Part shown: piece after piece, positions 1 to 64,000 of the stretch | Layout of the letters: each line of letters begins with the position of its first letter | Position numbering within the stretch: the first letter of the stretch is position 1 | NCBI RefSeq assembly: GCF_004216565.1 | Contig: NZ_SGWV01000007.1 | Coordinates: 930,001 to 994,000, forward strand | Length of the DNA: 64,000 nucleotides | Direction of reading: 5' to 3' | From: Sphaerotilus mobilis | GTDB lineage: Bacteria > Pseudomonadota > Gammaproteobacteria > Burkholderiales > Burkholderiaceae_C | Translations under genes and position numbers: made by a program | Notes under the pieces: model-generated | Seen by the model: the letters and a program-made list of their open reading frames with translations, nothing else | Database searches by the model: none | Told to the model about the DNA's origin: nothing

Positions 1-3000
1 GGCGAGGCCTGCGGCAAGGTCAGCTTCCTGTTCTTCGACATCGAAGGCTGCGTCGAGATCACGCTGTCGGGGCCGGAGAAGTCCTCGCCGATGCCCACGC
101 TGGTCGAGAAGCTGTCGCTCAAGAGCCGCTCGCCGGCCCTGCTGGCGGGCACCGGCGTGGACCGCGGCCTGGACGTCAGCCTGGGCGACGCGCTGGCACG
201 TGCCAGCCTGCCCACGCGCGAGGAACTCGCCGGCATCGTCGTGCCGATCGATGCGGTGCCGGTGGTCTCGATGACGCTGACACCGGACGTCGCGCCGGGC
301 CTCGCCATCACCGGCCTGGGCACCAGCCTGAACGCGCCGGCCGGCCTCTTGCCCGACCCGGGCGGTGGCAGCGGCCTGTCCGAACGCGGTGGCGAGAAGT
401 ACCAGTACCGCATCACGGCGGTCGCCCTCGAACGCATCGACCCGGTCAGCGGTGGCGTGCTCAGCCCGGCGGTGGACGGCAGCAGCGCCCCGGCGCTGTG
501 GTGGACGCTGCGCGACGCCACCGAGGCCAATGCCAACGCCCAGCTCGCGCTGCTGACCTGGGAGCCCACGCCGGCCACCAAGGCGATCGAAAAAACCGAG
601 CGCCTGACCGAGACCATCCGCGAGCGCTGGGGCCGCGTCTGCGAGCCCGCCGCCCCGGCGGCCGAGGTGCTGTGGACCTTCCGCTGGGAACCGTATGGCC
701 CGTCGGCCAGCGGCTGGGACCTCGAAGGCGTGGCCTGGCCCGACCCGCCCGGCACGCGCCGCAGCGGCCGGCCCGACACCGGTCTGCACGTCAGCGAACG
801 CTGGCGTTCCGGGGATGCGACGCTGGACATGCAGCGCGGCATCGTCCCGGCCCTGGTCATCGGTGGCCTGGTGGCGTGCTGGCATGGGCCGGCGGACGGC
901 GGCGGCACGACGGTGCCGGGGACCGGCGTGGGCGCCACCGTCGGCCCGACCCTGTCGACCGGTGTGCGTCAGCTGGTCCGACCGCTGATCCGCCCGCAGG
1001 AGCAGGACGCCCCGCGCCTGCTGGTGGGCGGCCTCGGCCCGGTCACGACCGAGCCGACCGCCGGAGGGGGTCAGGTGCTGGCGGCCGACGATCCGGTGGC
1101 GACCCGTTTCATGCGCCGGCCCGAGGCCCTGCCGCTGCGCATCAGCCCGGCGCTGCATGCCAAGGTGGCGGCAACGCTGGCGCTCGAGCAGGCGGCCCGG
1201 GTCGATCCGGTCACGAACCTGCTCGACCGCGCCGACGGCCTGGACGCCGCCCGCCTGATCGCGCTGGCCCGCACGCTGGGGAACGTTTCCGGCGATGCCG
1301 GACGCACCGACCCGCCAGCGCCCGCCCCGGCGCAGGACGGCAACAGCCGCGCGGCCACCACCGGATCGACCGGCGCGCGCTGCGAGGTCCGCGTGCTGCA
1401 GGCACCGATGCTGGACGACGGCCGGCCGGTGGCGATCGGCAACCCGGCGCTGGCCGAGACCATCGCCCGCCAACTGAAGCAGCGCGGCGTGACACACGGC
1501 CAGCTCGATGACGTGGTGGTGGTCCACAGCGGTGCCTTCGTGCGTGGCCATTTGCTGCTGTTCGCCGACCGCGAACGCACGACCGACCAGACGCTGATCG
1601 TGCGGCTGCTCGACGCCCAGGGCGTGGAGCTGTCGCGCGAGGTGGTCGACCCCAACGACCGCGTGCCGCCCAAGCTGTTGCCGGCGCGCTGGACCCAGGC
1701 CGACGGGCCGTGGATCGACGACATCGCCGAGCTGCTGCGCTGGGGCATGCAGCGCAAGCTGATGGCGGTGCTGCTCAACCTCGGCAAGGACAACCGCAGC
1801 GAGCGCGCCGACCGCATCGAGATCGGCACCCTGCGGCGCGAGGGCCAGAACCCGCCTCAAGACCTGCCCAAGAACCTGGAACCGGCCTACTTCGTCGGCG
1901 CGTTCTCGGCCTTGCGCGGTGGCGAGGTCGGCCGGCAGGACTGGGACGACCGCCAGATCACGCACGACCAGGCGGTCATCACCCAGGCGGTTGGCCCGGC
2001 CAGCAGCGACTGCGCCCTGCTGTTCGCCGACGCGACCTACCGGCTGCGGGTGGTCTGGGAAGGCGTGCGCCCGAGCGATGCCAAGACGGCGGCGGCCACG
2101 CAGGACTTCTGGTTCCGCACCGACCGCATCGGCCGGGCCGACGGCGATCCGCTCAAGCCCGTGTTCGAGCAGACCGAGCCGCTGCCGGTGCGGCTCGATC
2201 CGTGGATGCTGGTGACGCTGCCGGCCGACCAGGAGGCGCAGGCCTTCTACGAGGAAGCGCCACGGCTGGTCTTCAACACCCACGACGTCGACCGCCTGTT
2301 CGCGGCCTACGGCCATGAGCTGCGGGTGCGCTTCCAGGCCGCCAGCTCGCGCCACCCGGTCGCGCGGCCGGGTGTGCCGCATCCGCTGCCGATCACCGCG
2401 CCCTTCCTGGCGCCGGTCAAGGCCACCATCCTGTCGCCCTGGGAAGAGGCCGCCACCGAGGTGCTGGCCAGCGATGCGCCGTGCGTGCCGGTCGACGAGG
2501 ACCGCATCCGCCACAGCGTCATCGACATCCCGATCCCGCTGGAGCCCTACACCGACTACATCCTCGATGTCGAACTGCTGCCGACCGGCGCGGCGGCCGA
2601 TGCGCGCGGGCCGAGCATCTACCGCCGCCACTTCTCGACCGGCGGCTACGCCACCCGCGCCGGCCTGGCCGGCTCGATCCAGGGCGTGCAGCCCACCGCG
2701 CGCGCTTGCGCGGTGGGGGCCTTCGCCGGACTGCCGGCGCTGTTTGCCGGCCGGGTGCCCGAAGGTGCCGAGATCGACGAGCAACTGCGCGCCAAGGGCA
2801 TCGAGCCGCTGGGCCTGCCGACGCAGCCGCGCATCGTCGTGTTCTGGTCGCAGGCCGGCAGCAGCCCGCCGCAGCCCGAGGCGGTGCTGATCGACGCCAC
2901 CGAGCCGCTCTGGCGCACACGCCCCTACCCGGCCAAGGTGACCGACAGCAGCGGCCCGGTCGACGCAAGCCGCTGGGTCCTGCAGGACACCGAATGGCTG

Positions 3001-3228
3001 CAGCTGCAAGACGCCAGCGCGGCCGGCGTGCTGGCGGTCGACGGCATCGTCAAGGCACCGGGCCTGCAGCGCGCGCTGGTCGTGCTGGCACCGCACGGTC
3101 GCGGCCGGCAGTTGCGGCTGGACCTGGTGGCGATCGGCTTCCCAGGCCTGCCCTTCCTGGGCGCGGCCGAACAGCGCACCACCGTGCTCGACCTGCGGCT
3201 GGCCCGCGCCCCGTGGGAGGAGGACTGA
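1..3228 (+). CDS. Giant uncharacterised beta-rich protein, C-terminal 1075 residues (5' end outside window)
   Basis: The reading frame is open from base 1, so the start lies upstream and only the C-terminal part is visible; the ATG at 91 is internal. I do not recognise the family. The first visible residues form an alternating hydrophobic strand (KVSFLFFDIEGCVEITLSG) that looks like the end of a beta-rich domain. Near visible residues 680-715 and 847-885 there are Ig-like strand patterns in which a 'Y.L.V' strand is followed by an aromatic 'F.T' strand (DFWFRTD, RRHFSTGG). The rest is rich in Pro, Ala, Gly and Trp, with no transmembrane segment. It ends 4 bases before the next large gene, behind a GGAGG at 3217-3221, so the genes are probably co-transcribed. 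A DUF6603-type or injection-machine-associated protein is a guess only. Confidence 0.75.
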   Translation, partial: GEACGKVSFLFFDIEGCVEITLSGPEKSSPMPTLVEKLSLKSRSPALLAGTGVDRGLDVSLGDALARASLPTREELAGIVVPIDAVPVVSMTLTPDVAPGLAITGLGTSLNAPAGLLPDPGGGSGLSERGGEKYQYRITAVALERIDPVSGGVLSPAVDGSSAPALWWTLRDATEANANAQLALLTWEPTPATKAIEKTERLTETIRERWGRVCEPAAPAAEVLWTFRWEPYGPSASGWDLEGVAWPDPPGTRRSGRPDTGLHVSERWRSGDATLDMQRGIVPALVIGGLVACWHGPADGGGTTVPGTGVGATVGPTLSTGVRQLVRPLIRPQEQDAPRLLVGGLGPVTTEPTAGGGQVLAADDPVATRFMRRPEALPLRISPALHAKVAATLALEQAARVDPVTNLLDRADGLDAARLIALARTLGNVSGDAGRTDPPAPAPAQDGNSRAATTGSTGARCEVRVLQAPMLDDGRPVAIGNPALAETIARQLKQRGVTHGQLDDVVVVHSGAFVRGHLLLFADRERTTDQTLIVRLLDAQGVELSREVVDPNDRVPPKLLPARWTQADGPWIDDIAELLRWGMQRKLMAVLLNLGKDNRSERADRIEIGTLRREGQNPPQDLPKNLEPAYFVGAFSALRGGEVGRQDWDDRQITHDQAVITQAVGPASSDCALLFADATYRLRVVWEGVRPSDAKTAAATQDFWFRTDRIGRADGDPLKPVFEQTEPLPVRLDPWMLVTLPADQEAQAFYEEAPRLVFNTHDVDRLFAAYGHELRVRFQAASSRHPVARPGVPHPLPITAPFLAPVKATILSPWEEAATEVLASDAPCVPVDEDRIRHSVIDIPIPLEPYTDYILDVELLPTGAAADARGPSIYRRHFSTGGYATRAGLAGSIQGVQPTARACAVGAFAGLPALFAGRVPEGAEIDEQLRAKGIEPLGLPTQPRIVVFWSQAGSSPPQPEAVLIDATEPLWRTRPYPAKVTDSSGPVDASRWVLQDTEWLQLQDASAAGVLAVDGIVKAPGLQRALVVLAPHGRGRQLRLDLVAIGFPGLPFLGAAEQRTTVLDLRLARAPWEED

Positions 3229-3232
3229 CACC

Positions 3233-6200
3233 ATGGCCCACCGCATCGTCGACCCCACCCGGCTGCTGCTGACCGGCGGCCTGATCGACTGGACCGCCGT
3301 GTTCCGCCGTCAGGCCGCCAACAAGCTCAAGGCCCGCAGCCCGAAAGACATCGCCGCCGAGCGCCAGCTCAAGGGCACCCGGCTGGTCCAGCTGCGCTGG
3401 CTGACGGCCGAAGGCGTGGGCCTGCCCACCGAGCCCTTCCAGGTCTGGCGTCGGCCGTCCTTGCCCTTCGAGGGCGAGAAGCCCTTCGACCCGCCGTCGA
3501 CCACCTTTTTCGGCATGACGCTGCGGGTGTTCGATGCGCCGCGCCTGACGGTGCGCTTCCAGATGAGCACCACCAACCCGGCCGGCGGCAGCGTGATCGC
3601 CTTCTCGGGCGCGCCGCTGGGCTCGGGCATCGTCGGCTCGCAGGTGCTGAACGCGGCGGGTTCGGCGACCGCGCGCCTGGCCGCGCCGCAGATCAGCTGT
3701 CTGCTGTGCAGCCCCGGCGTGACGGTCAGCGGCCTGGCGGGTGTCGCCGACGGCATCCAGGACGACGGCCACTGGCAGCTCGTCGAGGTGGTGGGCCTGC
3801 CCGTGGACAAGCGCTTTTCCGGCGTCTTCGACCTGGCCGCGCCGCAAGGCCTGGCCGGCGCGCTGGGCGACCCGATGGCCGCCGCGCTGGACCGCTTCCG
3901 GCGCGGCGCGCCCTTCTATGGCTGGTGGCCACAGGTCACGCCCACGCTGGCCGCGCCGCCGTGGCAGCTGGCCGATCCGGTGGCGATGCTCAAGCTGATC
4001 CGCGCCGAGATGCTCGAACCCATCCGCGACATGGTGACCACCCTGTTGCCGCCCCAGCACCGCACGCATGAGCTGGTGCGAAGCCTCGCCTCGGCCAGCG
4101 GTGGGCCGTCCGCCACGGCCCGCTTCAAGCCGCTGAGCACGCTGCTGTTCGGCGCCGGCACCGACCCGCTGGCCTCGCTGATGACCGGCTATGGCACGGC
4201 GCTGGAGGACATCGACCTGCCGCCGATCAGCTTCTCGGACCGGCAGTTCTTCGGCGACGCCAGCCGCAGCGACTGGGACTACATGGTCACCGCACGCTGG
4301 TCACGCGGGCTGGACCATGCGTCCGAACCCCTGGAGCTGGCCGCCCTGCTGATGGCGCCGAAGTTCGCCGTGCCACCGCCGACGCCGGCCAATGTCGCCG
4401 CGCAGCTCGACGGCCTGCGCACGCCGGCAAGCATCGACGCCGACTACCACGGCGTCGTGCGGGTCAACTGGGACCGGCCGTCCGGCCTGCTGCCGCTGCG
4501 CGTGGGCAGCTACGCCTTCGTGCGCGCGGGCATCGCACCCGCTGCGCCGCTGGTCGCGCTGATGGACAAGCGCCCAAACGACGTCGCGCTGCAGCCGATC
4601 GGGGCCTCCGGCGCGCCGGATTCGTCGCCCGAGCCAAGCCGCTGGGCGGCGCTGGACGAGCGCTGCGCGGTCGCCACCGCGCCCGATCCGAACCGTGTGC
4701 TCTACGGTCTGGCCCACCAGGATCTGCTGGGGCTGTGGAGTGACTGGTCGACCGCCGGCCTGACGCTGGCCGAACCGCCGGTGCGGCTCTTGTCCATCCT
4801 GTCGGCCCGGCTGGAGGTGACGCCCAGCGCCAGCGGCCCCTGCCCGGCCACGCTGGAGATCGAGGTCAGCTGGGACTGGTCCTCGCGCAGCCCGGAGCGG
4901 CTGGAGCTGGTCGGCCGGCTCTATGCCCAGACCCGCCTGGGCGATGCGCCGGCCGACACCAGCGTGCCGGCCGGCCTGGCGATGGCGGCCGGCGGCGGCG
5001 TCGGGCCCGTGTTGCGTGTGCAGTTCGGCGGTGGCGCGTCCGGCGCACCGGCGCTGGTGGGCGCCGTGCCGCCGGGGGCCACGGTGGCGCTCGAATACGT
5101 CGCCTTCGATGGCCGCACGCTGGTGGCCGCCCCGCCGGCCAGCGCCGGGCCGCGGCGTTATCGCCTCAGCGTGTCGGGCCTGCGGCTGGACTTCGACGCC
5201 GCGCCGCGCATCGGCCTGGCGCTGTGGGGCCGGGGCGTCGAACACCGCTGGCCGCAGCGGGTCGGCGACTGGAGCGCCCAACCGGCGGTGGCGTCCACGG
5301 CCGACCCGCGACCGCCGGTCATCGCCGTCGCGCACGAGGACGTGCTGCTCGCCAGCCTGGCCGACGCCAGCGGCCTGCACCACGCCCGCCTGAGCTGGCC
5401 GGCGGCAGCGGGCGCAGCCGGCTACTTCGTCTACACCTGCACCGAGGAAAAGCTGCGCGCGGACCGAGGTCTGGCATCACCGGCCAAGTCGCTGACGTTG
5501 TCCGAGCGGCTGACCGCCTTGCGCAACGCCTTTGCGGCCGACCCGGACCGGCGCTCCTTCACGCGGGTCAACAGCACGCCGATCACCGGCCTGTCGACCC
5601 AGGTGTCGCTGCCGCGTGGCAGCAAGGAGATCCACCTCTACCTCGTGATCGGCAGCAGCGCGGGCAACGTCGAATCGGCCTGGCCGACGCTGGCCGACCC
5701 GCTGCTGCGCCAGCGGCCGATCGCCTATGCCGCGCCGCAGGTGGTGGTGCCGATGCCGCCGGACCTGGAGGTCTCGCGCGGCCGCGACGACAGCACCGAC
5801 CCGCCCACCTTCCATGCCGCCGTGACGGTGCGCGGCAAGCCCGGTCCACGCGTGACCCGCATCGACCTGCACCGGGTGCGGGTGGCCACCGCCACGCTGG
5901 AGCTGGACATGATGGGTCCGCCAGCGGTGACGCTGACCGGCTCGGCCGGCGCATGGGTGGCCACGCCGCAGCTGTCGACCGAACCCGGCATGGACCAGCC
6001 GTTGGCCCGCATCAGCGGCCGCGACGCGGTCGAGGGCTCGTGGAAAAAGGTCTGGTACCGGGCCGTGGCCTGGAGTGCCGACGACCCGCCGCGCGGCCTG
6101 CTCGGCGGCCGATCCGGCCCCAGCGCGCTGCGCGAAGTCGTGGTGCCGCCGGCCGGCCCGCCCGACCTGTCGACCCTGTCCGGCGGCTGGCCCGGCGGTG

Positions 6201-7030
6201 CCGACCTGCTGGCCCTGCAGGTCGATGCCACCACGCTGGCCCCGGTGGCCGAGACGCCACTGGGCCCGCACCGCATGCGTGTCGAACTGCTGGCCGAGGC
6301 GGCTGATGGCAGCAGCCGGGTGCTGTTCCGCCACCCGGTCGAGCCCGGCCCGGATGGCCGGGCCGACCGGCTCGATCACGTCCCCGACGTGGCGCCGCCG
6401 CCCGGCACGCCGGGTGTCTGGCAGGCACCGGCCGGCGCGCCGAAGACCACCCGGCTGCGGCTGCAATGCCAGCGTCCGGACGCCGACAGCGCCTTGCGCG
6501 TGCGCTTCCTGCTGGTCGACCCGCTCGGCCGCGCCCGCGAACGCGAGCTGCTGATCGCCGCCGGCCTGCCACTGCCGGCGCCGGACATCCTGGCCTTCTC
6601 GATCCGGCACCGGCCCGCGCTGGGCATCCTGGCGCAGTTCCTGACCTCGGCGCTGTTCGAGCCGACCAGCGCCGGACCCTTCGTGCTGACGATCCGCTGG
6701 GTGCCGTCGCTGTCGCCGCTGTCCACGTTGCTGCCGCTGTTGCCAGCGTTCCCGCCACCCTTCCCGACCCCTCGGCCGACGCCGTTCCGGCCGATCCGCA
6801 CCGGGCCCGTCGCACACCTCAGCATCGCCTTGCCGGACCTGCGCCGGCTCGCGCCGGGCGAGGATCTGATGCTCGATCCGGCCGCCATCCCGGTGCGCCG
6901 CCTGGCCGACGCAGGCGATGCCGAAGGTGCCATCGGCCTGGCGCTGCGGGGTCGCCACGGCGGCCGGCTGTCGCTGACGCTGCGCGGGCCGGACGGCCGC
7001 GTCGCCACCTTGTCGCGCACTCTGCGTTGA
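3233..7030 (+). CDS. Giant uncharacterised protein with fibronectin/Ig-like segments (1265 aa)
   Basis: This is the second gene of the giant-protein cluster. Its ATG is preceded by GGAGG at 3217-3221 and lies 4 bases after the upstream stop. No catalytic motif, signal peptide or transmembrane segment is visible. Around residues 495-510 the sequence LWSDWST sits at the end of a fibronectin-type-III-like segment, and around residues 715-825 a second such segment contains 'RLSWPAAAGAAGYFVY' and later 'LPRGSKEIHLYLVIG'. A proline-rich stretch lies near residues 1176-1197. The protein is probably a multidomain scaffold or binding protein acting with its neighbours, which is inference from size, packing and domain style. 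It could belong to a contractile-injection or surface complex, but nothing in this window proves that. Confidence 0.75.
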   Translation: MAHRIVDPTRLLLTGGLIDWTAVFRRQAANKLKARSPKDIAAERQLKGTRLVQLRWLTAEGVGLPTEPFQVWRRPSLPFEGEKPFDPPSTTFFGMTLRVFDAPRLTVRFQMSTTNPAGGSVIAFSGAPLGSGIVGSQVLNAAGSATARLAAPQISCLLCSPGVTVSGLAGVADGIQDDGHWQLVEVVGLPVDKRFSGVFDLAAPQGLAGALGDPMAAALDRFRRGAPFYGWWPQVTPTLAAPPWQLADPVAMLKLIRAEMLEPIRDMVTTLLPPQHRTHELVRSLASASGGPSATARFKPLSTLLFGAGTDPLASLMTGYGTALEDIDLPPISFSDRQFFGDASRSDWDYMVTARWSRGLDHASEPLELAALLMAPKFAVPPPTPANVAAQLDGLRTPASIDADYHGVVRVNWDRPSGLLPLRVGSYAFVRAGIAPAAPLVALMDKRPNDVALQPIGASGAPDSSPEPSRWAALDERCAVATAPDPNRVLYGLAHQDLLGLWSDWSTAGLTLAEPPVRLLSILSARLEVTPSASGPCPATLEIEVSWDWSSRSPERLELVGRLYAQTRLGDAPADTSVPAGLAMAAGGGVGPVLRVQFGGGASGAPALVGAVPPGATVALEYVAFDGRTLVAAPPASAGPRRYRLSVSGLRLDFDAAPRIGLALWGRGVEHRWPQRVGDWSAQPAVASTADPRPPVIAVAHEDVLLASLADASGLHHARLSWPAAAGAAGYFVYTCTEEKLRADRGLASPAKSLTLSERLTALRNAFAADPDRRSFTRVNSTPITGLSTQVSLPRGSKEIHLYLVIGSSAGNVESAWPTLADPLLRQRPIAYAAPQVVVPMPPDLEVSRGRDDSTDPPTFHAAVTVRGKPGPRVTRIDLHRVRVATATLELDMMGPPAVTLTGSAGAWVATPQLSTEPGMDQPLARISGRDAVEGSWKKVWYRAVAWSADDPPRGLLGGRSGPSALREVVVPPAGPPDLSTLSGGWPGGADLLALQVDATTLAPVAETPLGPHRMRVELLAEAADGSSRVLFRHPVEPGPDGRADRLDHVPDVAPPPGTPGVWQAPAGAPKTTRLRLQCQRPDADSALRVRFLLVDPLGRARERELLIAAGLPLPAPDILAFSIRHRPALGILAQFLTSALFEPTSAGPFVLTIRWVPSLSPLSTLLPLLPAFPPPFPTPRPTPFRPIRTGPVAHLSIALPDLRRLAPGEDLMLDPAAIPVRRLADAGDAEGAIGLALRGRHGGRLSLTLRGPDGRVATLSRTLR

Positions 7031-7046
7031 GTTGCCGGAGACCGCC

Positions 7047-10000
7047 ATGCCCGACCTGATGTCCCCCCAGACCGTGCTGACCCCGGGCGATGCCGCCAGC
7101 CAGTTGCAGTCGCGCGGCCTGGACGCGCTGGGCCTGGTCGCACCGGCGCTGGCAACCGGCTGGGCCACCAGCACGCCGGCCGGCGCCGACCTGGACGCCG
7201 ACGCGCTGCGCCTGACCCTGAACGGCCCGCGCGCGCCCTTCAACGCGCTCGGCCGCACGCTGGCCGCTGCCCCGCTCTATGCCGACGCCAGCGGCGCGCC
7301 ACTGGCCGGCCCGGTGCGCGAACTGCGTCTGCATCCGGAATCGGCCAGGCGGCTGGCCCGGCTGGTCGAGCAACGGTTGGGCGCACCGCTGATCCGGCCA
7401 GTGCCCGTGGCCATGCTGGTGCATGGCGTGCCAGCCCCGCCGGCCGCGCCACAACCGGTCGACCTGTTCGAGGCCGGTGCGCCGCTGGGCCTGCCGGGTT
7501 CGCTGGCGATCAGCTTCCACGATGCCCGCGGCCTGCCGATCTGCCCGCTGGCGGTGGCGGCCCTGTTTGCCGACCTGCTGAGCGCCTTCCCGGCGCTGGG
7601 CCACGGCGACGCCACGATGCCGGCGCGCGGCGCGTCAGGCGGGATCGACGGCATCGTCGCGTCGTCACCGGCCGCGGTGCGCCTGCATGTGGTCGACCCG
7701 CACGGCCGCGTCTTCGTGCCGACCCGGCCGGAGGCGCGCCTGAAGGTCGTGGCCAGCACCGGCGTCGAGGTCCAGCCGGTGCCGGACGGCGGCCTGCTCA
7801 CGCTGGCCACCGGCCTGAGCCTGGGTCGGGCGACGGCGGACGCGGCGGCCGACACCGCCGCCGCCCACCCGCTGCACTGGGGCTGGGGCCACCACAGCAC
7901 GCTGGCGCGCACGGCCTTGAGCCCACCCGCCTTGCCGGCCGGCGTCAACCTGCCGCGCCAGTTCCTGCGCGTGGTCGCCGTCGACCTGGCCTGGCACCTG
8001 CGTGGCAACCGGGGCGACAGCGTCATCGCCAACGTGCCTGGCGACGACGGCGCGGTGCCCGACTTCGCGCTGCCGGTGGTGCGCAACGCGGTGCCGAACT
8101 TCGACTACCTGAGCGACGGCATGGACGTGCTGGGCGCCTTCGCACAGGCCGCCACCGCCTTCCCGCCGGCTGGTGTTGATGTGTTGGCGCTGTTGTGTTC
8201 GCCGGCCATCGACCCGGCCCTGGCCTTGCCGCCCGGACCGGGCGCGGCGGGCAGTTGGCCGGCCTTCCCCGCGCCCAACCCGGGTGCTGGCCTACCAGCC
8301 TCGGCCGATGCCACCACCGGCTTGGCAGCGGCCTTCCGAGCGCCGGGCGACGCCCCCGACGCCCGGCTGGACGTGGTCGTCGACATCGCCGCCGACGCGG
8401 TGCCGGCCGGCACGCACCTGCGCGTCTACCCGCGCCGCTTCGTGCAGATCGACGCGATCGACGGCGAGCAGCCGTCCTTCATCCGGGCCGACGGCGGCGC
8501 GGCCATCGCCCAGGCTGGCCAGCCCAGCCGCATGCTGCTGCGCAACCCCTACACGCTGGCCAGCGCCGCGCCACTGCCGTCGCCCGCGCTGCTGCTGGTC
8601 GACGTGGTGGCGGTGGGCCGCGACGGCCAGCGCCGGCTGCATTCGGGCATCGAGCTGACGGTGTCGGCCACGACCACCTCGTTCACGCCCGACCCGGCCG
8701 CCTTTGGCGGCGAGGCGCTGTTGCAGCGGCCGGCGGTTGCCGCGCTGTTGGCGGCCTTCGGCAGCACGGCCGTCGCACCGGCCTCGCTGTTTGGCATCGC
8801 GCCGCCGACGCCGCCAATCGGTGGCGCGCCGGGCAACTTCCTGGACCTGATCCGGCGCCTGGCCAACGAGACCAGCGCGCCGCGCATCGGCCCGCACCTG
8901 CCGACCCAGGGCCGTTTCGACACCGTGCTGGCGCTCGGCGCGGCACCGGCGGCCGGCCAGCCCCTGGCCTGGCAGGCGGTGCTGACCGGTGCGCGCTGGA
9001 CCGAGGAAAGCCGCAGCGCCCGGCCCGAACGGGCCGACCCCGGCAACCCGCCCGGTCCGGATCTGCATGCGGCCGGCGTGCGGGTCGACGGCCAGCTGGC
9101 GCAGGACCTCGCCCTGCATGCGCTCAAGCGCGCCCAGCCGGTCATCCCGCTGGGCGCGACGACGCCGGGCTGGCTGGTCGCGATGGGTGGCGCCACCTGG
9201 AACGACGCACCGGCCGACGCCAGCGGCACGGTCTCGGCGGTGATGCTGGAGACCATCGCCGCCTTCTGCGACAGCCCGGAGCTGGGCCTGTCGGCCATTC
9301 CGATCCCGCAGCCGGCCGACTCGATCCAGGGCGCGGTCAACGCGCTCGCCGGCCTGCTGGGCGTGAGCGCCCCCACGCTCAACCTGGCCAACGAGGCCCG
9401 CCTGAAGCGCGCCTTGCAGCGCGAGATGGTCACCGCCCGGCGTGGCCAGCGCGATGCGCTGTGGTCGCTGCTGCGCGCGGTCGAACAGGCGCGCGAGTTC
9501 GTCTACCTCGAAGGCCCGGCCTTCGCCCGCACCGCCCGCCCGAGCGGCACGCCGCTGGCCCATGAGGTCGATCTGGTCGAGCGGCTGCGTGCTCGCCTGG
9601 CCGCCAATCCGCGCCTGAAGGTGATGGTCTGCGTGCCGCGCTGGCCGGATGTCGACCCGGCCTTGGCGCCGTGGGTGCGCACCGCGCTGGCCCACCGCAA
9701 GTCCGCCATCGAGACGCTGACCTCGCAGGACCGCCAGCGGGTCGCCGCCTTCCACCCGATCGGCTTCCCGGGCCGGCCGGCCGTGCTGCGTTCGACCGTG
9801 GTCATCGTCGACGACGTCTACGCCCTGGTCGGCACCAGCCACTGGCGTCGCCGTGGCCTGACCTTCGACGGCGGCTGCGACATCGCCAGCATCGACCGGC
9901 AACTGGACGCGCGCGGCCGCTCGACCGGCATCGTGCGCTTCCGCCAGGAGCTGATGGCCGCCAAGCTGGGCATCGCGCTGCCGGCCGGTCCGGCCGACAG

Positions 10001-10220
10001 CACGGCGCTGTGGACCCGGCTGGCCGAACCGGAAGCCGCCTTCGACCTGCTGGCCGACCTGTTGGCGCAAGGCGGTCTGGGACGCTGCAGCCCCGTCTGG
10101 GCCGGCCCGAGCGACACCCGCGTGATCGCGCAGACCGATGCCCGGGCAGATCCGGACGGCGTCGACGCGGACGGCACCCGCCTGTTCAGCGACCTGGTCG
10201 GCTTGCTGGGGTCGGCCTGA
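7047..10220 (+). CDS. Giant protein with C-terminal degenerate phospholipase-D-like domain (1057 aa)
   Basis: I chose the ATG at 7047 because CCGGAG lies 7 bases upstream; a TTG at 7032 would add five residues. The first 750 or so residues are unrecognised and rich in Ala, Pro and Gly. Residues about 800-1000 resemble a PLD domain: an amphipathic helix plus 'AREFVYLEGPAF', a 'LKVMVCVPRWP' strand, then 'VVIVDDVYALVGTSHW'. In PLD enzymes this last block is HxKxxxxD...GSxN. Here H is R915, K is T917, and only D922 of the triad remains, with H932 in place of N. The domain is therefore probably non-hydrolytic, or the family uses other residues. The gene closes the three-gene cluster and its stop lies inside a perfect hairpin. 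Confidence 0.75.
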   Translation: MPDLMSPQTVLTPGDAASQLQSRGLDALGLVAPALATGWATSTPAGADLDADALRLTLNGPRAPFNALGRTLAAAPLYADASGAPLAGPVRELRLHPESARRLARLVEQRLGAPLIRPVPVAMLVHGVPAPPAAPQPVDLFEAGAPLGLPGSLAISFHDARGLPICPLAVAALFADLLSAFPALGHGDATMPARGASGGIDGIVASSPAAVRLHVVDPHGRVFVPTRPEARLKVVASTGVEVQPVPDGGLLTLATGLSLGRATADAAADTAAAHPLHWGWGHHSTLARTALSPPALPAGVNLPRQFLRVVAVDLAWHLRGNRGDSVIANVPGDDGAVPDFALPVVRNAVPNFDYLSDGMDVLGAFAQAATAFPPAGVDVLALLCSPAIDPALALPPGPGAAGSWPAFPAPNPGAGLPASADATTGLAAAFRAPGDAPDARLDVVVDIAADAVPAGTHLRVYPRRFVQIDAIDGEQPSFIRADGGAAIAQAGQPSRMLLRNPYTLASAAPLPSPALLLVDVVAVGRDGQRRLHSGIELTVSATTTSFTPDPAAFGGEALLQRPAVAALLAAFGSTAVAPASLFGIAPPTPPIGGAPGNFLDLIRRLANETSAPRIGPHLPTQGRFDTVLALGAAPAAGQPLAWQAVLTGARWTEESRSARPERADPGNPPGPDLHAAGVRVDGQLAQDLALHALKRAQPVIPLGATTPGWLVAMGGATWNDAPADASGTVSAVMLETIAAFCDSPELGLSAIPIPQPADSIQGAVNALAGLLGVSAPTLNLANEARLKRALQREMVTARRGQRDALWSLLRAVEQAREFVYLEGPAFARTARPSGTPLAHEVDLVERLRARLAANPRLKVMVCVPRWPDVDPALAPWVRTALAHRKSAIETLTSQDRQRVAAFHPIGFPGRPAVLRSTVVIVDDVYALVGTSHWRRRGLTFDGGCDIASIDRQLDARGRSTGIVRFRQELMAAKLGIALPAGPADSTALWTRLAEPEAAFDLLADLLAQGGLGRCSPVWAGPSDTRVIAQTDARADPDGVDADGTRLFSDLVGLLGSA

Positions 10221-10240
10221 ACGCAGGCATGCGTTCAGGC
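10215..10240. terminator. Perfect hairpin between convergent genes
   Basis: An 11-bp perfect inverted repeat (GCCTGAACGCA / TGCGTTCAGGC) with a GGCA loop overlaps the stop codon of the third giant gene at 10218-10220. It sits between convergent genes and lacks a T-run on either side, so it may act as a processing or pausing site rather than a classic intrinsic terminator. Confidence 0.5.
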
Positions 10241-10258
10241 CGGGGCTCAAGCCTTCGA

Positions 10259-10795
10259 TCAGCCCTGGGCTTGCGGGCTGAGCCGGTAGCCGAAGCGCGC
10301 CGGCAGGCTGGCGCTGTCGATCTCGGCGGGTTGCCAGAGGCCGGACAGGACCGCGTCGGCGGCGGCATCCATGTCGGCCGAGCGGATCAGGCCGAGGCCG
10401 CGCGGGGTCTGCAGGTAGAGCCGGCCATGTTCGTCCAGCCAGGCCGCGTCGACCCGTTCGACCGGCGCGCCGGTGTGTTCAGTCACCGCAAAGACGCCAC
10501 CGTCGAGCCGCTGCACGCCGAGCACCAGCGGCGTGCGTTCCAGCTCGACATAGACCCGCTGCGGGCCGTTCTGGAAGTACCAGCAGCCGTCGGCATCGGC
10601 CTCGTAGTTGCGGCCGATGAATTCGCGCAGCTTGTCGTGCACAACCCGGCTGCCCTTGGCCTGCGGGAAGGGGCCGGCGGCCTGGGTGCGGTCGTCGCGC
10701 ATGTACCAGTCGCCGCGCGCATCGAGCGCCAGCCAGCCCCGGCAGGCCGGCACATCGGGCCACTTGCGCAGCGCTGCCTTGACGATGTCATCCAT
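10259..10795 (-). CDS. Conserved hypothetical protein, DUF2946-type (178 aa)
   Basis: The protein starts MDDIVKAALRKWPDVPACRG, a pattern I associate with a conserved Burkholderiales family that databases call DUF2946; the family number is from memory. The frame is open further upstream, but the ATG at 10795 gives the family-like N-terminus. It has many aromatic and Gly-Asp turns (LDARGDWYMRDD, GCWYFQNGPQRVYVELE) and a final LGLI..ADMDAAADAVLSGLW segment. It looks soluble, with no signal peptide, membrane segment or catalytic motif. It follows the YheT-like gene by 14 bases on the same strand and is probably co-transcribed. Its function is unknown. Confidence 0.8.
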   Translation of the reverse strand: MDDIVKAALRKWPDVPACRGWLALDARGDWYMRDDRTQAAGPFPQAKGSRVVHDKLREFIGRNYEADADGCWYFQNGPQRVYVELERTPLVLGVQRLDGGVFAVTEHTGAPVERVDAAWLDEHGRLYLQTPRGLGLIRSADMDAAADAVLSGLWQPAEIDSASLPARFGYRLSPQAQG

Positions 10796-10809
10796 GCCGC
10801 GATGCTGCC

Positions 10810-11802
10810 TCAGGCCGGTGCCGCGAGCCAGTCCAGCACCTGCGCCGGCAGGGTCAGCACATGGCCGGGAAAGGCGCCATCGGCAAAGCCGACATGGCCG
10901 CCGGTGCCGGCCTGCCAAAGCCGGACATGGCCGCCCGGCGGTGGCGTGCGCGGCAGGCTGGCGGCCGGCACGAAGGGGTCGTTCAGGGCGTGCACCAGCA
11001 GGCTGGGCAGGCGGATGTCGGCCAGCGCCGGCTTGGCCGAGGCGCGGGCCCAGTAGTCGTCGGCATCGCGAAAACCGTGCAGCGGCGCGGTGAAGACGTC
11101 GTCGAAGGCATGCAGGGTCTGGGCGGCCAGCAGCCGCTCGCGGTCGAACAGGCCCGGGTGCTGGGCCAGCTTGGCCAGCGCCTTGGGCTTCATGGTGCGC
11201 AGGAACATCGGCGTGTAGATCCGCCGGGCCAGCCCGCGCCCAAGTGCATGACCGCCGGCCGCCAGGTCGATCGGCGAACAGACCGCCGCCAGCGAGCGCA
11301 GCACCGCGCCGGCCGCGTCGCCCTGTTCCTCGGCCCAGCGCAGCAGCGCATTGCCGCCCAGCGAGACGCCCACCGCATGCAGCGGACCGGCATGACGCGC
11401 GCGCACCTGGTCGAGCATCCAGCCGATCTCGGCGTGATCGCCCGAGTGATAGGCCCGCGGCGCGAGGTTCAGCTCACCCGAACAACCCCGGAAGTGCGGC
11501 AACACAAAGCCCCAGCCACGCCGCCGCGCCAGATCGGCAAAGGACTGGACATATTGGCTGTCGCGGTTGCCTTCGAGGCCATGGAACAGCACCAGCAGCG
11601 GCGCATCGCCCGGCAGCGGCGTGGCGTCCTCGCGCCAGTCGGCATCGACGAAGTCACCGTCGGGCGTGGTCCAGCGCTCGCGCCGGAAACGCGGCGGCAC
11701 CGCCGGGTCGACATGGTGGCGGGCGACGCGGGCCGACCAGATGGTCTGCAGGTGGCCGCCGGGCAACCAGCGCGGCGCGCGGTAGACGGGCGCAGGCCTC
11801 AA
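10810..11802 (-). CDS. YheT-family alpha/beta hydrolase (330 aa)
   Basis: This is an alpha/beta-hydrolase of the YheT/EMB8 group, putative esterases of unknown natural substrate. Visible marks are the family N-terminus PRWLPGGHLQTIWSA, the oxyanion strand LLVLFHGLEG, the nucleophile elbow GVSLGGNALLRW with its Ser, an acid-loop candidate HALNDPFV, and the catalytic His in GGHVGF. I place the start at the TTG at 11802: it overlaps the upstream stop as TTGA, and translation from there gives MRPAPVYRAPRW. The longer open frame to 11916 would overlap the NTF2-like gene extensively. The 4-base overlap implies translational coupling to that gene. Confidence 0.87.
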   Translation of the reverse strand: MRPAPVYRAPRWLPGGHLQTIWSARVARHHVDPAVPPRFRRERWTTPDGDFVDADWREDATPLPGDAPLLVLFHGLEGNRDSQYVQSFADLARRRGWGFVLPHFRGCSGELNLAPRAYHSGDHAEIGWMLDQVRARHAGPLHAVGVSLGGNALLRWAEEQGDAAGAVLRSLAAVCSPIDLAAGGHALGRGLARRIYTPMFLRTMKPKALAKLAQHPGLFDRERLLAAQTLHAFDDVFTAPLHGFRDADDYWARASAKPALADIRLPSLLVHALNDPFVPAASLPRTPPPGGHVRLWQAGTGGHVGFADGAFPGHVLTLPAQVLDWLAAPA

Positions 11803-12248
11803 TGCAGCGTCGTCGACGAATCGACGTATTCCTGCAGCTCGACCGGCGTGCCCGGGCTGGCGTGGTGCACCAGCATGCGCCAGCCCTGCGGCGTCTTGAC
11901 GTAGACGTTGGTGCACAGCGCATAGCCGCTGCGCGGGCCTTCGGCGGTCTGCACGCGGACCTCTTCGAGCACGTGATGGACGGCGGTGCCGCCCAAGGTG
12001 ATGCGCCGGACCTGGGCCGGCCGGGCATCGATGCCGCCCTGCGAGAACAGCTCCTCGAAGCTGGCGCGGATGGCCGGCGCACCGATCAGGCGCGGGCCGC
12101 CCGGGTGCACGCAGGCGACGTCCTCCTCGTCCGACCAGAGCGACATCAGGCGTTCGAGGTCGCCCTGCTGCAAGCTCTCGTAGAACGAGACCTCGAGGTC
12201 ATCGGGCGTGGCCATCAACGCGGCCTGCAGGGGCTTGGTCTGGCTCAT
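11799..12248 (-). CDS. NTF2-like (SnoaL/DUF4440-type) protein (149 aa)
   Basis: This small protein has the cone-shaped NTF2/SnoaL fold pattern: an N-terminal helix (LEVSFYESLQQGDLERLMSLWSD), then VACVHPGGPRLIG, the helix AIRASFEELF, and alternating strands ending GWRMLVHHASPG. Proteins of this type bind small hydrophobic ligands or act as isomerases, but the substrate cannot be read from sequence. The gene lies 36 bases after purU on the same strand and overlaps the YheT-like gene by 4 bases, so the three genes probably share a message. Confidence 0.83.
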   Translation of the reverse strand: MSQTKPLQAALMATPDDLEVSFYESLQQGDLERLMSLWSDEEDVACVHPGGPRLIGAPAIRASFEELFSQGGIDARPAQVRRITLGGTAVHHVLEEVRVQTAEGPRSGYALCTNVYVKTPQGWRMLVHHASPGTPVELQEYVDSSTTLH

Positions 12249-12284
12249 GGCGGCCTCGTCGGTCGGTGGATGAAGGGATGTGGT

Positions 12285-13175
12285 TCAGCGGAACACGACG
12301 GTCTTGCGGCCGTTGAGCAGCACGCGGTGCTCGACATGCCAGCGCACGGCGCGGGCCAGCACGACACATTCGACGTCGCGGCCCACGGCGGTGTAGTCCT
12401 CGGGACTGAGCGTGTGGTCCACACGTTCGACGTCCTGCTCAATGATGGGCCCTTCGTCCAGATCGGCGGTGACGTAGTGCGCAGTCGCACCGATCAGCTT
12501 GACGCCACGCTGGTGGGCCTGGAAATACGGCCGGGCGCCCTTGAAGCTGGGCAGGAAGCTGTGGTGGATGTTGATCGCCCGGCCCGCCAGGAAGCGGCAG
12601 AAGTCCTCGCTGAGGATCTGCATGTAGCGGGCCAGCACGAGCAGGTCGACCTGCTCACGTTCACACAGGGCCTCGACCTGCAGTTCCTGGGCGCGCTTGA
12701 CCTCGGCACTGGAGCCCGCCTTGAGCGGCAGGTGGTGGAAGGGCACGCCGTAGCTGTCGGCCAGCGCGGCGAAGTCCGGGTGGTTGGAGACGATGGCCGG
12801 GATGTCGATGGCCAGTTGCCCGCTCTTCCAGCGAAACAGCAGGTCGTTGAGGCAGTGGCCGTGCTGGCTGACCATCAGCAGCACACGCGGTCGGCGTGCC
12901 AGGCTGTGCACGCGGGCCTCCATCCGGAACTGCGCGCGCATCGGGCCAAACAGCTTTTCGAGCGTCAGCGCATCGGCGAGGTGTTCGGGGGCCTCGACAT
13001 GGACCCGCATGAAGAACAGGCCGGTGGCATCTTCGCCGAGCACGTCGCCGAACTGCTGCGAGTCGATGATGTTGCAGCCGACCTGGTAGAGCAGGCCCGA
13101 GACCGCGTGCACGATGCCCTTGGTGTCGGGGCAGGAAAGGGTGAGGACGAACTGGGAGGACGCGGGTGACAACAT
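12285..13175 (-). CDS. purU: Formyltetrahydrofolate deformylase PurU (296 aa)
   Basis: PurU hydrolyses 10-formyl-tetrahydrofolate to formate and tetrahydrofolate, balancing one-carbon pools and feeding formate to purine synthesis. The protein has an N-terminal ACT regulatory domain (residues about 7-90, VLTLSCPDTKGIVHAVSG) and a formyltransferase-fold C-terminal domain with LARYMQILS, INIHHSFLPSFKGA and ATAHYVTADLDEGPIIEQD, the last holding the catalytic Asp region of the family. Length is normal. A TAGAAT -10-like hexamer ends only about 7 bases before the ATG, which would give a very short leader. Confidence 0.95.
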   Translation of the reverse strand: MLSPASSQFVLTLSCPDTKGIVHAVSGLLYQVGCNIIDSQQFGDVLGEDATGLFFMRVHVEAPEHLADALTLEKLFGPMRAQFRMEARVHSLARRPRVLLMVSQHGHCLNDLLFRWKSGQLAIDIPAIVSNHPDFAALADSYGVPFHHLPLKAGSSAEVKRAQELQVEALCEREQVDLLVLARYMQILSEDFCRFLAGRAINIHHSFLPSFKGARPYFQAHQRGVKLIGATAHYVTADLDEGPIIEQDVERVDHTLSPEDYTAVGRDVECVVLARAVRWHVEHRVLLNGRKTVVFR

Positions 13176-13242
13176 GCGCGAGATTCTACGCAGCGCCCCT
13201 GCGGGGACCCCCTCCTAGAATGGGCCGACACCCCGCAAAGAC
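13176..13242. promoter_or_regulatory. Divergent promoter region purU / ECF sigma factor
   Basis: This 67-base gap separates the divergent purU and sigma-factor genes. It contains TAGAAT on the minus strand (13183-13188) and TAGAAT on the plus strand (13216-13221), each near a start codon and each a plausible -10 element. No convincing -35 is visible for either. A GC-rich CCCCTGCGGGG palindrome lies between them at about 13196-13206. Confidence 0.45.
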
Positions 13243-13884
13243 ATGCCGCAGACCTCCACCGATCCCACCGCACGCGCCGAGGAACTCGCCGCCCTGCTCT
13301 CACGGGTCGCCCTGCGCGACCGGCGCGCCTTCCAGGACCTGTACGAGCGCAGCAGCCCGCATCTGTTCGCGGTCGTCCTGCGTATCCAGAGGAACCGCGC
13401 GCTGGCCGAGGATGTGCTCCAGGAGGTCTACGTCAACATCTGGCGCAGTGCTTCCAGCTACGACACACATCGGTCCCAGGCCATGACCTGGCTGACCAGC
13501 GTGGCCCGCAACCGGGCCATAGACAGCTTGCGGCGGCGCCAGACCGAGCCCGACACGGTGTCGAGCCAGACCTGGCATGGTGATGGTGATCCGGACAACG
13601 ACGACATGCTGGAACGAATGCCGAGCGACATGCCCGGTCCCGAACAACTGCTGGTGCAAGCCGCCCAGGCGCAGTCCATCCAGGGCTGCATGGGCCAACT
13701 CAGTGCCGAGCAGCAGCAGAGCCTGGCGCTGGCCTTCTATCAGGGCCTGAGCCATGCCGAGGTGGCCGACCACCTCAGCCAGCCGCTGGGCACCGTCAAG
13801 AGCTGGCTGCGGCGCGGTCTGCAGGCGCTCAAGGGCTGTCTGGACAAGCTGGGCGTGCGCTCCGGCGCGACGGTGGAGGGCTGA
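13243..13884 (+). CDS. ECF RNA polymerase sigma factor, SigK-like (213 aa)
   Basis: This is a group IV sigma factor. Region 2 spans roughly residues 25-95 (FQDLYERSSPHLFAVVL, then AEDVLQEVYVNIWRSA) and binds core polymerase and the -10 element. Region 4 spans about residues 145-200 with the helix-turn-helix GLSHAEVADHLSQPLGTVKSWLRRG. It directly precedes an RskA-like membrane anti-sigma gene with 3 bases between stop and start, the usual pairing for SigK-type ECF factors. By family analogy it is held inactive by that partner until a signal, often oxidative or envelope stress. Its target genes cannot be inferred here. Confidence 0.93.
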   Translation: MPQTSTDPTARAEELAALLSRVALRDRRAFQDLYERSSPHLFAVVLRIQRNRALAEDVLQEVYVNIWRSASSYDTHRSQAMTWLTSVARNRAIDSLRRRQTEPDTVSSQTWHGDGDPDNDDMLERMPSDMPGPEQLLVQAAQAQSIQGCMGQLSAEQQQSLALAFYQGLSHAEVADHLSQPLGTVKSWLRRGLQALKGCLDKLGVRSGATVEG

Positions 13885-13887
13885 TCG

Positions 13888-14613
13888 ATGGACTACAGCC
13901 GTCCGGAACTCGCCGATCGCCTGGCCGCCGACTATGTCGTCGGCACGCTGCGTGGAGGCGCCCGCCGCCGCTTCGAATCGCTGCTGCCGGCCCATCCGGT
14001 GCTGCGCAGCGCGGTCCGGTCCTGGCAGACACGGCTGATGCCGCTGACCCAGGCCCTGCCGCCGGTCACGCCGCCCCAGCGGGTCTGGGTGTCGATCGAC
14101 CAGCACCTGTTCGGCGCCGCCCGCCGCAGTGCCACGGTCATGCCTGGCGCCGCCCATCCGGCCAGCGACCTGACACAGGCGGTGCATCGCTGGTGGGAAC
14201 GGCTGGGCTTGTGGCAAGGCCTGAGCGCGGCGGCCAGCGTGGCCGCCATCGGACTTGGCGTGATGTTGACCTTGCCCGAGCCGATCCAGCCGCCGATCGT
14301 CGTGGTGCTGTCGCCCAACCAGAGCGAAACACGCTTCGTGGCCAGTGTCAGCGCCGACGGCCGCAGCCTTGTCCTCAAGCCGATCGACGGCGTGACGCTG
14401 ACCGCCAGTCAGACCTACCAGCTGTGGGCCCTGCCCCCGAGTGGCGCGCCGCGTTCGCTGGGTCTGGTCTCCGCCAAGGGCGGCACGACCGTCCAGCGAG
14501 CCCAACTGCTCAAGGACACCGCCGCCTTCGCCGTCAGCATCGAACCGCCGGGTGGCTCGCCGACGGGCGCCCCGACCGGGCCGGTGGTGTCGGTCGGCAA
14601 GATCGACAGCTGA
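13888..14613 (+). CDS. Membrane anti-sigma factor, RskA-like (241 aa)
   Basis: The cytoplasmic N-terminus (residues 1-105) starts DYSRPELADRLAADYVVGTL, the short sigma-binding helix pattern of RskA-type anti-sigma factors. One transmembrane helix follows at about 111-129, then a periplasmic anti-sigma-K domain with TYQLWALPPSGAPRSLG and FAVSIEPPGGSPTGAPTGPV. No zinc-binding HxxxCxxC motif is present, as in other RskA-like proteins. It sits 3 bases after the sigma gene and most likely sequesters that factor at the inner membrane. How it is inactivated, by proteolysis or conformational change, cannot be read from sequence. Confidence 0.9.
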   Translation: MDYSRPELADRLAADYVVGTLRGGARRRFESLLPAHPVLRSAVRSWQTRLMPLTQALPPVTPPQRVWVSIDQHLFGAARRSATVMPGAAHPASDLTQAVHRWWERLGLWQGLSAAASVAAIGLGVMLTLPEPIQPPIVVVLSPNQSETRFVASVSADGRSLVLKPIDGVTLTASQTYQLWALPPSGAPRSLGLVSAKGGTTVQRAQLLKDTAAFAVSIEPPGGSPTGAPTGPVVSVGKIDS

Positions 14614-14656
14614 GGTCGCGGCCACAGACACGTCCAACTCGCCAGCCAGAAAGCAG

Positions 14657-14678
14657 AAAGGGCCCTTGCGGGCCCTTT
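14657..14678 (+). terminator. Intrinsic terminator after sigma/anti-sigma operon
   Basis: A perfect 9-bp stem (AAAGGGCCC / GGGCCCTTT) with loop TTGC lies 44 bases after the anti-sigma stop. It faces the end of ftsH, and because the stem starts with A and ends with T it can serve both convergent transcripts. Confidence 0.85.
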
Positions 14679-14714
14679 CGTTCATCTGGCAGATCGTCGC
14701 GCTGTGGGCGGCGA

Positions 14715-16619
14715 TCAGACCGTCGCGGTGGCGTTCGGCGTCACCGTCGGGTTGCTCGGGCCACCCGGCGGACGCGAGGCCGGCGGCACCCAGTCCTTGG
14801 GCGGACGCGGGTCGCGGCCGTTCATGATGTCCTCGATCTGGTCGGCATCGATGGTTTCCCAGTCGAGCAGCGCGCGGGCCATCGTGTGCATCTTGTCCTG
14901 ATGATCCTCGATCAGCCGACGCGCCATCTGGTACTGCGTGTCGATGATCTTGCGGATCTCCTTGTCGACCTTCTGCATCGTCTCTTCCGAGACGTTGACC
15001 TGCTTGGTGATCGAACGACCCAGGAAGACCTCGCCCTCGTTCTCGGCGTAGACCATCGGACCGAGCTCCTCGGTCATGCCATAGCGGGTGACCATGTCGC
15101 GGGCGATCTGGGTTGCGCGCTCGAAGTCGTTGCTGGCGCCGGTGGTCATCTGGTTCATGAAGACCTCCTCGGCGATCCGGCCACCGAAGAGCACCGAGAT
15201 CGTCGACAGCATGCGATCCTTGTCCATGCTGTAGCGATCACCCTCGGGCAGCTGCATCGTCACGCCCAGCGCACGACCACGCGGGATGATGGTGACCTTG
15301 TGGACCGGATCGGTCTTGGGCAGCAGGCGAGCCACCAGCGCATGACCCGCCTCGTGGTACGCGGTGTTCTTGCGTTCCTCCTCCGGCATGATCATCGACT
15401 TGCGCTCGGGGCCCATCATGATCTTGTCCTTGGCCTTCTCGAAGTCGACCATCTCGACGACCCGACCGTTGCGGCGGGCGGCGAACAGGGCGGCCTCGTT
15501 GACCAGGTTGGCCAGATCGGCACCGGAGAAGCCCGGCGTGCCACGCGCGAGGATGTCGGCACGGATGTCCTGACCGATCGGCACCTTGCGCATGTGCACG
15601 TTGAGGATCTGCTCGCGGCCCCGCACGTCGGGCAGGGTCACGTAGACCTGACGGTCGAAGCGGCCGGGGCGCAGCAGCGCGGGGTCGAGGATGTCAGGCC
15701 GGTTGGTGGCCGCCACGACGATGACGCCGAGGTTGGTCTCGAAGCCGTCCATCTCCACCAGCATCTGGTTGAGGGTCTGCTCGCGCTCGTCGTTGCCACC
15801 GCCCAGGCCGGCACCGCGGTGGCGGCCGACCGCGTCGATCTCGTCGACGAAGATGATGCAGGGCGAGTTCTTCTTGGCCTGCTCGAACATGTCGCGCACA
15901 CGGGCCGCACCGACGCCGACGAACATCTCGACGAAGTCCGAGCCCGAGATCGAGAAGAAAGGCACCTTGGCCTCACCCGCGATGGACTTGGCCAGCAGCG
16001 TCTTGCCGGTGCCCGGAGGGCCAACCATCAGCACGCCGCGCGGGATGCGACCGCCGAGCTTCTGGAACTTCTGCGGGTCCTTGAGGAAGTCGACCAGTTC
16101 CTTGACCTCTTCCTTGGCCTCGTCGCAGCCAGCCACATCGGCGAAGGTGACCGAGTTGTTGCTCTCGTCGAGCATGCGGGCGCGGCTCTTGCCGAAGCTG
16201 AAGGCGCCGCCCTTGCCGCCGCCCTGCATCTGGCGCATGAAGTAGACCCACACGCCGATCAGCAGGAGCATCGGGCCCCACGAGATCAGCAGGCTGGTCA
16301 GCAGCGACGGTTCATCGCGCGGCTTGACGCGGAACTTGACGCCGTTGTTGATCAGGTCACCGACCAGTCCACGATCCAGGTAGGTCGCGGTGGTACGGAT
16401 GCGCTTGTCGTCGGTGGTCAGGGCCTCGATGTCGGCACCGCCGGGGTTCTCCTGGAGCACGACCTCGCGGATCCGCTTGGCGCGAACCTCTTCGAGGAAC
16501 TCCGAATACCCGATCTGGTTGCCCGCGGTCGACGTGCGGTCGAACTGCTTGAACACGGTGAACAGCACCAGGGCGATCACCAACCACACAGCGACTTTGG
16601 AGAACCATTGATTGTTCAC
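14715..16619 (-). CDS. ftsH: ATP-dependent zinc metalloprotease FtsH (634 aa)
   Basis: FtsH is a hexameric inner-membrane AAA+ protease that degrades misfolded membrane proteins and regulators; in enterobacteria these include LpxC and the heat-shock sigma factor. Two transmembrane helices flank a periplasmic region (about residues 6-23 and 104-127). The AAA domain has Walker A GPPGTGKT at 200-207, Walker B FVDEID at 257-262 and the second region of homology near 312-324. The protease motif HEAGH is at 422-426. The Pro/Thr-rich C-terminal tail is unremarkable. In many proteobacteria rlmE lies just upstream of ftsH, as here, although a gap of nearly 200 bases suggests a separate promoter. Confidence 0.98.
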
Positions 16620-16818
16620 CGCGGCTCCTTCTAACGTTCATGAAGACCCAGTTGGGTCATGCGGCCGGGGCCGACTCGGACTGCGTATGACGCGGTAGCT
16701 CAAACGATTCTAGTGCAGCCCCTACACGTGAACCGGCTCGAAACACCTTGGCGCAGACCCGGCAAATTCAAGGTTCGTGCACTGTCGCACCGACCATGAA
16801 TGTTCGGGTGCGACCACA
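16620..16818 (-). promoter_or_regulatory. ftsH upstream region with -10-like TAGAAT
   Basis: This 199-base gap separates rlmE and ftsH, both on the minus strand. GAAGGAGCCGCGG at about 16619-16631 read on the minus strand supplies the ftsH ribosome-binding site. A minus-strand TAGAAT at 16707-16712 is a plausible -10 element, with only a weak candidate -35. No open frame or strong hairpin was seen in the rest. Confidence 0.45.
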
Positions 16819-17493
16819 TCAAGCCGCCTTCAGACCAATGCCCACCAGAAAGGTTTCAGAAGACTTGTCGCGCGACGCCTTGGGCTTGATCGCCTTGACC
16901 ACCCGGAAGGACTGCCGGAAGGCGTCGACCAGCTGGCTGTAGCCGCTGCCGTGGAAGACCTTGCAGACCAGCGCGCCCTGAGGCCGCAGGTGCGCCAGCG
17001 CGAACTCGATCGCCAGTTCGACCAGGTGGGCGATGCGCGCGGCGTCCGAGACCTCGATGCCCGACAGGTTGGGCGCCATGTCCGAGACCACCACGTCGAC
17101 CGGCCGGCCGGCCAGCTGGTCGACCAGTTGCTGCAGCACGGCGTCCTCGCGGAAGTCGCCCTGCAGGAAGATCACGCCCTCGATCGGATCCATCGGCAGC
17201 AGGTCCAGCGCGACGATGGTGCCGTTGAGCGAGCCGACCGCCGCACCGCCCGCACCGACTTCCTTGGGCGCGAAGCGGCGCCGCACGTACTGGCTCCAGG
17301 CCCCCGGTGTCGAGCCGAGGTCGACCACGACCTGGCCGGGCTTGATGAGGCCAAGGGTCTCGTCGATCTCCTTGAGTTTGTAGGCTGCGCGGGCCCGATA
17401 GCCCTCCTTCTGCGCCAGCCGGACCCAGGGATCGTTGACGTGGTCATTGAGCCACGCCTTGTTGACCTTCTTGCTTTTCGTGTTGATCTTCAT
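16819..17493 (-). CDS. rlmE: 23S rRNA 2'-O-ribose methyltransferase RlmE (224 aa)
   Basis: RlmE (FtsJ/RrmJ) methylates the 2'-O of a uridine in the 23S rRNA A-loop (U2552 in E. coli) late in 50S assembly. The protein shows the S-adenosylmethionine site [16 protein letters not shown] and the catalytic-tetrad neighbourhood: [13 protein letters not shown] (Lys), [10 protein letters not shown] (Asp), CKVFHG (Lys) and a SSETFLVG end (Glu). It is slightly longer than the 209-residue E. coli protein. It is divergent from yhbY across only 20 bases, a common pairing of two 50S-assembly factors. Confidence 0.96.
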
Positions 17494-17513
17494 GTCGCAC
17501 CGATAATAGAGAG
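17494..17513. promoter_or_regulatory. 20-base divergent start region rlmE / yhbY
   Basis: Only 20 bases separate the divergent start codons. The segment ATAATA at 17503-17508 reads TATTAT on the minus strand, and GATAAT lies on the plus strand at 17502-17507. If these are the -10 elements, both messages would begin at or within a few bases of their start codons. The -35 regions would lie inside the opposite genes and are not obvious. Confidence 0.35.
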
Positions 17514-17996
17514 ATGCCCGCGATTCAACTGACTCCCGCCCAGCGCAAGGAACACCGCGCTGCGGCCCACCACCTCGACCCGGTCGTCATGATCGGTGGC
17601 GAGGGTCTCACGCCCGCCGTCCTCAAGGAGGCCGAGGGTGCCCTCAAGGCCCATGGCCTGATCAAGATCCGGGTCTTCAGCGACGACCGTGTCGCCCGCG
17701 AGGCCTTGCTGGCCACGCTGGCCGACCAGCTCGACGCCGCGCCGATCCAGCACATCGGCAAGCTGCTGGTGCTTTGGAAGCCGATCGAAGGCAAGGCCGC
17801 GCCGGTTGTCGTCGACGAGAGCCGTCGCCCCGGCCCGCGCGTCGTCAAGATCCTGAAGTTCTCCAAGAGCGGCACGCAACGCGCCCAGGTCAAGAAGCTG
17901 ACCGTGATGGGCAACGAGCGCATCTCCGCCGGTGGCCTGGTCAAGCGCGCGAAGAAGCGCGCGACGAGCAGCAAGAAGCGTTCGCTCGGCGGCTGA
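17514..17996 (+). CDS. yhbY: Ribosome-assembly RNA-binding protein YhbY, long form (160 aa)
   Basis: The first 97 or so residues are a CRM/YhbY domain, starting [31 protein letters not shown] and including [14 protein letters not shown] and [10 protein letters not shown]. YhbY associates with pre-50S particles in E. coli, where it is 97 residues long. This protein carries about 60 extra residues that are Lys/Arg/Ser-rich ([17 protein letters not shown] at the end), a likely disordered RNA-binding tail. It is divergent from rlmE, in line with a shared role in large-subunit maturation. Confidence 0.93.
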
Positions 17997-18023
17997 TCCG
18001 CCGCACCGAAGACCGGACGAGAA

Positions 18024-18054
18024 CGGGTTCAGCCGCCGCGCCGCGGCGAACCCG
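18024..18054. terminator. Hairpin between convergent yhbY and DUF4149 gene
   Basis: CGGGTTC (18024-18030) pairs with GAACCCG (18048-18054), and an inner GCCGC/GCGGC pairs with one bulged A. It overlaps the last codons of the DUF4149 gene and lacks a clear T-run, so it is a possible weak bidirectional terminator. Confidence 0.4.
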
Positions 18055-18481
18055 CTGTGCCGCGCCAGACCAGCACCAGCAGCAGCACGCCCTTGAGCAG
18101 GAACAACAGGCTCGAGGCGCCGTGCAGCGTGCCGAAGCTGTACATGCCCTGGCCGGCACGCGCCGCTTCCATCATGGGCTGCAGCGCGAAATAACCCAGC
18201 ACCGTGCAGAACAGCGCGCCCAGCACCAGCAGCAGCTCGGTGGACACGCGCGAGCCCTGGCCGGCCTCGGCCTGCTGCTGCGCGACCTTGCGGTGCAACA
18301 GGAACAACAACATCGCCGCGCCCAGGGAAAGCTGGGCCTCGAGCCTGAAGCAGGCGCCGGCGAACTGGCCGGCCAGTGTGCGGTCCATGATCTGGAACGC
18401 CATCGGCGCGGCAACACCGCCGAGCGTCAGGACCAGGCCGAGCCAGAGGGCGGCCAGCAGCTTTGCGAGTCGGATCGGCAT
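18029..18481 (-). CDS. DUF4149 inner-membrane protein (150 aa)
   Basis: This is a small hydrophobic protein with about four predicted helices: LAALWLGLVLTLGGVAAPMAF, a QLSLGAAMLLFLLH segment, STELLLVLGALFCTVLGYFAL and SSLLFLLKGVLLLVLVW. The pattern 'LWLGL..T.G..APMAFQIMD' and a central short charged loop match DUF4149, whose function is unknown. It starts 5 bases after the greA stop on the same strand and is probably co-transcribed with greA. It has no catalytic residues that I recognise. Confidence 0.85.
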   Translation of the reverse strand: MPIRLAKLLAALWLGLVLTLGGVAAPMAFQIMDRTLAGQFAGACFRLEAQLSLGAAMLLFLLHRKVAQQQAEAGQGSRVSTELLLVLGALFCTVLGYFALQPMMEAARAGQGMYSFGTLHGASSLLFLLKGVLLLVLVWRGTAGSPRRGG

Positions 18482-18486
18482 GGCGC

Positions 18487-18963
18487 TCAGATGTAGCGCA
18501 CGTCGACGACCTCGTAGCGGCGCAGGCCGCCCGGTGCCTGGACCTCGGCGACGTCACCGGCTTCCTTGCCGATCAGCGCGCGAGCGATCGGCGAGCCGAC
18601 CGAGATGCGACCCTGCTTCAGGTCGGCCTCGTCCTCGCCCACGATCTGGTAGGTGACGGCATCGCCGCTGTCCTCTTCCTCCAGCTCGACGGTCGACCCG
18701 AACACCACCTTGCCACCGGCGTTCAACGCGGCCGGATCGATGATCTGCGCCTGCGCGAGCTTGCTCTCGATCTCGAGGATGCGGCCTTCGATGAAGCCTT
18801 GCTTGTCCTTGGCCGCGTCGTATTCCGCGTTCTCGGACAGGTCGCCCTGGGCGCGGGCTTCGGCGATGGCATTGACGACGGCCGGACGCTCGATGGTCTT
18901 CAGGCGATGCAGTTCCTGCTTGAGCAGTTCGGCGCCGCGCTTGGTCAGGGGAATGGTGGCCAT
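18487..18963 (-). CDS. greA: Transcription elongation factor GreA (158 aa)
   Basis: GreA inserts its coiled coil into the RNA polymerase secondary channel and stimulates cleavage of backtracked RNA. The N-terminal coiled coil ([21 protein letters not shown]) carries the tip acidic pair in [14 protein letters not shown], and the C-terminal globular FKBP-like domain includes [20 protein letters not shown] and ALIGKEAGD. Length is standard. It follows carAB on the same strand, separated by a strong terminator, so it probably has its own promoter in the 145-base gap. Confidence 0.97.
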
Positions 18964-19016
18964 GGTGAGTCGGTCGGGTGCGATCGAGGTCGATCGTTGC
19001 GGTTTTTCGGAGGGCC

Positions 19017-19067
19017 AAAAAGCGCGCCGCCGCGACCTGTCCCCGAGGGGAACGCGCCGCGGCGGCG
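19017..19067 (-). terminator. Intrinsic terminator downstream of carAB
   Basis: Read on the minus strand, CGCCGCCGCG (19067-19058) pairs perfectly with CGCGGCGGCG (19034-19025) and is followed by a T-run (plus-strand AAAAA at 19017-19021). A small TCCCC/GGGGA hairpin sits in the loop. It separates carB from greA. Confidence 0.75.
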
Positions 19068-19108
19068 TGTGGAGCGGCAGTTTAGTCCAGCCGCCGCTCC
19101 GGTTGGCT

Positions 19109-22388
<3,280 letters not shown>

Positions 22389-22396
<8 letters not shown>

Positions 22397-23579
22397 GGTT
22401 CGGCTCCTTCTTGTCGTTCTTTGCCATCAGCGCGGTGAAGCGGTCGAACAGGTAGGCGATGTCGTGGGGACCCGGCGAGGCTTCCGGGTGTCCCTGGAAG
22501 CAGAATGCCGGCCGGTCGGTGCGGGCCAGGCCCTGCAGCGTGCCGTCGAACAGGCTGACGTGGGTCGGACGCAGGTTGGCCGGCAGGCTGGCCGCGTCGA
22601 CCGCGAAGCCGTGGTTCTGGCTGGTGATCGAGACGCGGCCGTCGTCGAGGTCCTTGACCGGGTGGTTCGCGCCGTGGTGGCCGAACTTCATCTTGAAGGT
22701 CTTCGCGCCCGAGGCCAGCGCCATGATCTGGTGGCCCAGGCAGATGCCGAAGGTCGGGATGCCCGACTCGATCAGCGTGCGCGCCGCCTCGATCGCGTAG
22801 TCGCAGGGCTCCGGGTCACCCGGGCCGTTGGACAGGAAGATGCCGTCGGGCTGATGCGCCAGCACGGCAGCTGCCGGGGTCTTGGCCGGCACCACGGTGA
22901 CGCGACAGCCACGCTCGGCGAGCATGCGCAGGATGTTGTTCTTGACGCCGAAGTCATAAGCCACGACGTGGAAGCGCGGCGCGGTCTGCTGGCCAAAGCC
23001 GGGCTTGCCGTCCTCGCCGAACAGGCGCCACTCGGTCTCGGTCCATTCGACCGGCTCGCTGCGGCTGACGACCTGCGCCAGATCGAGTCCAGCCATGCTG
23101 GGCGCCGAGCGGGCGGCGGCCACGGCGGCGTCGCGCTGGGCCTGGGTGATCACCGTGCCGGCCGGGAAGGCGACGATCGCGCCGTTCTGGGCGCCGTTGG
23201 TGCGCAGCAGCCGGGTGAGTCGACGGGTGTCGATGTCAGCGATCGCCACGGTGCCTTCGGCGACGAGGTACTCGCTCAGCGTGAGCGTCTGGCGGAAGTT
23301 GGACGAACGAACCGGCAGGTCCTTGATGATCAGGCCGGCGGCATGGACTTTCGAGGCCTCGACATCCTGCAGGTTGACGCCGTAGTTGCCGATGTGCGGA
23401 TACGTCAGCGTGACGATCTGCCGGCAATAGCTCGGGTCGGTGAGGATTTCCTGATAGCCAGTGAGCGCGGTGTTGAACACCACCTCGCCCACCGTCTGAC
23501 CGGCAGCGCCGATCGAGGTGCCTTGAAAGACCGTGCCGTCTGCGAGTGCGAGAAGAGCGGGGGGCAGGACGGGCAGCAC
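22389..23579 (-). CDS. carA: Carbamoyl-phosphate synthase small chain CarA (396 aa)
   Basis: CarA is the glutamine amidotransferase subunit that passes ammonia to CarB through a tunnel. The N-terminal CarA-specific domain starts [18 protein letters not shown]. The class I glutaminase domain begins near [16 protein letters not shown] and carries the nucleophile Cys in GICLGHQ plus the His-Glu pair in [13 protein letters not shown]. Length is normal. The genes are ordered carA-carB with an 8-base overlap, so translation is probably coupled. The upstream 320-base gap carries a TATACT promoter element. Confidence 0.99.
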
Positions 23580-23899
23580 GGGTTCTCCGATGGGTGGACG
23601 CTCGCCCGACGCGCGCCGGTGCGGCTCGACCCATCCGGCAAAGGACGTCTCGGGGCTGCACTGGGGGTGGGTTGCAACACGATCCGGGCCGGCCGCGCCA
23701 CCCCTTCTTCAGGGCGTCGCGGCGACCCGGACAGGCCGGGCGGCGTTGTTGGCAGACAAACCGTGAAAGTATAACGTCTGCGGGTTTTCCCGCCGCCCGA
23801 AACCGGTGCGTCGAAGGGATGTTGGCGGTGCCGGCATGCCCTGGAACGTGCGTGCCGATCAGGACGACAGGTCGATCAAGCCATGCGGCCCGCTGCGGC
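23580..23899 (-). promoter_or_regulatory. carAB promoter region (TATACT) with palindrome
   Basis: This 320-base gap lies between carA and the GlcG-like gene. On the minus strand TATACT at 23768-23773 is a good -10 element, and a perfect GCGGG-AAAA-CCCGC palindrome (23780-23793) lies just upstream, over the spacer/-35 zone where an operator would sit. The leader from there to the carA start would be about 180 bases. No open frame or recognised riboswitch was seen. Confidence 0.55.
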
Positions 23900-24307
23900 T
23901 CAGGCGGTCAGGGCGGCGATGCCAGCCTTGGCGATCTGCGCATCCTCAGTGGACTTCACGCCACTGACGCCGATTGCGCCGATGCAGTCGCCGTCGATGA
24001 TGATGGGCACGCCACCTTCGAGCAGCGCATCGACCTCGGGCGCGGTCACGAAGGAGACGCGGCCCTGGTTGATCATCTCCTCGTAGATGCGGCTTTCGCG
24101 GCGCCCCAGCGCTGCTGTGCGGGCCTTGGCCGGCGCGATGTGCGACGACAGCGGAGCGGCGCCGTCCAGGCGCTGCAGCCACAGCAGGTGGCCGCCGTCG
24201 TCGACGATGGCGAAGGTGACGGCCCAACTGTTCTTGACCGCCTCGGCTTCGGCGGCGGCGGCCATGCGGCGCAGGTCTTCGTGGGTCAGGGCGGAACGGG
24301 TCTTCAT
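23900..24307 (-). CDS. GlcG/HbpS-type heme-binding-like protein (135 aa)
   Basis: The protein matches the GlcG/HbpS (DUF336) fold: THEDLRRMAAAAEAEA, then WAVTFAIVDDGGHLLWLQRLDGA, a KARTAALGR segment, VDALLEGGVPIIIDGDCIGAIGVSG and a final DAQIAKAGIAAL. Members include heme-binding HbpS and proteins beside glycolate or diol operons, but many are unassigned, and no partner gene sits here. I chose the ATG at 24307 (MKTRSALTHEDL); a longer frame to 24352 adds 15 Arg/Pro-rich residues unlike the family. It is transcribed toward carA with its own upstream region shared with the divergent YccA gene. Confidence 0.87.
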   Translation of the reverse strand: MKTRSALTHEDLRRMAAAAEAEAVKNSWAVTFAIVDDGGHLLWLQRLDGAAPLSSHIAPAKARTAALGRRESRIYEEMINQGRVSFVTAPEVDALLEGGVPIIIDGDCIGAIGVSGVKSTEDAQIAKAGIAALTA

Positions 24308-24476
24308 GCTCAGGGCGGTCGGGCGACCGTGTCGGTGGATCGGGAGGCGCATTCTCCCCGCAAGCCACGTGACGCACTGCGGGTCGGGAAGCTGTGGATT
24401 TCCTGAAGAAAGCCGGGAACTAGAATGAGTTTCGAGGTGTCACAGGCACCGTCTTCAACCACATTCCGGAGGATTC
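24308..24476. promoter_or_regulatory. Divergent region GlcG-like / YccA-like
   Basis: This 169-base divergent gap includes TAGAAT at 24421-24426 on the plus strand, a plausible -10 element about 50 bases before the YccA-like ATG, and AGGAGG-like CGGAGG at 24467-24472 as its ribosome-binding site. No clear promoter for the minus-strand gene was seen. Confidence 0.45.
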
Positions 24477-25172
24477 ATGACCCCTGACCTGTCGACCTAC
24501 ACGGCCCACGCCGGCACGGGTGCGCTGGGCCTGCAGCAACAACGCGTCCTGCGCAACACCTACGCCCTGCTGGCCCTGTCGATGATCCCGACCGTGCTGG
24601 GCGCCTGGGTGGGCGTCACGACCGGCGTGATGGCGGCCATGGGCAACGGGCTATCCATGGTGCTGTTCCTGGTCGGTGCGTTCGGCTTCATGTTCGCAAT
24701 CGAGAAGACCAAGGAATCGGGCACCGGCGTGGCCGTGCTGCTGGCCTTCACCTTCTTCATGGGCCTGATGCTCTCGCGCATGCTGGCGATGATCCTGGGC
24801 TTCAAGAACGGCAGCTCGCTGATCATGATGGCCTTCGGCGGCACGGCAGGCGTGTTCTTCGCCATGGCCACCCTGGCGACCGTCATCAAGCGTGACCTGT
24901 CGGGCATGGGCAAGTTCCTGTTCGTCGGCGCGGTGGTCGTGCTGATTGCGGGTGTGATCAACGTGTTCGTGCAGTCCTCGGCCCTGATGCTGACGCTGTC
25001 GGTGATCTGCGTGGGCCTGTTCTCGGCCTTCATGCTCTACGACATCAAGCGCGTGCTGGACGGCGGCGAGACCAACTACATCAGCGCCACGCTGGCGATC
25101 TACCTGGACATCTACAACGTGTTCCAGAGCCTGCTGGCGATCTTTGGGCTGGCCGGCGGCGAACGCGAGTAA
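24477..25172 (+). CDS. Bax inhibitor-1/YccA family membrane protein (231 aa)
   Basis: This is a polytopic inner-membrane protein with about seven hydrophobic helices from residue 25 to 225, matching the BI-1/YccA (TMBIM) family: RNTYALLALSMIPTVLGAWVG at the start, the family MAFGGTAGVFFAM segment, and the C-terminal MLYDIKRVL...YISATLAIYLDIYNVFQSLL with its Asp residues. E. coli YccA inhibits FtsH degradation of SecY, and other members are pH-gated calcium leak channels. Which role applies here cannot be told. It is monocistronic with a strong terminator behind it. Confidence 0.93.
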   Translation: MTPDLSTYTAHAGTGALGLQQQRVLRNTYALLALSMIPTVLGAWVGVTTGVMAAMGNGLSMVLFLVGAFGFMFAIEKTKESGTGVAVLLAFTFFMGLMLSRMLAMILGFKNGSSLIMMAFGGTAGVFFAMATLATVIKRDLSGMGKFLFVGAVVVLIAGVINVFVQSSALMLTLSVICVGLFSAFMLYDIKRVLDGGETNYISATLAIYLDIYNVFQSLLAIFGLAGGERE

Positions 25173-25188
25173 GCACCCTGCCCCCCAG

Positions 25189-25217
25189 AAAAAGGCCCGG
25201 TCATGCCGGGCCTTTTT
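25189..25217. terminator. Bidirectional intrinsic terminator (yccA-like / dnaB)
   Basis: GGCCCGG (25194-25200) and CCGGGCC (25206-25212) form the stem around TCATG, flanked by five A residues on the left and five T residues on the right. The symmetry lets it end both the plus-strand YccA-like transcript and the minus-strand dnaB transcript. Confidence 0.9.
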
Positions 25218-25249
25218 CATGTCTGGACGCCAACGGCGCCGCAGAAAAG

Positions 25250-26671
25250 TCAGTACTCGCTACCCCCGCCAAAGCTGCCGGGTGCAAGGTTCTCGAACTT
25301 GGTCAGCGGACGCAAGAAGGCCAGCTTGACCGTGCCGACAGGCCCGTTGCGCTGCTTGCCGATGATGATCTCGGCGACGCCCGGCTCCTTCGAGTCCTTG
25401 TTGTAGTACTCGTCGCGGTAGATGAACATGATCACGTCGGCGTCCTGCTCGATGGCACCGGACTCGCGCAGATCGCTCATCATCGGCCGCTTGTCGGTGC
25501 GGGTCTCAACCGAGCGGTTGAGCTGCGACAGCGCGATCACCGGGCACTGCAGTTCCTTGGCCAGCGCCTTCAGGCCGCGCGAGATCTCGCTGATCTCGGT
25601 GGCACGGTTCTCACCGCTGGAGGCCGACGAGCCGCTCATCAGCTGCAGGTAGTCCACGATGATCAGCCCGAGCTTGCCGCATTGGCGCGCCAGGCGCCGC
25701 GAGCGGGCCCGCAGCTCGGTCGGGTTGAGCGCCGGGGTCTCGTCGATGTGCAGGCTGATGTTGCGCAGCTGGTCGACCGCCTCGGACAGCCGCCCCCATT
25801 CCTCGTCACGCAGCGCGCCGGTGCGCAGGTGCTGCTGGTCGATGCGGCCTAGCGAGCCCACCATCCGCAGCGCCAGCTGCGAGGCACCCATTTCCATCGA
25901 GAACACCAGGACAGGCAATTGCTCCTTGACCGCCACATGCTCACCGATGTTGAGCGCGAAGGCGGTCTTGCCCATGGACGGACGGGCCGCCAGGATGATC
26001 AGGTCGCCCGGTTGCAGGCCAGCGGTCATGCGATCGAGGTCAGCGAAGCCCGACGGCACGCCGGTGACCTCGCCGGCGCCGTTCTCGGCCAGTTCCTGCA
26101 CCCGGTCGATCAGCTGGACCACCAGCGACTCCATCGAGTGCATGCCCTGCTTGTTGCGCGAACCCTCCTCGCCGATGCGGAAGATCTTGCCCTCGGCCTC
26201 GTCGAGGATGCTGGAGACAGCCCGCCCCTGCGGGTTGAAGGCGTTCGTGGCGATCTCGTCGCTCGCGGCCACCAGCTTGCGCAGGATGGCCCGCTCGCGA
26301 ACGATCTCGGCATAGCGGCGCATGTTCGCCGCGCTCGGCACGCTCTGTGCCAGCGCATTCAGGTAGGCCAGGCCACCAACCTCCTCGGCCTTGCCCAGGC
26401 TGGTCAGCTGCTCGAACACGGTGATGACGTCGGCCGGCTTGTTGGTCGAGATCAGCGCCATGATGGCCGCGTAGATGAGCTTGTGTTCGTAGCGGTAGAA
26501 GTCGCTGTCGGTGAGCAGGTCGCCGGCCCGGTCCGAAGCGCTGTTGTCGAGCATGAGCCCGCCCAGCACGCTCTGCTCGGCCTCGACGGAGTGCGGCGGC
26601 ACGCGCAGGCGCGCCACTTCGTCATCGGTGCCGCGAGGCAGGGGTGTGGTTCCGGAGAGCAGGGCAGACAT
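25250..26671 (-). CDS. dnaB: Replicative DNA helicase DnaB (473 aa)
   Basis: DnaB is the hexameric 5'-3' helicase that unwinds DNA at the replication fork and contacts primase. The N-terminal domain starts at RVPPHSVEAEQSVLGGLMLDN, and the RecA-like C-terminal domain has Walker A ARPSMGKTAFALN, Walker B LIIVDYLQLMSG and the conserved ELQCPVIALSQLNRSVETR. I prefer the ATG at 26671, which gives a normal-length protein; an open frame up to 26758 would add 29 residues not typical of DnaB. It follows rplI on the same strand, the usual betaproteobacterial order, but a terminator lies between them. Confidence 0.97.
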   Translation of the reverse strand: MSALLSGTTPLPRGTDDEVARLRVPPHSVEAEQSVLGGLMLDNSASDRAGDLLTDSDFYRYEHKLIYAAIMALISTNKPADVITVFEQLTSLGKAEEVGGLAYLNALAQSVPSAANMRRYAEIVRERAILRKLVAASDEIATNAFNPQGRAVSSILDEAEGKIFRIGEEGSRNKQGMHSMESLVVQLIDRVQELAENGAGEVTGVPSGFADLDRMTAGLQPGDLIILAARPSMGKTAFALNIGEHVAVKEQLPVLVFSMEMGASQLALRMVGSLGRIDQQHLRTGALRDEEWGRLSEAVDQLRNISLHIDETPALNPTELRARSRRLARQCGKLGLIIVDYLQLMSGSSASSGENRATEISEISRGLKALAKELQCPVIALSQLNRSVETRTDKRPMMSDLRESGAIEQDADVIMFIYRDEYYNKDSKEPGVAEIIIGKQRNGPVGTVKLAFLRPLTKFENLAPGSFGGGSEY

Positions 26672-26762
26672 CGATCGATGATAGGTCGGGGGTCGGACGG
26701 CGCCTGTGGACAGGGCTGGGGACAAGCGCTTGAAAGACGGGGGAAAAGTGAGCGACACAATG

Positions 26763-26790
26763 AAAAGAGGCCGGCATGAGCCGGCCTCTT
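26763..26790 (-). terminator. Intrinsic terminator after rplI
   Basis: A perfect GAGGCCGGC/GCCGGCCTC stem with a 4-base loop is followed on the minus strand by TTTT. It lies between rplI and dnaB and should limit read-through from the ribosomal cluster into dnaB. Confidence 0.85.
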
Positions 26791-26847
26791 CGGGCGGTGC
26801 AGGCGTTCACGACCACAAGGGCCGCGCCGCCGTTTGCCAGGTCAGGA

Positions 26848-27300
26848 TCAGTCGGTCTCGCCGACCACCGCGACCGTGATGTCAACGACGACATCGTGGT
26901 GCAGGGCCACGGACACCGGGAACTCGCCGACGTGCTTGAGCGGGCCATTGGGCAGACGGATCTGCGACTTGGCGACGTCAACGCCCTGGGCCTTGAGACC
27001 TTCGGCGATGTCGGCATTGGTCACCGAACCGAACAGGCGGCCATCCACGCCGGCCTTCTGGCTGATGGTGACGGTCTTGCCGCCGAGCTTGTCGCCTTGC
27101 GCCTGGGCGCCGGCCAGCTTCTGGGCCTGGACCTTTTCCAGTTCAGCGCGACGCGCTTCGAATTCGGCGATCGCCTTCTCGGTCGCACGACGGGCAGCGC
27201 CGGTCGGGATCAGGAAGTTGCGTGCGTAGCCGTCCTTGACCTTGACCACGTCGCCGAGGGCGCCGAGGTTGGCCACTTTTTCCAGCAGGATCACTTGCAT
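26848..27300 (-). CDS. rplI: 50S ribosomal protein L9 (150 aa)
   Basis: L9 has two small globular domains joined by a long helix. The N-terminal domain is the canonical [32 protein letters not shown], the connecting helix runs through [27 protein letters not shown], and the C-terminal domain starts near [24 protein letters not shown]. It is the last gene of the rpsF-priB-rpsR-rplI cluster, 11 bases after rpsR. Length is normal. Confidence 0.99.
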
Positions 27301-27311
27301 GTTTCTACTCC

Positions 27312-27596
27312 TCAGACCTTGTGCTGGTCGCTGTACGGCAGCATGGCCAGGAAGCGGGCGCGCTTGATGGCGGTGGTCAGCTGGCGCTGGAAGTAGGCAC
27401 GGGTGCCGGTCAGGCGAGCGGGCGTGATCTTGCCGTTCTCACCGACGAAATCGCGCAGCACGTCGAGATCCTTGTAGTCGATCTCTTGCACACCGGCGAC
27501 GGTGAAACGGCAGAAACGCTTGCGCTTGAACAGCAGCGACTGCTGGTTGCGCTTGGTCTTGCGATCCTTGGAAAACTTGCCACGGGGCGGAGCCAT
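27312..27596 (-). CDS. rpsR: 30S ribosomal protein S18 (94 aa)
   Basis: S18 binds the central domain of 16S rRNA together with S6. The conserved core is clear: [42 protein letters not shown], and the end [20 protein letters not shown] short basic N-terminal extension ([19 protein letters not shown]) precedes it, as in many betaproteobacteria. It lies 10 bases after priB. Confidence 0.99.
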
Positions 27597-27606
27597 AGTG
27601 ACCTCT

Positions 27607-27915
27607 TCAATTCGAATTGGGTGACTGGGACGAAGGGACGAAGGCGCTGATGTGCAGCATCACCCCCTTGCCATTGCGCTGTTTGCCCAGGAATCCGCGG
27701 ATGTCGATCTCGTCGCCGACCGGCACGCGGGCCAGGTCTAGGGCGAGATCGCCGATCGCCGTCGCATGCATCTCCAGGGAGACCTTGCGGGGCGCCCCGG
27801 CGTGCATCAATTCGCACGCATGGGTCAGGCGGATGTCGAGTGCCGGCAAGCCGGCAGGGGTGTAGCGCAGGGCGGCGCGCTCCACGATGCGGCCGGAGAG
27901 CTGGACGTCGTTCAT
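27607..27915 (-). CDS. priB: Primosomal replication protein N, PriB (102 aa)
   Basis: PriB is an OB-fold, single-strand-DNA-binding protein that helps PriA reload DnaB at stalled forks. [20 protein letters not shown], then [10 protein letters not shown], and a C-terminal strand [13 protein letters not shown] match the PriB/SSB fold. Its position between rpsF and rpsR is the classic one. Length is normal for the family. Confidence 0.95.
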
Positions 27916-27968
27916 CGGAACAAGGTCGCTGCATCCGGGCGCCGGGGCGCACGCGGGGGTTCAGACAC

Positions 27969-28337
27969 TCAGGCCGCCGTCTCCTGCTGCTGCTGCGACT
28001 TGCGCGCTTCTTCCTTCTCGACACGCTTCATCATCGACGACGGAGCGGTCTCGGCCTTGTCCTTCTTCACCGTCAGGTGACGCAGGACGGCGTCGTTGAA
28101 GCGGAAGCCGGTCTCGATTTCAGCCAGGGTTTCCTTGCTGCACTCGATGTTGACGCACAGGTAGTGCGCCTTGGCCAGCTTGTTGATCATGTAGGCCAGC
28201 TGGAAGCGGCCCCAGTCTTCAACGCGGTGCACCTTGCCGCCATTGCTGGTGACGAGGGTCTTGTAGCGCTCCAGCATGGCCGGAACCTGTTCGCTCTGGT
28301 CCGGATGGACCAGCAGCACGATTTCATAGTGACGCAT
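27969..28337 (-). CDS. rpsF: 30S ribosomal protein S6 (122 aa)
   Basis: S6 pairs with S18 on 16S rRNA. The start at 28337 gives the canonical [19 protein letters not shown]; an upstream open extension to 28412 is not conserved. Further S6 marks are [32 protein letters not shown] and [18 protein letters not shown]. The charged Glu/Gln-rich tail may be the site of poly-glutamate addition in some species, but that needs a modifying enzyme not seen here. It is first in the cluster, behind a TATAAT promoter. Confidence 0.98.
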
Positions 28338-28453
28338 CAGTACTCCTTGGGGATTCCAGTTGAGGAAGCCGCCCCGTCGCGTCAGGACACAGGTGCGGCA
28401 AGGGAAAGCCAAAAATTATAGCAGGTACGCCGAATGCGCCCCGATGGGACGGG
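28338..28453 (-). promoter_or_regulatory. rpsF operon promoter (extended -10 TGCTATAAT)
   Basis: On the minus strand TGCTATAAT (TATAAT at 28415-28420) is a perfect -10 hexamer with the extended TGn element; no good -35 is visible, which extended -10 promoters tolerate. The leader to rpsF would be about 70 bases, ending in an AAGGAG site at about 28343-28348. Confidence 0.7.
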
Positions 28454-30616
28454 TCAGTCGCCCTCGAGCGCCGGGTTGCGGGCCCGTTCGACCAGCGCCA
28501 GCTGCTCGGGCCCGGGCGGGCGTGTCAGCAGGCTGGCGACGACCAGCACCAGCGCGCCGACGGGCACGCCGAAGACGCCGGCGGCGACCGCATCGACGTC
28601 GAACAGGCGGGCCTGGTCCAGCGGCAGCGTGACACCGAAGACGCCGCGCAGCAGCGGGTGCGCCAGCACCATGTAGGCGGCGCAGGTGGACAGGCCGGCG
28701 AGCATCCCGAGCGTCACGCCGATGCGGTTGGCGCGGCCCCAGAAGATGCCGAAGACCAAGGCCGGGAAGAAGGCGGCCGCCGCCAGCGAGAACGCCGCCG
28801 TGACGAACTGCAAGATGTCCGTCAAGCGCATCGAGGCCATGAAGGCCGCCACCAGCGCGATCACCAGCACCAGGAACTTCGACAGCATGACCCGGCGCAT
28901 GGCAGGCGCCCTCGGGTTGACCAGGCCGAAGTAGAGGTCGTGCGACAGCGCGTTGGAGATCGTCAGCAGCAGCCCGTCGGCGGTCGACAGCGCGGCGGCG
29001 AGACCTCCGGCGGCGACCAGATAGGTGACCACCAGCGGCAGCCCGCCGATCTCAGGCGCGGCCAGCACGATGACGTCACCGGCGAGCTTCAGCTCGGCCA
29101 GCTGCAGGATGCCGTCACCGTTGATGTCCTCGACCGAGACGAGCGACGAATCCAGCTTGGACCAGCGCCGGATCCACGACGGCAGCTGGTCGAAGGGCGT
29201 GCCGATCAGGTTGGTGAAGACCTCGTACTTGACCATCACCGCCAAGGCCGGCGCGGCCAGATAGAGCAAGGCGATGAAGAACAGCGACCAGGCGACCGAC
29301 TTGCGCGCCTCGGTCGACGAGGGCGTCGTGTAGTAGCGCGTCAGCACATGCGGCATCGCCGCAGTGCCCAGCATCAGGCACAGCACCAGGGCAAGAAAGT
29401 TGCGTTGGGCGGCATGGTCGACGGGAGGTGGCGAGCCCGCGCCCGTCTCGGACCCCGAAGCCGCCGATGCGCCCGGCTTGGGTGGATAGGCCTGCGCCTG
29501 GCGCGGCATGCCGCCCAGCGGCCGGGCCCGCTCCTCGGACAGCTCGGCCTCGCGCCGGTATCGGACCTCGGCGTCCTCCACGGTCCGGGGTCGATCCAGG
29601 TAGCGCCGCTCGGCCTGCTGAACCTTGGCCAGCGGTGCATCGGCGGCCTGCAGCGCCCGCACCTGTGCCGACATCGTCTCGGCATCGTCGACCATCGCCT
29701 GCGGCACGTCGGCCAGCTTGCGCCGCGCGTCCTCGGCGCGCACCGCGAACTGGTGGCGCACCAGGGCTTCGCGCGGGTCGTCGAGCAGCTTCTGCTCGCG
29801 CAGGGCGACCTGTTCAAGCTGGCGGCCATAGGAGAACAGCGGGAAAGGGCTGCCGGTCTGGTTGATCGACAGCCAGAAGACGGGGGTCAGGTAGGCCACG
29901 ATCAGCACGATGTACTGCGCCACCTGGGTCCAGGTGACTGCGCGCATGCCGCCCAGAAAGGAGCAGACCAGCACGCCGCCCAGGCCGACGAAGATGCCGA
30001 TCTCGAAGCTGAAGCCGGTCAGGTGCGAGGTGATCAGGCCGACGCCGTAGATCTGCACCACGACGTACACAAAGGACACCAGCACGACGGCCAGCACCCC
30101 GATCACGCGGGGCAGCACGCCGCCGTAGCGCGCGCCGAGGAACTCGGGCACGGTGAAGTAGCCCAGCCGGCGCAGGTAGGGCGCCAGCAGCAGAGCGACC
30201 AGGCAATAACCGCCGGTCCAGCCGAGGATGTAGGCCAGGCCGGCGAAACCCTGCAGGTAGAGCACACCGGCGGTGCCGATGAAGGAAGCGGCCGACATCC
30301 AGTCGGCTGCGGTGGCCATGCCGTTGTAGATCGCCGGCACGCGCCGCCCGGCGACGTAGTACTCGGCCTCATCGGTCGTGCGCGACATCAGCCCGATTGC
30401 CGCATAGACCGCGACGGTGCCGATCAGGAAGGTGCCACCGATCCAGGTGCGCGGCCAGCCCATGCGTTCGAGCGCGGCCATCAGGGCGATGAAACACAAC
30501 AGGCCCAGCGTGTACCAGGCGTAGCGCCGGTTCAGCACCCGGGTGAAGACGCGGGTCTCCTCGGATGGCCGGGCCGGCCGCTGGGGCCGTGGGGGAAGAC
30601 CGAGGCCGCCGGCCAT
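28454..30616 (-). CDS. Sodium/solute symporter, VC_2705-type, with EF-hand-like loop (720 aa)
   Basis: This is an inner-membrane sodium/solute symporter (SSS) of the VC_2705 subgroup, whose relatives are linked to acetate or other monocarboxylate uptake; the substrate is inferred only. Marks are DEAEYYVAGRRVPAIYNGMATAADWMSAASFIG, VVVQIYGVGLITSHLTG and ALSTADGLLLTISNALSHDLY. Two insertions stand out. Residues about 262-403 form a hydrophilic, Arg/Glu-rich, probably coiled-coil domain between membrane helices. Residues 497-508 (DINGDGILQLAE) have the spacing of a calcium-binding EF-hand loop. A DUF4212 gene ends 4 bases upstream, the standard partner of this subgroup. Confidence 0.93.
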   Translation of the reverse strand: MAGGLGLPPRPQRPARPSEETRVFTRVLNRRYAWYTLGLLCFIALMAALERMGWPRTWIGGTFLIGTVAVYAAIGLMSRTTDEAEYYVAGRRVPAIYNGMATAADWMSAASFIGTAGVLYLQGFAGLAYILGWTGGYCLVALLLAPYLRRLGYFTVPEFLGARYGGVLPRVIGVLAVVLVSFVYVVVQIYGVGLITSHLTGFSFEIGIFVGLGGVLVCSFLGGMRAVTWTQVAQYIVLIVAYLTPVFWLSINQTGSPFPLFSYGRQLEQVALREQKLLDDPREALVRHQFAVRAEDARRKLADVPQAMVDDAETMSAQVRALQAADAPLAKVQQAERRYLDRPRTVEDAEVRYRREAELSEERARPLGGMPRQAQAYPPKPGASAASGSETGAGSPPPVDHAAQRNFLALVLCLMLGTAAMPHVLTRYYTTPSSTEARKSVAWSLFFIALLYLAAPALAVMVKYEVFTNLIGTPFDQLPSWIRRWSKLDSSLVSVEDINGDGILQLAELKLAGDVIVLAAPEIGGLPLVVTYLVAAGGLAAALSTADGLLLTISNALSHDLYFGLVNPRAPAMRRVMLSKFLVLVIALVAAFMASMRLTDILQFVTAAFSLAAAAFFPALVFGIFWGRANRIGVTLGMLAGLSTCAAYMVLAHPLLRGVFGVTLPLDQARLFDVDAVAAGVFGVPVGALVLVVASLLTRPPGPEQLALVERARNPALEGD

Positions 30617-30620
30617 CGGT

Positions 30621-30953
30621 TCAGGGCGTCGTCGACGTCGAGGGCGACGTCAGGCCCTGACCGATCGACTCGCTGTCCTGCCGGCGCGCTTCCAGCCGAT
30701 CCATGACCCAGCCATGCAGCACGATGATGAGCAGATAGGCCACGATCGCGCCCTGGGCGGCCAGCCAGAACCCGGCCGGCGTACCGGCCACCGTCCAGCG
30801 GTTGAAGGTGCCGGCAAACCAGCTGACGGCACAGGTCACCAGCAGCCAGCCGGCCAGTCCCAGCCAGGTCCAGCGCACCACGCCACGCCAGTAACGGCGC
30901 TGGTTGGCGCGCGCGTCGTGTGGGGTGCCGGGTTCATGCTGCATGTGCAACAT
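30621..30953 (-). CDS. DUF4212 small membrane partner of the symporter (110 aa)
   Basis: The protein has two hydrophobic helices (LGLAGWLLVTCAVSWFAG and GFWLAAQGAIVAYLLIIVLHGWVMDRL), with the family pattern 'YW..N.R....LL..W....F......L' represented by RRYWRGVVRWTWLGL. DUF4212 proteins are encoded next to VC_2705-type symporters and are thought to be accessory subunits, though the mechanism is not established. The gene ends 4 bases before the symporter ATG. An in-frame ATG at 30944 is an alternative start. Confidence 0.9.
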   Translation of the reverse strand: MLHMQHEPGTPHDARANQRRYWRGVVRWTWLGLAGWLLVTCAVSWFAGTFNRWTVAGTPAGFWLAAQGAIVAYLLIIVLHGWVMDRLEARRQDSESIGQGLTSPSTSTTP

Positions 30954-31028
30954 TTTGCGTTCGGCAGCGTGCGCTCACCATCGGGGTGTCACCCAGTTTC
31001 AGACCTGCGACAGGCCGGGAAACAACAA

Positions 31029-31057
31029 GGGCCGGGACCCTTGCGGCGTCCCGGCCC
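31029..31057 (-). terminator. Terminator hairpin after ppsA
   Basis: GGGCCGGGAC (31029-31038) and GTCCCGGCCC (31048-31057) form a perfect 10-bp stem with a 9-base loop, 24 bases after the ppsA stop. On the minus strand it is followed by the weak T-rich run TTGTTGTTT. Confidence 0.7.
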
Positions 31058-31081
31058 GTGAGCCTGAGGCCAAGCGGCCGA

Positions 31082-33493
<2,412 letters not shown>

Positions 33494-33774
33494 GGGAAAG
33501 CTCCGTGAAGTAAGAAACCGGTAGCCCCTGCTGGCGCGCACGCGGCGACCCGGCCACAGCGCATGTCTGGCTGTTTTTCTTGGCGTGACGGGGTGGCGGG
33601 GTGCATGGTGGGCAGCGTGGGAGCGAGGCCTGCGACGCTGCGACAACGGCCTCGCTTGGGGGCGAATTGCGGACGATTCTAAGGGTCACGCCCCTATCAT
33701 GTAACGCTGTTGTTCCTGCCTCGCGGGAGCGTTTTTCCGACCGATCGCACGCTCGCGGCCCGCCGCTCATCACC
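33494..33774. promoter_or_regulatory. ppsA / ppsR divergent promoter region
   Basis: This 281-base divergent gap shows GGAGC near the ppsA start and a minus-strand TAGAAT at 33676-33681 as a possible ppsA -10. On the plus strand TATCAT at 33695-33700 is a possible ppsR -10. No strong -35 and no conserved hairpin were seen. Confidence 0.45.
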
Positions 33775-34596
33775 ATGCCCAACCGCACCGTCTTCTTCGT
33801 CTCCGACGGCACCGGCATCACGGCCGAGACCTTCGGCAACTCGATCCTGGCGCAGTTCTCGAGTCGCCACCGGCATGTGCGCCGTCCCTTCATCGACACG
33901 GCCGAGAAGTCCGATCAGGTGATCGCCGAGATCAACGGCACGGCCGTGGTCGAGGGCAAGCGGCCGATCGTCTTCATCACGCTGGTCAACGACACCGTGC
34001 GCGACCGCATCGCCAGCCGCTGCAACGCGCTGGTGATGGACATGTTCCGAACCTTCGTCGAGCCCATCGAGGCCGAGCTGGGCATCAAGAGCAACCACCG
34101 CGTGGGCCGCTTCTCGGACGTCGCCAAGAGCCAGGAGTACCACGACCGGATCGAGGCGATCAACTTCTCGCTCGCCCACGACGACGGCCAGTCCTCGCGC
34201 AACCTTGCCGAGGCCGACGTGATCCTGGTCGGCGTCAGCCGCTGCGGCAAGACGCCGACCTCGCTGTATCTGGCGATGCAGCACGGCATCAAGGCGGCGA
34301 ACTACCCGCTGATCCCGGACGACTTCGAGCGCGATGCGCTGCCGTCGAGCCTGCTGCCCTACAAGCGCAAGTGCTTCGGCCTGACCATCGACGCCGACCG
34401 CCTGAGCCAGATCCGCAACGAGCGCCGCCCCGGCAGCAAATACGCCGCGCTGGCCAACTGCCGCTACGAGATCAACGAGGCCGAGCGGCTGATGAAGCGC
34501 GAGGGCATCCACTGGCTGTCGTCGACGCACAAGTCGATCGAGGAGATCGCCACGACCATCCTCAGCGACATCCGCCCCGATCGCCTGATCTACTGA
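33775..34596 (+). CDS. ppsR: PEP synthase regulatory protein PpsR (273 aa)
   Basis: PpsR is a bifunctional ADP-dependent kinase and pyrophosphorylase that inactivates and reactivates PEP synthase by phosphorylating a Thr beside the catalytic His (DUF299 family). MPNRTVFFVSDGTGITAETFGNSI is the diagnostic N-terminus, and the nucleotide-binding loop is GVSRCGKTPTSLYLA. The C-terminus carries RYEINEAERLMKREGIHWLSSTHKSIEEIATTIL. The ATG at 33775 fits the family; the upstream open frame does not. Divergence from ppsA matches their functional link. Confidence 0.97.
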   Translation: MPNRTVFFVSDGTGITAETFGNSILAQFSSRHRHVRRPFIDTAEKSDQVIAEINGTAVVEGKRPIVFITLVNDTVRDRIASRCNALVMDMFRTFVEPIEAELGIKSNHRVGRFSDVAKSQEYHDRIEAINFSLAHDDGQSSRNLAEADVILVGVSRCGKTPTSLYLAMQHGIKAANYPLIPDDFERDALPSSLLPYKRKCFGLTIDADRLSQIRNERRPGSKYAALANCRYEINEAERLMKREGIHWLSSTHKSIEEIATTILSDIRPDRLIY

Positions 34597-34609
34597 ACGC
34601 GCCCCGCCT

Positions 34610-37600
34610 TCAGTCCTCGCCCTGCGGCTCCGCCCGCATCAACGCGATCAACTCGTCGACCTTAAACGGCGCGCCGTGCGCCGCTTCGGTCTGCGCCGCG
34701 AGTTCGGCCTCGTCGGGCGCGGCGAGCACGCTGTCGGCCAGTTCGCGCTTGCGTTCGTGCAGCGAGACGATGGTCTCTTCCAGCGTGCCGGCGTTGACCA
34801 GCCGGTAGACCGTCACCGGCCGCTGCTGGCCGATGCGGTGGGCGCGGCCGCTGGCCTGGTCTTCGGCGGCCGGGTTCCACCACGGGTCGGCGATGACGAC
34901 GTAGTCGGCCACGGTCAGGTTCAGGCCGAAGCCGCCGGCCTTCAGGCTGATCAGGAACAGGCTGCCCTCACCGGCCTGGAAGGCGGCGACGCGGCGGCTG
35001 CGCTCGGGCCCCGGCGTGCTGCCGTCGAGGTACTGGTAGGTGATGCCGGCCTCGTCCAGCGGCTCGCGCAGCAGGGCCAGGAAATCGACGAACTGGCTGA
35101 ACACCAGCGCCTTGTGGCCGTTGGCCACCAGCTCACGCGCCAGCTCGCCAAAGGCCATCACCTTGGCGCCGGGCTGGCGCAGGTCGGGCGTGACCAGGCG
35201 CGGGTCGCAGGCGGCGCGGCGCAGTCGGGTCAGCTGGGCCAGGATGTTGAGGTGGGCCTGTCCGGTGGTGGCGCCACGCAGCGCCTCCTGGGCTTCCTGC
35301 AGGGCTTGCCGGCGCAAGGCCTCGTAGTGCGCCAGCTCGGACTCGTTGCCTTGCACGCGCAGCACGCGCTCGGTGCGCGGCGGCAGGTCGTCGAGCACCT
35401 CGGCCTTGGTCCGGCGCAGCACGAAGGGCTGGATCAGCCGGCGCAGCGTGCGCTGCGCGCCACGGTGGCGGTCGCGCTCGATGGGCACGGCGAAGCGGGC
35501 GTTGAACTGCGCCGGTGTGCCCAGCAGGCCGGGGTTGCAGACCCTCATCAGGGACCACAGCTCGGCCAGCCGGTTCTCGATCGGCGTGCCCGACAAGGCC
35601 AGCCGGAAGTCCGCGCTCAGCTCGAAAGCGGCCTGGGTGCGCTTGGCGGCCGCGTTCTTGATCGCCTGCGCCTCATCGAGCACAAGGGTGTGCCAGCGCC
35701 GCGCCGCGAAGGCCTCGGCGTGCAGGAACTGCAGCTGGTAGCTGATCAGCACGACGTCGCCCGCGCCCGCCTCGGCCAGCACGGCCTCGCGGTCGTCCTC
35801 GGCAAAGATGCGCACGTTCAGCGACGGCGCAAAGCGGCGCAGCTCGGCCGCCCAGTTGCCGGTCAGCGAGGTCGGCGCCAGCACCAGCGCCGCGCCGCCG
35901 GCCGCCCGCGCCAGCAGCACCGCGATCGCCTGCAGCGTCTTGCCCAGGCCCATGTCGTCGGCCAGCACCGCGCCCAGGCCGGCCTCGGCCAGGCGCATGG
36001 CCCATTGGTAGCCTTCGAGCTGGTAGGGCCGCAGCTCGGCCTGCAAGGTCGCCGGCAAGGCGGGCGACCAGTGACGAGCCCGCAGCAGCGTCTCCAGCCG
36101 GTCCTGGAAGCCGGCGTCGGTCGTGAGCGCGGCCTCGTCCAGCGCGGCGGCCAGCCAGCCCGCCGCCACCGAGGGCAGGCGCAGGCCGCCCGTGGTGCTG
36201 CGCGGCAGGGGTTCGGCGACGGCGCCCAGGTCGTCGATGCGGCTGCGCAGCGCCTCGGTCAACGCGAGGTAGCGGCCATCGCCCAGCGGCATGAAGCGGC
36301 TGCGCGTGGTCGCCGCCCAGTCCAGCAGGCGGCTCAGGCTGGCGACCAGCTGCTCGTCGACCTCGATGCCGCCCTGCAGCGCCAGCCATTCCTGGCCTGA
36401 CTGCACCTGCACGCTGAACTGGCCCAGGCCGATGCGGTCAACCTGCAGCGCCTTGCCTTGCGGCCAGTCCATCGCCTGCACCGCGTTGAGCGTGTGCAGG
36501 CGTTCGACCAGGGCCAGCGCGGCCTCGGCATCGTCGACGCTCCACAGCGCCGGCACGACCTGGCCTTCGCTGCGCGCCACAGGCAGGGGCGCCAGCATCG
36601 GGCAGGCGTCGATGACGGTTTCAAGGTGGCTGCGTTCGGCCGCGAGATCGCGCTGCGCGCCCAGCGTCTCGCCGCCAATGGCGGCGATCAAGCGCTGGCG
36701 GCCGCTGCCCGGCGTCAGGCGAGGGCCTTCCGGGCCGAGCGGCGCGACGACCAAACGCAGCCGCACGCCCGCACCTTCCGGGCTGAGTTCGGCGCGCAGC
36801 CGGCTGTCGGTCGGCAGTTCGCGGCTGGCGGCGACCTCGTCGGCATGGATCTGGAAGTGCGCGCCCAGGCCCTTGAGCACGCCCTGCAGTTGCGCCGCCG
36901 CGTGGCGAGGGACCGTCAGGCCCAGGCCGATCAGCTGGGCCGCACGCTGCTGCGCCGGCGTGTAGCGCACCAGCCGGGCACGTTGCGGCTCGTCGCGCAC
37001 GACGGTCAGCGTCAGCAGCGCCTGGGCCTCCTTCTGCGTGGCCGCGCCGGACCAACGCACCATGCCCGCGAGCGGGTCATGCGCCACGCTGCGCAGCGGT
37101 GGCTGCAGGCGCACCAGCAGGTCCTCGCCGTGTTCGATCACCTCCAGCTCGGGACTGGCCTCGACCAGCTGCACGGCGCGTTCGGGCGCGTCGTCGAAGT
37201 CGACGTGCGGGTGTCCGGCCAGCGCCAGCAGCGCCACCGCGCGATCGATCTGGACGTCGCGGGCGGCCACGCCCTTGCGGATCGCGCGCACCACCGCCGC
37301 GTCATGCGGCAAGAGGTTCTGCGCCTGCACCAGCCGCACCAGCGGCACCTCGCGCGACTTGCCCCAGCCGCGCGGGCCGAGCTTCTGTTCGAAGGGCTGC
37401 ACCGAGAGCAGCGCGCCGTCGTCGTCGACGCCCAGGCGCCACCACAAGCGGGTCTCGCTGGGCGCGGCCGCCGTGCCGCCCTCAGGCTCAGCCGATGAGC
37501 CTGCCAGCGCGGCGAGCGCAGCCAGGGCCACCTGCCAGCCGTCCTGCGGCGCGGGCACGAAGAAGTGGGCCGGCACGTCGGCATGGCGCAGCACCGCCAG

Positions 37601-38929
37601 CGCGCCGTCAAGCTGTGCGGCCGGCTCGGTCAGGCCAGCCGACAACAGGCGCTCGCGCAGCGCTTCGGCGCTGGTCCATTCGGCGGGCGTCGGCTGCAGC
37701 GCAAGCTGTTCGGCATCGCCGCGCTCATGCAGCCAGGCCCGCATCAACCAGGCCCACCAGTCGTTGTTCAACACCACGCCCGGTCGGCCGTGGATGCGCA
37801 GCGGACGCAGGTCACGCGGCAGGTCGCCCAGCCGCATCTGCAGCGCCAGCGCCATCAGGCCCCAGGGGGTCTGCGGATCGGGGCTGCGCCCTGCCCCTTC
37901 GGCCTGACAGAACTTCAGCGCCGCCTGCAAACGCGCCGCCCCGCCCTGTGCGGTGTGCTGCGCCATCTGGGCCTGCACCAGGAAGGTCGCCAGCAGCGGG
38001 TTGAGCAAGCCCTTGCGCTGCTGGGTCAGCTTGCGCAAGGCGGTGTGGTGGGTGTTGAAGAGCGACTCGGCCAGCGCGAACTCGCCCCGTGCGCTCAGGG
38101 CCACGGCCTGCAACAGCGCGGCGCGGTGCGACAGGCCGGGCGCCTGCGCCACCAGTGGCGCGAGCAGGCGCTGGCCCTCGTCGGCCCGACCGGCCAGCGT
38201 CAGGTGTTCGGCGCAGAGCGTGCGCAAGGACCGCACGGTCGGCTCGATGGCCTCGGGCCAGATCGTTGTCTCATGGGCCTGCAGCCAATCCAGCGCGGCC
38301 TGTGGCAGGACGAGGCGCGGTGGCGCGATCCAGCGGTTCAGCGCCTCGGCCTGGACCAGCGCCAGCACCTGGACCTGCACATGCGGATGCAAGCGCGTCA
38401 GCATCTCGGCATCGGCCACGTCGAGCACGGCGCGTTCGAACACGCTGTCCCATTCGACCGTCCAGCCGCAGGCGTTGCGCAGGTGCGTGAGTCGGGCCGG
38501 CTCGGCACCGCCGTAGACCAGCAGGCGCGTCACCGACACCGCCATGTCCATGTGGCGGAAGGCGCCCACCGCGACGTGGCCATGGACCCGGTCAATGCCT
38601 TCTTGCAGGCACAGCAGCTGCATCAGCGCTTCGGCATCGTGGGCCGCGCGCAGGTCGGCATCGGCCTCGGCCCAGCGGTCCGGCGCGACGCACCAGTAGC
38701 CCGGCCGGTGGTCGGACGGCTGGAGCCAGCCGGCATCGGTCAGGTGGTCGAAGGCGAGCTTGAGCTGCTCCTGGGTCAGCCGTTCGATGCCTTCGTCGCG
38801 CGCGCCCAGCGCGGCGGCCAGCCGTCCGACCACGCCGGTGACCCAGCTGCGCGGGCGCATCGTCGCGCCGAGCGTCAGCGCGTGCAGCACGGCCCGGTCG
38901 ACGGCGCGGAGCTGGCGCGCCTGGCTCAC
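34610..38929 (-). CDS. SNF2-family DEAD/DEAH helicase-like ATPase (1439 aa)
   Basis: The C-terminal 460 or so residues form an Snf2-type helicase core: Walker A VLADDMGLGKTLQAIAVLLA near residue 990, motif Ia VLAPTSLTGNW, motif II LDEAQAIKN near 1085, motif III LALSGTPIENRLAELWSL, then the second lobe with VFSQFVDFLALL and motif VI GRAHRIGQQRPVTVYRL. The first 900 or so residues are helical and Ala/Leu-rich without a recognised domain. I start it at the GTG at 38929, which overlaps the upstream methyltransferase stop as GTGA. Bacterial Snf2 proteins remodel nucleoprotein or RNA polymerase complexes or act in defence; the role here is unknown. It ends convergent with ppsR, 13 bases away. Confidence 0.93.
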   Translation of the reverse strand: MSQARQLRAVDRAVLHALTLGATMRPRSWVTGVVGRLAAALGARDEGIERLTQEQLKLAFDHLTDAGWLQPSDHRPGYWCVAPDRWAEADADLRAAHDAEALMQLLCLQEGIDRVHGHVAVGAFRHMDMAVSVTRLLVYGGAEPARLTHLRNACGWTVEWDSVFERAVLDVADAEMLTRLHPHVQVQVLALVQAEALNRWIAPPRLVLPQAALDWLQAHETTIWPEAIEPTVRSLRTLCAEHLTLAGRADEGQRLLAPLVAQAPGLSHRAALLQAVALSARGEFALAESLFNTHHTALRKLTQQRKGLLNPLLATFLVQAQMAQHTAQGGAARLQAALKFCQAEGAGRSPDPQTPWGLMALALQMRLGDLPRDLRPLRIHGRPGVVLNNDWWAWLMRAWLHERGDAEQLALQPTPAEWTSAEALRERLLSAGLTEPAAQLDGALAVLRHADVPAHFFVPAPQDGWQVALAALAALAGSSAEPEGGTAAAPSETRLWWRLGVDDDGALLSVQPFEQKLGPRGWGKSREVPLVRLVQAQNLLPHDAAVVRAIRKGVAARDVQIDRAVALLALAGHPHVDFDDAPERAVQLVEASPELEVIEHGEDLLVRLQPPLRSVAHDPLAGMVRWSGAATQKEAQALLTLTVVRDEPQRARLVRYTPAQQRAAQLIGLGLTVPRHAAAQLQGVLKGLGAHFQIHADEVAASRELPTDSRLRAELSPEGAGVRLRLVVAPLGPEGPRLTPGSGRQRLIAAIGGETLGAQRDLAAERSHLETVIDACPMLAPLPVARSEGQVVPALWSVDDAEAALALVERLHTLNAVQAMDWPQGKALQVDRIGLGQFSVQVQSGQEWLALQGGIEVDEQLVASLSRLLDWAATTRSRFMPLGDGRYLALTEALRSRIDDLGAVAEPLPRSTTGGLRLPSVAAGWLAAALDEAALTTDAGFQDRLETLLRARHWSPALPATLQAELRPYQLEGYQWAMRLAEAGLGAVLADDMGLGKTLQAIAVLLARAAGGAALVLAPTSLTGNWAAELRRFAPSLNVRIFAEDDREAVLAEAGAGDVVLISYQLQFLHAEAFAARRWHTLVLDEAQAIKNAAAKRTQAAFELSADFRLALSGTPIENRLAELWSLMRVCNPGLLGTPAQFNARFAVPIERDRHRGAQRTLRRLIQPFVLRRTKAEVLDDLPPRTERVLRVQGNESELAHYEALRRQALQEAQEALRGATTGQAHLNILAQLTRLRRAACDPRLVTPDLRQPGAKVMAFGELARELVANGHKALVFSQFVDFLALLREPLDEAGITYQYLDGSTPGPERSRRVAAFQAGEGSLFLISLKAGGFGLNLTVADYVVIADPWWNPAAEDQASGRAHRIGQQRPVTVYRLVNAGTLEETIVSLHERKRELADSVLAAPDEAELAAQTEAAHGAPFKVDELIALMRAEPQGED

Positions 38930-39738
38930 GGCATGAGCCTCTGGCGAGCCGACTCGTACAGGCAGATCGCGCCCGCCGCCGCCACGTTGAGCGACTCCTC
39001 GCCGCCCGGCTGCGGGATGGTCAGCGTCAGCGCGCAACGTGCCAGCAGGCCTGCATCGACGCCCTGCCCTTCATGGCCCAGCACCCAGGCGCAGGGCCAG
39101 GGCAGGTGGGTCGTGTGCAGCGCTTGCGCGCCGTGGGAACTGGTTGCCAGCAGTGGCAGACCCAGCGCATCCAGCGCGTCGGCCTCGACGCCTTCGACCA
39201 GGTGCAGCGCGAAGTGCGCGCCCATCGCCGAGCGCAAGACCTTGGGTGACCACAGCGCCGCGCAGCCCTTCAGCGCGATGACCTGCGGCACGCCCAGCGC
39301 GGCGGCGCTGCGCAGCAGGGTGCCCACGTTGCCCGGGTCCTGCAGGCGGTCCAGCACCAGCGCGCTGACGCCGGCACGCGGCGGTGCGGCCTGCTCGGGC
39401 AGGTCCATCAACAGGCCGAAGGGACCGGCGGTCTCCAGCGAACTGACCTCGCCGAGCAGCGCGTCGTCAAGCACCACCACCTCCGGCGCGGCCAGCGCCA
39501 GTGCGCGCCAGCGCGGCTGCAGCCAGGCACTCGCGCCGACCACCGCCAGCGAGGGCCGGCCGCCGCGCGCGGCCAGCGCCTTGGCGAGGTGATCGCCTTC
39601 GAGCCAGACGCGGCCGAGCTTGCGGTAGGCGCCCGGATCGGTCGCCAGGCGGCGCAGATCCTTGAGCAAGGCGTGGCCGCGCGAGCTGATCTCGCGGACC
39701 TTGGGCGGCGTGGCGCCCGGGTGTTCGACATCGGTCAT
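38926..39738 (-). CDS. TrmH/SpoU-family RNA 2'-O-methyltransferase (270 aa)
   Basis: This is a SPOUT-class RNA methyltransferase with an N-terminal substrate-binding domain ([32 protein letters not shown]) and the three trefoil-knot motifs: [17 protein letters not shown], a LGHEGQGV loop, and [22 protein letters not shown]. The target, rRNA or tRNA ribose, cannot be decided from sequence; RlmB-like or TsnR-like specificity are both possible. It overlaps rnhB by 4 bases (ATGA) and the helicase by 4 bases (GTGA), so all three are probably translationally coupled. Confidence 0.93.
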
Positions 39739-40382
39739 CGGGGGATCTCGTTCGCGCCGGATCGCAGCGCCAGCGCCACCTCGGCCGCTCGCACCGGCGC
39801 ATAGCTGCGGCGGTGTTCCGGGCAGGGGCCGTGGGCCAACAAGGCGGCCTGGTGCGCCGCCGTCGGGTAGCCCTTGTGGACCGCGAAGCCGTAGGCCGGG
39901 AAACGTTCGTCCAGGCCCAGGCAGAGCCGATCGCGGTGAACCTTGGCGAGGATGGACGCCGCGCTGATCGCCGCCACCGTGGCGTCACCCTGCACGATGG
40001 CCTCAGCGGGGATGCGCAGCACCGGCACGCGGTTGCCGTCGACCAGCACCTTGGCCGGCCGCAGGCGCAGGCCTTCGACGGCGCGGCGCATCGCCAGCAT
40101 CGTGGCGTGCAGGATGTTGAGGCGGTCGATCTCCTCGACGCTGGCCTCGGCGATGCAACAGGCCAGTGCCTTGGCGCGGATCTCGTCGTAGAGCCGCTCG
40201 CGCCGTCGCGCGGTCAGCTTCTTGGAATCGGCCAGACCGGCGATGGGCTGCAGCTCGTCGAGGATCACGGCCGCCGCGACCACCGGCCCGGCCAGCGGCC
40301 CGCGCCCGGCCTCATCGACGCCTGCCACCAGGCCCGGGCGGTCGAAGACCAGCGGGATCTGGGCCGGCGTGGGGGACGGCAT
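39735..40382 (-). CDS. rnhB: Ribonuclease HII (215 aa)
   Basis: RNase HII cuts RNA in RNA-DNA hybrids and single ribonucleotides in DNA. The metal-binding acidic residues are in [14 protein letters not shown] (Asp-Glu) and VDGNRVP (Asp), with a further Asp in [10 protein letters not shown], and the family [21 protein letters not shown] is present near the end. The ATG at 40382 yields a normal-length protein; the open frame runs further but is Pro/Arg-rich shadow sequence. It follows lpxB by 4 bases and overlaps the methyltransferase gene. Confidence 0.97.
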
Positions 40383-40386
40383 CGGG

Positions 40387-41595
40387 TCAGCGGCCAAGGA
40401 CTTGCGCGATCGCATCGGCGGCCCGCTGCGCGGTGTTCTGGCGCAGCGTCTGATGGAGTGCGGCAAAGCGCGCCGACAGGCGTTCACACGCGGCGCTGTC
40501 GTCCAGCCAGCGCAGGGCGGCGGCGGCGATGGCCTCGGGCGTGGCGGCGTCTTGCAGCAGCTCGGGCACGGCAAAGGTCTCGGCGCCCTCGCCCAGCCTG
40601 ACTTTCCGCAGCGGCGGCGGCGCGCTGGCGGCATCGAGCCGCAGCAGGATGTTGGGCAGGCCGACGCAGGGCTGGTAGGACATGCGCTTCATCAGCTGCC
40701 AGCTCAGGCCGCTGAGGCGGTAGACGATCACCATCGGCCGCTTGAACAGCGCGGCCTCCAGCGTGGCGGTGCCGCTGGCGATCAGGGTCAGGTCGCAGGC
40801 CGCCAGTGCCGTGTGCGACTGGCCGTCGAGCTGTTGCAGCGGCAGGTCCGGCGCGTGTTCGGCGATCAGCGGCTCGATCAGCGCGCGCAAGCCCGGCGCC
40901 ACCGGCAGCACAAAACGCAGCTCCGGGCGACGTCGCGCCAGCAAGGCGGCGGCCTGCAACAGCGGCGCGCCGATGTGGCGGATCTCGCCGCGCCGGCTGC
41001 CCGGCAACAGCGCCACCAGCGGCACGTCGTCGGCCACGCCCAGCGCGGCGCGGGCCTGGGCGCGCGGCACGTCCAGCGGGATGTGGTCGGCCAGCGGATG
41101 GCCAACGTAGTTGGCCGCGATGCCGGCCTGGGCATAGATCGCCGGCTCGAAGGGAAAGAGGCAGAGCACCCGGTCGGCCGAACGGCGGATCTTGTCGATC
41201 CGACCGCCGCGCCAGGCCCAGATCGACGGGCTGACGAAGTGCACCGTGGGGATGCCAGCGGTCTTCAGGCGCTCTTCCAGACCGAGGTTGAAGTCGGGCG
41301 CGTCGACGCCGATGAAGGCCTCCGGGCGCTCGGCCAGCAGGCGGTCGCCCAACTGGCGGCGGATGCCGGCGATCTCGCGGTAGTGGCGCAGCGCGTCGAC
41401 GTAGCCGAACACGGCCAGCTTGTCCTGCGGCCACCAGCTCTCGAAGCCGCCCGCGATCATGCGCGGCCCGCCGATGCCCTGGGCCTGAAGCTGCGGCCAG
41501 CGCGCGCGCAGCCCCCCCAGCAGCAAGCCAGCCAGCAGGTCGCCAGAGGTCTCTCCGGCCACAAGAGCCAGGCGGGGATCGGCGGCAGTCGTCAT
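40387..41595 (-). CDS. lpxB: Lipid-A-disaccharide synthase LpxB (402 aa)
   Basis: LpxB joins UDP-2,3-diacylglucosamine and lipid X into the lipid A disaccharide at the inner membrane. It is a GT-B glycosyltransferase: [20 protein letters not shown] at the N-terminus, [35 protein letters not shown] and [10 protein letters not shown] match the family, and the second domain has [11 protein letters not shown] and [23 protein letters not shown]. Length is normal. It follows lpxA with a 76-base gap. Confidence 0.98.
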
Positions 41596-41671
41596 CAGGC
41601 GATGTCCAGGGACAGGAAGAGCAAGGGACCGCCGACCGGTCCTTCCGCGAGGGGCGCGTCGGGAAAGGTGC

Positions 41672-42460
41672 TCAGCGGACGATGCCGCGTTGCGCCTGGT
41701 CGAGGAAGGTCAACATCATGTCGAGGTCGGCATCGCCGCCGTCGACCGTGCCGCGCAGCGCCAGCAGTTCAACACGGGCGGCGTCCAGCGTCAGGCCCTT
41801 GCGGTAGAGGATGCGGTGCATCTGCTTGAGCTGGGCCAGCCGCTCGGGGCTGTAGCCACGGCGGCGCGGGCCTTCGAGGTGGGCACTCTGGGCCTCGGCC
41901 GGGTTGCCGGCCGCGACCATGAAGGGCGGCAGGTCCTGCGACAAGCGGGTCTGGAAGCCGACCATGGCGAAGTCGCCGATGCGCACAAACTGGTGCACGC
42001 CGGTGATGCCGCCGATCAGGGTGGCATTGCCGACCTCGACGTGGCCGGCGAACTGGACCGCGTTGGCGATGACGTTGTCGTCGCCGATGCGGCAGTCGTG
42101 TGCCACGTGCACATAGGCCATCACCCAGTTGCGGTGGCCGACCTGGGTCAGCCCGCCCGCACCGACGACGCCGAGGTTGAAGGTGCAGAACTCGCGGATG
42201 GTGTTGCCATCACCGATGCGCAGCTCGGTCGGCTCACCGGCGTATTTCTTGTCCTGCGGCACGGCGCCGAGCGAGCAGAACTGGAAGATGCGGTTGTCGC
42301 GGCCGATGGTCGTGTGGCCCTCGATCACGCAGTGCGGACCGATGGTGCTGCCGGCGCCGACGACCACGTGCGGGCCGATGATCGAGTAGGGGCCAACGCT
42401 GACCGACTCGTGCAACTGCGCGGCCGCGTCGACGATCGCGGTGGGATGGATCTGGGCCAT
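41672..42460 (-). CDS. lpxA: UDP-N-acetylglucosamine acyltransferase LpxA (262 aa)
   Basis: LpxA adds a 3-hydroxyacyl chain from ACP to the 3-OH of UDP-GlcNAc, the first step of lipid A synthesis. The left-handed beta-helix of hexapeptide repeats is plain from [32 protein letters not shown] onward. The catalytic His lies in [19 protein letters not shown], and the C-terminal helical part has [18 protein letters not shown]. Gene order lpxD-fabZ-lpxA-lpxB is conserved in proteobacteria. Confidence 0.98.
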
Positions 42461-42494
42461 GACGGAGAAGGTGTGCCGGTTGTTCAGCGCGCGA

Positions 42495-43001
42495 TCACGA
42501 GATGCGGCGCATCGTGCACATCAGTTCCGCTTCGGTGCAGGTCTCGCCGTCGACCGAGGCGCGGGTCTTGTACTTGTAGATGCCGGCCTTGTGGCGCTCG
42601 ATGGTCGACTCCAGGATGAGCTGGTCACCCGGTTCGACCGGCCGCTTGAAGCGCACGCCGTCGATGCCCACGAAGTAGACGACCGAGTCGTCGCCCGGAT
42701 CCTCGTCCATCGAGGCAAAGGACAGCAGCGCCGAGGCCTGTGCCAGCGCTTCGAGGATCAGCACGCCGGGCATCACCGGGCGGTGCGGAAAGTGGCCGGT
42801 GAAGAAGGGCTCGTTGATCGTGACGTTCTTGATCGCCTTGATCCAGGTGTTCTTCTTCATGTCGACGACACGGTCGACCAGCAGGAAGGGGTAGCGATGC
42901 GGCAGCTTCTTGACGATCTGGTGGATGTTCATCGTCGTCGGGAAGCCGTCGCCACCGGACGGGCCATCGGTCGATGCGGGCGTGGAGGTCGTCGTGTTCA
43001 T
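42495..43001 (-). CDS. fabZ: 3-hydroxyacyl-ACP dehydratase FabZ (168 aa)
   Basis: FabZ dehydrates 3-hydroxyacyl-ACP in fatty-acid elongation and competes with LpxA for its substrate. The hot-dog fold shows [13 protein letters not shown], the catalytic His in [16 protein letters not shown] and the Glu in [12 protein letters not shown]. The ATG at 43001 overlaps the lpxD stop as ATGA and adds a 23-residue Thr/Ser/Gly-rich N-terminus; an internal ATG at 42932 ([15 protein letters not shown]) would give the compact form. The overlap makes me prefer 43001. Confidence 0.96.
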
Positions 43002-44053
43002 GGTGTGTCGATCTTCTTTTCGAGGCTGCGCAGGCGATCGCGCAGCGTGTGCAGTTGACGCAAGGTGGCGGCGTTCTTTTCCCACGACGCGTTGTCGTCG
43101 ATCGGGAACACGCCGCTGTACTGGCCGGGCCGGTTGATGGAGCGCATCACCACGCTGGCCGCCGAGATGTGCACGCCGTCGGCCAGTTCGAGGTGGCCCA
43201 GCACGATGGCGCCGCCGCCGACGGTGCAGCCGCGACCGATCTTCGCGCTCCCGGCGATGCCCACACATCCGGCCATGGCGCTGTGCTCGCCGATGTGCAC
43301 GTTGTGGCCGACCTGGATCAGGTTGTCGAGCTTGACGCCGTCGCCGATCACCGTGTCGCCCAAGGCGCCCCGGTCGATGCAGGTGTTGGCGCCGATCTCG
43401 ACGTGGTCGCCGATGCGCACGCCCCCGAGCTGCTCGATCTTGTCCCAGCGGCCCTGGTGCGGCGCGAAGCCGAAGCCGTCAGCGCCGATCACCACGCCGG
43501 CATGCAAAAGGCCGCTTGCGCCGATCGTCGTGCCATGCATCAGCGTCACGTGGGGCGCCAATCGGGTCCGTGCGCCGATGACGACGCCCGGGCCAACGAC
43601 ACAGTGGGCGCCGATGACCGCGCCAGCGCCGATGTCGGCACCGGCCTCGATCACCGCCAGCGGGCCGACCGTCACATCGGCGCCGAGCCTGACACCCTCG
43701 CCGATCACGGCCGACGCATGCACGCCGGCATGCTGGCCCGAACGCAACCTGGCAGCCCACCATTGGGTCAGCCGGGCGTAGTAGTGGTAGGGGTCGGGCG
43801 TGACGATGGCCGCACCGCGCTGCGCCGCCGCTTCGGCCAGGGCCGGGGCGACGATCACGCAGCCAGCTGCCGTGGTCTCGAGCTGCGCGCGGTAGCGCGG
43901 GTTGGCGACGAAGCTGATCGACTGTTCATCGGCCTGCCCGAGGGCGGCGATGCGATGGATCACCCGAGCCGGATCGCCGAGCAGGTCACCGCCCAGCGCC
44001 GCGTGGATCTCGTGCAGCGTGGTGGTGACGGTCAGGGCGTGTCGCGCGTTCAC
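42998..44053 (-). CDS. lpxD: UDP-3-O-(3-hydroxyacyl)glucosamine N-acyltransferase LpxD (351 aa)
   Basis: LpxD adds the N-linked hydroxyacyl chain in lipid A synthesis. The N-terminal uridine-binding domain includes [20 protein letters not shown], and the C-terminal left-handed beta-helix starts at [19 protein letters not shown]. The catalytic His lies in the segment [19 protein letters not shown]. The start is a GTG at 44053 that overlaps the skp stop as GTGA. Its own stop overlaps fabZ. Confidence 0.97.
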
Positions 44054-44574
44054 TTGGCCGCAGGGGCCTGTTGCGCGTTGAGGGCCTTGATCACCTTGTC
44101 GGTGATGTCGACGCGGGCGCTCCAGTGCACGGCATCCTGCAGGATCAGGTCATACCGTTCCTGCTCGGCGATCTGCTTGATGACCTTGTTGGCACGCTCG
44201 ACGACGGCGGCAAGTTCCTCGTTCTTGCGCTGATTCAGGTCTTCCTGGAACTCGCGGCGCTTGCGGGTGATGTCGCGCTCTTGTTCGACCAGCTCGCGCT
44301 GACGGCGGTTGCGCTCGCTCTCGGCCAGCGTCGGCGCGTCCTTGTCGAGCTTCTCGGTCGCGGACTTCAGCCGTGCGGCGGCATCGTCGATGTCCTTGTT
44401 GCGCTTGCCGAACTCGGTCTCGAGCTTGGCCTGGGCTGCCTTGGCCGGCGCGGCGTCACGCAGCACACGATCGCTGCTGACGTAGCCGATCTTCAGCTCC
44501 TGGGCCCGCAGCATCGGGGCGGACAACGTCAACATGGCCGCGGTGGCCAGCGTCAAGAACGTGGACTTCTTCAT
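44050..44574 (-). CDS. skp: Periplasmic chaperone Skp/OmpH (174 aa)
   Basis: Skp is a trimeric periplasmic 'jellyfish' chaperone that carries unfolded outer-membrane proteins to the BAM complex. A Sec signal peptide ([25 protein letters not shown]) precedes a beta strand [12 protein letters not shown] and a long charged coiled coil ([19 protein letters not shown] and on), closing with [25 protein letters not shown]. Its ATG shares one base with the bamA stop (TGATG). Confidence 0.96.
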
Positions 44575-46895
44575 CAGAATGCGGTGCCGATCTGGAACTG
44601 GAAGCGCTGGATTCTATCTGTTCGGGCATAGCGCAAGGGTTGGCCCCAGGACAGCTTGAGCGGCCCCACCGGAGAGATCCAGGACAGGCCGACGCCGGCC
44701 GACATGCGGATCGGGTTCTCCGACGAGTCGCCGATCTTCTCGCCCTCGCGCCAGACGTTGCCCGCATCGGCATAGCCGAAGATGCGCAGCGTGCGGTCGT
44801 TGCCGACGCCCGGGAAGGGCACGTACAGCTCGGCGTTGAGGTTCAGCCGGCGGTTGCCGCCCAGGTAGGCACCGGTCACGTCGACCGCACCGAGCGAGTT
44901 CTGGTCGAACGCCCGCACCGTGCCCAGGCCGCCGCCGTAGAAGTTCTTGAACACCGGGTAGTCACGACCGCCCAGCCCCTGGCCCCAGCCAAATTCGCCA
45001 TTCAGACCCAGCGTGAAGCGCTTGCTCAGCGGGATGTACTGCTGGATCTGGTAGTTGCTGCGCAGGTAGCGGGTGTCGCCGGCCACGCCCCACTCGACGT
45101 TGACGCGCTGGTAGAGGCCCTTGTTGGGCACCAGCGCGCTGTCTCGGCCATCGCGCTGCCAGCCCAGCGTCAGCGGCACCGACGAGCTGGTGTCGCCGAA
45201 CTGGGCCCGTTGGCGGAAGTAGACCTCGGGCAGCGCATTGGCCGCCTTGATCGTGGTGCGCTCCGCACCGATGCCGAAGAAGACCGTGTCCAGTTCGGAG
45301 AACGGAACGCCGAAGCGCACCGACGCGCCTGGCGTGACGAGCTGGTAGTCCTCGCCCTGGCTGTTGAGCGGCCGGTTGGTGCGGTAGAACACGTCGACCG
45401 TCCGGGAGATGCCGTCCTCGGTGAAGTAGGGGTTCACATGCGACAGCACCAGCGTGCGGGCGAGCTTGCCGGTGTTGAGCTCGACGCCCAGGTACTGGCC
45501 CGAGCCGAAGACGTTGTCCTGCTTGACCGCGAAGTTGAACGACAGCTTCTCGGCGCTGGAGAAGGTCGCGCCCAGCAGCAGGCTGCCGGTCGGCTTCTCG
45601 GTGACGTTCATGGTCAGGTCGACCTGGTCGAAGGTGCCTGGCACCTCGCTGGTGTCGAACTCGGCCTCGCTGAAGTAGCCCAGCCGGTTGACCCGGTCAC
45701 GCGAGAGCTGGATGCGCGCACCGTCGTACCAGGCCGATTCGAGCTGGCGCAGCTCGCGCCGGATCACCTCGTCGCGGGTGCGCGAGTTGCCAGCCACGTT
45801 GATGCGGCGCACGTAAACACGCCGGCCCGGGTCGGCGTTGAGCTGCACCTGCACACGACCGGTGTTGCGGTCGACCTGCGGCACGGCCTCGACCCGCGCG
45901 AAGGCGAAGCCGAACAGGCCGAAGCGGTCGGTGAAGGCCCGCTGGGTGTCGTTGACCGCCTCGGAGCGATAGGGCTCGCCCGGCTTGATCGTCACCAGCG
46001 ACTTGAACTCGTCGTCCTTGCCCAGGTAGTTGCCCGACAACCGTACCGCGGTGACGGTGTACTGCTGGCCCTCGCGCACGTTGATCGTGATCGAGATCGA
46101 CTGCTTGTCCGGCGAGATCGCGACCTGGGTCGACTCGACCACGAACTCGAGGTAGCCGCGGTTGAGATACCACGCCCGCAGCGTCTCCAGGTCCGCGTTG
46201 AGCTTGGCCCGCGAGTAACGGTCGCTCTTGGTGTACCAGGTCATGACGCCGCCAGCGGTCAGGTCCAGTTCGGCCAGCAAGGTGCTCTCCGAGAAGGCCT
46301 GGCTGCCGGTGATGCGGATCTCGCCGATGCGGGCGATGCCGCCCTCGTTGACCGCGAAGCTGACGTTGACGCGGTTGCGCTCGATCGGCGTGATGGTGGT
46401 GACCACCTCGGCGCCGTAGTAGCTGCGGGTCAGGTACTGGCGCTTGAGCTCCTGCTCGGCGCGGTCTGCCAGACCGCGGTCGAAGGGCTGGCCCTCGCCG
46501 ATGCCGACGTCCTTGAGCGCCTTGACCAGCGTGTCGCGGTCGAACTCGCTGGTGCCGGTGAAGTCGACGCTGGCGATGATCGGCCGCTCCTCGATCACGA
46601 CCACCACGACCTGACCGGTGACCTCCAGGCGCACATCCTTGAACAGGCCGGTGGCGAAGAGCGCCCGCAGGGCCGCCGCACCCTTGTCGTCGTTGTAGGT
46701 GTCACCCACGCGGAAGGGCAGGGACGCGAAGACGGTGCCGGCTTCGGTGCGCTGCAGGCCTTCGATGCGGATGTCCTGCAGCACAAAGGGCGACACGGCC
46801 CAGGCCGGCAGGCCCAGGCCGAGCCAGCCGGCCACGATGGCCGCGGCCAGGCGCGAGGTGGGACGGTGTTGTGCAGGTGCGTGCATGCGTTTCAC
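44574..46895 (-). CDS. bamA: Outer-membrane assembly factor BamA (773 aa)
   Basis: BamA folds and inserts beta-barrel proteins into the outer membrane. A signal peptide ends near GLPAWA; five POTRA domains follow (about residues 34-430, beginning FVLQDIRIEGLQRTEAGTVF), then the 16-stranded barrel. The barrel contains the conserved lid-loop RAF (GTVRAFDQNS) and ends with RFQFQIGTAF, whose terminal Phe is the usual outer-membrane signal. The GTG at 46895 overlaps the rseP stop; an ATG three codons later is an equally good start. It lies directly before skp, as in most proteobacteria. Confidence 0.98.
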   Translation of the reverse strand: MKRMHAPAQHRPTSRLAAAIVAGWLGLGLPAWAVSPFVLQDIRIEGLQRTEAGTVFASLPFRVGDTYNDDKGAAALRALFATGLFKDVRLEVTGQVVVVVIEERPIIASVDFTGTSEFDRDTLVKALKDVGIGEGQPFDRGLADRAEQELKRQYLTRSYYGAEVVTTITPIERNRVNVSFAVNEGGIARIGEIRITGSQAFSESTLLAELDLTAGGVMTWYTKSDRYSRAKLNADLETLRAWYLNRGYLEFVVESTQVAISPDKQSISITINVREGQQYTVTAVRLSGNYLGKDDEFKSLVTIKPGEPYRSEAVNDTQRAFTDRFGLFGFAFARVEAVPQVDRNTGRVQVQLNADPGRRVYVRRINVAGNSRTRDEVIRRELRQLESAWYDGARIQLSRDRVNRLGYFSEAEFDTSEVPGTFDQVDLTMNVTEKPTGSLLLGATFSSAEKLSFNFAVKQDNVFGSGQYLGVELNTGKLARTLVLSHVNPYFTEDGISRTVDVFYRTNRPLNSQGEDYQLVTPGASVRFGVPFSELDTVFFGIGAERTTIKAANALPEVYFRQRAQFGDTSSSVPLTLGWQRDGRDSALVPNKGLYQRVNVEWGVAGDTRYLRSNYQIQQYIPLSKRFTLGLNGEFGWGQGLGGRDYPVFKNFYGGGLGTVRAFDQNSLGAVDVTGAYLGGNRRLNLNAELYVPFPGVGNDRTLRIFGYADAGNVWREGEKIGDSSENPIRMSAGVGLSWISPVGPLKLSWGQPLRYARTDRIQRFQFQIGTAF

Positions 46896-48433
46896 AGCTG
46901 CCCGACCAGGCGGGCGACGTCGTTGTAGAGGGCCAGCGACATCATCACGAGGATGATGAACAGCCCGCCACGCTGGAAGCGTTCGAGCCAGGCATCGGGA
47001 ATCGGGCGACCGGTCAGCGCCTCAACCGCAAAGAACAGCAGATGGCCACCATCGAGCATCGGCAGGGGCAGCAGGTTGAGCACGCCCAGGCTGACGCTGA
47101 CGACGGCCAGGAAGCCTAAGTAGTAGGCCAGGCCGAGCTGGACCGACTGTCCGGCGTATTCGGCAATCGTCAACGGGCCGCTCAGGTTGCGGGGCGAGGC
47201 CTCGCCGGTCACGATGCGGGTGAGCATCTTCAGCGTCAACGTGGCCATCTCGCCGGTGCGCTCTACGCCGCGTTGAAGGCCCTCCAGCGGACCGAGCCGG
47301 ACCAGCGCCAGCTTGACGCCCGAACCGACAACCGCCTCGATGCGGCCGACGCGCTGACCACGGTCGTCGACGATGGCCGGCGTGACCACGATCTCCAGGC
47401 GTTCACCGGCACGGTCGATCTCCCACCGCTGGCTGCCCGGCGGCAAGGCGACCGGTGGCGGCGCCGCAGCGGCCTGCAGGGGATCGGCGATGTCGGCGGC
47501 CGGGGCGATGTCGGTGGAGCTCGGGGCTTCGACGGTGGACGCAGCGGGCGGGGTGACGGGCGGGTTGGCGGACGCCACGGCAGGCTGGGCCGGATCCGTC
47601 GTCGCCGACCCTTCGGGCACGTCCCGAGATGCGGCACGGATGATCGCGCGCAGCGCAGCCCCGTCGGTGATCGCCAGGCCATCGACGCTGAGCACCCGGT
47701 CCCCCGGTCGCAGGCCAGCCTGCTCGGCCGCGCCGCCGGCAACGATCTCGCCTAGCACCGGTTCGGACAAGGGCCCCGGCAAACCGATGCGGCGCATCAG
47801 ACCGGGGTCGGCGTCGGTGGCGCCCAGGCTGGCGAGATCGAGCGTCAGGGACTGATCGCTGCCATCGACACGCCGCACGACCATGTCGACATTGCGACCA
47901 TCGAGCGCCGCCCGGGTCAGCTGCCAGCGCAGGTCGGTGAAAGAGAACACTGAATGGCCCGCGCCATCCTTCGCGTCGGCATCGGCCAGACGCAGCACCT
48001 GGTCACCCGGGCGCACGCCCGCCAGCTCGGCCGGCGATCCCGCCACCGGCGTGCCCAGCAGCGGCAGAGGTTCTTCGGTGCCGACCCAGTGGGCGGCGGC
48101 ATACAGGACCACCGCCAGCACCAGGTTGGCGATCGGTCCGGCGGCGACGATGAAGGCGCGCTGCGGCAAGGGTTTGCGGTTGAAGGCGCGGTTCTGCTCA
48201 CCCGCGTCGACCGGGGCCTCGCGCTCGTCGAGCATGCGCACATAGCCGCCCAACGGCAGCAGGCCGAGGACCCATTCGGTCTCACCGATCTGGCGGCGCC
48301 AGATCGGCCGGCCGAAGCCGATGGAGAAGCGCAGCACCTTGACGTTGCAGGCCCGTGCGGCGCGGTAGTGGCCCCACTCGTGCACGGCGATCAGCACCGC
48401 CAGCGTCAGCAGGAAAGACAGCAAGGTGTTCAT
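46892..48433 (-). CDS. rseP: Site-2 protease RseP with enlarged second PDZ domain (513 aa)
   Basis: RseP is an intramembrane zinc protease that cleaves anti-sigma factors such as RseA and leftover signal peptides. HEWGH at residues 18-22 and the distal LPMLDGGHLLFF (Asp461) make the active site. Two PDZ domains occupy about residues 125-205 and 222-375. It is about 60 residues longer than the E. coli protein: residues about 270-335 form a Pro/Ala/Thr-rich, low-complexity insertion within PDZ2. It lies between dxr and bamA, coupled to bamA by a GTGA overlap. Confidence 0.97.
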   Translation of the reverse strand: MNTLLSFLLTLAVLIAVHEWGHYRAARACNVKVLRFSIGFGRPIWRRQIGETEWVLGLLPLGGYVRMLDEREAPVDAGEQNRAFNRKPLPQRAFIVAAGPIANLVLAVVLYAAAHWVGTEEPLPLLGTPVAGSPAELAGVRPGDQVLRLADADAKDGAGHSVFSFTDLRWQLTRAALDGRNVDMVVRRVDGSDQSLTLDLASLGATDADPGLMRRIGLPGPLSEPVLGEIVAGGAAEQAGLRPGDRVLSVDGLAITDGAALRAIIRAASRDVPEGSATTDPAQPAVASANPPVTPPAASTVEAPSSTDIAPAADIADPLQAAAAPPPVALPPGSQRWEIDRAGERLEIVVTPAIVDDRGQRVGRIEAVVGSGVKLALVRLGPLEGLQRGVERTGEMATLTLKMLTRIVTGEASPRNLSGPLTIAEYAGQSVQLGLAYYLGFLAVVSVSLGVLNLLPLPMLDGGHLLFFAVEALTGRPIPDAWLERFQRGGLFIILVMMSLALYNDVARLVGQL

Positions 48434-48452
48434 GCGCTCTCGCGGCAGGCCG

Positions 48453-49688
48453 TCAGGCCGCCAGTTCCAACACGCGCTGGCGGGCCAGCGCGCGGGTTTC
48501 CTGGTCGAGCGCCAGCAGGCCCTCGACCGATGAGGCCGCCGTCTCCGGCACGGCCAAGCGAGCCAGGAGGTCCGCGTTCAGCGCGGCGATCTGGTCGAAG
48601 CGCAAGCGGCCAGCCAGAAAGGCCTCGACCGCCACCTCGTTGGACGCGTTCAGCACCGCGGTGCTGCCCTCGCGGGCGCGCAGCGCTTGCCAGGCCAGCA
48701 TCAGCCCAGGGTAGCGGCGCTCATCGGCCGGCTCGAAGGTCAGGGGCTTGAGGCCCAGGAAGTCCAGCCGCGAGGCACCGGACTCGATCCGCGCCGGCCA
48801 GCTCAGGCCGTAGGCGATCGGCACGCGCATGTCGGGCGTGCCCATCTGCGCCAGCACCGAGTTGTCGCGACAGACCACCATCGAATGGATGATGCTCTGG
48901 GGGTGCAGCACGACCCGGACCTGCTCGGGCCTCAGGTCGAACAGCCAGCGCGCCTCGATCACCTCGAGCGCCTTGTTCATCATCGTGGCCGAGTCGACCG
49001 AGATCTTGCGGCCCATCACCCAGTTCGGGTGTGCGCAGGCCTGGTCGGGCGTGACGCTGGCCAGCGTGGCCGGATCGCGCTCGCGGAACGGACCGCCCGA
49101 GGCGGTCAGCACGATGTGGTCGATGCGCGAGGCCCAGGTCGAACGGTCCTCGGGCAGGCACTGGAAGATTGCCGAGTGCTCGCTGTCGATCGGCAGCAGC
49201 GTCGCGCCACCCGCCTTGACCGCGTTCATGAACAGCGCACCGCCCAGCACGATGGCTTCCTTGTTGGCCAGCATCAGGCGCTTGCCGGCGCGTGCGGCGG
49301 CCAGGCAGGGCGGCAGCCCGGCGGCGCCCACGATCGCGGCCATCACCGCATCGGTGCCCGGATCGGCGGCCACCTGGCACAGCGCGTCGGCGCCGTGCAG
49401 GACCTCGGTGGACAGACCGGCCGCGCGTAGGCGTTGCTGCAGGTCGGCGGCCTGGTCGGCACGGGCCACGACCGCCTGACGGGGTCGCCAGGTCAGGCAC
49501 TGCGCGGCCAGCTCGTCGATGCGGCCGTGCGCCGTCAGCGTCGTGACCTCGTAGGCCTGCGGGTGACGGGCCAGCACGTCCAGCGTGCTGGTGCCGATCG
49601 AGCCGGTCGAGCCAAGGATGCACACGCGCAGCCGGCCAGCGGCTGACGGCGTCGGGCGGGTCGTGGTGTTCATGGCGGCGGCACTCAT
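48453..49688 (-). CDS. dxr: 1-deoxy-D-xylulose 5-phosphate reductoisomerase Dxr (411 aa)
   Basis: Dxr makes 2-C-methyl-D-erythritol 4-phosphate, the committed step of the MEP isoprenoid pathway. NADPH-binding VCILGSTGSIGTSTLDVL, LANKEAIVLGGALFM, the substrate-binding Glu/Ser region IDSEHSAIFQCL and HPNWVMGRKISVDSATMMNKALEVIEA are all present. I start it at the ATG at 49688, which overlaps the cdsA stop as ATGA; the open frame continues much further upstream but only as an out-of-frame reading of cdsA. Isoprenoids made here feed the neighbouring uppS product. Confidence 0.97.
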   Translation of the reverse strand: MSAAAMNTTTRPTPSAAGRLRVCILGSTGSIGTSTLDVLARHPQAYEVTTLTAHGRIDELAAQCLTWRPRQAVVARADQAADLQQRLRAAGLSTEVLHGADALCQVAADPGTDAVMAAIVGAAGLPPCLAAARAGKRLMLANKEAIVLGGALFMNAVKAGGATLLPIDSEHSAIFQCLPEDRSTWASRIDHIVLTASGGPFRERDPATLASVTPDQACAHPNWVMGRKISVDSATMMNKALEVIEARWLFDLRPEQVRVVLHPQSIIHSMVVCRDNSVLAQMGTPDMRVPIAYGLSWPARIESGASRLDFLGLKPLTFEPADERRYPGLMLAWQALRAREGSTAVLNASNEVAVEAFLAGRLRFDQIAALNADLLARLAVPETAASSVEGLLALDQETRALARQRVLELAA

Positions 49689-50521
49689 GTCGTCAACAGG
49701 GCCAGCGCCAGCGGGCAGACCGGCAGCAGGGCATCGATGCGATCCAGCACGCCGCCATGGCCCGGCAGCAGCGCACTGCTGTCCTTGGCGCCCGCGCTGC
49801 GCTTGACCAGCGACTCGAACAGGTCGCCCACCACGCTCAAGGCGGCCAGGAACAGGCAAGCGACGACGAGGCCAGCCCAGCCACCGCGCTGGAGCAAGGC
49901 GGTGTAGAGGCTGGCGCCCGCATCCGGGTGGCCGGCGTCCCAGGCGATCCAGCCCAGCGCCAGCAGCATCACACCCGCCATCCCGGTGTAGACGCCTGCC
50001 CAGCTCTTGCCCGGACTGATCGCCGGCGCCAGCTTGCGCCGGCCCCAGGCACGGCCACCGAAATACGCCGCGATGTCGGCCATCCAGACCAGGCAGAACA
50101 GCGAGAGCAGGAAGTTCAGGCCGCGCAAGCGCGCCTCGGCGATCGCCAGCCAGGTCAGCCACAGCAGCACGAGGCCGACCAGCAGGCGCAAGCCGGCGGG
50201 CACCTGGGGCCAGCCAACCACGCCACGAGACAGCGCCCAGGCGCCGCCCAGCACCCAGAGCAGCAAGGCCAGTTGCCACAGCCAGGACGGCACGTGACCG
50301 ACCCAGCCTTGCGCCAGAGCCCCGCCGCAACCGGTCGCGACGACGGCGGCCAGCACGATCGCAGCGATGCCCGGTGACTGGTTCAGGCGAGCCCATTCCC
50401 AGCCGGCGGCGGCAATCATCACCAGCGTGAGCAACTGGAAGGGCCAGGGGCTGGCGGCCAGCAGGGCCGGCAGCAACACGGCAAGCAGAACCAGGGCCGT
50501 GATGACGCGCGTTCTGAGCAT
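49685..50521 (-). CDS. cdsA: Phosphatidate cytidylyltransferase CdsA (278 aa)
   Basis: CdsA makes CDP-diacylglycerol, the precursor of all membrane phospholipids. It is a polytopic membrane protein with about eight helices. The family signature region is visible at the end: WMADIAAYFGGRAWGRRKLAPAISPGKSWAG, then LSVVGDLFESLVKRSAGAKDSSALLPGHGGVLDRIDALL with its Asp residues. It follows uppS by 12 bases and overlaps dxr by 4 bases. Confidence 0.97.
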   Translation of the reverse strand: MLRTRVITALVLLAVLLPALLAASPWPFQLLTLVMIAAAGWEWARLNQSPGIAAIVLAAVVATGCGGALAQGWVGHVPSWLWQLALLLWVLGGAWALSRGVVGWPQVPAGLRLLVGLVLLWLTWLAIAEARLRGLNFLLSLFCLVWMADIAAYFGGRAWGRRKLAPAISPGKSWAGVYTGMAGVMLLALGWIAWDAGHPDAGASLYTALLQRGGWAGLVVACLFLAALSVVGDLFESLVKRSAGAKDSSALLPGHGGVLDRIDALLPVCPLALALLTT

Positions 50522-50533
50522 GGACCGGCGGCC

Positions 50534-51298
50534 TCAGGTTTCGGGGGCGAAGCTGACGGGGGTTCCGTCGGACTTGACGTCCTTCTTGACCCGGCCGTAT
50601 CGACGGTCCCGGGCGGCGAAGTCTGCCAGGGCCGCGTCGAGCGCACGCTCGTCGAAGTCAGGCCAGAGGCAGTCGGTGAAGTACAACTCGGCGTAGGCCG
50701 CCTGCCAGAGCAGGAAGTTCGAGATGCGGACCTCGCCGCCGGTGCGGATGAAGAGGTCCAGTTCCGGCGCATCGGCCAGCGACAGGCGCCGCGCGATGGC
50801 CGCATCGTCGATGGCGTCGGGCTCGACGCCGTCGCGCACCAGCGCCTGGCAGGCCTGCACCATGTCCCAGCGGCCGCCGTAGTTGAAGGCGACGTTGACG
50901 GTGATGGCCTGGTTGGCAGCGGTCATGCGCTCGGCATGGTCCCAGGCTTCGCGGACCTTGGCGGCCACCCTCGCCCGGTCCCCGATGATGCGGATGCGCA
51001 CGCCATCGGCCGCCATGCGTTCAAGGTACTTCGAGACCGCCACCAGCACCAGGTTCATCAGCCCGGAGACTTCTTCCTGAGGCCGGTTCCAGTTCTCGGA
51101 CGAGAACGCGAAGACCGTCAGATGGGCGATGCCACGATCACGACAGGCGTGGATGATGCGCACCAACGCGTCGACACCGAACTTGTGGCCGATCACGCGC
51201 GGCATCATGCGGCGGTTGGCCCAGCGGCCATTGCCATCCATGACGATGGCGAGGTGACGCGGCACGCGCGAGGTGGCGCCGTTCGGAGGTGGACTCAT
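50534..51298 (-). CDS. uppS: Undecaprenyl pyrophosphate synthase UppS (254 aa)
   Basis: UppS adds isopentenyl units to farnesyl pyrophosphate in cis to form the C55 carrier lipid for peptidoglycan and O-antigen. The diagnostic HLAIVMDGNGRWANRR motif holds the catalytic Asp near residue 21. Other family blocks are LTVFAFSSENWNRPQEEV, NVAFNYGGRWDMV and the end DLFIRTGGEVRISNFLLWQAAYAELYF. It has a short basic N-terminus and normal length. It lies 25 bases after frr. Confidence 0.98.
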   Translation of the reverse strand: MSPPPNGATSRVPRHLAIVMDGNGRWANRRMMPRVIGHKFGVDALVRIIHACRDRGIAHLTVFAFSSENWNRPQEEVSGLMNLVLVAVSKYLERMAADGVRIRIIGDRARVAAKVREAWDHAERMTAANQAITVNVAFNYGGRWDMVQACQALVRDGVEPDAIDDAAIARRLSLADAPELDLFIRTGGEVRISNFLLWQAAYAELYFTDCLWPDFDERALDAALADFAARDRRYGRVKKDVKSDGTPVSFAPET

Positions 51299-51323
51299 CG
51301 GACCGCGATCGGGAAGACGGCCG

Positions 51324-51884
51324 TCAGACGGCCATGATCTCGGCTTCCTTGCCTTGCACCAGCTTGTCGATCTCGACCACGGTGCGGTCGGTCAGCTTCT
51401 GCACCTCGTCGACCGAGCGGCGCTCGTCGTCCTCGGTGATCAGCTTGTCCTTGAGCAGCTTCTTGGCGTGTTCGTTGGCATCGCGACGCAGGTTGCGCAC
51501 GGCCACCTTGGCGTCCTCGCCGGCATGGCGCACGACCTTGCTCAGCTCCTTGCGGCGCTCTTCGGTCAGCGCCGGCATCGGCACGCGGATCAGGTCACCC
51601 ATGGCGGCCGGGTTCAGACCCAGGTCAGAGTCGCGGATCGCGCGCTCGATCTTCTGGGCCATGCCCTTTTCCCAGGGCTGGACGCTGATGGTGCGGGCGT
51701 CGATCAGCGACACGTTGGCAACCTGGCTGATCGGCAGCATCGAGCCGTAGTAGTCGACCTGCACCTGGTCGAGGATGCCCGGATGGGCCCGGCCGGTGCG
51801 GATCTTCTGGAGTTCGTTCTTGAAGGACTCGATGGACTTGGCCATCTTGGCTTCGGCGGTCTTCTTGATGTCGGCGATGCTCAT
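51324..51884 (-). CDS. frr: Ribosome recycling factor Frr (186 aa)
   Basis: RRF and EF-G split the post-termination ribosome. The start at 51884 gives [21 protein letters not shown], and [40 protein letters not shown] and [15 protein letters not shown] are family hallmarks. The protein is 186 residues, against 185 in E. coli. The open frame upstream to 52136 overlaps pyrH and is not real coding sequence. Confidence 0.98.
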
Positions 51885-51978
51885 CTCGGGCTCCTCGGGT
51901 AACGCTCGGCACAGGGCGGCTCGGGCGTCGGGGTGCGGGCTGGGCGCCGATGGAAGACGCCCTCGCCCGTCACCGGGT

Positions 51979-52689
51979 TCAGACGTGGACCAGCGTGCCC
52001 TCGTCCTCGCCCATGACCACGCGCTTGAGCGCGCCGGGCTTGAAGATCGAGAACACCTTGATCGGCAGCTTCTGGTCGCGGCACAGCGCGAAGGCGGTCG
52101 CGTCCAGCACCTGCAGGTTCTGGATGATGGCCTCATCGAAGGTCAACGAGGGATAGCGCGTGGCGTTCGGATCCTTCTTCGGATCGGCCGTGTAGACGCC
52201 ATCGACCTTGGTCGCCTTGAGCATGATCTCGGCACCCATCTCGGCACCCCGCAGCGCGGCTGCGGTATCGGTCGTGAAGAAGGGGTTGCCGGTTCCGCCG
52301 GCGAACACCACGACCTTGCCTTCTTCGAGGTACTGCAGCGCCTTGGGCCGCACATAGGGTTCGACGACCTGGTCGATGCCGATGGCCGACATCACGCGGG
52401 CGGTCATGCCCTCCTGGCGCATCGTGTCGGCCAGCGCGAGCGCGTTCATCACGGTGGCCAGCATGCCCATGTAGTCGGCCGTGGCGCGATCCATGCCCAC
52501 CGATCCGCCAGCCACGCCGCGGAAGATGTTGCCCCCGCCGATGACCACCGCCACCTCGCAGCCGAGCTGAGTGATTTCCTGGACTTCCCGCACCATCCGG
52601 ACGATGGTCGAGCGGTTGATGCCGTAGGCGTCATCGCCCATCAGGGCCTCTCCGGAAAGTTTCAGCAGGATGCGCTTGTAGGCCGGCAT
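51979..52689 (-). CDS. pyrH: UMP kinase PyrH (236 aa)
   Basis: PyrH phosphorylates UMP to UDP; the bacterial enzyme is hexameric and, in other bacteria, activated by GTP and inhibited by UTP. The amino-acid-kinase fold shows [52 protein letters not shown] and [26 protein letters not shown]. The ATG at 52689 follows GAGGACC; an open extension to 52734 is unlikely. It sits between tsf and frr as in most proteobacteria. Confidence 0.98.
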
Positions 52690-52789
52690 GCAGGGTCCTC
52701 GGGGTAGCAAAAACAGCGTTCGAGTGTAGGCCAAGGCGTTGTCGCCCTGGCCCTTGGGCCGACCCGATCAGGGCCGGTCCGGGACCGTC

Positions 52790-53680
52790 TTACTGGCCCT
52801 TGGCAGCAGCGACCTGGGCAGCCACCTCGGCTGCGAAGTCGTCTTGCTTCTTCTCGATGCCTTCGCCAACGATGAACATCGTGAACGAGGCAACCGAGGT
52901 GCCGGCAGCCTTGAGCATCTGCTCGACGGTCTGCTTGTCGTTCTTGACGAAGGGCTGGTTGAACAGCGAGACCTCCTTGAGGTACTTCTGCACCGAGCCT
53001 TCGATCATCTTGGCGGCGATCTCGGCAGGCTTGCCCGACTCGGCAGCCTTGGCGGTGGCCACCGAACGTTCCTTGTCGATCAGGTCGGACGGCACATCGG
53101 CCTGGGTCAGCGCCACCGGCTTCATCGCCGCGACGTGCATCGCCACGTCCTTGGCGGCCGCGCCGTCGCCGGTGTATTCGACCAGCACGCCGATGCGCAC
53201 GCCGTGCAGGTAGTGGGCCAGCTGGCCACCACCGGCGTAGCGCTTGAAGCGGCGGATCGACATGTTCTCGCCGATCTTGCCGATCAGGCCCTTGCGCACG
53301 TCTTCAACCGTCGGGCCGAAGTCTTCCATTGCCAGCGGCAGCGCCGACAGCGCGGCCACGTCGACCGGGTTGTGGTCGGCCACCAACTGGGCGATCGACT
53401 GCACGAAGCCCAGGAAGGTGTCGTTCTTGGAGACGAAATCGGTCTCGCAGTTGACCTCGATCAGCGCGCCCACGTCGCCGTTGACGGCGGCAGCGATGAC
53501 GCCTTCGGCGGTCACGCGGCTGGCGGCCTTGCTCGCCTTGTTGCCGAGCTTGACCCGCAGGATCTCCTCGGCCTTGTCCATGTTGCCCTCAGCCTCGGTC
53601 AGTGCCTTCTTGCACTCCATCATCGGGGCGTCGGTCTTGGCGCGCAGTTCGGCGACCATGCTGGCGGTGATTGCAGCCAT
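52790..53680 (-). CDS. tsf: Elongation factor Ts (296 aa)
   Basis: EF-Ts exchanges GDP on EF-Tu. The N-terminal UBA-like module is [42 protein letters not shown], whose [12 protein letters not shown] is the family signature. The core domain has [20 protein letters not shown] and [17 protein letters not shown], and the C-terminal module ends [20 protein letters not shown]. Length is normal. An intrinsic terminator-like hairpin lies between it and rpsB. Confidence 0.99.
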
Positions 53681-53737
53681 TGTTCAACTCCTGTCACGGA
53701 AGATGGCCGCACCCACTGCAGCCATCGGGAAATCTCG

Positions 53738-53762
53738 AAAAAAAGGGGCTGTAGCAGCCCCT
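53738..53762 (-). terminator. Terminator/attenuator hairpin between rpsB and tsf
   Basis: On the minus strand AGGGGCTG and CAGCCCCT (53762-53755 with 53751-53744) form an 8-bp stem with a 3-base loop followed by a run of T (plus-strand A at 53738-53744). It sits 22 bases after the rpsB stop and would partly end transcripts before tsf. Confidence 0.8.
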
Positions 53763-53783
53763 TGCTCACCGGTCCCGAAGGAC

Positions 53784-54530
53784 TCAGGCAGCGTCGTTGA
53801 CCTCGACGAACTCGTCGCCGTTGGAAGCCACGGCCTCGATCACTTCATTGACCGAGTTCGCCTTGCCTTCGATCACGGCGTCGGCCATCACGCGGGCGTA
53901 CAGCGCCACGGCCTTGGCCGAGTCGTCGTTGCCGGGGATGACGTAGTCGATGCCTTCGGGCGAGTGGTTGGTGTCGACCACGCCAATGACCGGAATGCCC
54001 AGCTTGCGGGCTTCGGCGATCGCGATCTTGTGATAGCCGACGTCGATGACGAACAGCGCATCAGGCAGGGCGCTCATCGCGGCGATGCCACCGATGTCCT
54101 TCTGCAGCTTGTCGATCTCGCGCTGGAACATCAGCGCTTCCTTCTTGATCGACGGCTGGGTGCCAGCCTCGACCATGGCCTGCATCTCGTTGAGCTTCTT
54201 CAGCGAACCCTTGACGGTCTTGAAGTTGGTCAGCATGCCGCCGAGCCAGCGCTGGTCGACGTAAGGCATACCGGCACGAGCCGCTTCCATCGCGACGACG
54301 TCACGCGCTTGGCGCTTGGTGCCGACGAACAGGATGTTGCCGCGGCGCGAGGCGAGCTGGCGGGCGAACTTGGTGGCCTCGTGGAAGAGCGGAACCGTCT
54401 TCTCGAGGTTGATGATGTGGATCTTGTTGCGATGGCCGAAGATGTACGGGGCCATCTTGGGGTTCCAGAAGCGCGTCTGGTGTCCGAAATGGACGCCGGC
54501 TTCCAGCATGTCACGCATGGTGAAGGACAT
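53784..54530 (-). CDS. rpsB: 30S ribosomal protein S2 (248 aa)
   Basis: S2 docks late on the 30S platform with S1. The start at 54530 gives [22 protein letters not shown], behind GGAG 9 bases upstream; an in-frame ATG four codons earlier has no better site. Other marks are [54 protein letters not shown] and [25 protein letters not shown]. It heads the long minus-strand run that ends at the helicase gene, behind a leader of about 250 bases. Confidence 0.98.
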
Positions 54531-54797
54531 GAATTGCTCCAAAGGTTGGATCTAGAATCCGGCTCGAATTGCACGCAGTGACAAGAGAAACACGCGGCAC
54601 ACACGACCAGGATTTCTCCTCGTTCGCTGCCCGCATCCTCTGCAGTCGCAACACCTTCAGTTCGCTTCGCTGGCCTATCCAGTTCAGCTGCCGGACTCGC
54701 GTTTGAGACACAAGTCGTCTTGACGCCCCACCTGTCGGACCGGTCTTCCAGACCCGCCCAAAGGTGTTCACGAAAAAACCCAAAGAGTATAGCAGCC
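54531..54797 (-). promoter_or_regulatory. rpsB promoter (TATACT) and long leader
   Basis: On the minus strand TATACT at 54786-54791 is a good -10 element, placing the transcript start near 54779 and leaving a leader of about 250 bases before rpsB. No good -35 is visible. S2 autoregulation through leader RNA is known in other proteobacteria, so a regulatory structure is plausible; I cannot fold it reliably by eye. No open frame in it looks coding. Confidence 0.5.
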
Positions 54798-54860
54798 GTG
54801 AAGAGCCGTCCCGCGCCGGAGCCCCTGCAGGCGCCCCATCAGACCGATCCCAGCCGCCAC

Positions 54861-56222
54861 ATGGACCTGCTGGCCGCTCGCGCCAGCGTTCAGGCGCGGC
54901 ACACCAAGGCCGTCGACCTGCTCGATGGTGCCGCGCGATGCGCCGAGTCGCCCGAAGCGGCCTGCGCCCATGTGCTGATCGACCTCGACAGCGCCCTCGC
55001 GGCTGCGCAGCAGGCCGACGCGAAGGTCGCAGCCGGCACCGACCCCGGCGCACTGGCCGGCCTGTCGATCAGCGTGAAGGACCTCTTCGACGTGCGCGGC
55101 CAGGTCACGCGGGCCGGCTCGACCTGGCTGAACGAAGGACACGCTGCGGTCCACGACGCAGCGGCTGTCGCCCGCCTGCGTGCGGCCGGCGCGGCCCTGA
55201 TCGGCCGCACGCAAATGACCGAGTTCGCCTTCTCCGGCGTCGGCCTCAACCCGCACACCGGCACGCCGGCCAACGTCGCCCTGTCTCGCCTCGGGCTGGA
55301 CGGCCGCGCGCCCGGTGGCTCGACCTCCGGTGGCGCCGTCTCAGTGGCCAGCGGTGCGTCCTGGGCGGCACTCGGCAGCGACACCGGCGGTTCGCTGCGC
55401 ATCCCTGCTGCGCTGCACGGTCTGGTCGGCTTCAAGTGCAGCCAGCATCGCGTCCCGCTGGCCGGCAGCGTGCCGCTGGCACCCAGCTTCGACACGGTCG
55501 GCGCCATCACCCGCAGCGTGCGCGACGCGATCGTCTTGCACGAGGTCCTTGGCGACCGGCGCGTGAATCTGCCGGGCAAACCCCTGCGCGGCCTGCGGCT
55601 GGGCTGGACACGCCGGCTCTTTCTCGATGCCCTGGAACCGGCCATCGGCGCGGCCTGGCAGCGCAGCCTCGACGTGCTGGCCGCAGCCGGCGCCGATCTG
55701 GTCCCGTTGGACCTGGCCGCGCTCGACGACGTGCCCCGTCTGACCGATGGCGGTGGCATCACCGCTGCCGAGGCCTGGGCCTGGCACGCGCCGCAGTTGG
55801 ACGCCCGTGCCGATGCCTACGATCCGCGCGTGCTGTCGCGCATCCTGCGCGGCCGGGCCATCGACGCCAGCCAGCTCGCCGCCTTGCGGACCTTGCGCGC
55901 CGACTGGATCACGCGGCTGTCGGCCCAGATGGCCGACGTCGACCTGATGCTCGCGCCCACCGTCGCCCGCGCCGCACCGCCAATCGCTGACCTGCAGGCC
56001 GACGACACCGCCTTCTTCGACCTGAACGCCGCGCTGCTGCGCAACCCCGCCGTGATCAACTTGTTCGACGGCTGCGCGCTCAGCCTGCCCGCGCCAGTGG
56101 CGGCCAACGCCGCCCCGGTCGGCCTGATGCTGTGGGCTGGACGGGATGCCGACGATCGCCTCCTCGATGCCGCCCTGGCCATCGAGGTTGCCTTGCGCAA
56201 CGCCGTTGGCGGGAGCCGCTGA
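54861..56222 (+). CDS. Amidase-signature-family amidase (453 aa)
   Basis: This is a Ser-cis-Ser-Lys hydrolase of the GatA/AtzF/FAAH family. Numbered from the ATG at 54861, the Lys is K73 in SISVKDLFDV, the cis-Ser is S154 in PGGSTSGGA, and the nucleophile S178 is in GSDTGGSLRIPAAL, with the usual 24-residue spacing between the serines. It is probably a stand-alone amidase rather than GatA, because gatB and gatC are absent; its substrate is unknown. The start is uncertain: a GTG at 54798 and a TTG at 54720 are in frame. Its stop overlaps the next start (TGATG). Confidence 0.9.
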   Translation: MDLLAARASVQARHTKAVDLLDGAARCAESPEAACAHVLIDLDSALAAAQQADAKVAAGTDPGALAGLSISVKDLFDVRGQVTRAGSTWLNEGHAAVHDAAAVARLRAAGAALIGRTQMTEFAFSGVGLNPHTGTPANVALSRLGLDGRAPGGSTSGGAVSVASGASWAALGSDTGGSLRIPAALHGLVGFKCSQHRVPLAGSVPLAPSFDTVGAITRSVRDAIVLHEVLGDRRVNLPGKPLRGLRLGWTRRLFLDALEPAIGAAWQRSLDVLAAAGADLVPLDLAALDDVPRLTDGGGITAAEAWAWHAPQLDARADAYDPRVLSRILRGRAIDASQLAALRTLRADWITRLSAQMADVDLMLAPTVARAAPPIADLQADDTAFFDLNAALLRNPAVINLFDGCALSLPAPVAANAAPVGLMLWAGRDADDRLLDAALAIEVALRNAVGGSR

Positions 56223-57505
56223 TGCGCATTGCCGTGATCGGTGCCGGCGTGGCTGGCATGGCCAGCGCCTGCGAACTGTCCGAGCAGGGCCACGACGTCA
56301 CCGTCTATGACCGCCACGACGGCGTGGCCGAGGCGTCCAGCTTCGCGCATGCCAACCTGCTGACGCCGGGCCTCGTGTCGCCTGCGGCCGCACCCGGCCT
56401 GCGACGCTGGCTTTGGCGCGGCTTGCGCCACCACTCGGCGGCCTTGCGCTGGCACCCGCTGCAGTCGCCGGCCACCTACCGCTGGCTGTGGCGTTGGTGG
56501 CGTGCCAGCCGGCGAGGTCATGGCGACGACGTGCGGGCCATGACGGAGCTGGCGCTGCTGAGCATGCGCCGCCTGGACAGCATCAGCCGCAACTTCTCGA
56601 TCGCACACGAACGCAGTGCCGGCGTGCTGGTGCTGCTGCGCCATGCCAGCGAACTCGCGCCAACCCACCGCCATGCCCAGATGCTGCGCGAGCTGGGCTG
56701 GTCGGCCCGTGAACTCAGCCCCGAGGAATGCCGCGAGGTGGAGCCCCACCTGGGCCACAGCACCTTGGCCGGCGGTCTGCAGTTGCCGCTCGATGCGGTC
56801 AGCAACTGCCGGCTGTGGGTCCAGCGCTTACGTGACGCACTCGTGCGCGAGCGCGGTGTGCAACTGCGGCTGGGCACCGAGGTCCGCGCGATCCGTCCGG
56901 CGCACACGGGCCAGGGTGTCGACCTGACGCTGGCCGCCCGGCCCGGCAGTCGCGTCGGCCCTGGAGGTGCCGAACAAGGCATGCACCACGACGCCGTCGT
57001 GCTTTGCGCGGGCGCCGACACTGGCCTGCTGCAGGGCGTGGGCGTGCGCATCCCGCTGATGCCGGTCTGGGGCCAGTCGCTGACGCTGCGCCTGCGGCCC
57101 GACAGCCTGGCGCTGCAGTCCGGCGTGATCGACGCCCGCGCTGGCGTCACGCTGACACGGCTGGGCGAGCGCCTGCGCGTGACCGGCGGCTACACGCTGG
57201 GCCCGCGCGGCGCCCGGGCATCGGAAGACGCGCTGCGGCCCTTGTACGGCGCGCTCGACCGCTGGTTCGGCCACGCCACCGAACGCGCTTCTCCGCTGAT
57301 CTGGCAGGGTGCGCGCCCGATGTTGCCGGACGGCCCACCCATCATCGGCCCGGCGCCGATGCCAGGCGTCTGGCTCAACGTCGGCCACGGCGCGCACGGC
57401 TGGACTCTGGCCTGCGGCAGCGCCAAGCTGCTGGCCGAACAGATCTCGGGCCAGAACCCGTCGGTCGACCCAGTGCCCTTTGCCCTGTCACGGTGGCAGG
57501 CATGA
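56222..57505 (+). CDS. DadA-like FAD-dependent amino-acid oxidoreductase (427 aa)
   Basis: The N-terminus MRIAVIGAGVAGMASACELSEQGHDVTVYD is a dinucleotide-binding GxGxxG fold for FAD. The protein follows the DAO/DadA plan, with RHASELAPTHRHAQMLRELGW in the middle and the C-terminal FAD block PIIGPAPMPGVWLNVGHGAHGWTLACGSAKLLAEQI. D-amino acid dehydrogenase activity is possible but unproven; sarcosine- or glycine-oxidase-like activity is an alternative. The gene overlaps the amidase by one base and the PIN gene by four (ATGA), so an amidase releasing an amino acid that this enzyme oxidises is a reasonable but untested idea. Confidence 0.88.
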   Translation: MRIAVIGAGVAGMASACELSEQGHDVTVYDRHDGVAEASSFAHANLLTPGLVSPAAAPGLRRWLWRGLRHHSAALRWHPLQSPATYRWLWRWWRASRRGHGDDVRAMTELALLSMRRLDSISRNFSIAHERSAGVLVLLRHASELAPTHRHAQMLRELGWSARELSPEECREVEPHLGHSTLAGGLQLPLDAVSNCRLWVQRLRDALVRERGVQLRLGTEVRAIRPAHTGQGVDLTLAARPGSRVGPGGAEQGMHHDAVVLCAGADTGLLQGVGVRIPLMPVWGQSLTLRLRPDSLALQSGVIDARAGVTLTRLGERLRVTGGYTLGPRGARASEDALRPLYGALDRWFGHATERASPLIWQGARPMLPDGPPIIGPAPMPGVWLNVGHGAHGWTLACGSAKLLAEQISGQNPSVDPVPFALSRWQA

Positions 57506-57966
57506 CGAACGAAGCGGTCCCGGTGGTCATCGACACCAATGTCGTGCTGGACTGGCTCGTCTTCGACAGCCCCGACACGGCGCCGCTGGCCGCTGCGATC
57601 ACCGCCGGTCGGCTGCACTGGCTGGCCACGGCAGCGATGCGCGAAGAGTCGCTGGAGGTGCTCGATCGCCTGCGGACCCACGCCCACCTGCAACGCTGGG
57701 AGGCCCGGCGCGAAGGGGCCCTGGAAGCGGTGGCACGCTGGATGCAGCCCATCGAGTCGCCGCCCCCCCTGCCCTGGCCGATGCGCCTGCGCAGCGTCGA
57801 CCCGGACGACCAGATCTACATCGACCTGGCGCTGCACCGACGCATCCCCTGGCTGCTGAGCCGTGACCGGGCACTGCTCAAACTCGCCAAGCGGGCTCGC
57901 ATGCACGGGGTGCAGGTGCTCACGCCGCTGCAGTGGAACGTGGCCTGGCGCAACGCCGCAGCATGA
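57502..57966 (+). CDS. PIN-domain putative ribonuclease (154 aa)
   Basis: This is a PIN-fold protein of the 'putative toxin-antitoxin toxin component' subgroup. The first metal-binding Asp is in PVVIDTNVVLDWLVFDS, further acidic residues are in AAMREESLEVLDRL and DPDDQIYIDLALH, and the last block is WLLSRDRALLKLAKRARMHGVQVLTP. It overlaps the oxidoreductase stop by 4 bases (ATGA) and no antitoxin-like gene lies on either side. It may be a housekeeping RNase or a solitary member rather than a true VapC toxin; sequence alone cannot tell. Confidence 0.88.
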   Translation: MTNEAVPVVIDTNVVLDWLVFDSPDTAPLAAAITAGRLHWLATAAMREESLEVLDRLRTHAHLQRWEARREGALEAVARWMQPIESPPPLPWPMRLRSVDPDDQIYIDLALHRRIPWLLSRDRALLKLAKRARMHGVQVLTPLQWNVAWRNAAA

Positions 57967-57987
57967 GCGCTCGCTAGCATCGACGCC

Positions 57988-59652
57988 ATGCCGATGCCCG
58001 CGTTCACACCCTGCTCCGCCCCCCGCCGCTTGCTCGAAGAAGGCGGCTACGCCGACGCCGTCGACCTGCACGACGCCGCCCATGCCGCCGAGTTAGAACG
58101 TGTCTTGGCGTCAACCCGCGCGCCGCTGGCCTTGATGCAAGCCGCCGGCCTGGCCGTCGCAAGGCTGGCACGGGCGATGACGCCTCATGCCCGTCGCGTG
58201 CGCGTGCTGGCCGGTCCCGGCAACAACGGCGGCGACGGCTTCGAGGCCGCCGCGCGCCTGAAGGCGGACTGGCCCGACGTCCACATCGACCTGGCCTGGC
58301 TGGGCCACCCAGCATCACAACCCGGCGACGCGGCGGCATCGCGCCTGCGGGCCGAAGCGGCCGGCGTGGCGATCACGGAGCTGGATCACCCGCCAACGGG
58401 CGCGGCCGACCGGCTGGCCACTTGGTGCGCCGAACTGGCCCAGGCTGACGGCGACACGCTCGTCATCGACGCCCTGCTGGGACGCGGCCTGAACCGGCCC
58501 GTCAGTGGCGATCTGGCCCGGCTGATCGATGCACTCAACACCGGCGCGGCCCGGGTCCTGTCGGTCGACCTGCCGTCCGGCCTGAACGGCGACGTCGGCG
58601 TCTGGCCCGACGGTGTCGACGCACCGATCGTCCGGGCCGACACGACACTGGCCTTGCTCAGTCCTTCGCCGGGCCTGTGCACCGGCATGGGTCGCGACGT
58701 GGTTGGCGAGTTGTGGTGGCATGACCTGGGCACGGGATCGGCCACGCCTCATGCCGTCGCCGCGCAAGCCCGTCTGGCACGCGGTTCCGCACTGGCCAGG
58801 CTGCTGCAGCCGCGCCCGCACCGTCAGCACAAGGGCAGCGTCGGCGACCTGTGGGTCATCGGCGGCGATGTCGCGATGCAGGGCGCCGCATGGCTGGCCG
58901 CCCGCGCAGCGCTCGAATGTGGCGCCGGGCGCGTGCATGTGGATCTGCTCGATGCCCAGGGCCTCGGCCTGGACCCAGGCCAGCCTGAGTTGATGGTCGG
59001 ACGATGCGCCGACCGCGATGAGCTGGCCCGCGCCACGGTCATCGCCGGTTGTGGCGGTGGCCCAGCCATCGCCGCCCGCTTGCCCGAACTGCTGTCGACC
59101 ACCGCCCGGCTGGTTCTGGACGCCGACGCGCTCAACGCAATCGCGCGGGACACCAACCTGCAGGATCGCTTGCGTGAACGGTCCGCGCGCGGACAGGCCA
59201 GTGTCTTGACGCCGCATCCGCTCGAAGCGGCGCGCCTGCTCGGCAGCGACGTTGCCGCGGTTCAGGCGGATCGCCTGGCTGCTGTCCGCGCCCTGGCCAC
59301 GTCCTACCGCTGCACCGCACTGCTCAAGGGCTCGGGCACCCTCGTCTGCAGCGCATCCAGCGGTGCGTTGCCGACGATCAACGGCAGCGGCAACGCGGCG
59401 CTCGCGACGCCCGGCAGCGGCGACGTGCTGGCCGGCGTGATCGGCGCGTTCTGGAGCCAACTGGCGATTCGGCCGCTGGTCGAGGAAGGCCCGGGCGACG
59501 ACGCGGCGACCCTTGCAACCCGGGCCGCCGTCGATCTGCACGGCCGGGTGGCTCAATCGATGAGCCACCGCGGTGCCGCATTGCCGGCATCGCGCCTGGT
59601 CAGCGGCCTGGGTGACTGGCTGAGGCGGCAGGCGCCGCCTCGCTCCGCCTGA
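57988..59652 (+). CDS. nnrD: Bifunctional NAD(P)H-hydrate epimerase/dehydratase (554 aa)
   Basis: This is the fused NnrE-NnrD repair enzyme that restores hydrated NAD(P)H. The N-terminal epimerase domain (about residues 30-270) has VLAGPGNNGGDGFEAA and VIDALLGRGLNRPVSG. The C-terminal ADP/ATP-dependent dehydratase (about 285-550) has KGSVGDLWVIGGD, SVLTPHPLEAARLL and GNAALATPGSGDVLAGVIGAFW, the last holding the catalytic Asp. The E. coli homologue is YjeF. It begins 21 bases after the PIN gene and is convergent with rnr. Confidence 0.96.
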   Translation: MPMPAFTPCSAPRRLLEEGGYADAVDLHDAAHAAELERVLASTRAPLALMQAAGLAVARLARAMTPHARRVRVLAGPGNNGGDGFEAAARLKADWPDVHIDLAWLGHPASQPGDAAASRLRAEAAGVAITELDHPPTGAADRLATWCAELAQADGDTLVIDALLGRGLNRPVSGDLARLIDALNTGAARVLSVDLPSGLNGDVGVWPDGVDAPIVRADTTLALLSPSPGLCTGMGRDVVGELWWHDLGTGSATPHAVAAQARLARGSALARLLQPRPHRQHKGSVGDLWVIGGDVAMQGAAWLAARAALECGAGRVHVDLLDAQGLGLDPGQPELMVGRCADRDELARATVIAGCGGGPAIAARLPELLSTTARLVLDADALNAIARDTNLQDRLRERSARGQASVLTPHPLEAARLLGSDVAAVQADRLAAVRALATSYRCTALLKGSGTLVCSASSGALPTINGSGNAALATPGSGDVLAGVIGAFWSQLAIRPLVEEGPGDDAATLATRAAVDLHGRVAQSMSHRGAALPASRLVSGLGDWLRRQAPPRSA

Positions 59653-59667
59653 GGACGGGTCCTTCGA

Positions 59668-62001
59668 TCAGGTCCGCGAACGGCGCGGCTTGGCGCTGCG
59701 CGTCACCGCGCTGCCGTCACCGGTCGCCGCGCTGGCGCCCTTGCCGGCCGATGTCGCCTTGCCCTTGCCGGGCTTGGCCACCTTGGGCGGCCGGGTCTTG
59801 CGGGTGGCGCTGCTGGCGGCCTTGCGCGCAGCCTTGCGGACCTCGCGGTCAGTCTCCTGCACGTTGGCAAGCTCGGCCTGTGCGTTGCCGGTCTTGGGCG
59901 TGCGTTCGCGCGGACTGCGCTGCGATGCGCCGGGCGCTGCCGCGCCGCCTTCGCGGACCAGCCGGAAATCGATCTTGCGGCCGTCCAGGTCGACCCGGCT
60001 GACCTGCACCTGGATGCGCCCACCCACGGCATAGCGCACCCCGGTGCGTTCGCCGCGCAGTTCCTGGCGCACCTCGTCGTAGCGGTAGTACTCACCGCCC
60101 AGTTCGGTGATGTGCACCAGGCCTTCGACGTAAAGGTCATTGAGCTGGACGAACAGGCCAAAGCTGGTGACCGCGCTGATCGTGCCGATGTATTCCTCGC
60201 CGAGGCGGTCGCGCATGAACTTGCACTTGAGCCAGGCCTCGACATCGCGTGACGCCTCGTCGGCACGCCGTTCATTGGCGCTGCAGTGGATGCCAGCCGA
60301 CTCCCAGACCGCCTGAGCCTGCGACTTCGCGGCACCGGCCTTGGCAGGCTTCAGGTGCGCATGCGATTCCTGCTCGCGCGCGGCCTTGGCGTTCTTGGCG
60401 GCCTGCGCCAGACCACGCCGGTCGCTGCCGGTGTTGGGCGGACGCGGCAGGTCGATCGTGTACTTCTTGCCCGCCAGGATGGCCTTGATCACGCGGTGCA
60501 CCAGCAGGTCGGGGTAGCGCCGGATCGGGCTGGTGAAGTGCGTGTAGGCCTCGTAGGCCAAGCCAAAGTGGCCGCTGTTGATGGGGGTGTAGATGGCCTG
60601 CTGCATCGCCCGCAGCAGCATCTGGTGGATCTGTGCCGCATCCGGCCGGTCACGCGTCTGCTGCGCGATCATCTGCAGTTCGGACGGCTTCGGGTCCTCG
60701 CTCAACACGAAGCCCAGGCCCATCGAACGCAGGTAGTTCTGCAAGGTCTGACGCTTCTCCGGCGTCGGGCCCTCGTGCACGCGGAACAGGCAGGGATGCT
60801 TGGCGGCGTGGATGAAATCGGCGGCACAGACGTTCGCCGCCAGCATCGATTCCTCGATCAGCCGGTGCGCCTCGGTGCGGGTGCGCGGCACGATCTTCTC
60901 GATGCGGCCGTTGTCGTCGCAAACGATCTGCGTCTCGGTGGTCTCGAAGTCGACCGCTCCACGGATGGCTCGCTGCTTGAGCAGTGCCCGGTAGACCTCA
61001 TGCAGGTTGATCAGGTCGTTGACCCGGGCGGCACGCTTGCGGGCCTCGGGGCCGCGCGTGTTGGCCAGGATGGCCGCCACCTCGTTGTAGGTGAAACGCG
61101 CGTGCGACAGGATCACCGCCGGATAGAACTGGTAGGCCACGACCTCGCCCGTCGCGTCGACCAGCATGTCGCAGACCATGGTCAGGCGTTCCTGGTCCGG
61201 ATTCAGCGAGCACAGGCCGTTGGACAGTTTCTCCGGCAGCATCGGGATGACCCGCCGCGGGAAGTAGACCGAGGTTGCACGCTCGAAGGCGTCACCGTCG
61301 AGGGCTTCGCCGGGCTTGACGTAGTGGCTGACGTCGGCGATCGCCACCAACAGGCGCCAGCCTTTGGCGCGTCCGATCTTGGCGGGTTCGCAGTAAACGG
61401 CGTCGTCGAAGTCGCGCGCATCCTCGCCGTCAATCGTCACCAAGGGCACGTCACGCAGGTCGACGCGGCCCTTGAGGTCGATCGCGCGCAGGCGATCCGG
61501 CAACTTGGCGGTCTGCGCCAGCGTCTCGGTGCTGAAGTTGTGCGGCACCTCGTACTTGCGCACCGCGATCTCGATCTCCATGCCGGGATCGTCGATGTCG
61601 CCGAGCACTTCGGTGATCCTGCCGACCGGCTGCGAATAGAGCGACGGCGGCTCGGTCAGTTCGATCGCAACCACTTGGCCGGCCTCGGCTTTGGCGGTCG
61701 CGTTCTTCGGGATCAGGATGTCCTGCCCGTAGCGCTTGTCCTCTGGTGCCACGATCCAAGCGCCGCCCTCGAGCAGCAGCCGGCCAATGATCGGCGCGCG
61801 CTTGCGCTCGACGATCTCCAGCACACGGCCCTCGGGCCGTCCCTTGCGGTCCAGGCGGATCACCCGGACCTTGACGCGGTCACGGTGCAGCACCGCCCGC
61901 ATCTCCTGGGGTGCCAGATAGATGTCTGGCTCCCCGTCCTCCCGGATCACGAACCCGTGACCATCGCGGTGCCCTTGCACCGTGCCCTCGATCTCACTCA
62001 T
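59668..62001 (-). CDS. rnr: Ribonuclease R, form without N-terminal HTH domain (777 aa)
   Basis: RNase R is a processive 3'-5' exoribonuclease that degrades structured RNA and aids rRNA and trans-translation quality control. The RNB domain has VTIDGEDARDFDDAVYCE with the metal-binding Asp cluster, YFPRRVIPMLPEKLSNGLCSL and FTSPIRRYPDLLVHR, followed by an S1 domain (EEYIGTISAVTSFGLFVQLND). The ATG at 62001 begins directly at the first cold-shock domain (MSEIEGTVQGHRDGHGFV), lacking the 80 or so residue N-terminal helix-turn-helix region of E. coli RNase R. A stop at 62050-62052 rules out an in-frame extension. The C-terminus is a Lys/Ala/Arg-rich tail of about 70 residues. Confidence 0.95.
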   Translation of the reverse strand: MSEIEGTVQGHRDGHGFVIREDGEPDIYLAPQEMRAVLHRDRVKVRVIRLDRKGRPEGRVLEIVERKRAPIIGRLLLEGGAWIVAPEDKRYGQDILIPKNATAKAEAGQVVAIELTEPPSLYSQPVGRITEVLGDIDDPGMEIEIAVRKYEVPHNFSTETLAQTAKLPDRLRAIDLKGRVDLRDVPLVTIDGEDARDFDDAVYCEPAKIGRAKGWRLLVAIADVSHYVKPGEALDGDAFERATSVYFPRRVIPMLPEKLSNGLCSLNPDQERLTMVCDMLVDATGEVVAYQFYPAVILSHARFTYNEVAAILANTRGPEARKRAARVNDLINLHEVYRALLKQRAIRGAVDFETTETQIVCDDNGRIEKIVPRTRTEAHRLIEESMLAANVCAADFIHAAKHPCLFRVHEGPTPEKRQTLQNYLRSMGLGFVLSEDPKPSELQMIAQQTRDRPDAAQIHQMLLRAMQQAIYTPINSGHFGLAYEAYTHFTSPIRRYPDLLVHRVIKAILAGKKYTIDLPRPPNTGSDRRGLAQAAKNAKAAREQESHAHLKPAKAGAAKSQAQAVWESAGIHCSANERRADEASRDVEAWLKCKFMRDRLGEEYIGTISAVTSFGLFVQLNDLYVEGLVHITELGGEYYRYDEVRQELRGERTGVRYAVGGRIQVQVSRVDLDGRKIDFRLVREGGAAAPGASQRSPRERTPKTGNAQAELANVQETDREVRKAARKAASSATRKTRPPKVAKPGKGKATSAGKGASAATGDGSAVTRSAKPRRSRT

Positions 62002-62026
62002 GAGTGTGGCGTTCAAACAATACCTC

Positions 62027-62056
62027 TTGCTTTTCGATTTCGATGGATGCTACACT
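62027..62056 (+). promoter_or_regulatory. Candidate tRNA-Leu promoter
   Basis: TTGCTT (62027-62032) and TACACT (62051-62056) with an 18-base spacer each match four of six consensus bases. They lie about 100 bases before the tRNA and upstream of the divergent rnr gene. Confidence 0.5.
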
Positions 62057-62160
62057 TTCTTTCTCAGTTGATCACTGCAACAAGTCAGCGAACAACAAAA
62101 GAAAGTCAGAAGAAAAAGAACAAAACGGTCTGGCAAAACGGTCAGACCAGCGCAAGTCAA

Positions 62161-62245
<85 letters not shown>

Positions 62246-62251
62246 TCATTC

Positions 62252-62282
62252 AACGGCCGACAGCCACAAGCTGTCGGCCGTT
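62252..62282 (+). terminator. Intrinsic terminator after tRNA-Leu
   Basis: A 13-bp perfect stem (AACGGCCGACAGC / GCTGTCGGCCGTT) with a CACAA loop is followed by TTGTTTTG, starting 7 bases after the tRNA CCA. Confidence 0.9.
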
Positions 62283-62355
62283 TTGTTTTGTGGCCGGCAA
62301 ATTCGTTCGCGCGGGACATGCCCTTGAACGTCGCCCCGACATGAACGATCCAACA

Positions 62356-62382
62356 AAAACGCCCGGACTTGCCGGGCGTTTT
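62356..62382. terminator. Intrinsic terminator after the phosphoribosyltransferase gene
   Basis: AAAACGCCCGG and CCGGGCGTTTT form an 11-bp stem with a 5-base loop, with T-runs on both strands. It lies 21 bases after the minus-strand phosphoribosyltransferase stop and also backs up the tRNA terminator. Confidence 0.9.
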
Positions 62383-62403
62383 GCGTTGTGCACAGCCAGT
62401 CGC

Positions 62404-62925
62404 TCAGACGGCCAGCTTGCGGGCCAGCCCGTCCGGGCGCAAGCCGTCGTATTCCTCGAAGGGCTGATGGATCCACGGGCTGGTGGGCAACATCTCGACG
62501 TAGTAGTCGGGCACATAGCTCGACACACCCTTGACCCACAGCACGGCAGACTTCAGTTCGCGGATCGACGGCATGCCGCGCAGCCGTTCGACCACCGCCT
62601 GCAGCGTCACGCCCGAATCGGCGAGGTCATCGACCAGCAGAACACGCCCCGCCAGTTCACCCTTGGGCATGGTGATGTACTTGGCCATGTCAAGACGGCC
62701 CTGGATCGTGCCGGCTTCGGCTCGGTAGGAACTCGTCGACATGATGGCCAGCGGTTTGTCGAACACCCGCGAGAGCACGTCCCCGGGACGCATGCCGCCA
62801 CGTGCCAGACACAGGATCTGGTCGAACTCCCAGCCCGAGTTATGCACCTTGAGCGCCAAGCGCTCGGTCAGCAGGTGGTACTCGTCCCAGGACACATACA
62901 GGTGCTTGCCATCGTCGGTGAGCAT
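62404..62925 (-). CDS. Purine-type phosphoribosyltransferase (173 aa)
   Basis: This is a PRTase-fold enzyme with the PRPP-binding loop RVLLVDDLADSGVTLQAVVE and a FDQILCLARGGMRPGDVLSRVF substrate segment. It resembles xanthine/hypoxanthine-guanine salvage enzymes, and its place just downstream of purA favours a purine role, but the base specificity cannot be fixed here. The C-terminus SPWIHQPFEEYDGLRPDGLARKLAV is typical of the proteobacterial 'phosphoribosyltransferase' next to purA. It starts 54 bases after the purA stop on the same strand, so co-transcription is likely. Confidence 0.9.
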   Translation of the reverse strand: MLTDDGKHLYVSWDEYHLLTERLALKVHNSGWEFDQILCLARGGMRPGDVLSRVFDKPLAIMSTSSYRAEAGTIQGRLDMAKYITMPKGELAGRVLLVDDLADSGVTLQAVVERLRGMPSIRELKSAVLWVKGVSSYVPDYYVEMLPTSPWIHQPFEEYDGLRPDGLARKLAV

Positions 62926-62979
62926 CGGTCTTTCCCTTATCAGCGGTGAACGTCGTGGTGGTCCCGTGACCCGTGCGGC

Positions 62980-64000
62980 TTAGGCCTTGTACGGATGACG
63001 CAGCAGGATGGTGTGGTCGCGGTCCGGGCCAGTGGAGACCATGTCGATCGGCGCACCGATGAAGGCCTGCACCCGCTCGAGATAGCGGCGCGCGTTCAGC
63101 GGCAACTGGTCCCATTCGGTGACGCCGAAGGTGGTCTCGGTCCAGCCCGGGAAGGTCTCGTAGATCGGCTCGGCGGCGACGATGTCGTCGGCGTCAAGAG
63201 GCAAGATGTCGATGGTCTCGCCGCGCAGCTTGTAGCCGATGCCCATCTTGATCTCGGCCAGGCCGTCGAGCACATCGAGCTTGGTGATGCACAGGCCCGA
63301 AATGCCATTGATCAGGATCGAGCGCTTGAGGGCAGCCGCATCGAGCCAGCCGCAGCGACGCGCACGTCCGGTCACGGTGCCGCGCTCCTGGCCGATGGTC
63401 GACAGATGATGACCCACGCTGCCGGCCTCATCGATCGGCAACTCGGTCGGGAACGGGCCGCTGCCCACGCGCGTGGTGTAAGCCTTGGTGATGCCAAGGA
63501 TGTAGTGCAGCTTGTCCGGACCGACGCCCGAGCCGGCGGCGGCGTTGCCGGCCACGCAGTTGCTCGACGTCACAAAGGGGTAAGTGCCGTGGTCAATGTC
63601 GAGCAGCGTGCCCTGAGCGCCTTCGAACAGCACGCTGCCGCCGCCCACATTGGTCGCATGGATGCGTACGCCGACGTCGGCCAGCATCGGCTTGATCTGC
63701 TCGGCCAGTGCCATGGCCTGGTCAAAGATCGGCTGGAACTCGAGTGGCGTGCCCTTGAGGAAACCCGACAGCGCGTGGTTGTGCAGTTCGAGCAGGTCTT
63801 TGAGCTTGCTGGCGAAACGTTCGGGGTGCTTGAGGTCCTGGGCCCGCAACGCACGGCGCGCGACCTTGTCCTCGTAGGCCGGGCCGATGCCCTTGCCGGT
63901 CGTCCCGATCTTGCCGGCACCGCTGGACTCGCGCAGCGCCTCGCGGGCGCGGTCGACCTCGACGTGGAAGGGCAGGATCAACGGGCAGGACTCGCTGATG
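62980..64000 (-). CDS. purA: Adenylosuccinate synthetase PurA, 5' end outside window
   Basis: PurA joins IMP and aspartate with GTP hydrolysis in the first committed AMP step. The frame remains open to the right edge (reading ISESCP before the internal TTG at 63981), so the N-terminal part, including the P-loop, is missing. The visible part covers roughly residues 115 to the end of the E. coli protein: [81 protein letters not shown] and the end [18 protein letters not shown]. Confidence 0.97.

Follow-up and report, generated by a model that had tools for sequence, protein, structure and literature searches.

Organization of the locus

The window analyzed here, that is, the whole stretch of 64,000 nucleotides, opens with three adjacent giant open reading frames (g1, g2, and g3) on the plus strand. 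Their coordinates (table 1) confirm the initial annotation, including the gaps of 4 bases between g1 and g2 and 16 bases between g2 and g3. Genes were called by a simple GC-position script, which is weak for low-GC genomes. As had been anticipated, g1 continues upstream: its start is located at C1:925768, 4.2 kb to the left of the window, and its full length is 2486 aa. The operon g1-g2-g3 has a size of 14-kb. The ribosome-binding sites noted earlier are readable as GGGAGGAGG before g2 and GGAG before g3. The sharp end of the cluster was also recovered, since a hairpin (-27.4 kcal/mol), with 13 Watson-Crick pairs plus a single G-U in its 14-bp stem, spans the stop codon of g3 and ordinary genes on the opposite strand lie beyond it; no T run follows the hairpin.

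Table 1. Features of the g1-g2-g3 locus in window coordinates
Feature	Position	Strand	Remarks
g1	1-3228	+	ORF open at left edge; C-terminal 1075 of 2486 aa in window
g1 residues 1-1411 (OmpA-like domain, most of strand meander)	left of window
End of g1 core (to about residue 1720)	1-927	+	Aligned and modeled part, including conserved segment CGKVSFLFFDIEGCV
Shine-Dalgarno-like GGGAGGAGG of g2	3215-3223	+	Within g1 end; sequence reading
g2	3233-7030	+	1265 aa; without recognized family; conserved directly 3' of g1
Shine-Dalgarno-like GGAG of g3	7037-7040	+	Sequence reading
g3	7047-10220	+	1057 aa from ATG; predicted pseudo-phospholipase D, with a PLD fold that lacks the catalytic His and Lys
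Proposed N-lobe HKD motif remnant in g3	7962-8009	+	F306-x-R308...D313...G320-N321; inspection only
C-lobe HKD motif remnant in g3	9789-9869	+	R915-x-T917...D922-D923...G929...RRG...D941
14-bp hairpin over g3 stop codon	10212-10243		Arms 10212-10225 and 10230-10243

In accordance with the earlier view that the products belong to no nameable family, the window part of g1, g2, and g3 matched no family of Pfam, NCBIfam, or PADLOC at E = 1, and the same was found for full-length g1 against Pfam and NCBIfam. A Pfam search with 39 g3 sequences gave two weak one-member matches and nothing more (best E 0.005). Literature searches by text, which cannot reach an unnamed family by sequence, returned no paper on the trio. 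The dN/dS ratios against Leptothrix discophora are 0.20, 0.23, and 0.19 for the three genes. Such values of about 0.2, combined with the conserved gene order, rule out chance ORFs and show, at the level of sequence comparison, that all three are real genes under purifying selection.

Conservation, distribution, and neighbors of the trio

Relatives were compared at 61 loci from named genomes. There, g1 is followed by g2 in 50 of the 54 testable cases, and g2 by g3 in 43 out of 48; the distance rule behind these counts scores one locus (L063) as being without g2, though the gene is present there. Homologues occurring apart from each other, which had been named as evidence against a joint system, were looked for, and all full trios (43/43) were found on a single strand in the order g1-g2-g3. 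A conserved, co-inherited three-gene unit is well supported by these gene orders.

Relatives of the trio span six phyla, including Actinomycetota such as Kribbella and Streptomyces. In the g1 tree (46 rows), the phylum labels change 17 times, the minimum possible being 6, and they are still more clustered than after shuffling. This mixing of phyla suggests that the trio was spread by horizontal transfer. Within the family of the present species, g3 matches occur in seven of 200 genomes including the present one, and two of the seven are not trios. Both same-genus genomes are devoid of g3 and carry other genes at the matching site. Some copies of the trio are apparently degraded, and a clade without g3 (as scored at the locus) exists.

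The expectation that more of the system lies outside the window applies mainly to the rest of g1. The flanks covered extend no more than about 3 kb beyond g3, and when their genes from the 61 loci were clustered, even the commonest family, short-chain dehydrogenases, was limited to 10/61. Pfam families were not enriched either, the commonest being metabolic, transport, and signaling ones, and the flanking genes vary between loci. Further conserved components within these flanks are therefore rejected.

An MBL-fold gene is found near the trio in three lineages, two of which have the Avs1a/LmuA defense type. The MBL profile used matches three of the 61 named loci, besides the present genome, and gives no match in the other 58 within the flanks covered. 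The MBL of the present genome is of the LmuA/Avs1a kind (E 2.7e-51 and 9.5e-32); both this protein and that of Brachymonas match LmuA/Avs1a models and keep H-x-D-x-D-H, which likens them to the Avs1a/LmuA/canu MBL modules. The MBL of Pseudomonas PS862 belongs to a different subfamily. Three minus-strand genes separate MBL and g1 in the present genome, and one gene in Leptothrix. A CHAT-like gene stands alongside once in these lineages (in Brachymonas it precedes the MBL) and a patatin with a HEXXH protein once, a protease-like partner being present in two lineages. Pairs of an MBL pro-nuclease and a protease are a known anti-phage module (PMC12799240). At E 1e-10, 118 flanking proteins selected from the 132 of loci L030-L071 matched LmuA three times, mad3 and mad8 twice each, PDC-S01 models once each, and AriA once, as raw counts without a background rate. 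Unlike the Avs1/Lamassu/canu systems, no known sensor component was recognized beside the MBLs of the trio, and reading of the flanks revealed no NTPase sensor.

Predicted architecture of g1 and g3

In g1, prediction and profile comparison indicate an OmpA-like domain, after which come a hydrophobic helix and a long meander of strands, amphipathic in part. The g1-core profile matches structures of OprF, PAL, and YfiB (best E 5.1e-5 with 5u1h, profile positions 20-89). In contrast to these OmpA-like/peptidoglycan-associated lipoproteins, the domain of g1 sits inside a protein of 2486 aa for which no signal peptide is obvious by eye and hydropathy. OmpA-like domains usually carry a GHTD motif, whose Asp plus an Arg bind peptidoglycan. 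As read from the alignment of g1 relatives, the Arg is largely kept and the Asp is mostly replaced. The initial annotation had described all three products as rich in beta strands and free of membrane segments. The latter is doubtful for g1, in view of its hydrophobic stretch at residues 866-884 (Kyte-Doolittle 2.07, predicted helical) and the partly amphipathic strand region, and the former does not apply to g3, whose model is mixed alpha/beta.

The meander of g1 comprises 27 long predicted strands (those with at least 8 residues, out of 33) and distantly resembles outer-membrane barrels. Hydropathy alternation in these strands is 2.65, versus 1.26 +/- 0.18 in shuffles, with 14 of the 27 alternating at p below 0.05. 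A transmembrane beta-barrel would be closed by such amphipathic strands, and on average the strands of g1 do alternate, but the structure model, made for the core of the Leptothrix orthologue, has a pTM of 0.49. The TM-scores of the ten best matches in the PDB, found with Foldseek, are just 0.14-0.28. These ten include an S-layer complex (SDBC), SlpA, LptD, and FimD; ApoB100 is also named with LptD among the matches of the g1 core. Comparison with viral folds gave two matches at E below 0.001, with a TM of 0.11 or less.

The model of g3 is of higher quality (pLDDT 84.9, pTM 0.90). Its Foldseek comparison with PLD2 gave an E of 3e-10, and the 50 matches listed range from 361 to 554 aligned columns and from E 3e-10 to 1e-6; the TM by target for PLD1/PLD2 is 0.37-0.42 and the rmsd is high (6-14 A). 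Judging from the aligned length, the alignment probably covers both PLD lobes. We predict that g3 adopts a PLD fold from which the catalytic His/Lys pair has been lost. The string H.K....D is found in none of 39 g3 sequences (the one from the window plus those of 38 among the 39 usable loci, with the near-copy L053 and fragments such as L052 and L090 omitted). In the C-lobe site, position 915 is never H and 917 never K, whereas in the proposed N-lobe site, one of the 39 has H at 306, yet C at 308.

The nuclease- or lipase-fold tail proposed earlier is thus retained as a predicted fold, but an active phospholipase or nuclease is unlikely, with HxK lost in 39/39 aligned sequences. Compared with members of the phospholipase D superfamily (human PLD1/PLD2 and Streptomyces PLD), g3 has a similar predicted fold, but it is about twice as long and has no catalytic His/Lys in the C-lobe motif or in the proposed N-lobe one. 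The FAM83 proteins, reported in vertebrates only, contain a PLD-like domain without PLD activity which serves as an anchor (PMC6008594). They may be an analogy to g3 and do not imply membership.

Possible roles of the system

Taken as a whole, the trio looks like a real, still unnamed multi-protein system. Because MBL-fold, protease-like, or patatin genes adjoin it in some lineages, a conflict platform is its most likely role. Our tentative reading (probability about 0.35) is that a scaffold binding to the envelope or to lipids is paired with a pseudo-phospholipase D and acts as a platform in biological conflict, either anti-phage or inter-bacterial, with optional effectors. The three products would assemble into one large complex: g1 would use the OmpA-like domain together with the strand region to dock on the membrane or envelope surface, g2 would be the connecting scaffold, and g3 would serve as a sensor or anchor that binds a phosphodiester ligand, either a lipid headgroup or a nucleic acid, without cleaving it. 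A more specific version, a widespread and undescribed immune or conflict platform, is rather unlikely; here, with the amphipathic g1 docked on the envelope and g2 as scaffold, the dead PLD of g3 would sense membrane or nucleic-acid damage and, in some lineages, switch on a nearby MBL pro-nuclease via an adjacent protease.

Equally unlikely is a surface or secreted structural assembly, in which g1 would form a giant barrel or an S-layer-like sheet held by a peptidoglycan-binding OmpA-like domain and decorated by g2 and g3. The best Foldseek matches of the g1 core, its OmpA-like domain, and the 14 alternating strands are consistent with this, but the TM-scores of those matches are low, the Asp of the GHTD motif is replaced in most relatives, a signal peptide is not obvious, and the trio is also found in Actinomycetota. 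Less probable than that is a complex which carries or bridges lipids in metabolism or storage. There, g1 would be an apolipoprotein- or LptD-like sheet with a hydrophobic face and g3 a headgroup-binding pseudo-PLD, in line with the ApoB100 and LptD matches, the predicted fold of g3, and the many metabolic genes in the flanks. Those flanks, though, change from locus to locus, and the sporadic distribution and apparently degraded copies speak against a housekeeping role.

A relationship with the giant-protein operons of the DUF6603 type (PF20248) is as improbable as the lipid complex. Plain membership of g1 is ruled out, since the full-length protein has no Pfam match to DUF6603 at E = 1; the DUF6603 profile, which the initial annotation had listed among the things to look for, also has no match in the present genome, and the literature search gave no papers on DUF6603. 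What is left is a weak similarity between profiles over the strand region of g1: hhalign of the g1 core against a set of three DUF6603 domains gave P 5e-4 at a probability of 31 (g2 control, P 0.9), and against single DUF6603 proteins P 3.7e-4 for G500 but 0.17 for G503, the probabilities of these comparisons reaching only 31-36. In both G500 and G503, DUF6603 genes do have further large genes beside them, but the partner genes differ from g2 and g3, and no companion reached P below 0.05 against g2.

Least probable is that the trio contributes to an injection particle, contractile-tail-derived or extracellular, freed by lysis and not by Sec. Giant proteins without obvious signal peptides would fit such a particle. 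A contractile-sheath neighbor had been proposed, and one gene is indeed located near g1 (C1:920213-921913, Phage_sheath_1 E 1.8e-11, 3.9 kb upstream), with an orthologue also upstream in Leptothrix. However, the genome contains no second Phage_sheath_1 match, and the profile of this gene matches one of the 61 named loci besides the present genome, although distant sheaths could escape a profile built from this one sequence. The tube search (PF06841) found no match, but its controls were silent too. Relatives of g3 were absent from phage records, and those of g1 and g3 from viral contigs at the sensitivity of the alignment searches used, and a phage or prophage origin is rejected on these grounds.

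With a gene order kept in six phyla and products without a Pfam or NCBIfam entry, the trio points to a bacterial machine still lacking a name, of sporadic occurrence yet very widespread. A pseudo-phospholipase D of the size of g3 would be unusual, and so would a protein of 2486 aa like g1, in which an OmpA-like domain is linked with a barrel-like meander and no signal peptide is obvious. The clade without g3 and the MBL-linked lineages offer natural comparisons for the function of this putative conflict platform.

The trio in Sphaerotilus mobilis and its conservation

The three giant genes g1, g2 and g3 fill the first 10.2 kb of the window (C1:930001-994000, in a host genome of 4.65 Mb), all on the plus strand and separated by 4 and 16 bases, as the initial annotation had described. 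Its expectation that the first gene continues upstream also holds: g1, which codes for 2486 aa, begins at C1:925768, so the window edge cuts the gene. The stop codon of g3 lies inside a hairpin whose 14-bp stem has 13 Watson-Crick pairs and one G-U (-27.4 kcal/mol), and 3′ of it ordinary genes follow on the opposite strand. The same annotation could name no family for the trio; the window proteins gave nothing in Pfam, NCBIfam and PADLOC up to E = 1, and full-length g1 had no match in Pfam or NCBIfam. Amino acid identity to the trio of Leptothrix discophora is 88-92%, and the respective dN/dS values (0.20 for g1, 0.23 for g2 and 0.19 for g3) indicate that all three genes evolve under purifying selection.

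Species genomes were scanned with six g1 relatives (A1), which produced 61 loci, and these were searched with g1, g2 and g3 profiles; a locus was testable if at least 1 kb of sequence followed the preceding gene. g2 follows g1 in 50 of the 54 testable loci and g3 follows g2 in 43 of 48, with order and strand kept in all 43 loci holding the full trio. These belong to Pseudomonadota, Actinomycetota, Acidobacteriota, Bacteroidota, Gemmatimonadota (MAGs only) and Myxococcota (assigned by organism). A full trio is also carried by a Rhizobium tropici megaplasmid. A conserved three-protein unit is very likely real.

g2 was missed at four loci. The miss at L063 is an artefact of the distance rule, L043 and L075 seem to hold degraded copies, and at L086, a Paracoccus albicereus plasmid, g1 is followed by a 1113-aa gene unrecognised by the g2 profile, which may be a far-diverged g2. 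The five g3 misses after g2 (L054, L055, L057, L063 and L065) are confined to one clade of the g1 tree, and therefore a two-gene form of the locus, g1-g2, exists. This clade spans actinomycetes and Granulosicoccus. Frameshifted or deleted copies (L043, L052, L074 and L075) and a g3 remnant (L017) were also found; such copies suggest that the trio can be lost, with assembly errors as a possible alternative. In a Tateyamaria genome (L075), the g1 and g3 profiles both hit one 508-aa frame, as though the operon had lost its central part.

Coordinates of the trio and of related features
Feature	Location	Strand	Description
g1 (part in window)	window 1-3228	plus	
g2	window 3233-7030	plus	
g3	window 7047-10220	plus	
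Contractile-tail sheath gene (locus L003)	C1:920213-921913	minus	566 aa; Phage_sheath_1, E 1.8e-11
Patatin, HEXXH-motif protein and MBL-fold gene, in a row before g1	L068:5221-9699		Pseudomonas PS862
1113-aa gene after g1	L086:17955-21296		Paracoccus albicereus plasmid
508-aa frame	L075:9926-11449		Tateyamaria

Distribution and phylogeny

The tree of the g1 core (46 rows) includes seven phyla, the seventh, Nitrospirota, being one contig that ends inside g1. It requires 17 label changes against a minimum of 6. Phylum labels are nevertheless more clustered than shuffled labels (mean 24.2 changes; 0 of 200 shuffles as low), and their mixing is no proof of transfer. The spread is patchy. Within the family, 7 of 200 genomes match g3, own genome counted: four full matches, a diverged trio (G066), a remnant (G168) and an ordinary PLD-like protein (G175). 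Within the order, g2 matches 2 of 300 genomes, own genome counted. In 299 genomes of the phylum the g3 profile had 10 matches, with the whole model covered only in the own genome and the remaining nine limited to the PLD part. Two genomes of the same genus keep the right-hand neighbors without the trio. Some survey genomes are also named loci (G153 is L048, G363 is L035 and G066 is L085), and these entries are not independent.

Predicted folds of g1 and g3

The g1 core was modelled on the Leptothrix orthologue (1174 aa, 46-row alignment; mean pLDDT 73.6, pTM 0.49). Its beginning has a profile match to OmpA/PAL domains (E 5e-5). A helix at model residues 311-329 is followed by 33 predicted strands at 333-899, 27 of which have at least 8 residues. 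Hydrophobicity alternation in these 27 averages 2.65 against 1.26 +/- 0.18 in shuffled strands, and 14 alternate individually at p < 0.05. Foldseek gave ten matches at E < 0.001, all to an S-layer complex, SlpA, LptD or FimD. Since their TM-scores are only 0.14-0.28, the term "outer-membrane barrel" was not adopted, and the modelled region is read as a partly amphipathic barrel-like or curved sheet.

The g3 model (window protein, 39-row alignment; pLDDT 84.9, pTM 0.90) resembles phospholipases D; PLD2 aligns at E 3e-10 over 539 columns with a TM by target of 0.40, a length at which both PLD lobes are probably present. Motifs were compared in 39 sequences, that is, the window protein and 38 relatives. 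In the C-lobe HxKxxxxD motif, position 915 is never His and 917 never Lys (39/39), while every sequence retains Asp 922, the Asp after it, Gly 929 and Arg-Gly 936-937. The N-lobe motif, put at 306-313 by inspection, has Phe for His in 33 of 39 and Arg for Lys in 35 of 39; one sequence has His at 306 yet Cys at 308. None of the 39 sequences contains an H.K....D string. With the His/Lys pair absent throughout, binding is a likelier role for g3 than catalysis.

Neighboring genes and possible roles

Upstream of g1, both S. mobilis and Leptothrix (L030) carry an MBL-fold gene together with a contractile-sheath gene divergent from it; the MBL gene is separated from g1 by three minus-strand genes in the former and by one in the latter. 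The MBL of S. mobilis matches the defence models LmuA (2.7e-51) and Avs1a (9.5e-32). In Brachymonas, an MBL of the LmuA/Avs1a kind adjoins g3, and the protein encoded before it has a C-terminus named CHAT-like by motif without Pfam support. Of the genes that precede g1 in Pseudomonas PS862, the patatin is supported by Pfam (8e-21), the HEXXH-motif protein had no Pfam match, and the MBL belongs to another subfamily (LmuA 2.4e-14 across 94 aa). MBL genes are thus near the trio in three lineages, and the MBL profile matches 3 of the 61 named loci. According to Tuck et al. (2025; PMC12799240), a module of MBL pro-nuclease and protease is already known.

In 118 flank proteins of loci L030-L071, chosen from at least 132, defence models at E 1e-10 matched as raw counts without a background rate: LmuA three, mad3 two, mad8 two, PDC-S01 models one each and AriA one. 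The commonest flank Pfam families, likewise raw counts without a background rate, are metabolic, transport and signalling.

The minority of loci with such neighbors and the patchy spread point to a role in conflict, which the trio may serve. Its products may form one complex, and the models suggest binding to membrane or envelope. Rival readings that keep some probability are a surface assembly, a lipid carrier, a tail-derived particle and a DUF6603-type operon. The sheath gene is the sole Phage_sheath_1 match in the host genome and lies some 8-10 kb to the left of the window. Three surveyed genomes (G568, G500 and G503; loci L094-L099) encode DUF6603 proteins longer than 3100 aa; in G500 and G503 these adjoin other large genes and apparently make up giant-protein operons of a separate type. 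None of the tested families fits the trio as a whole, while its parts are distantly linked to known folds.
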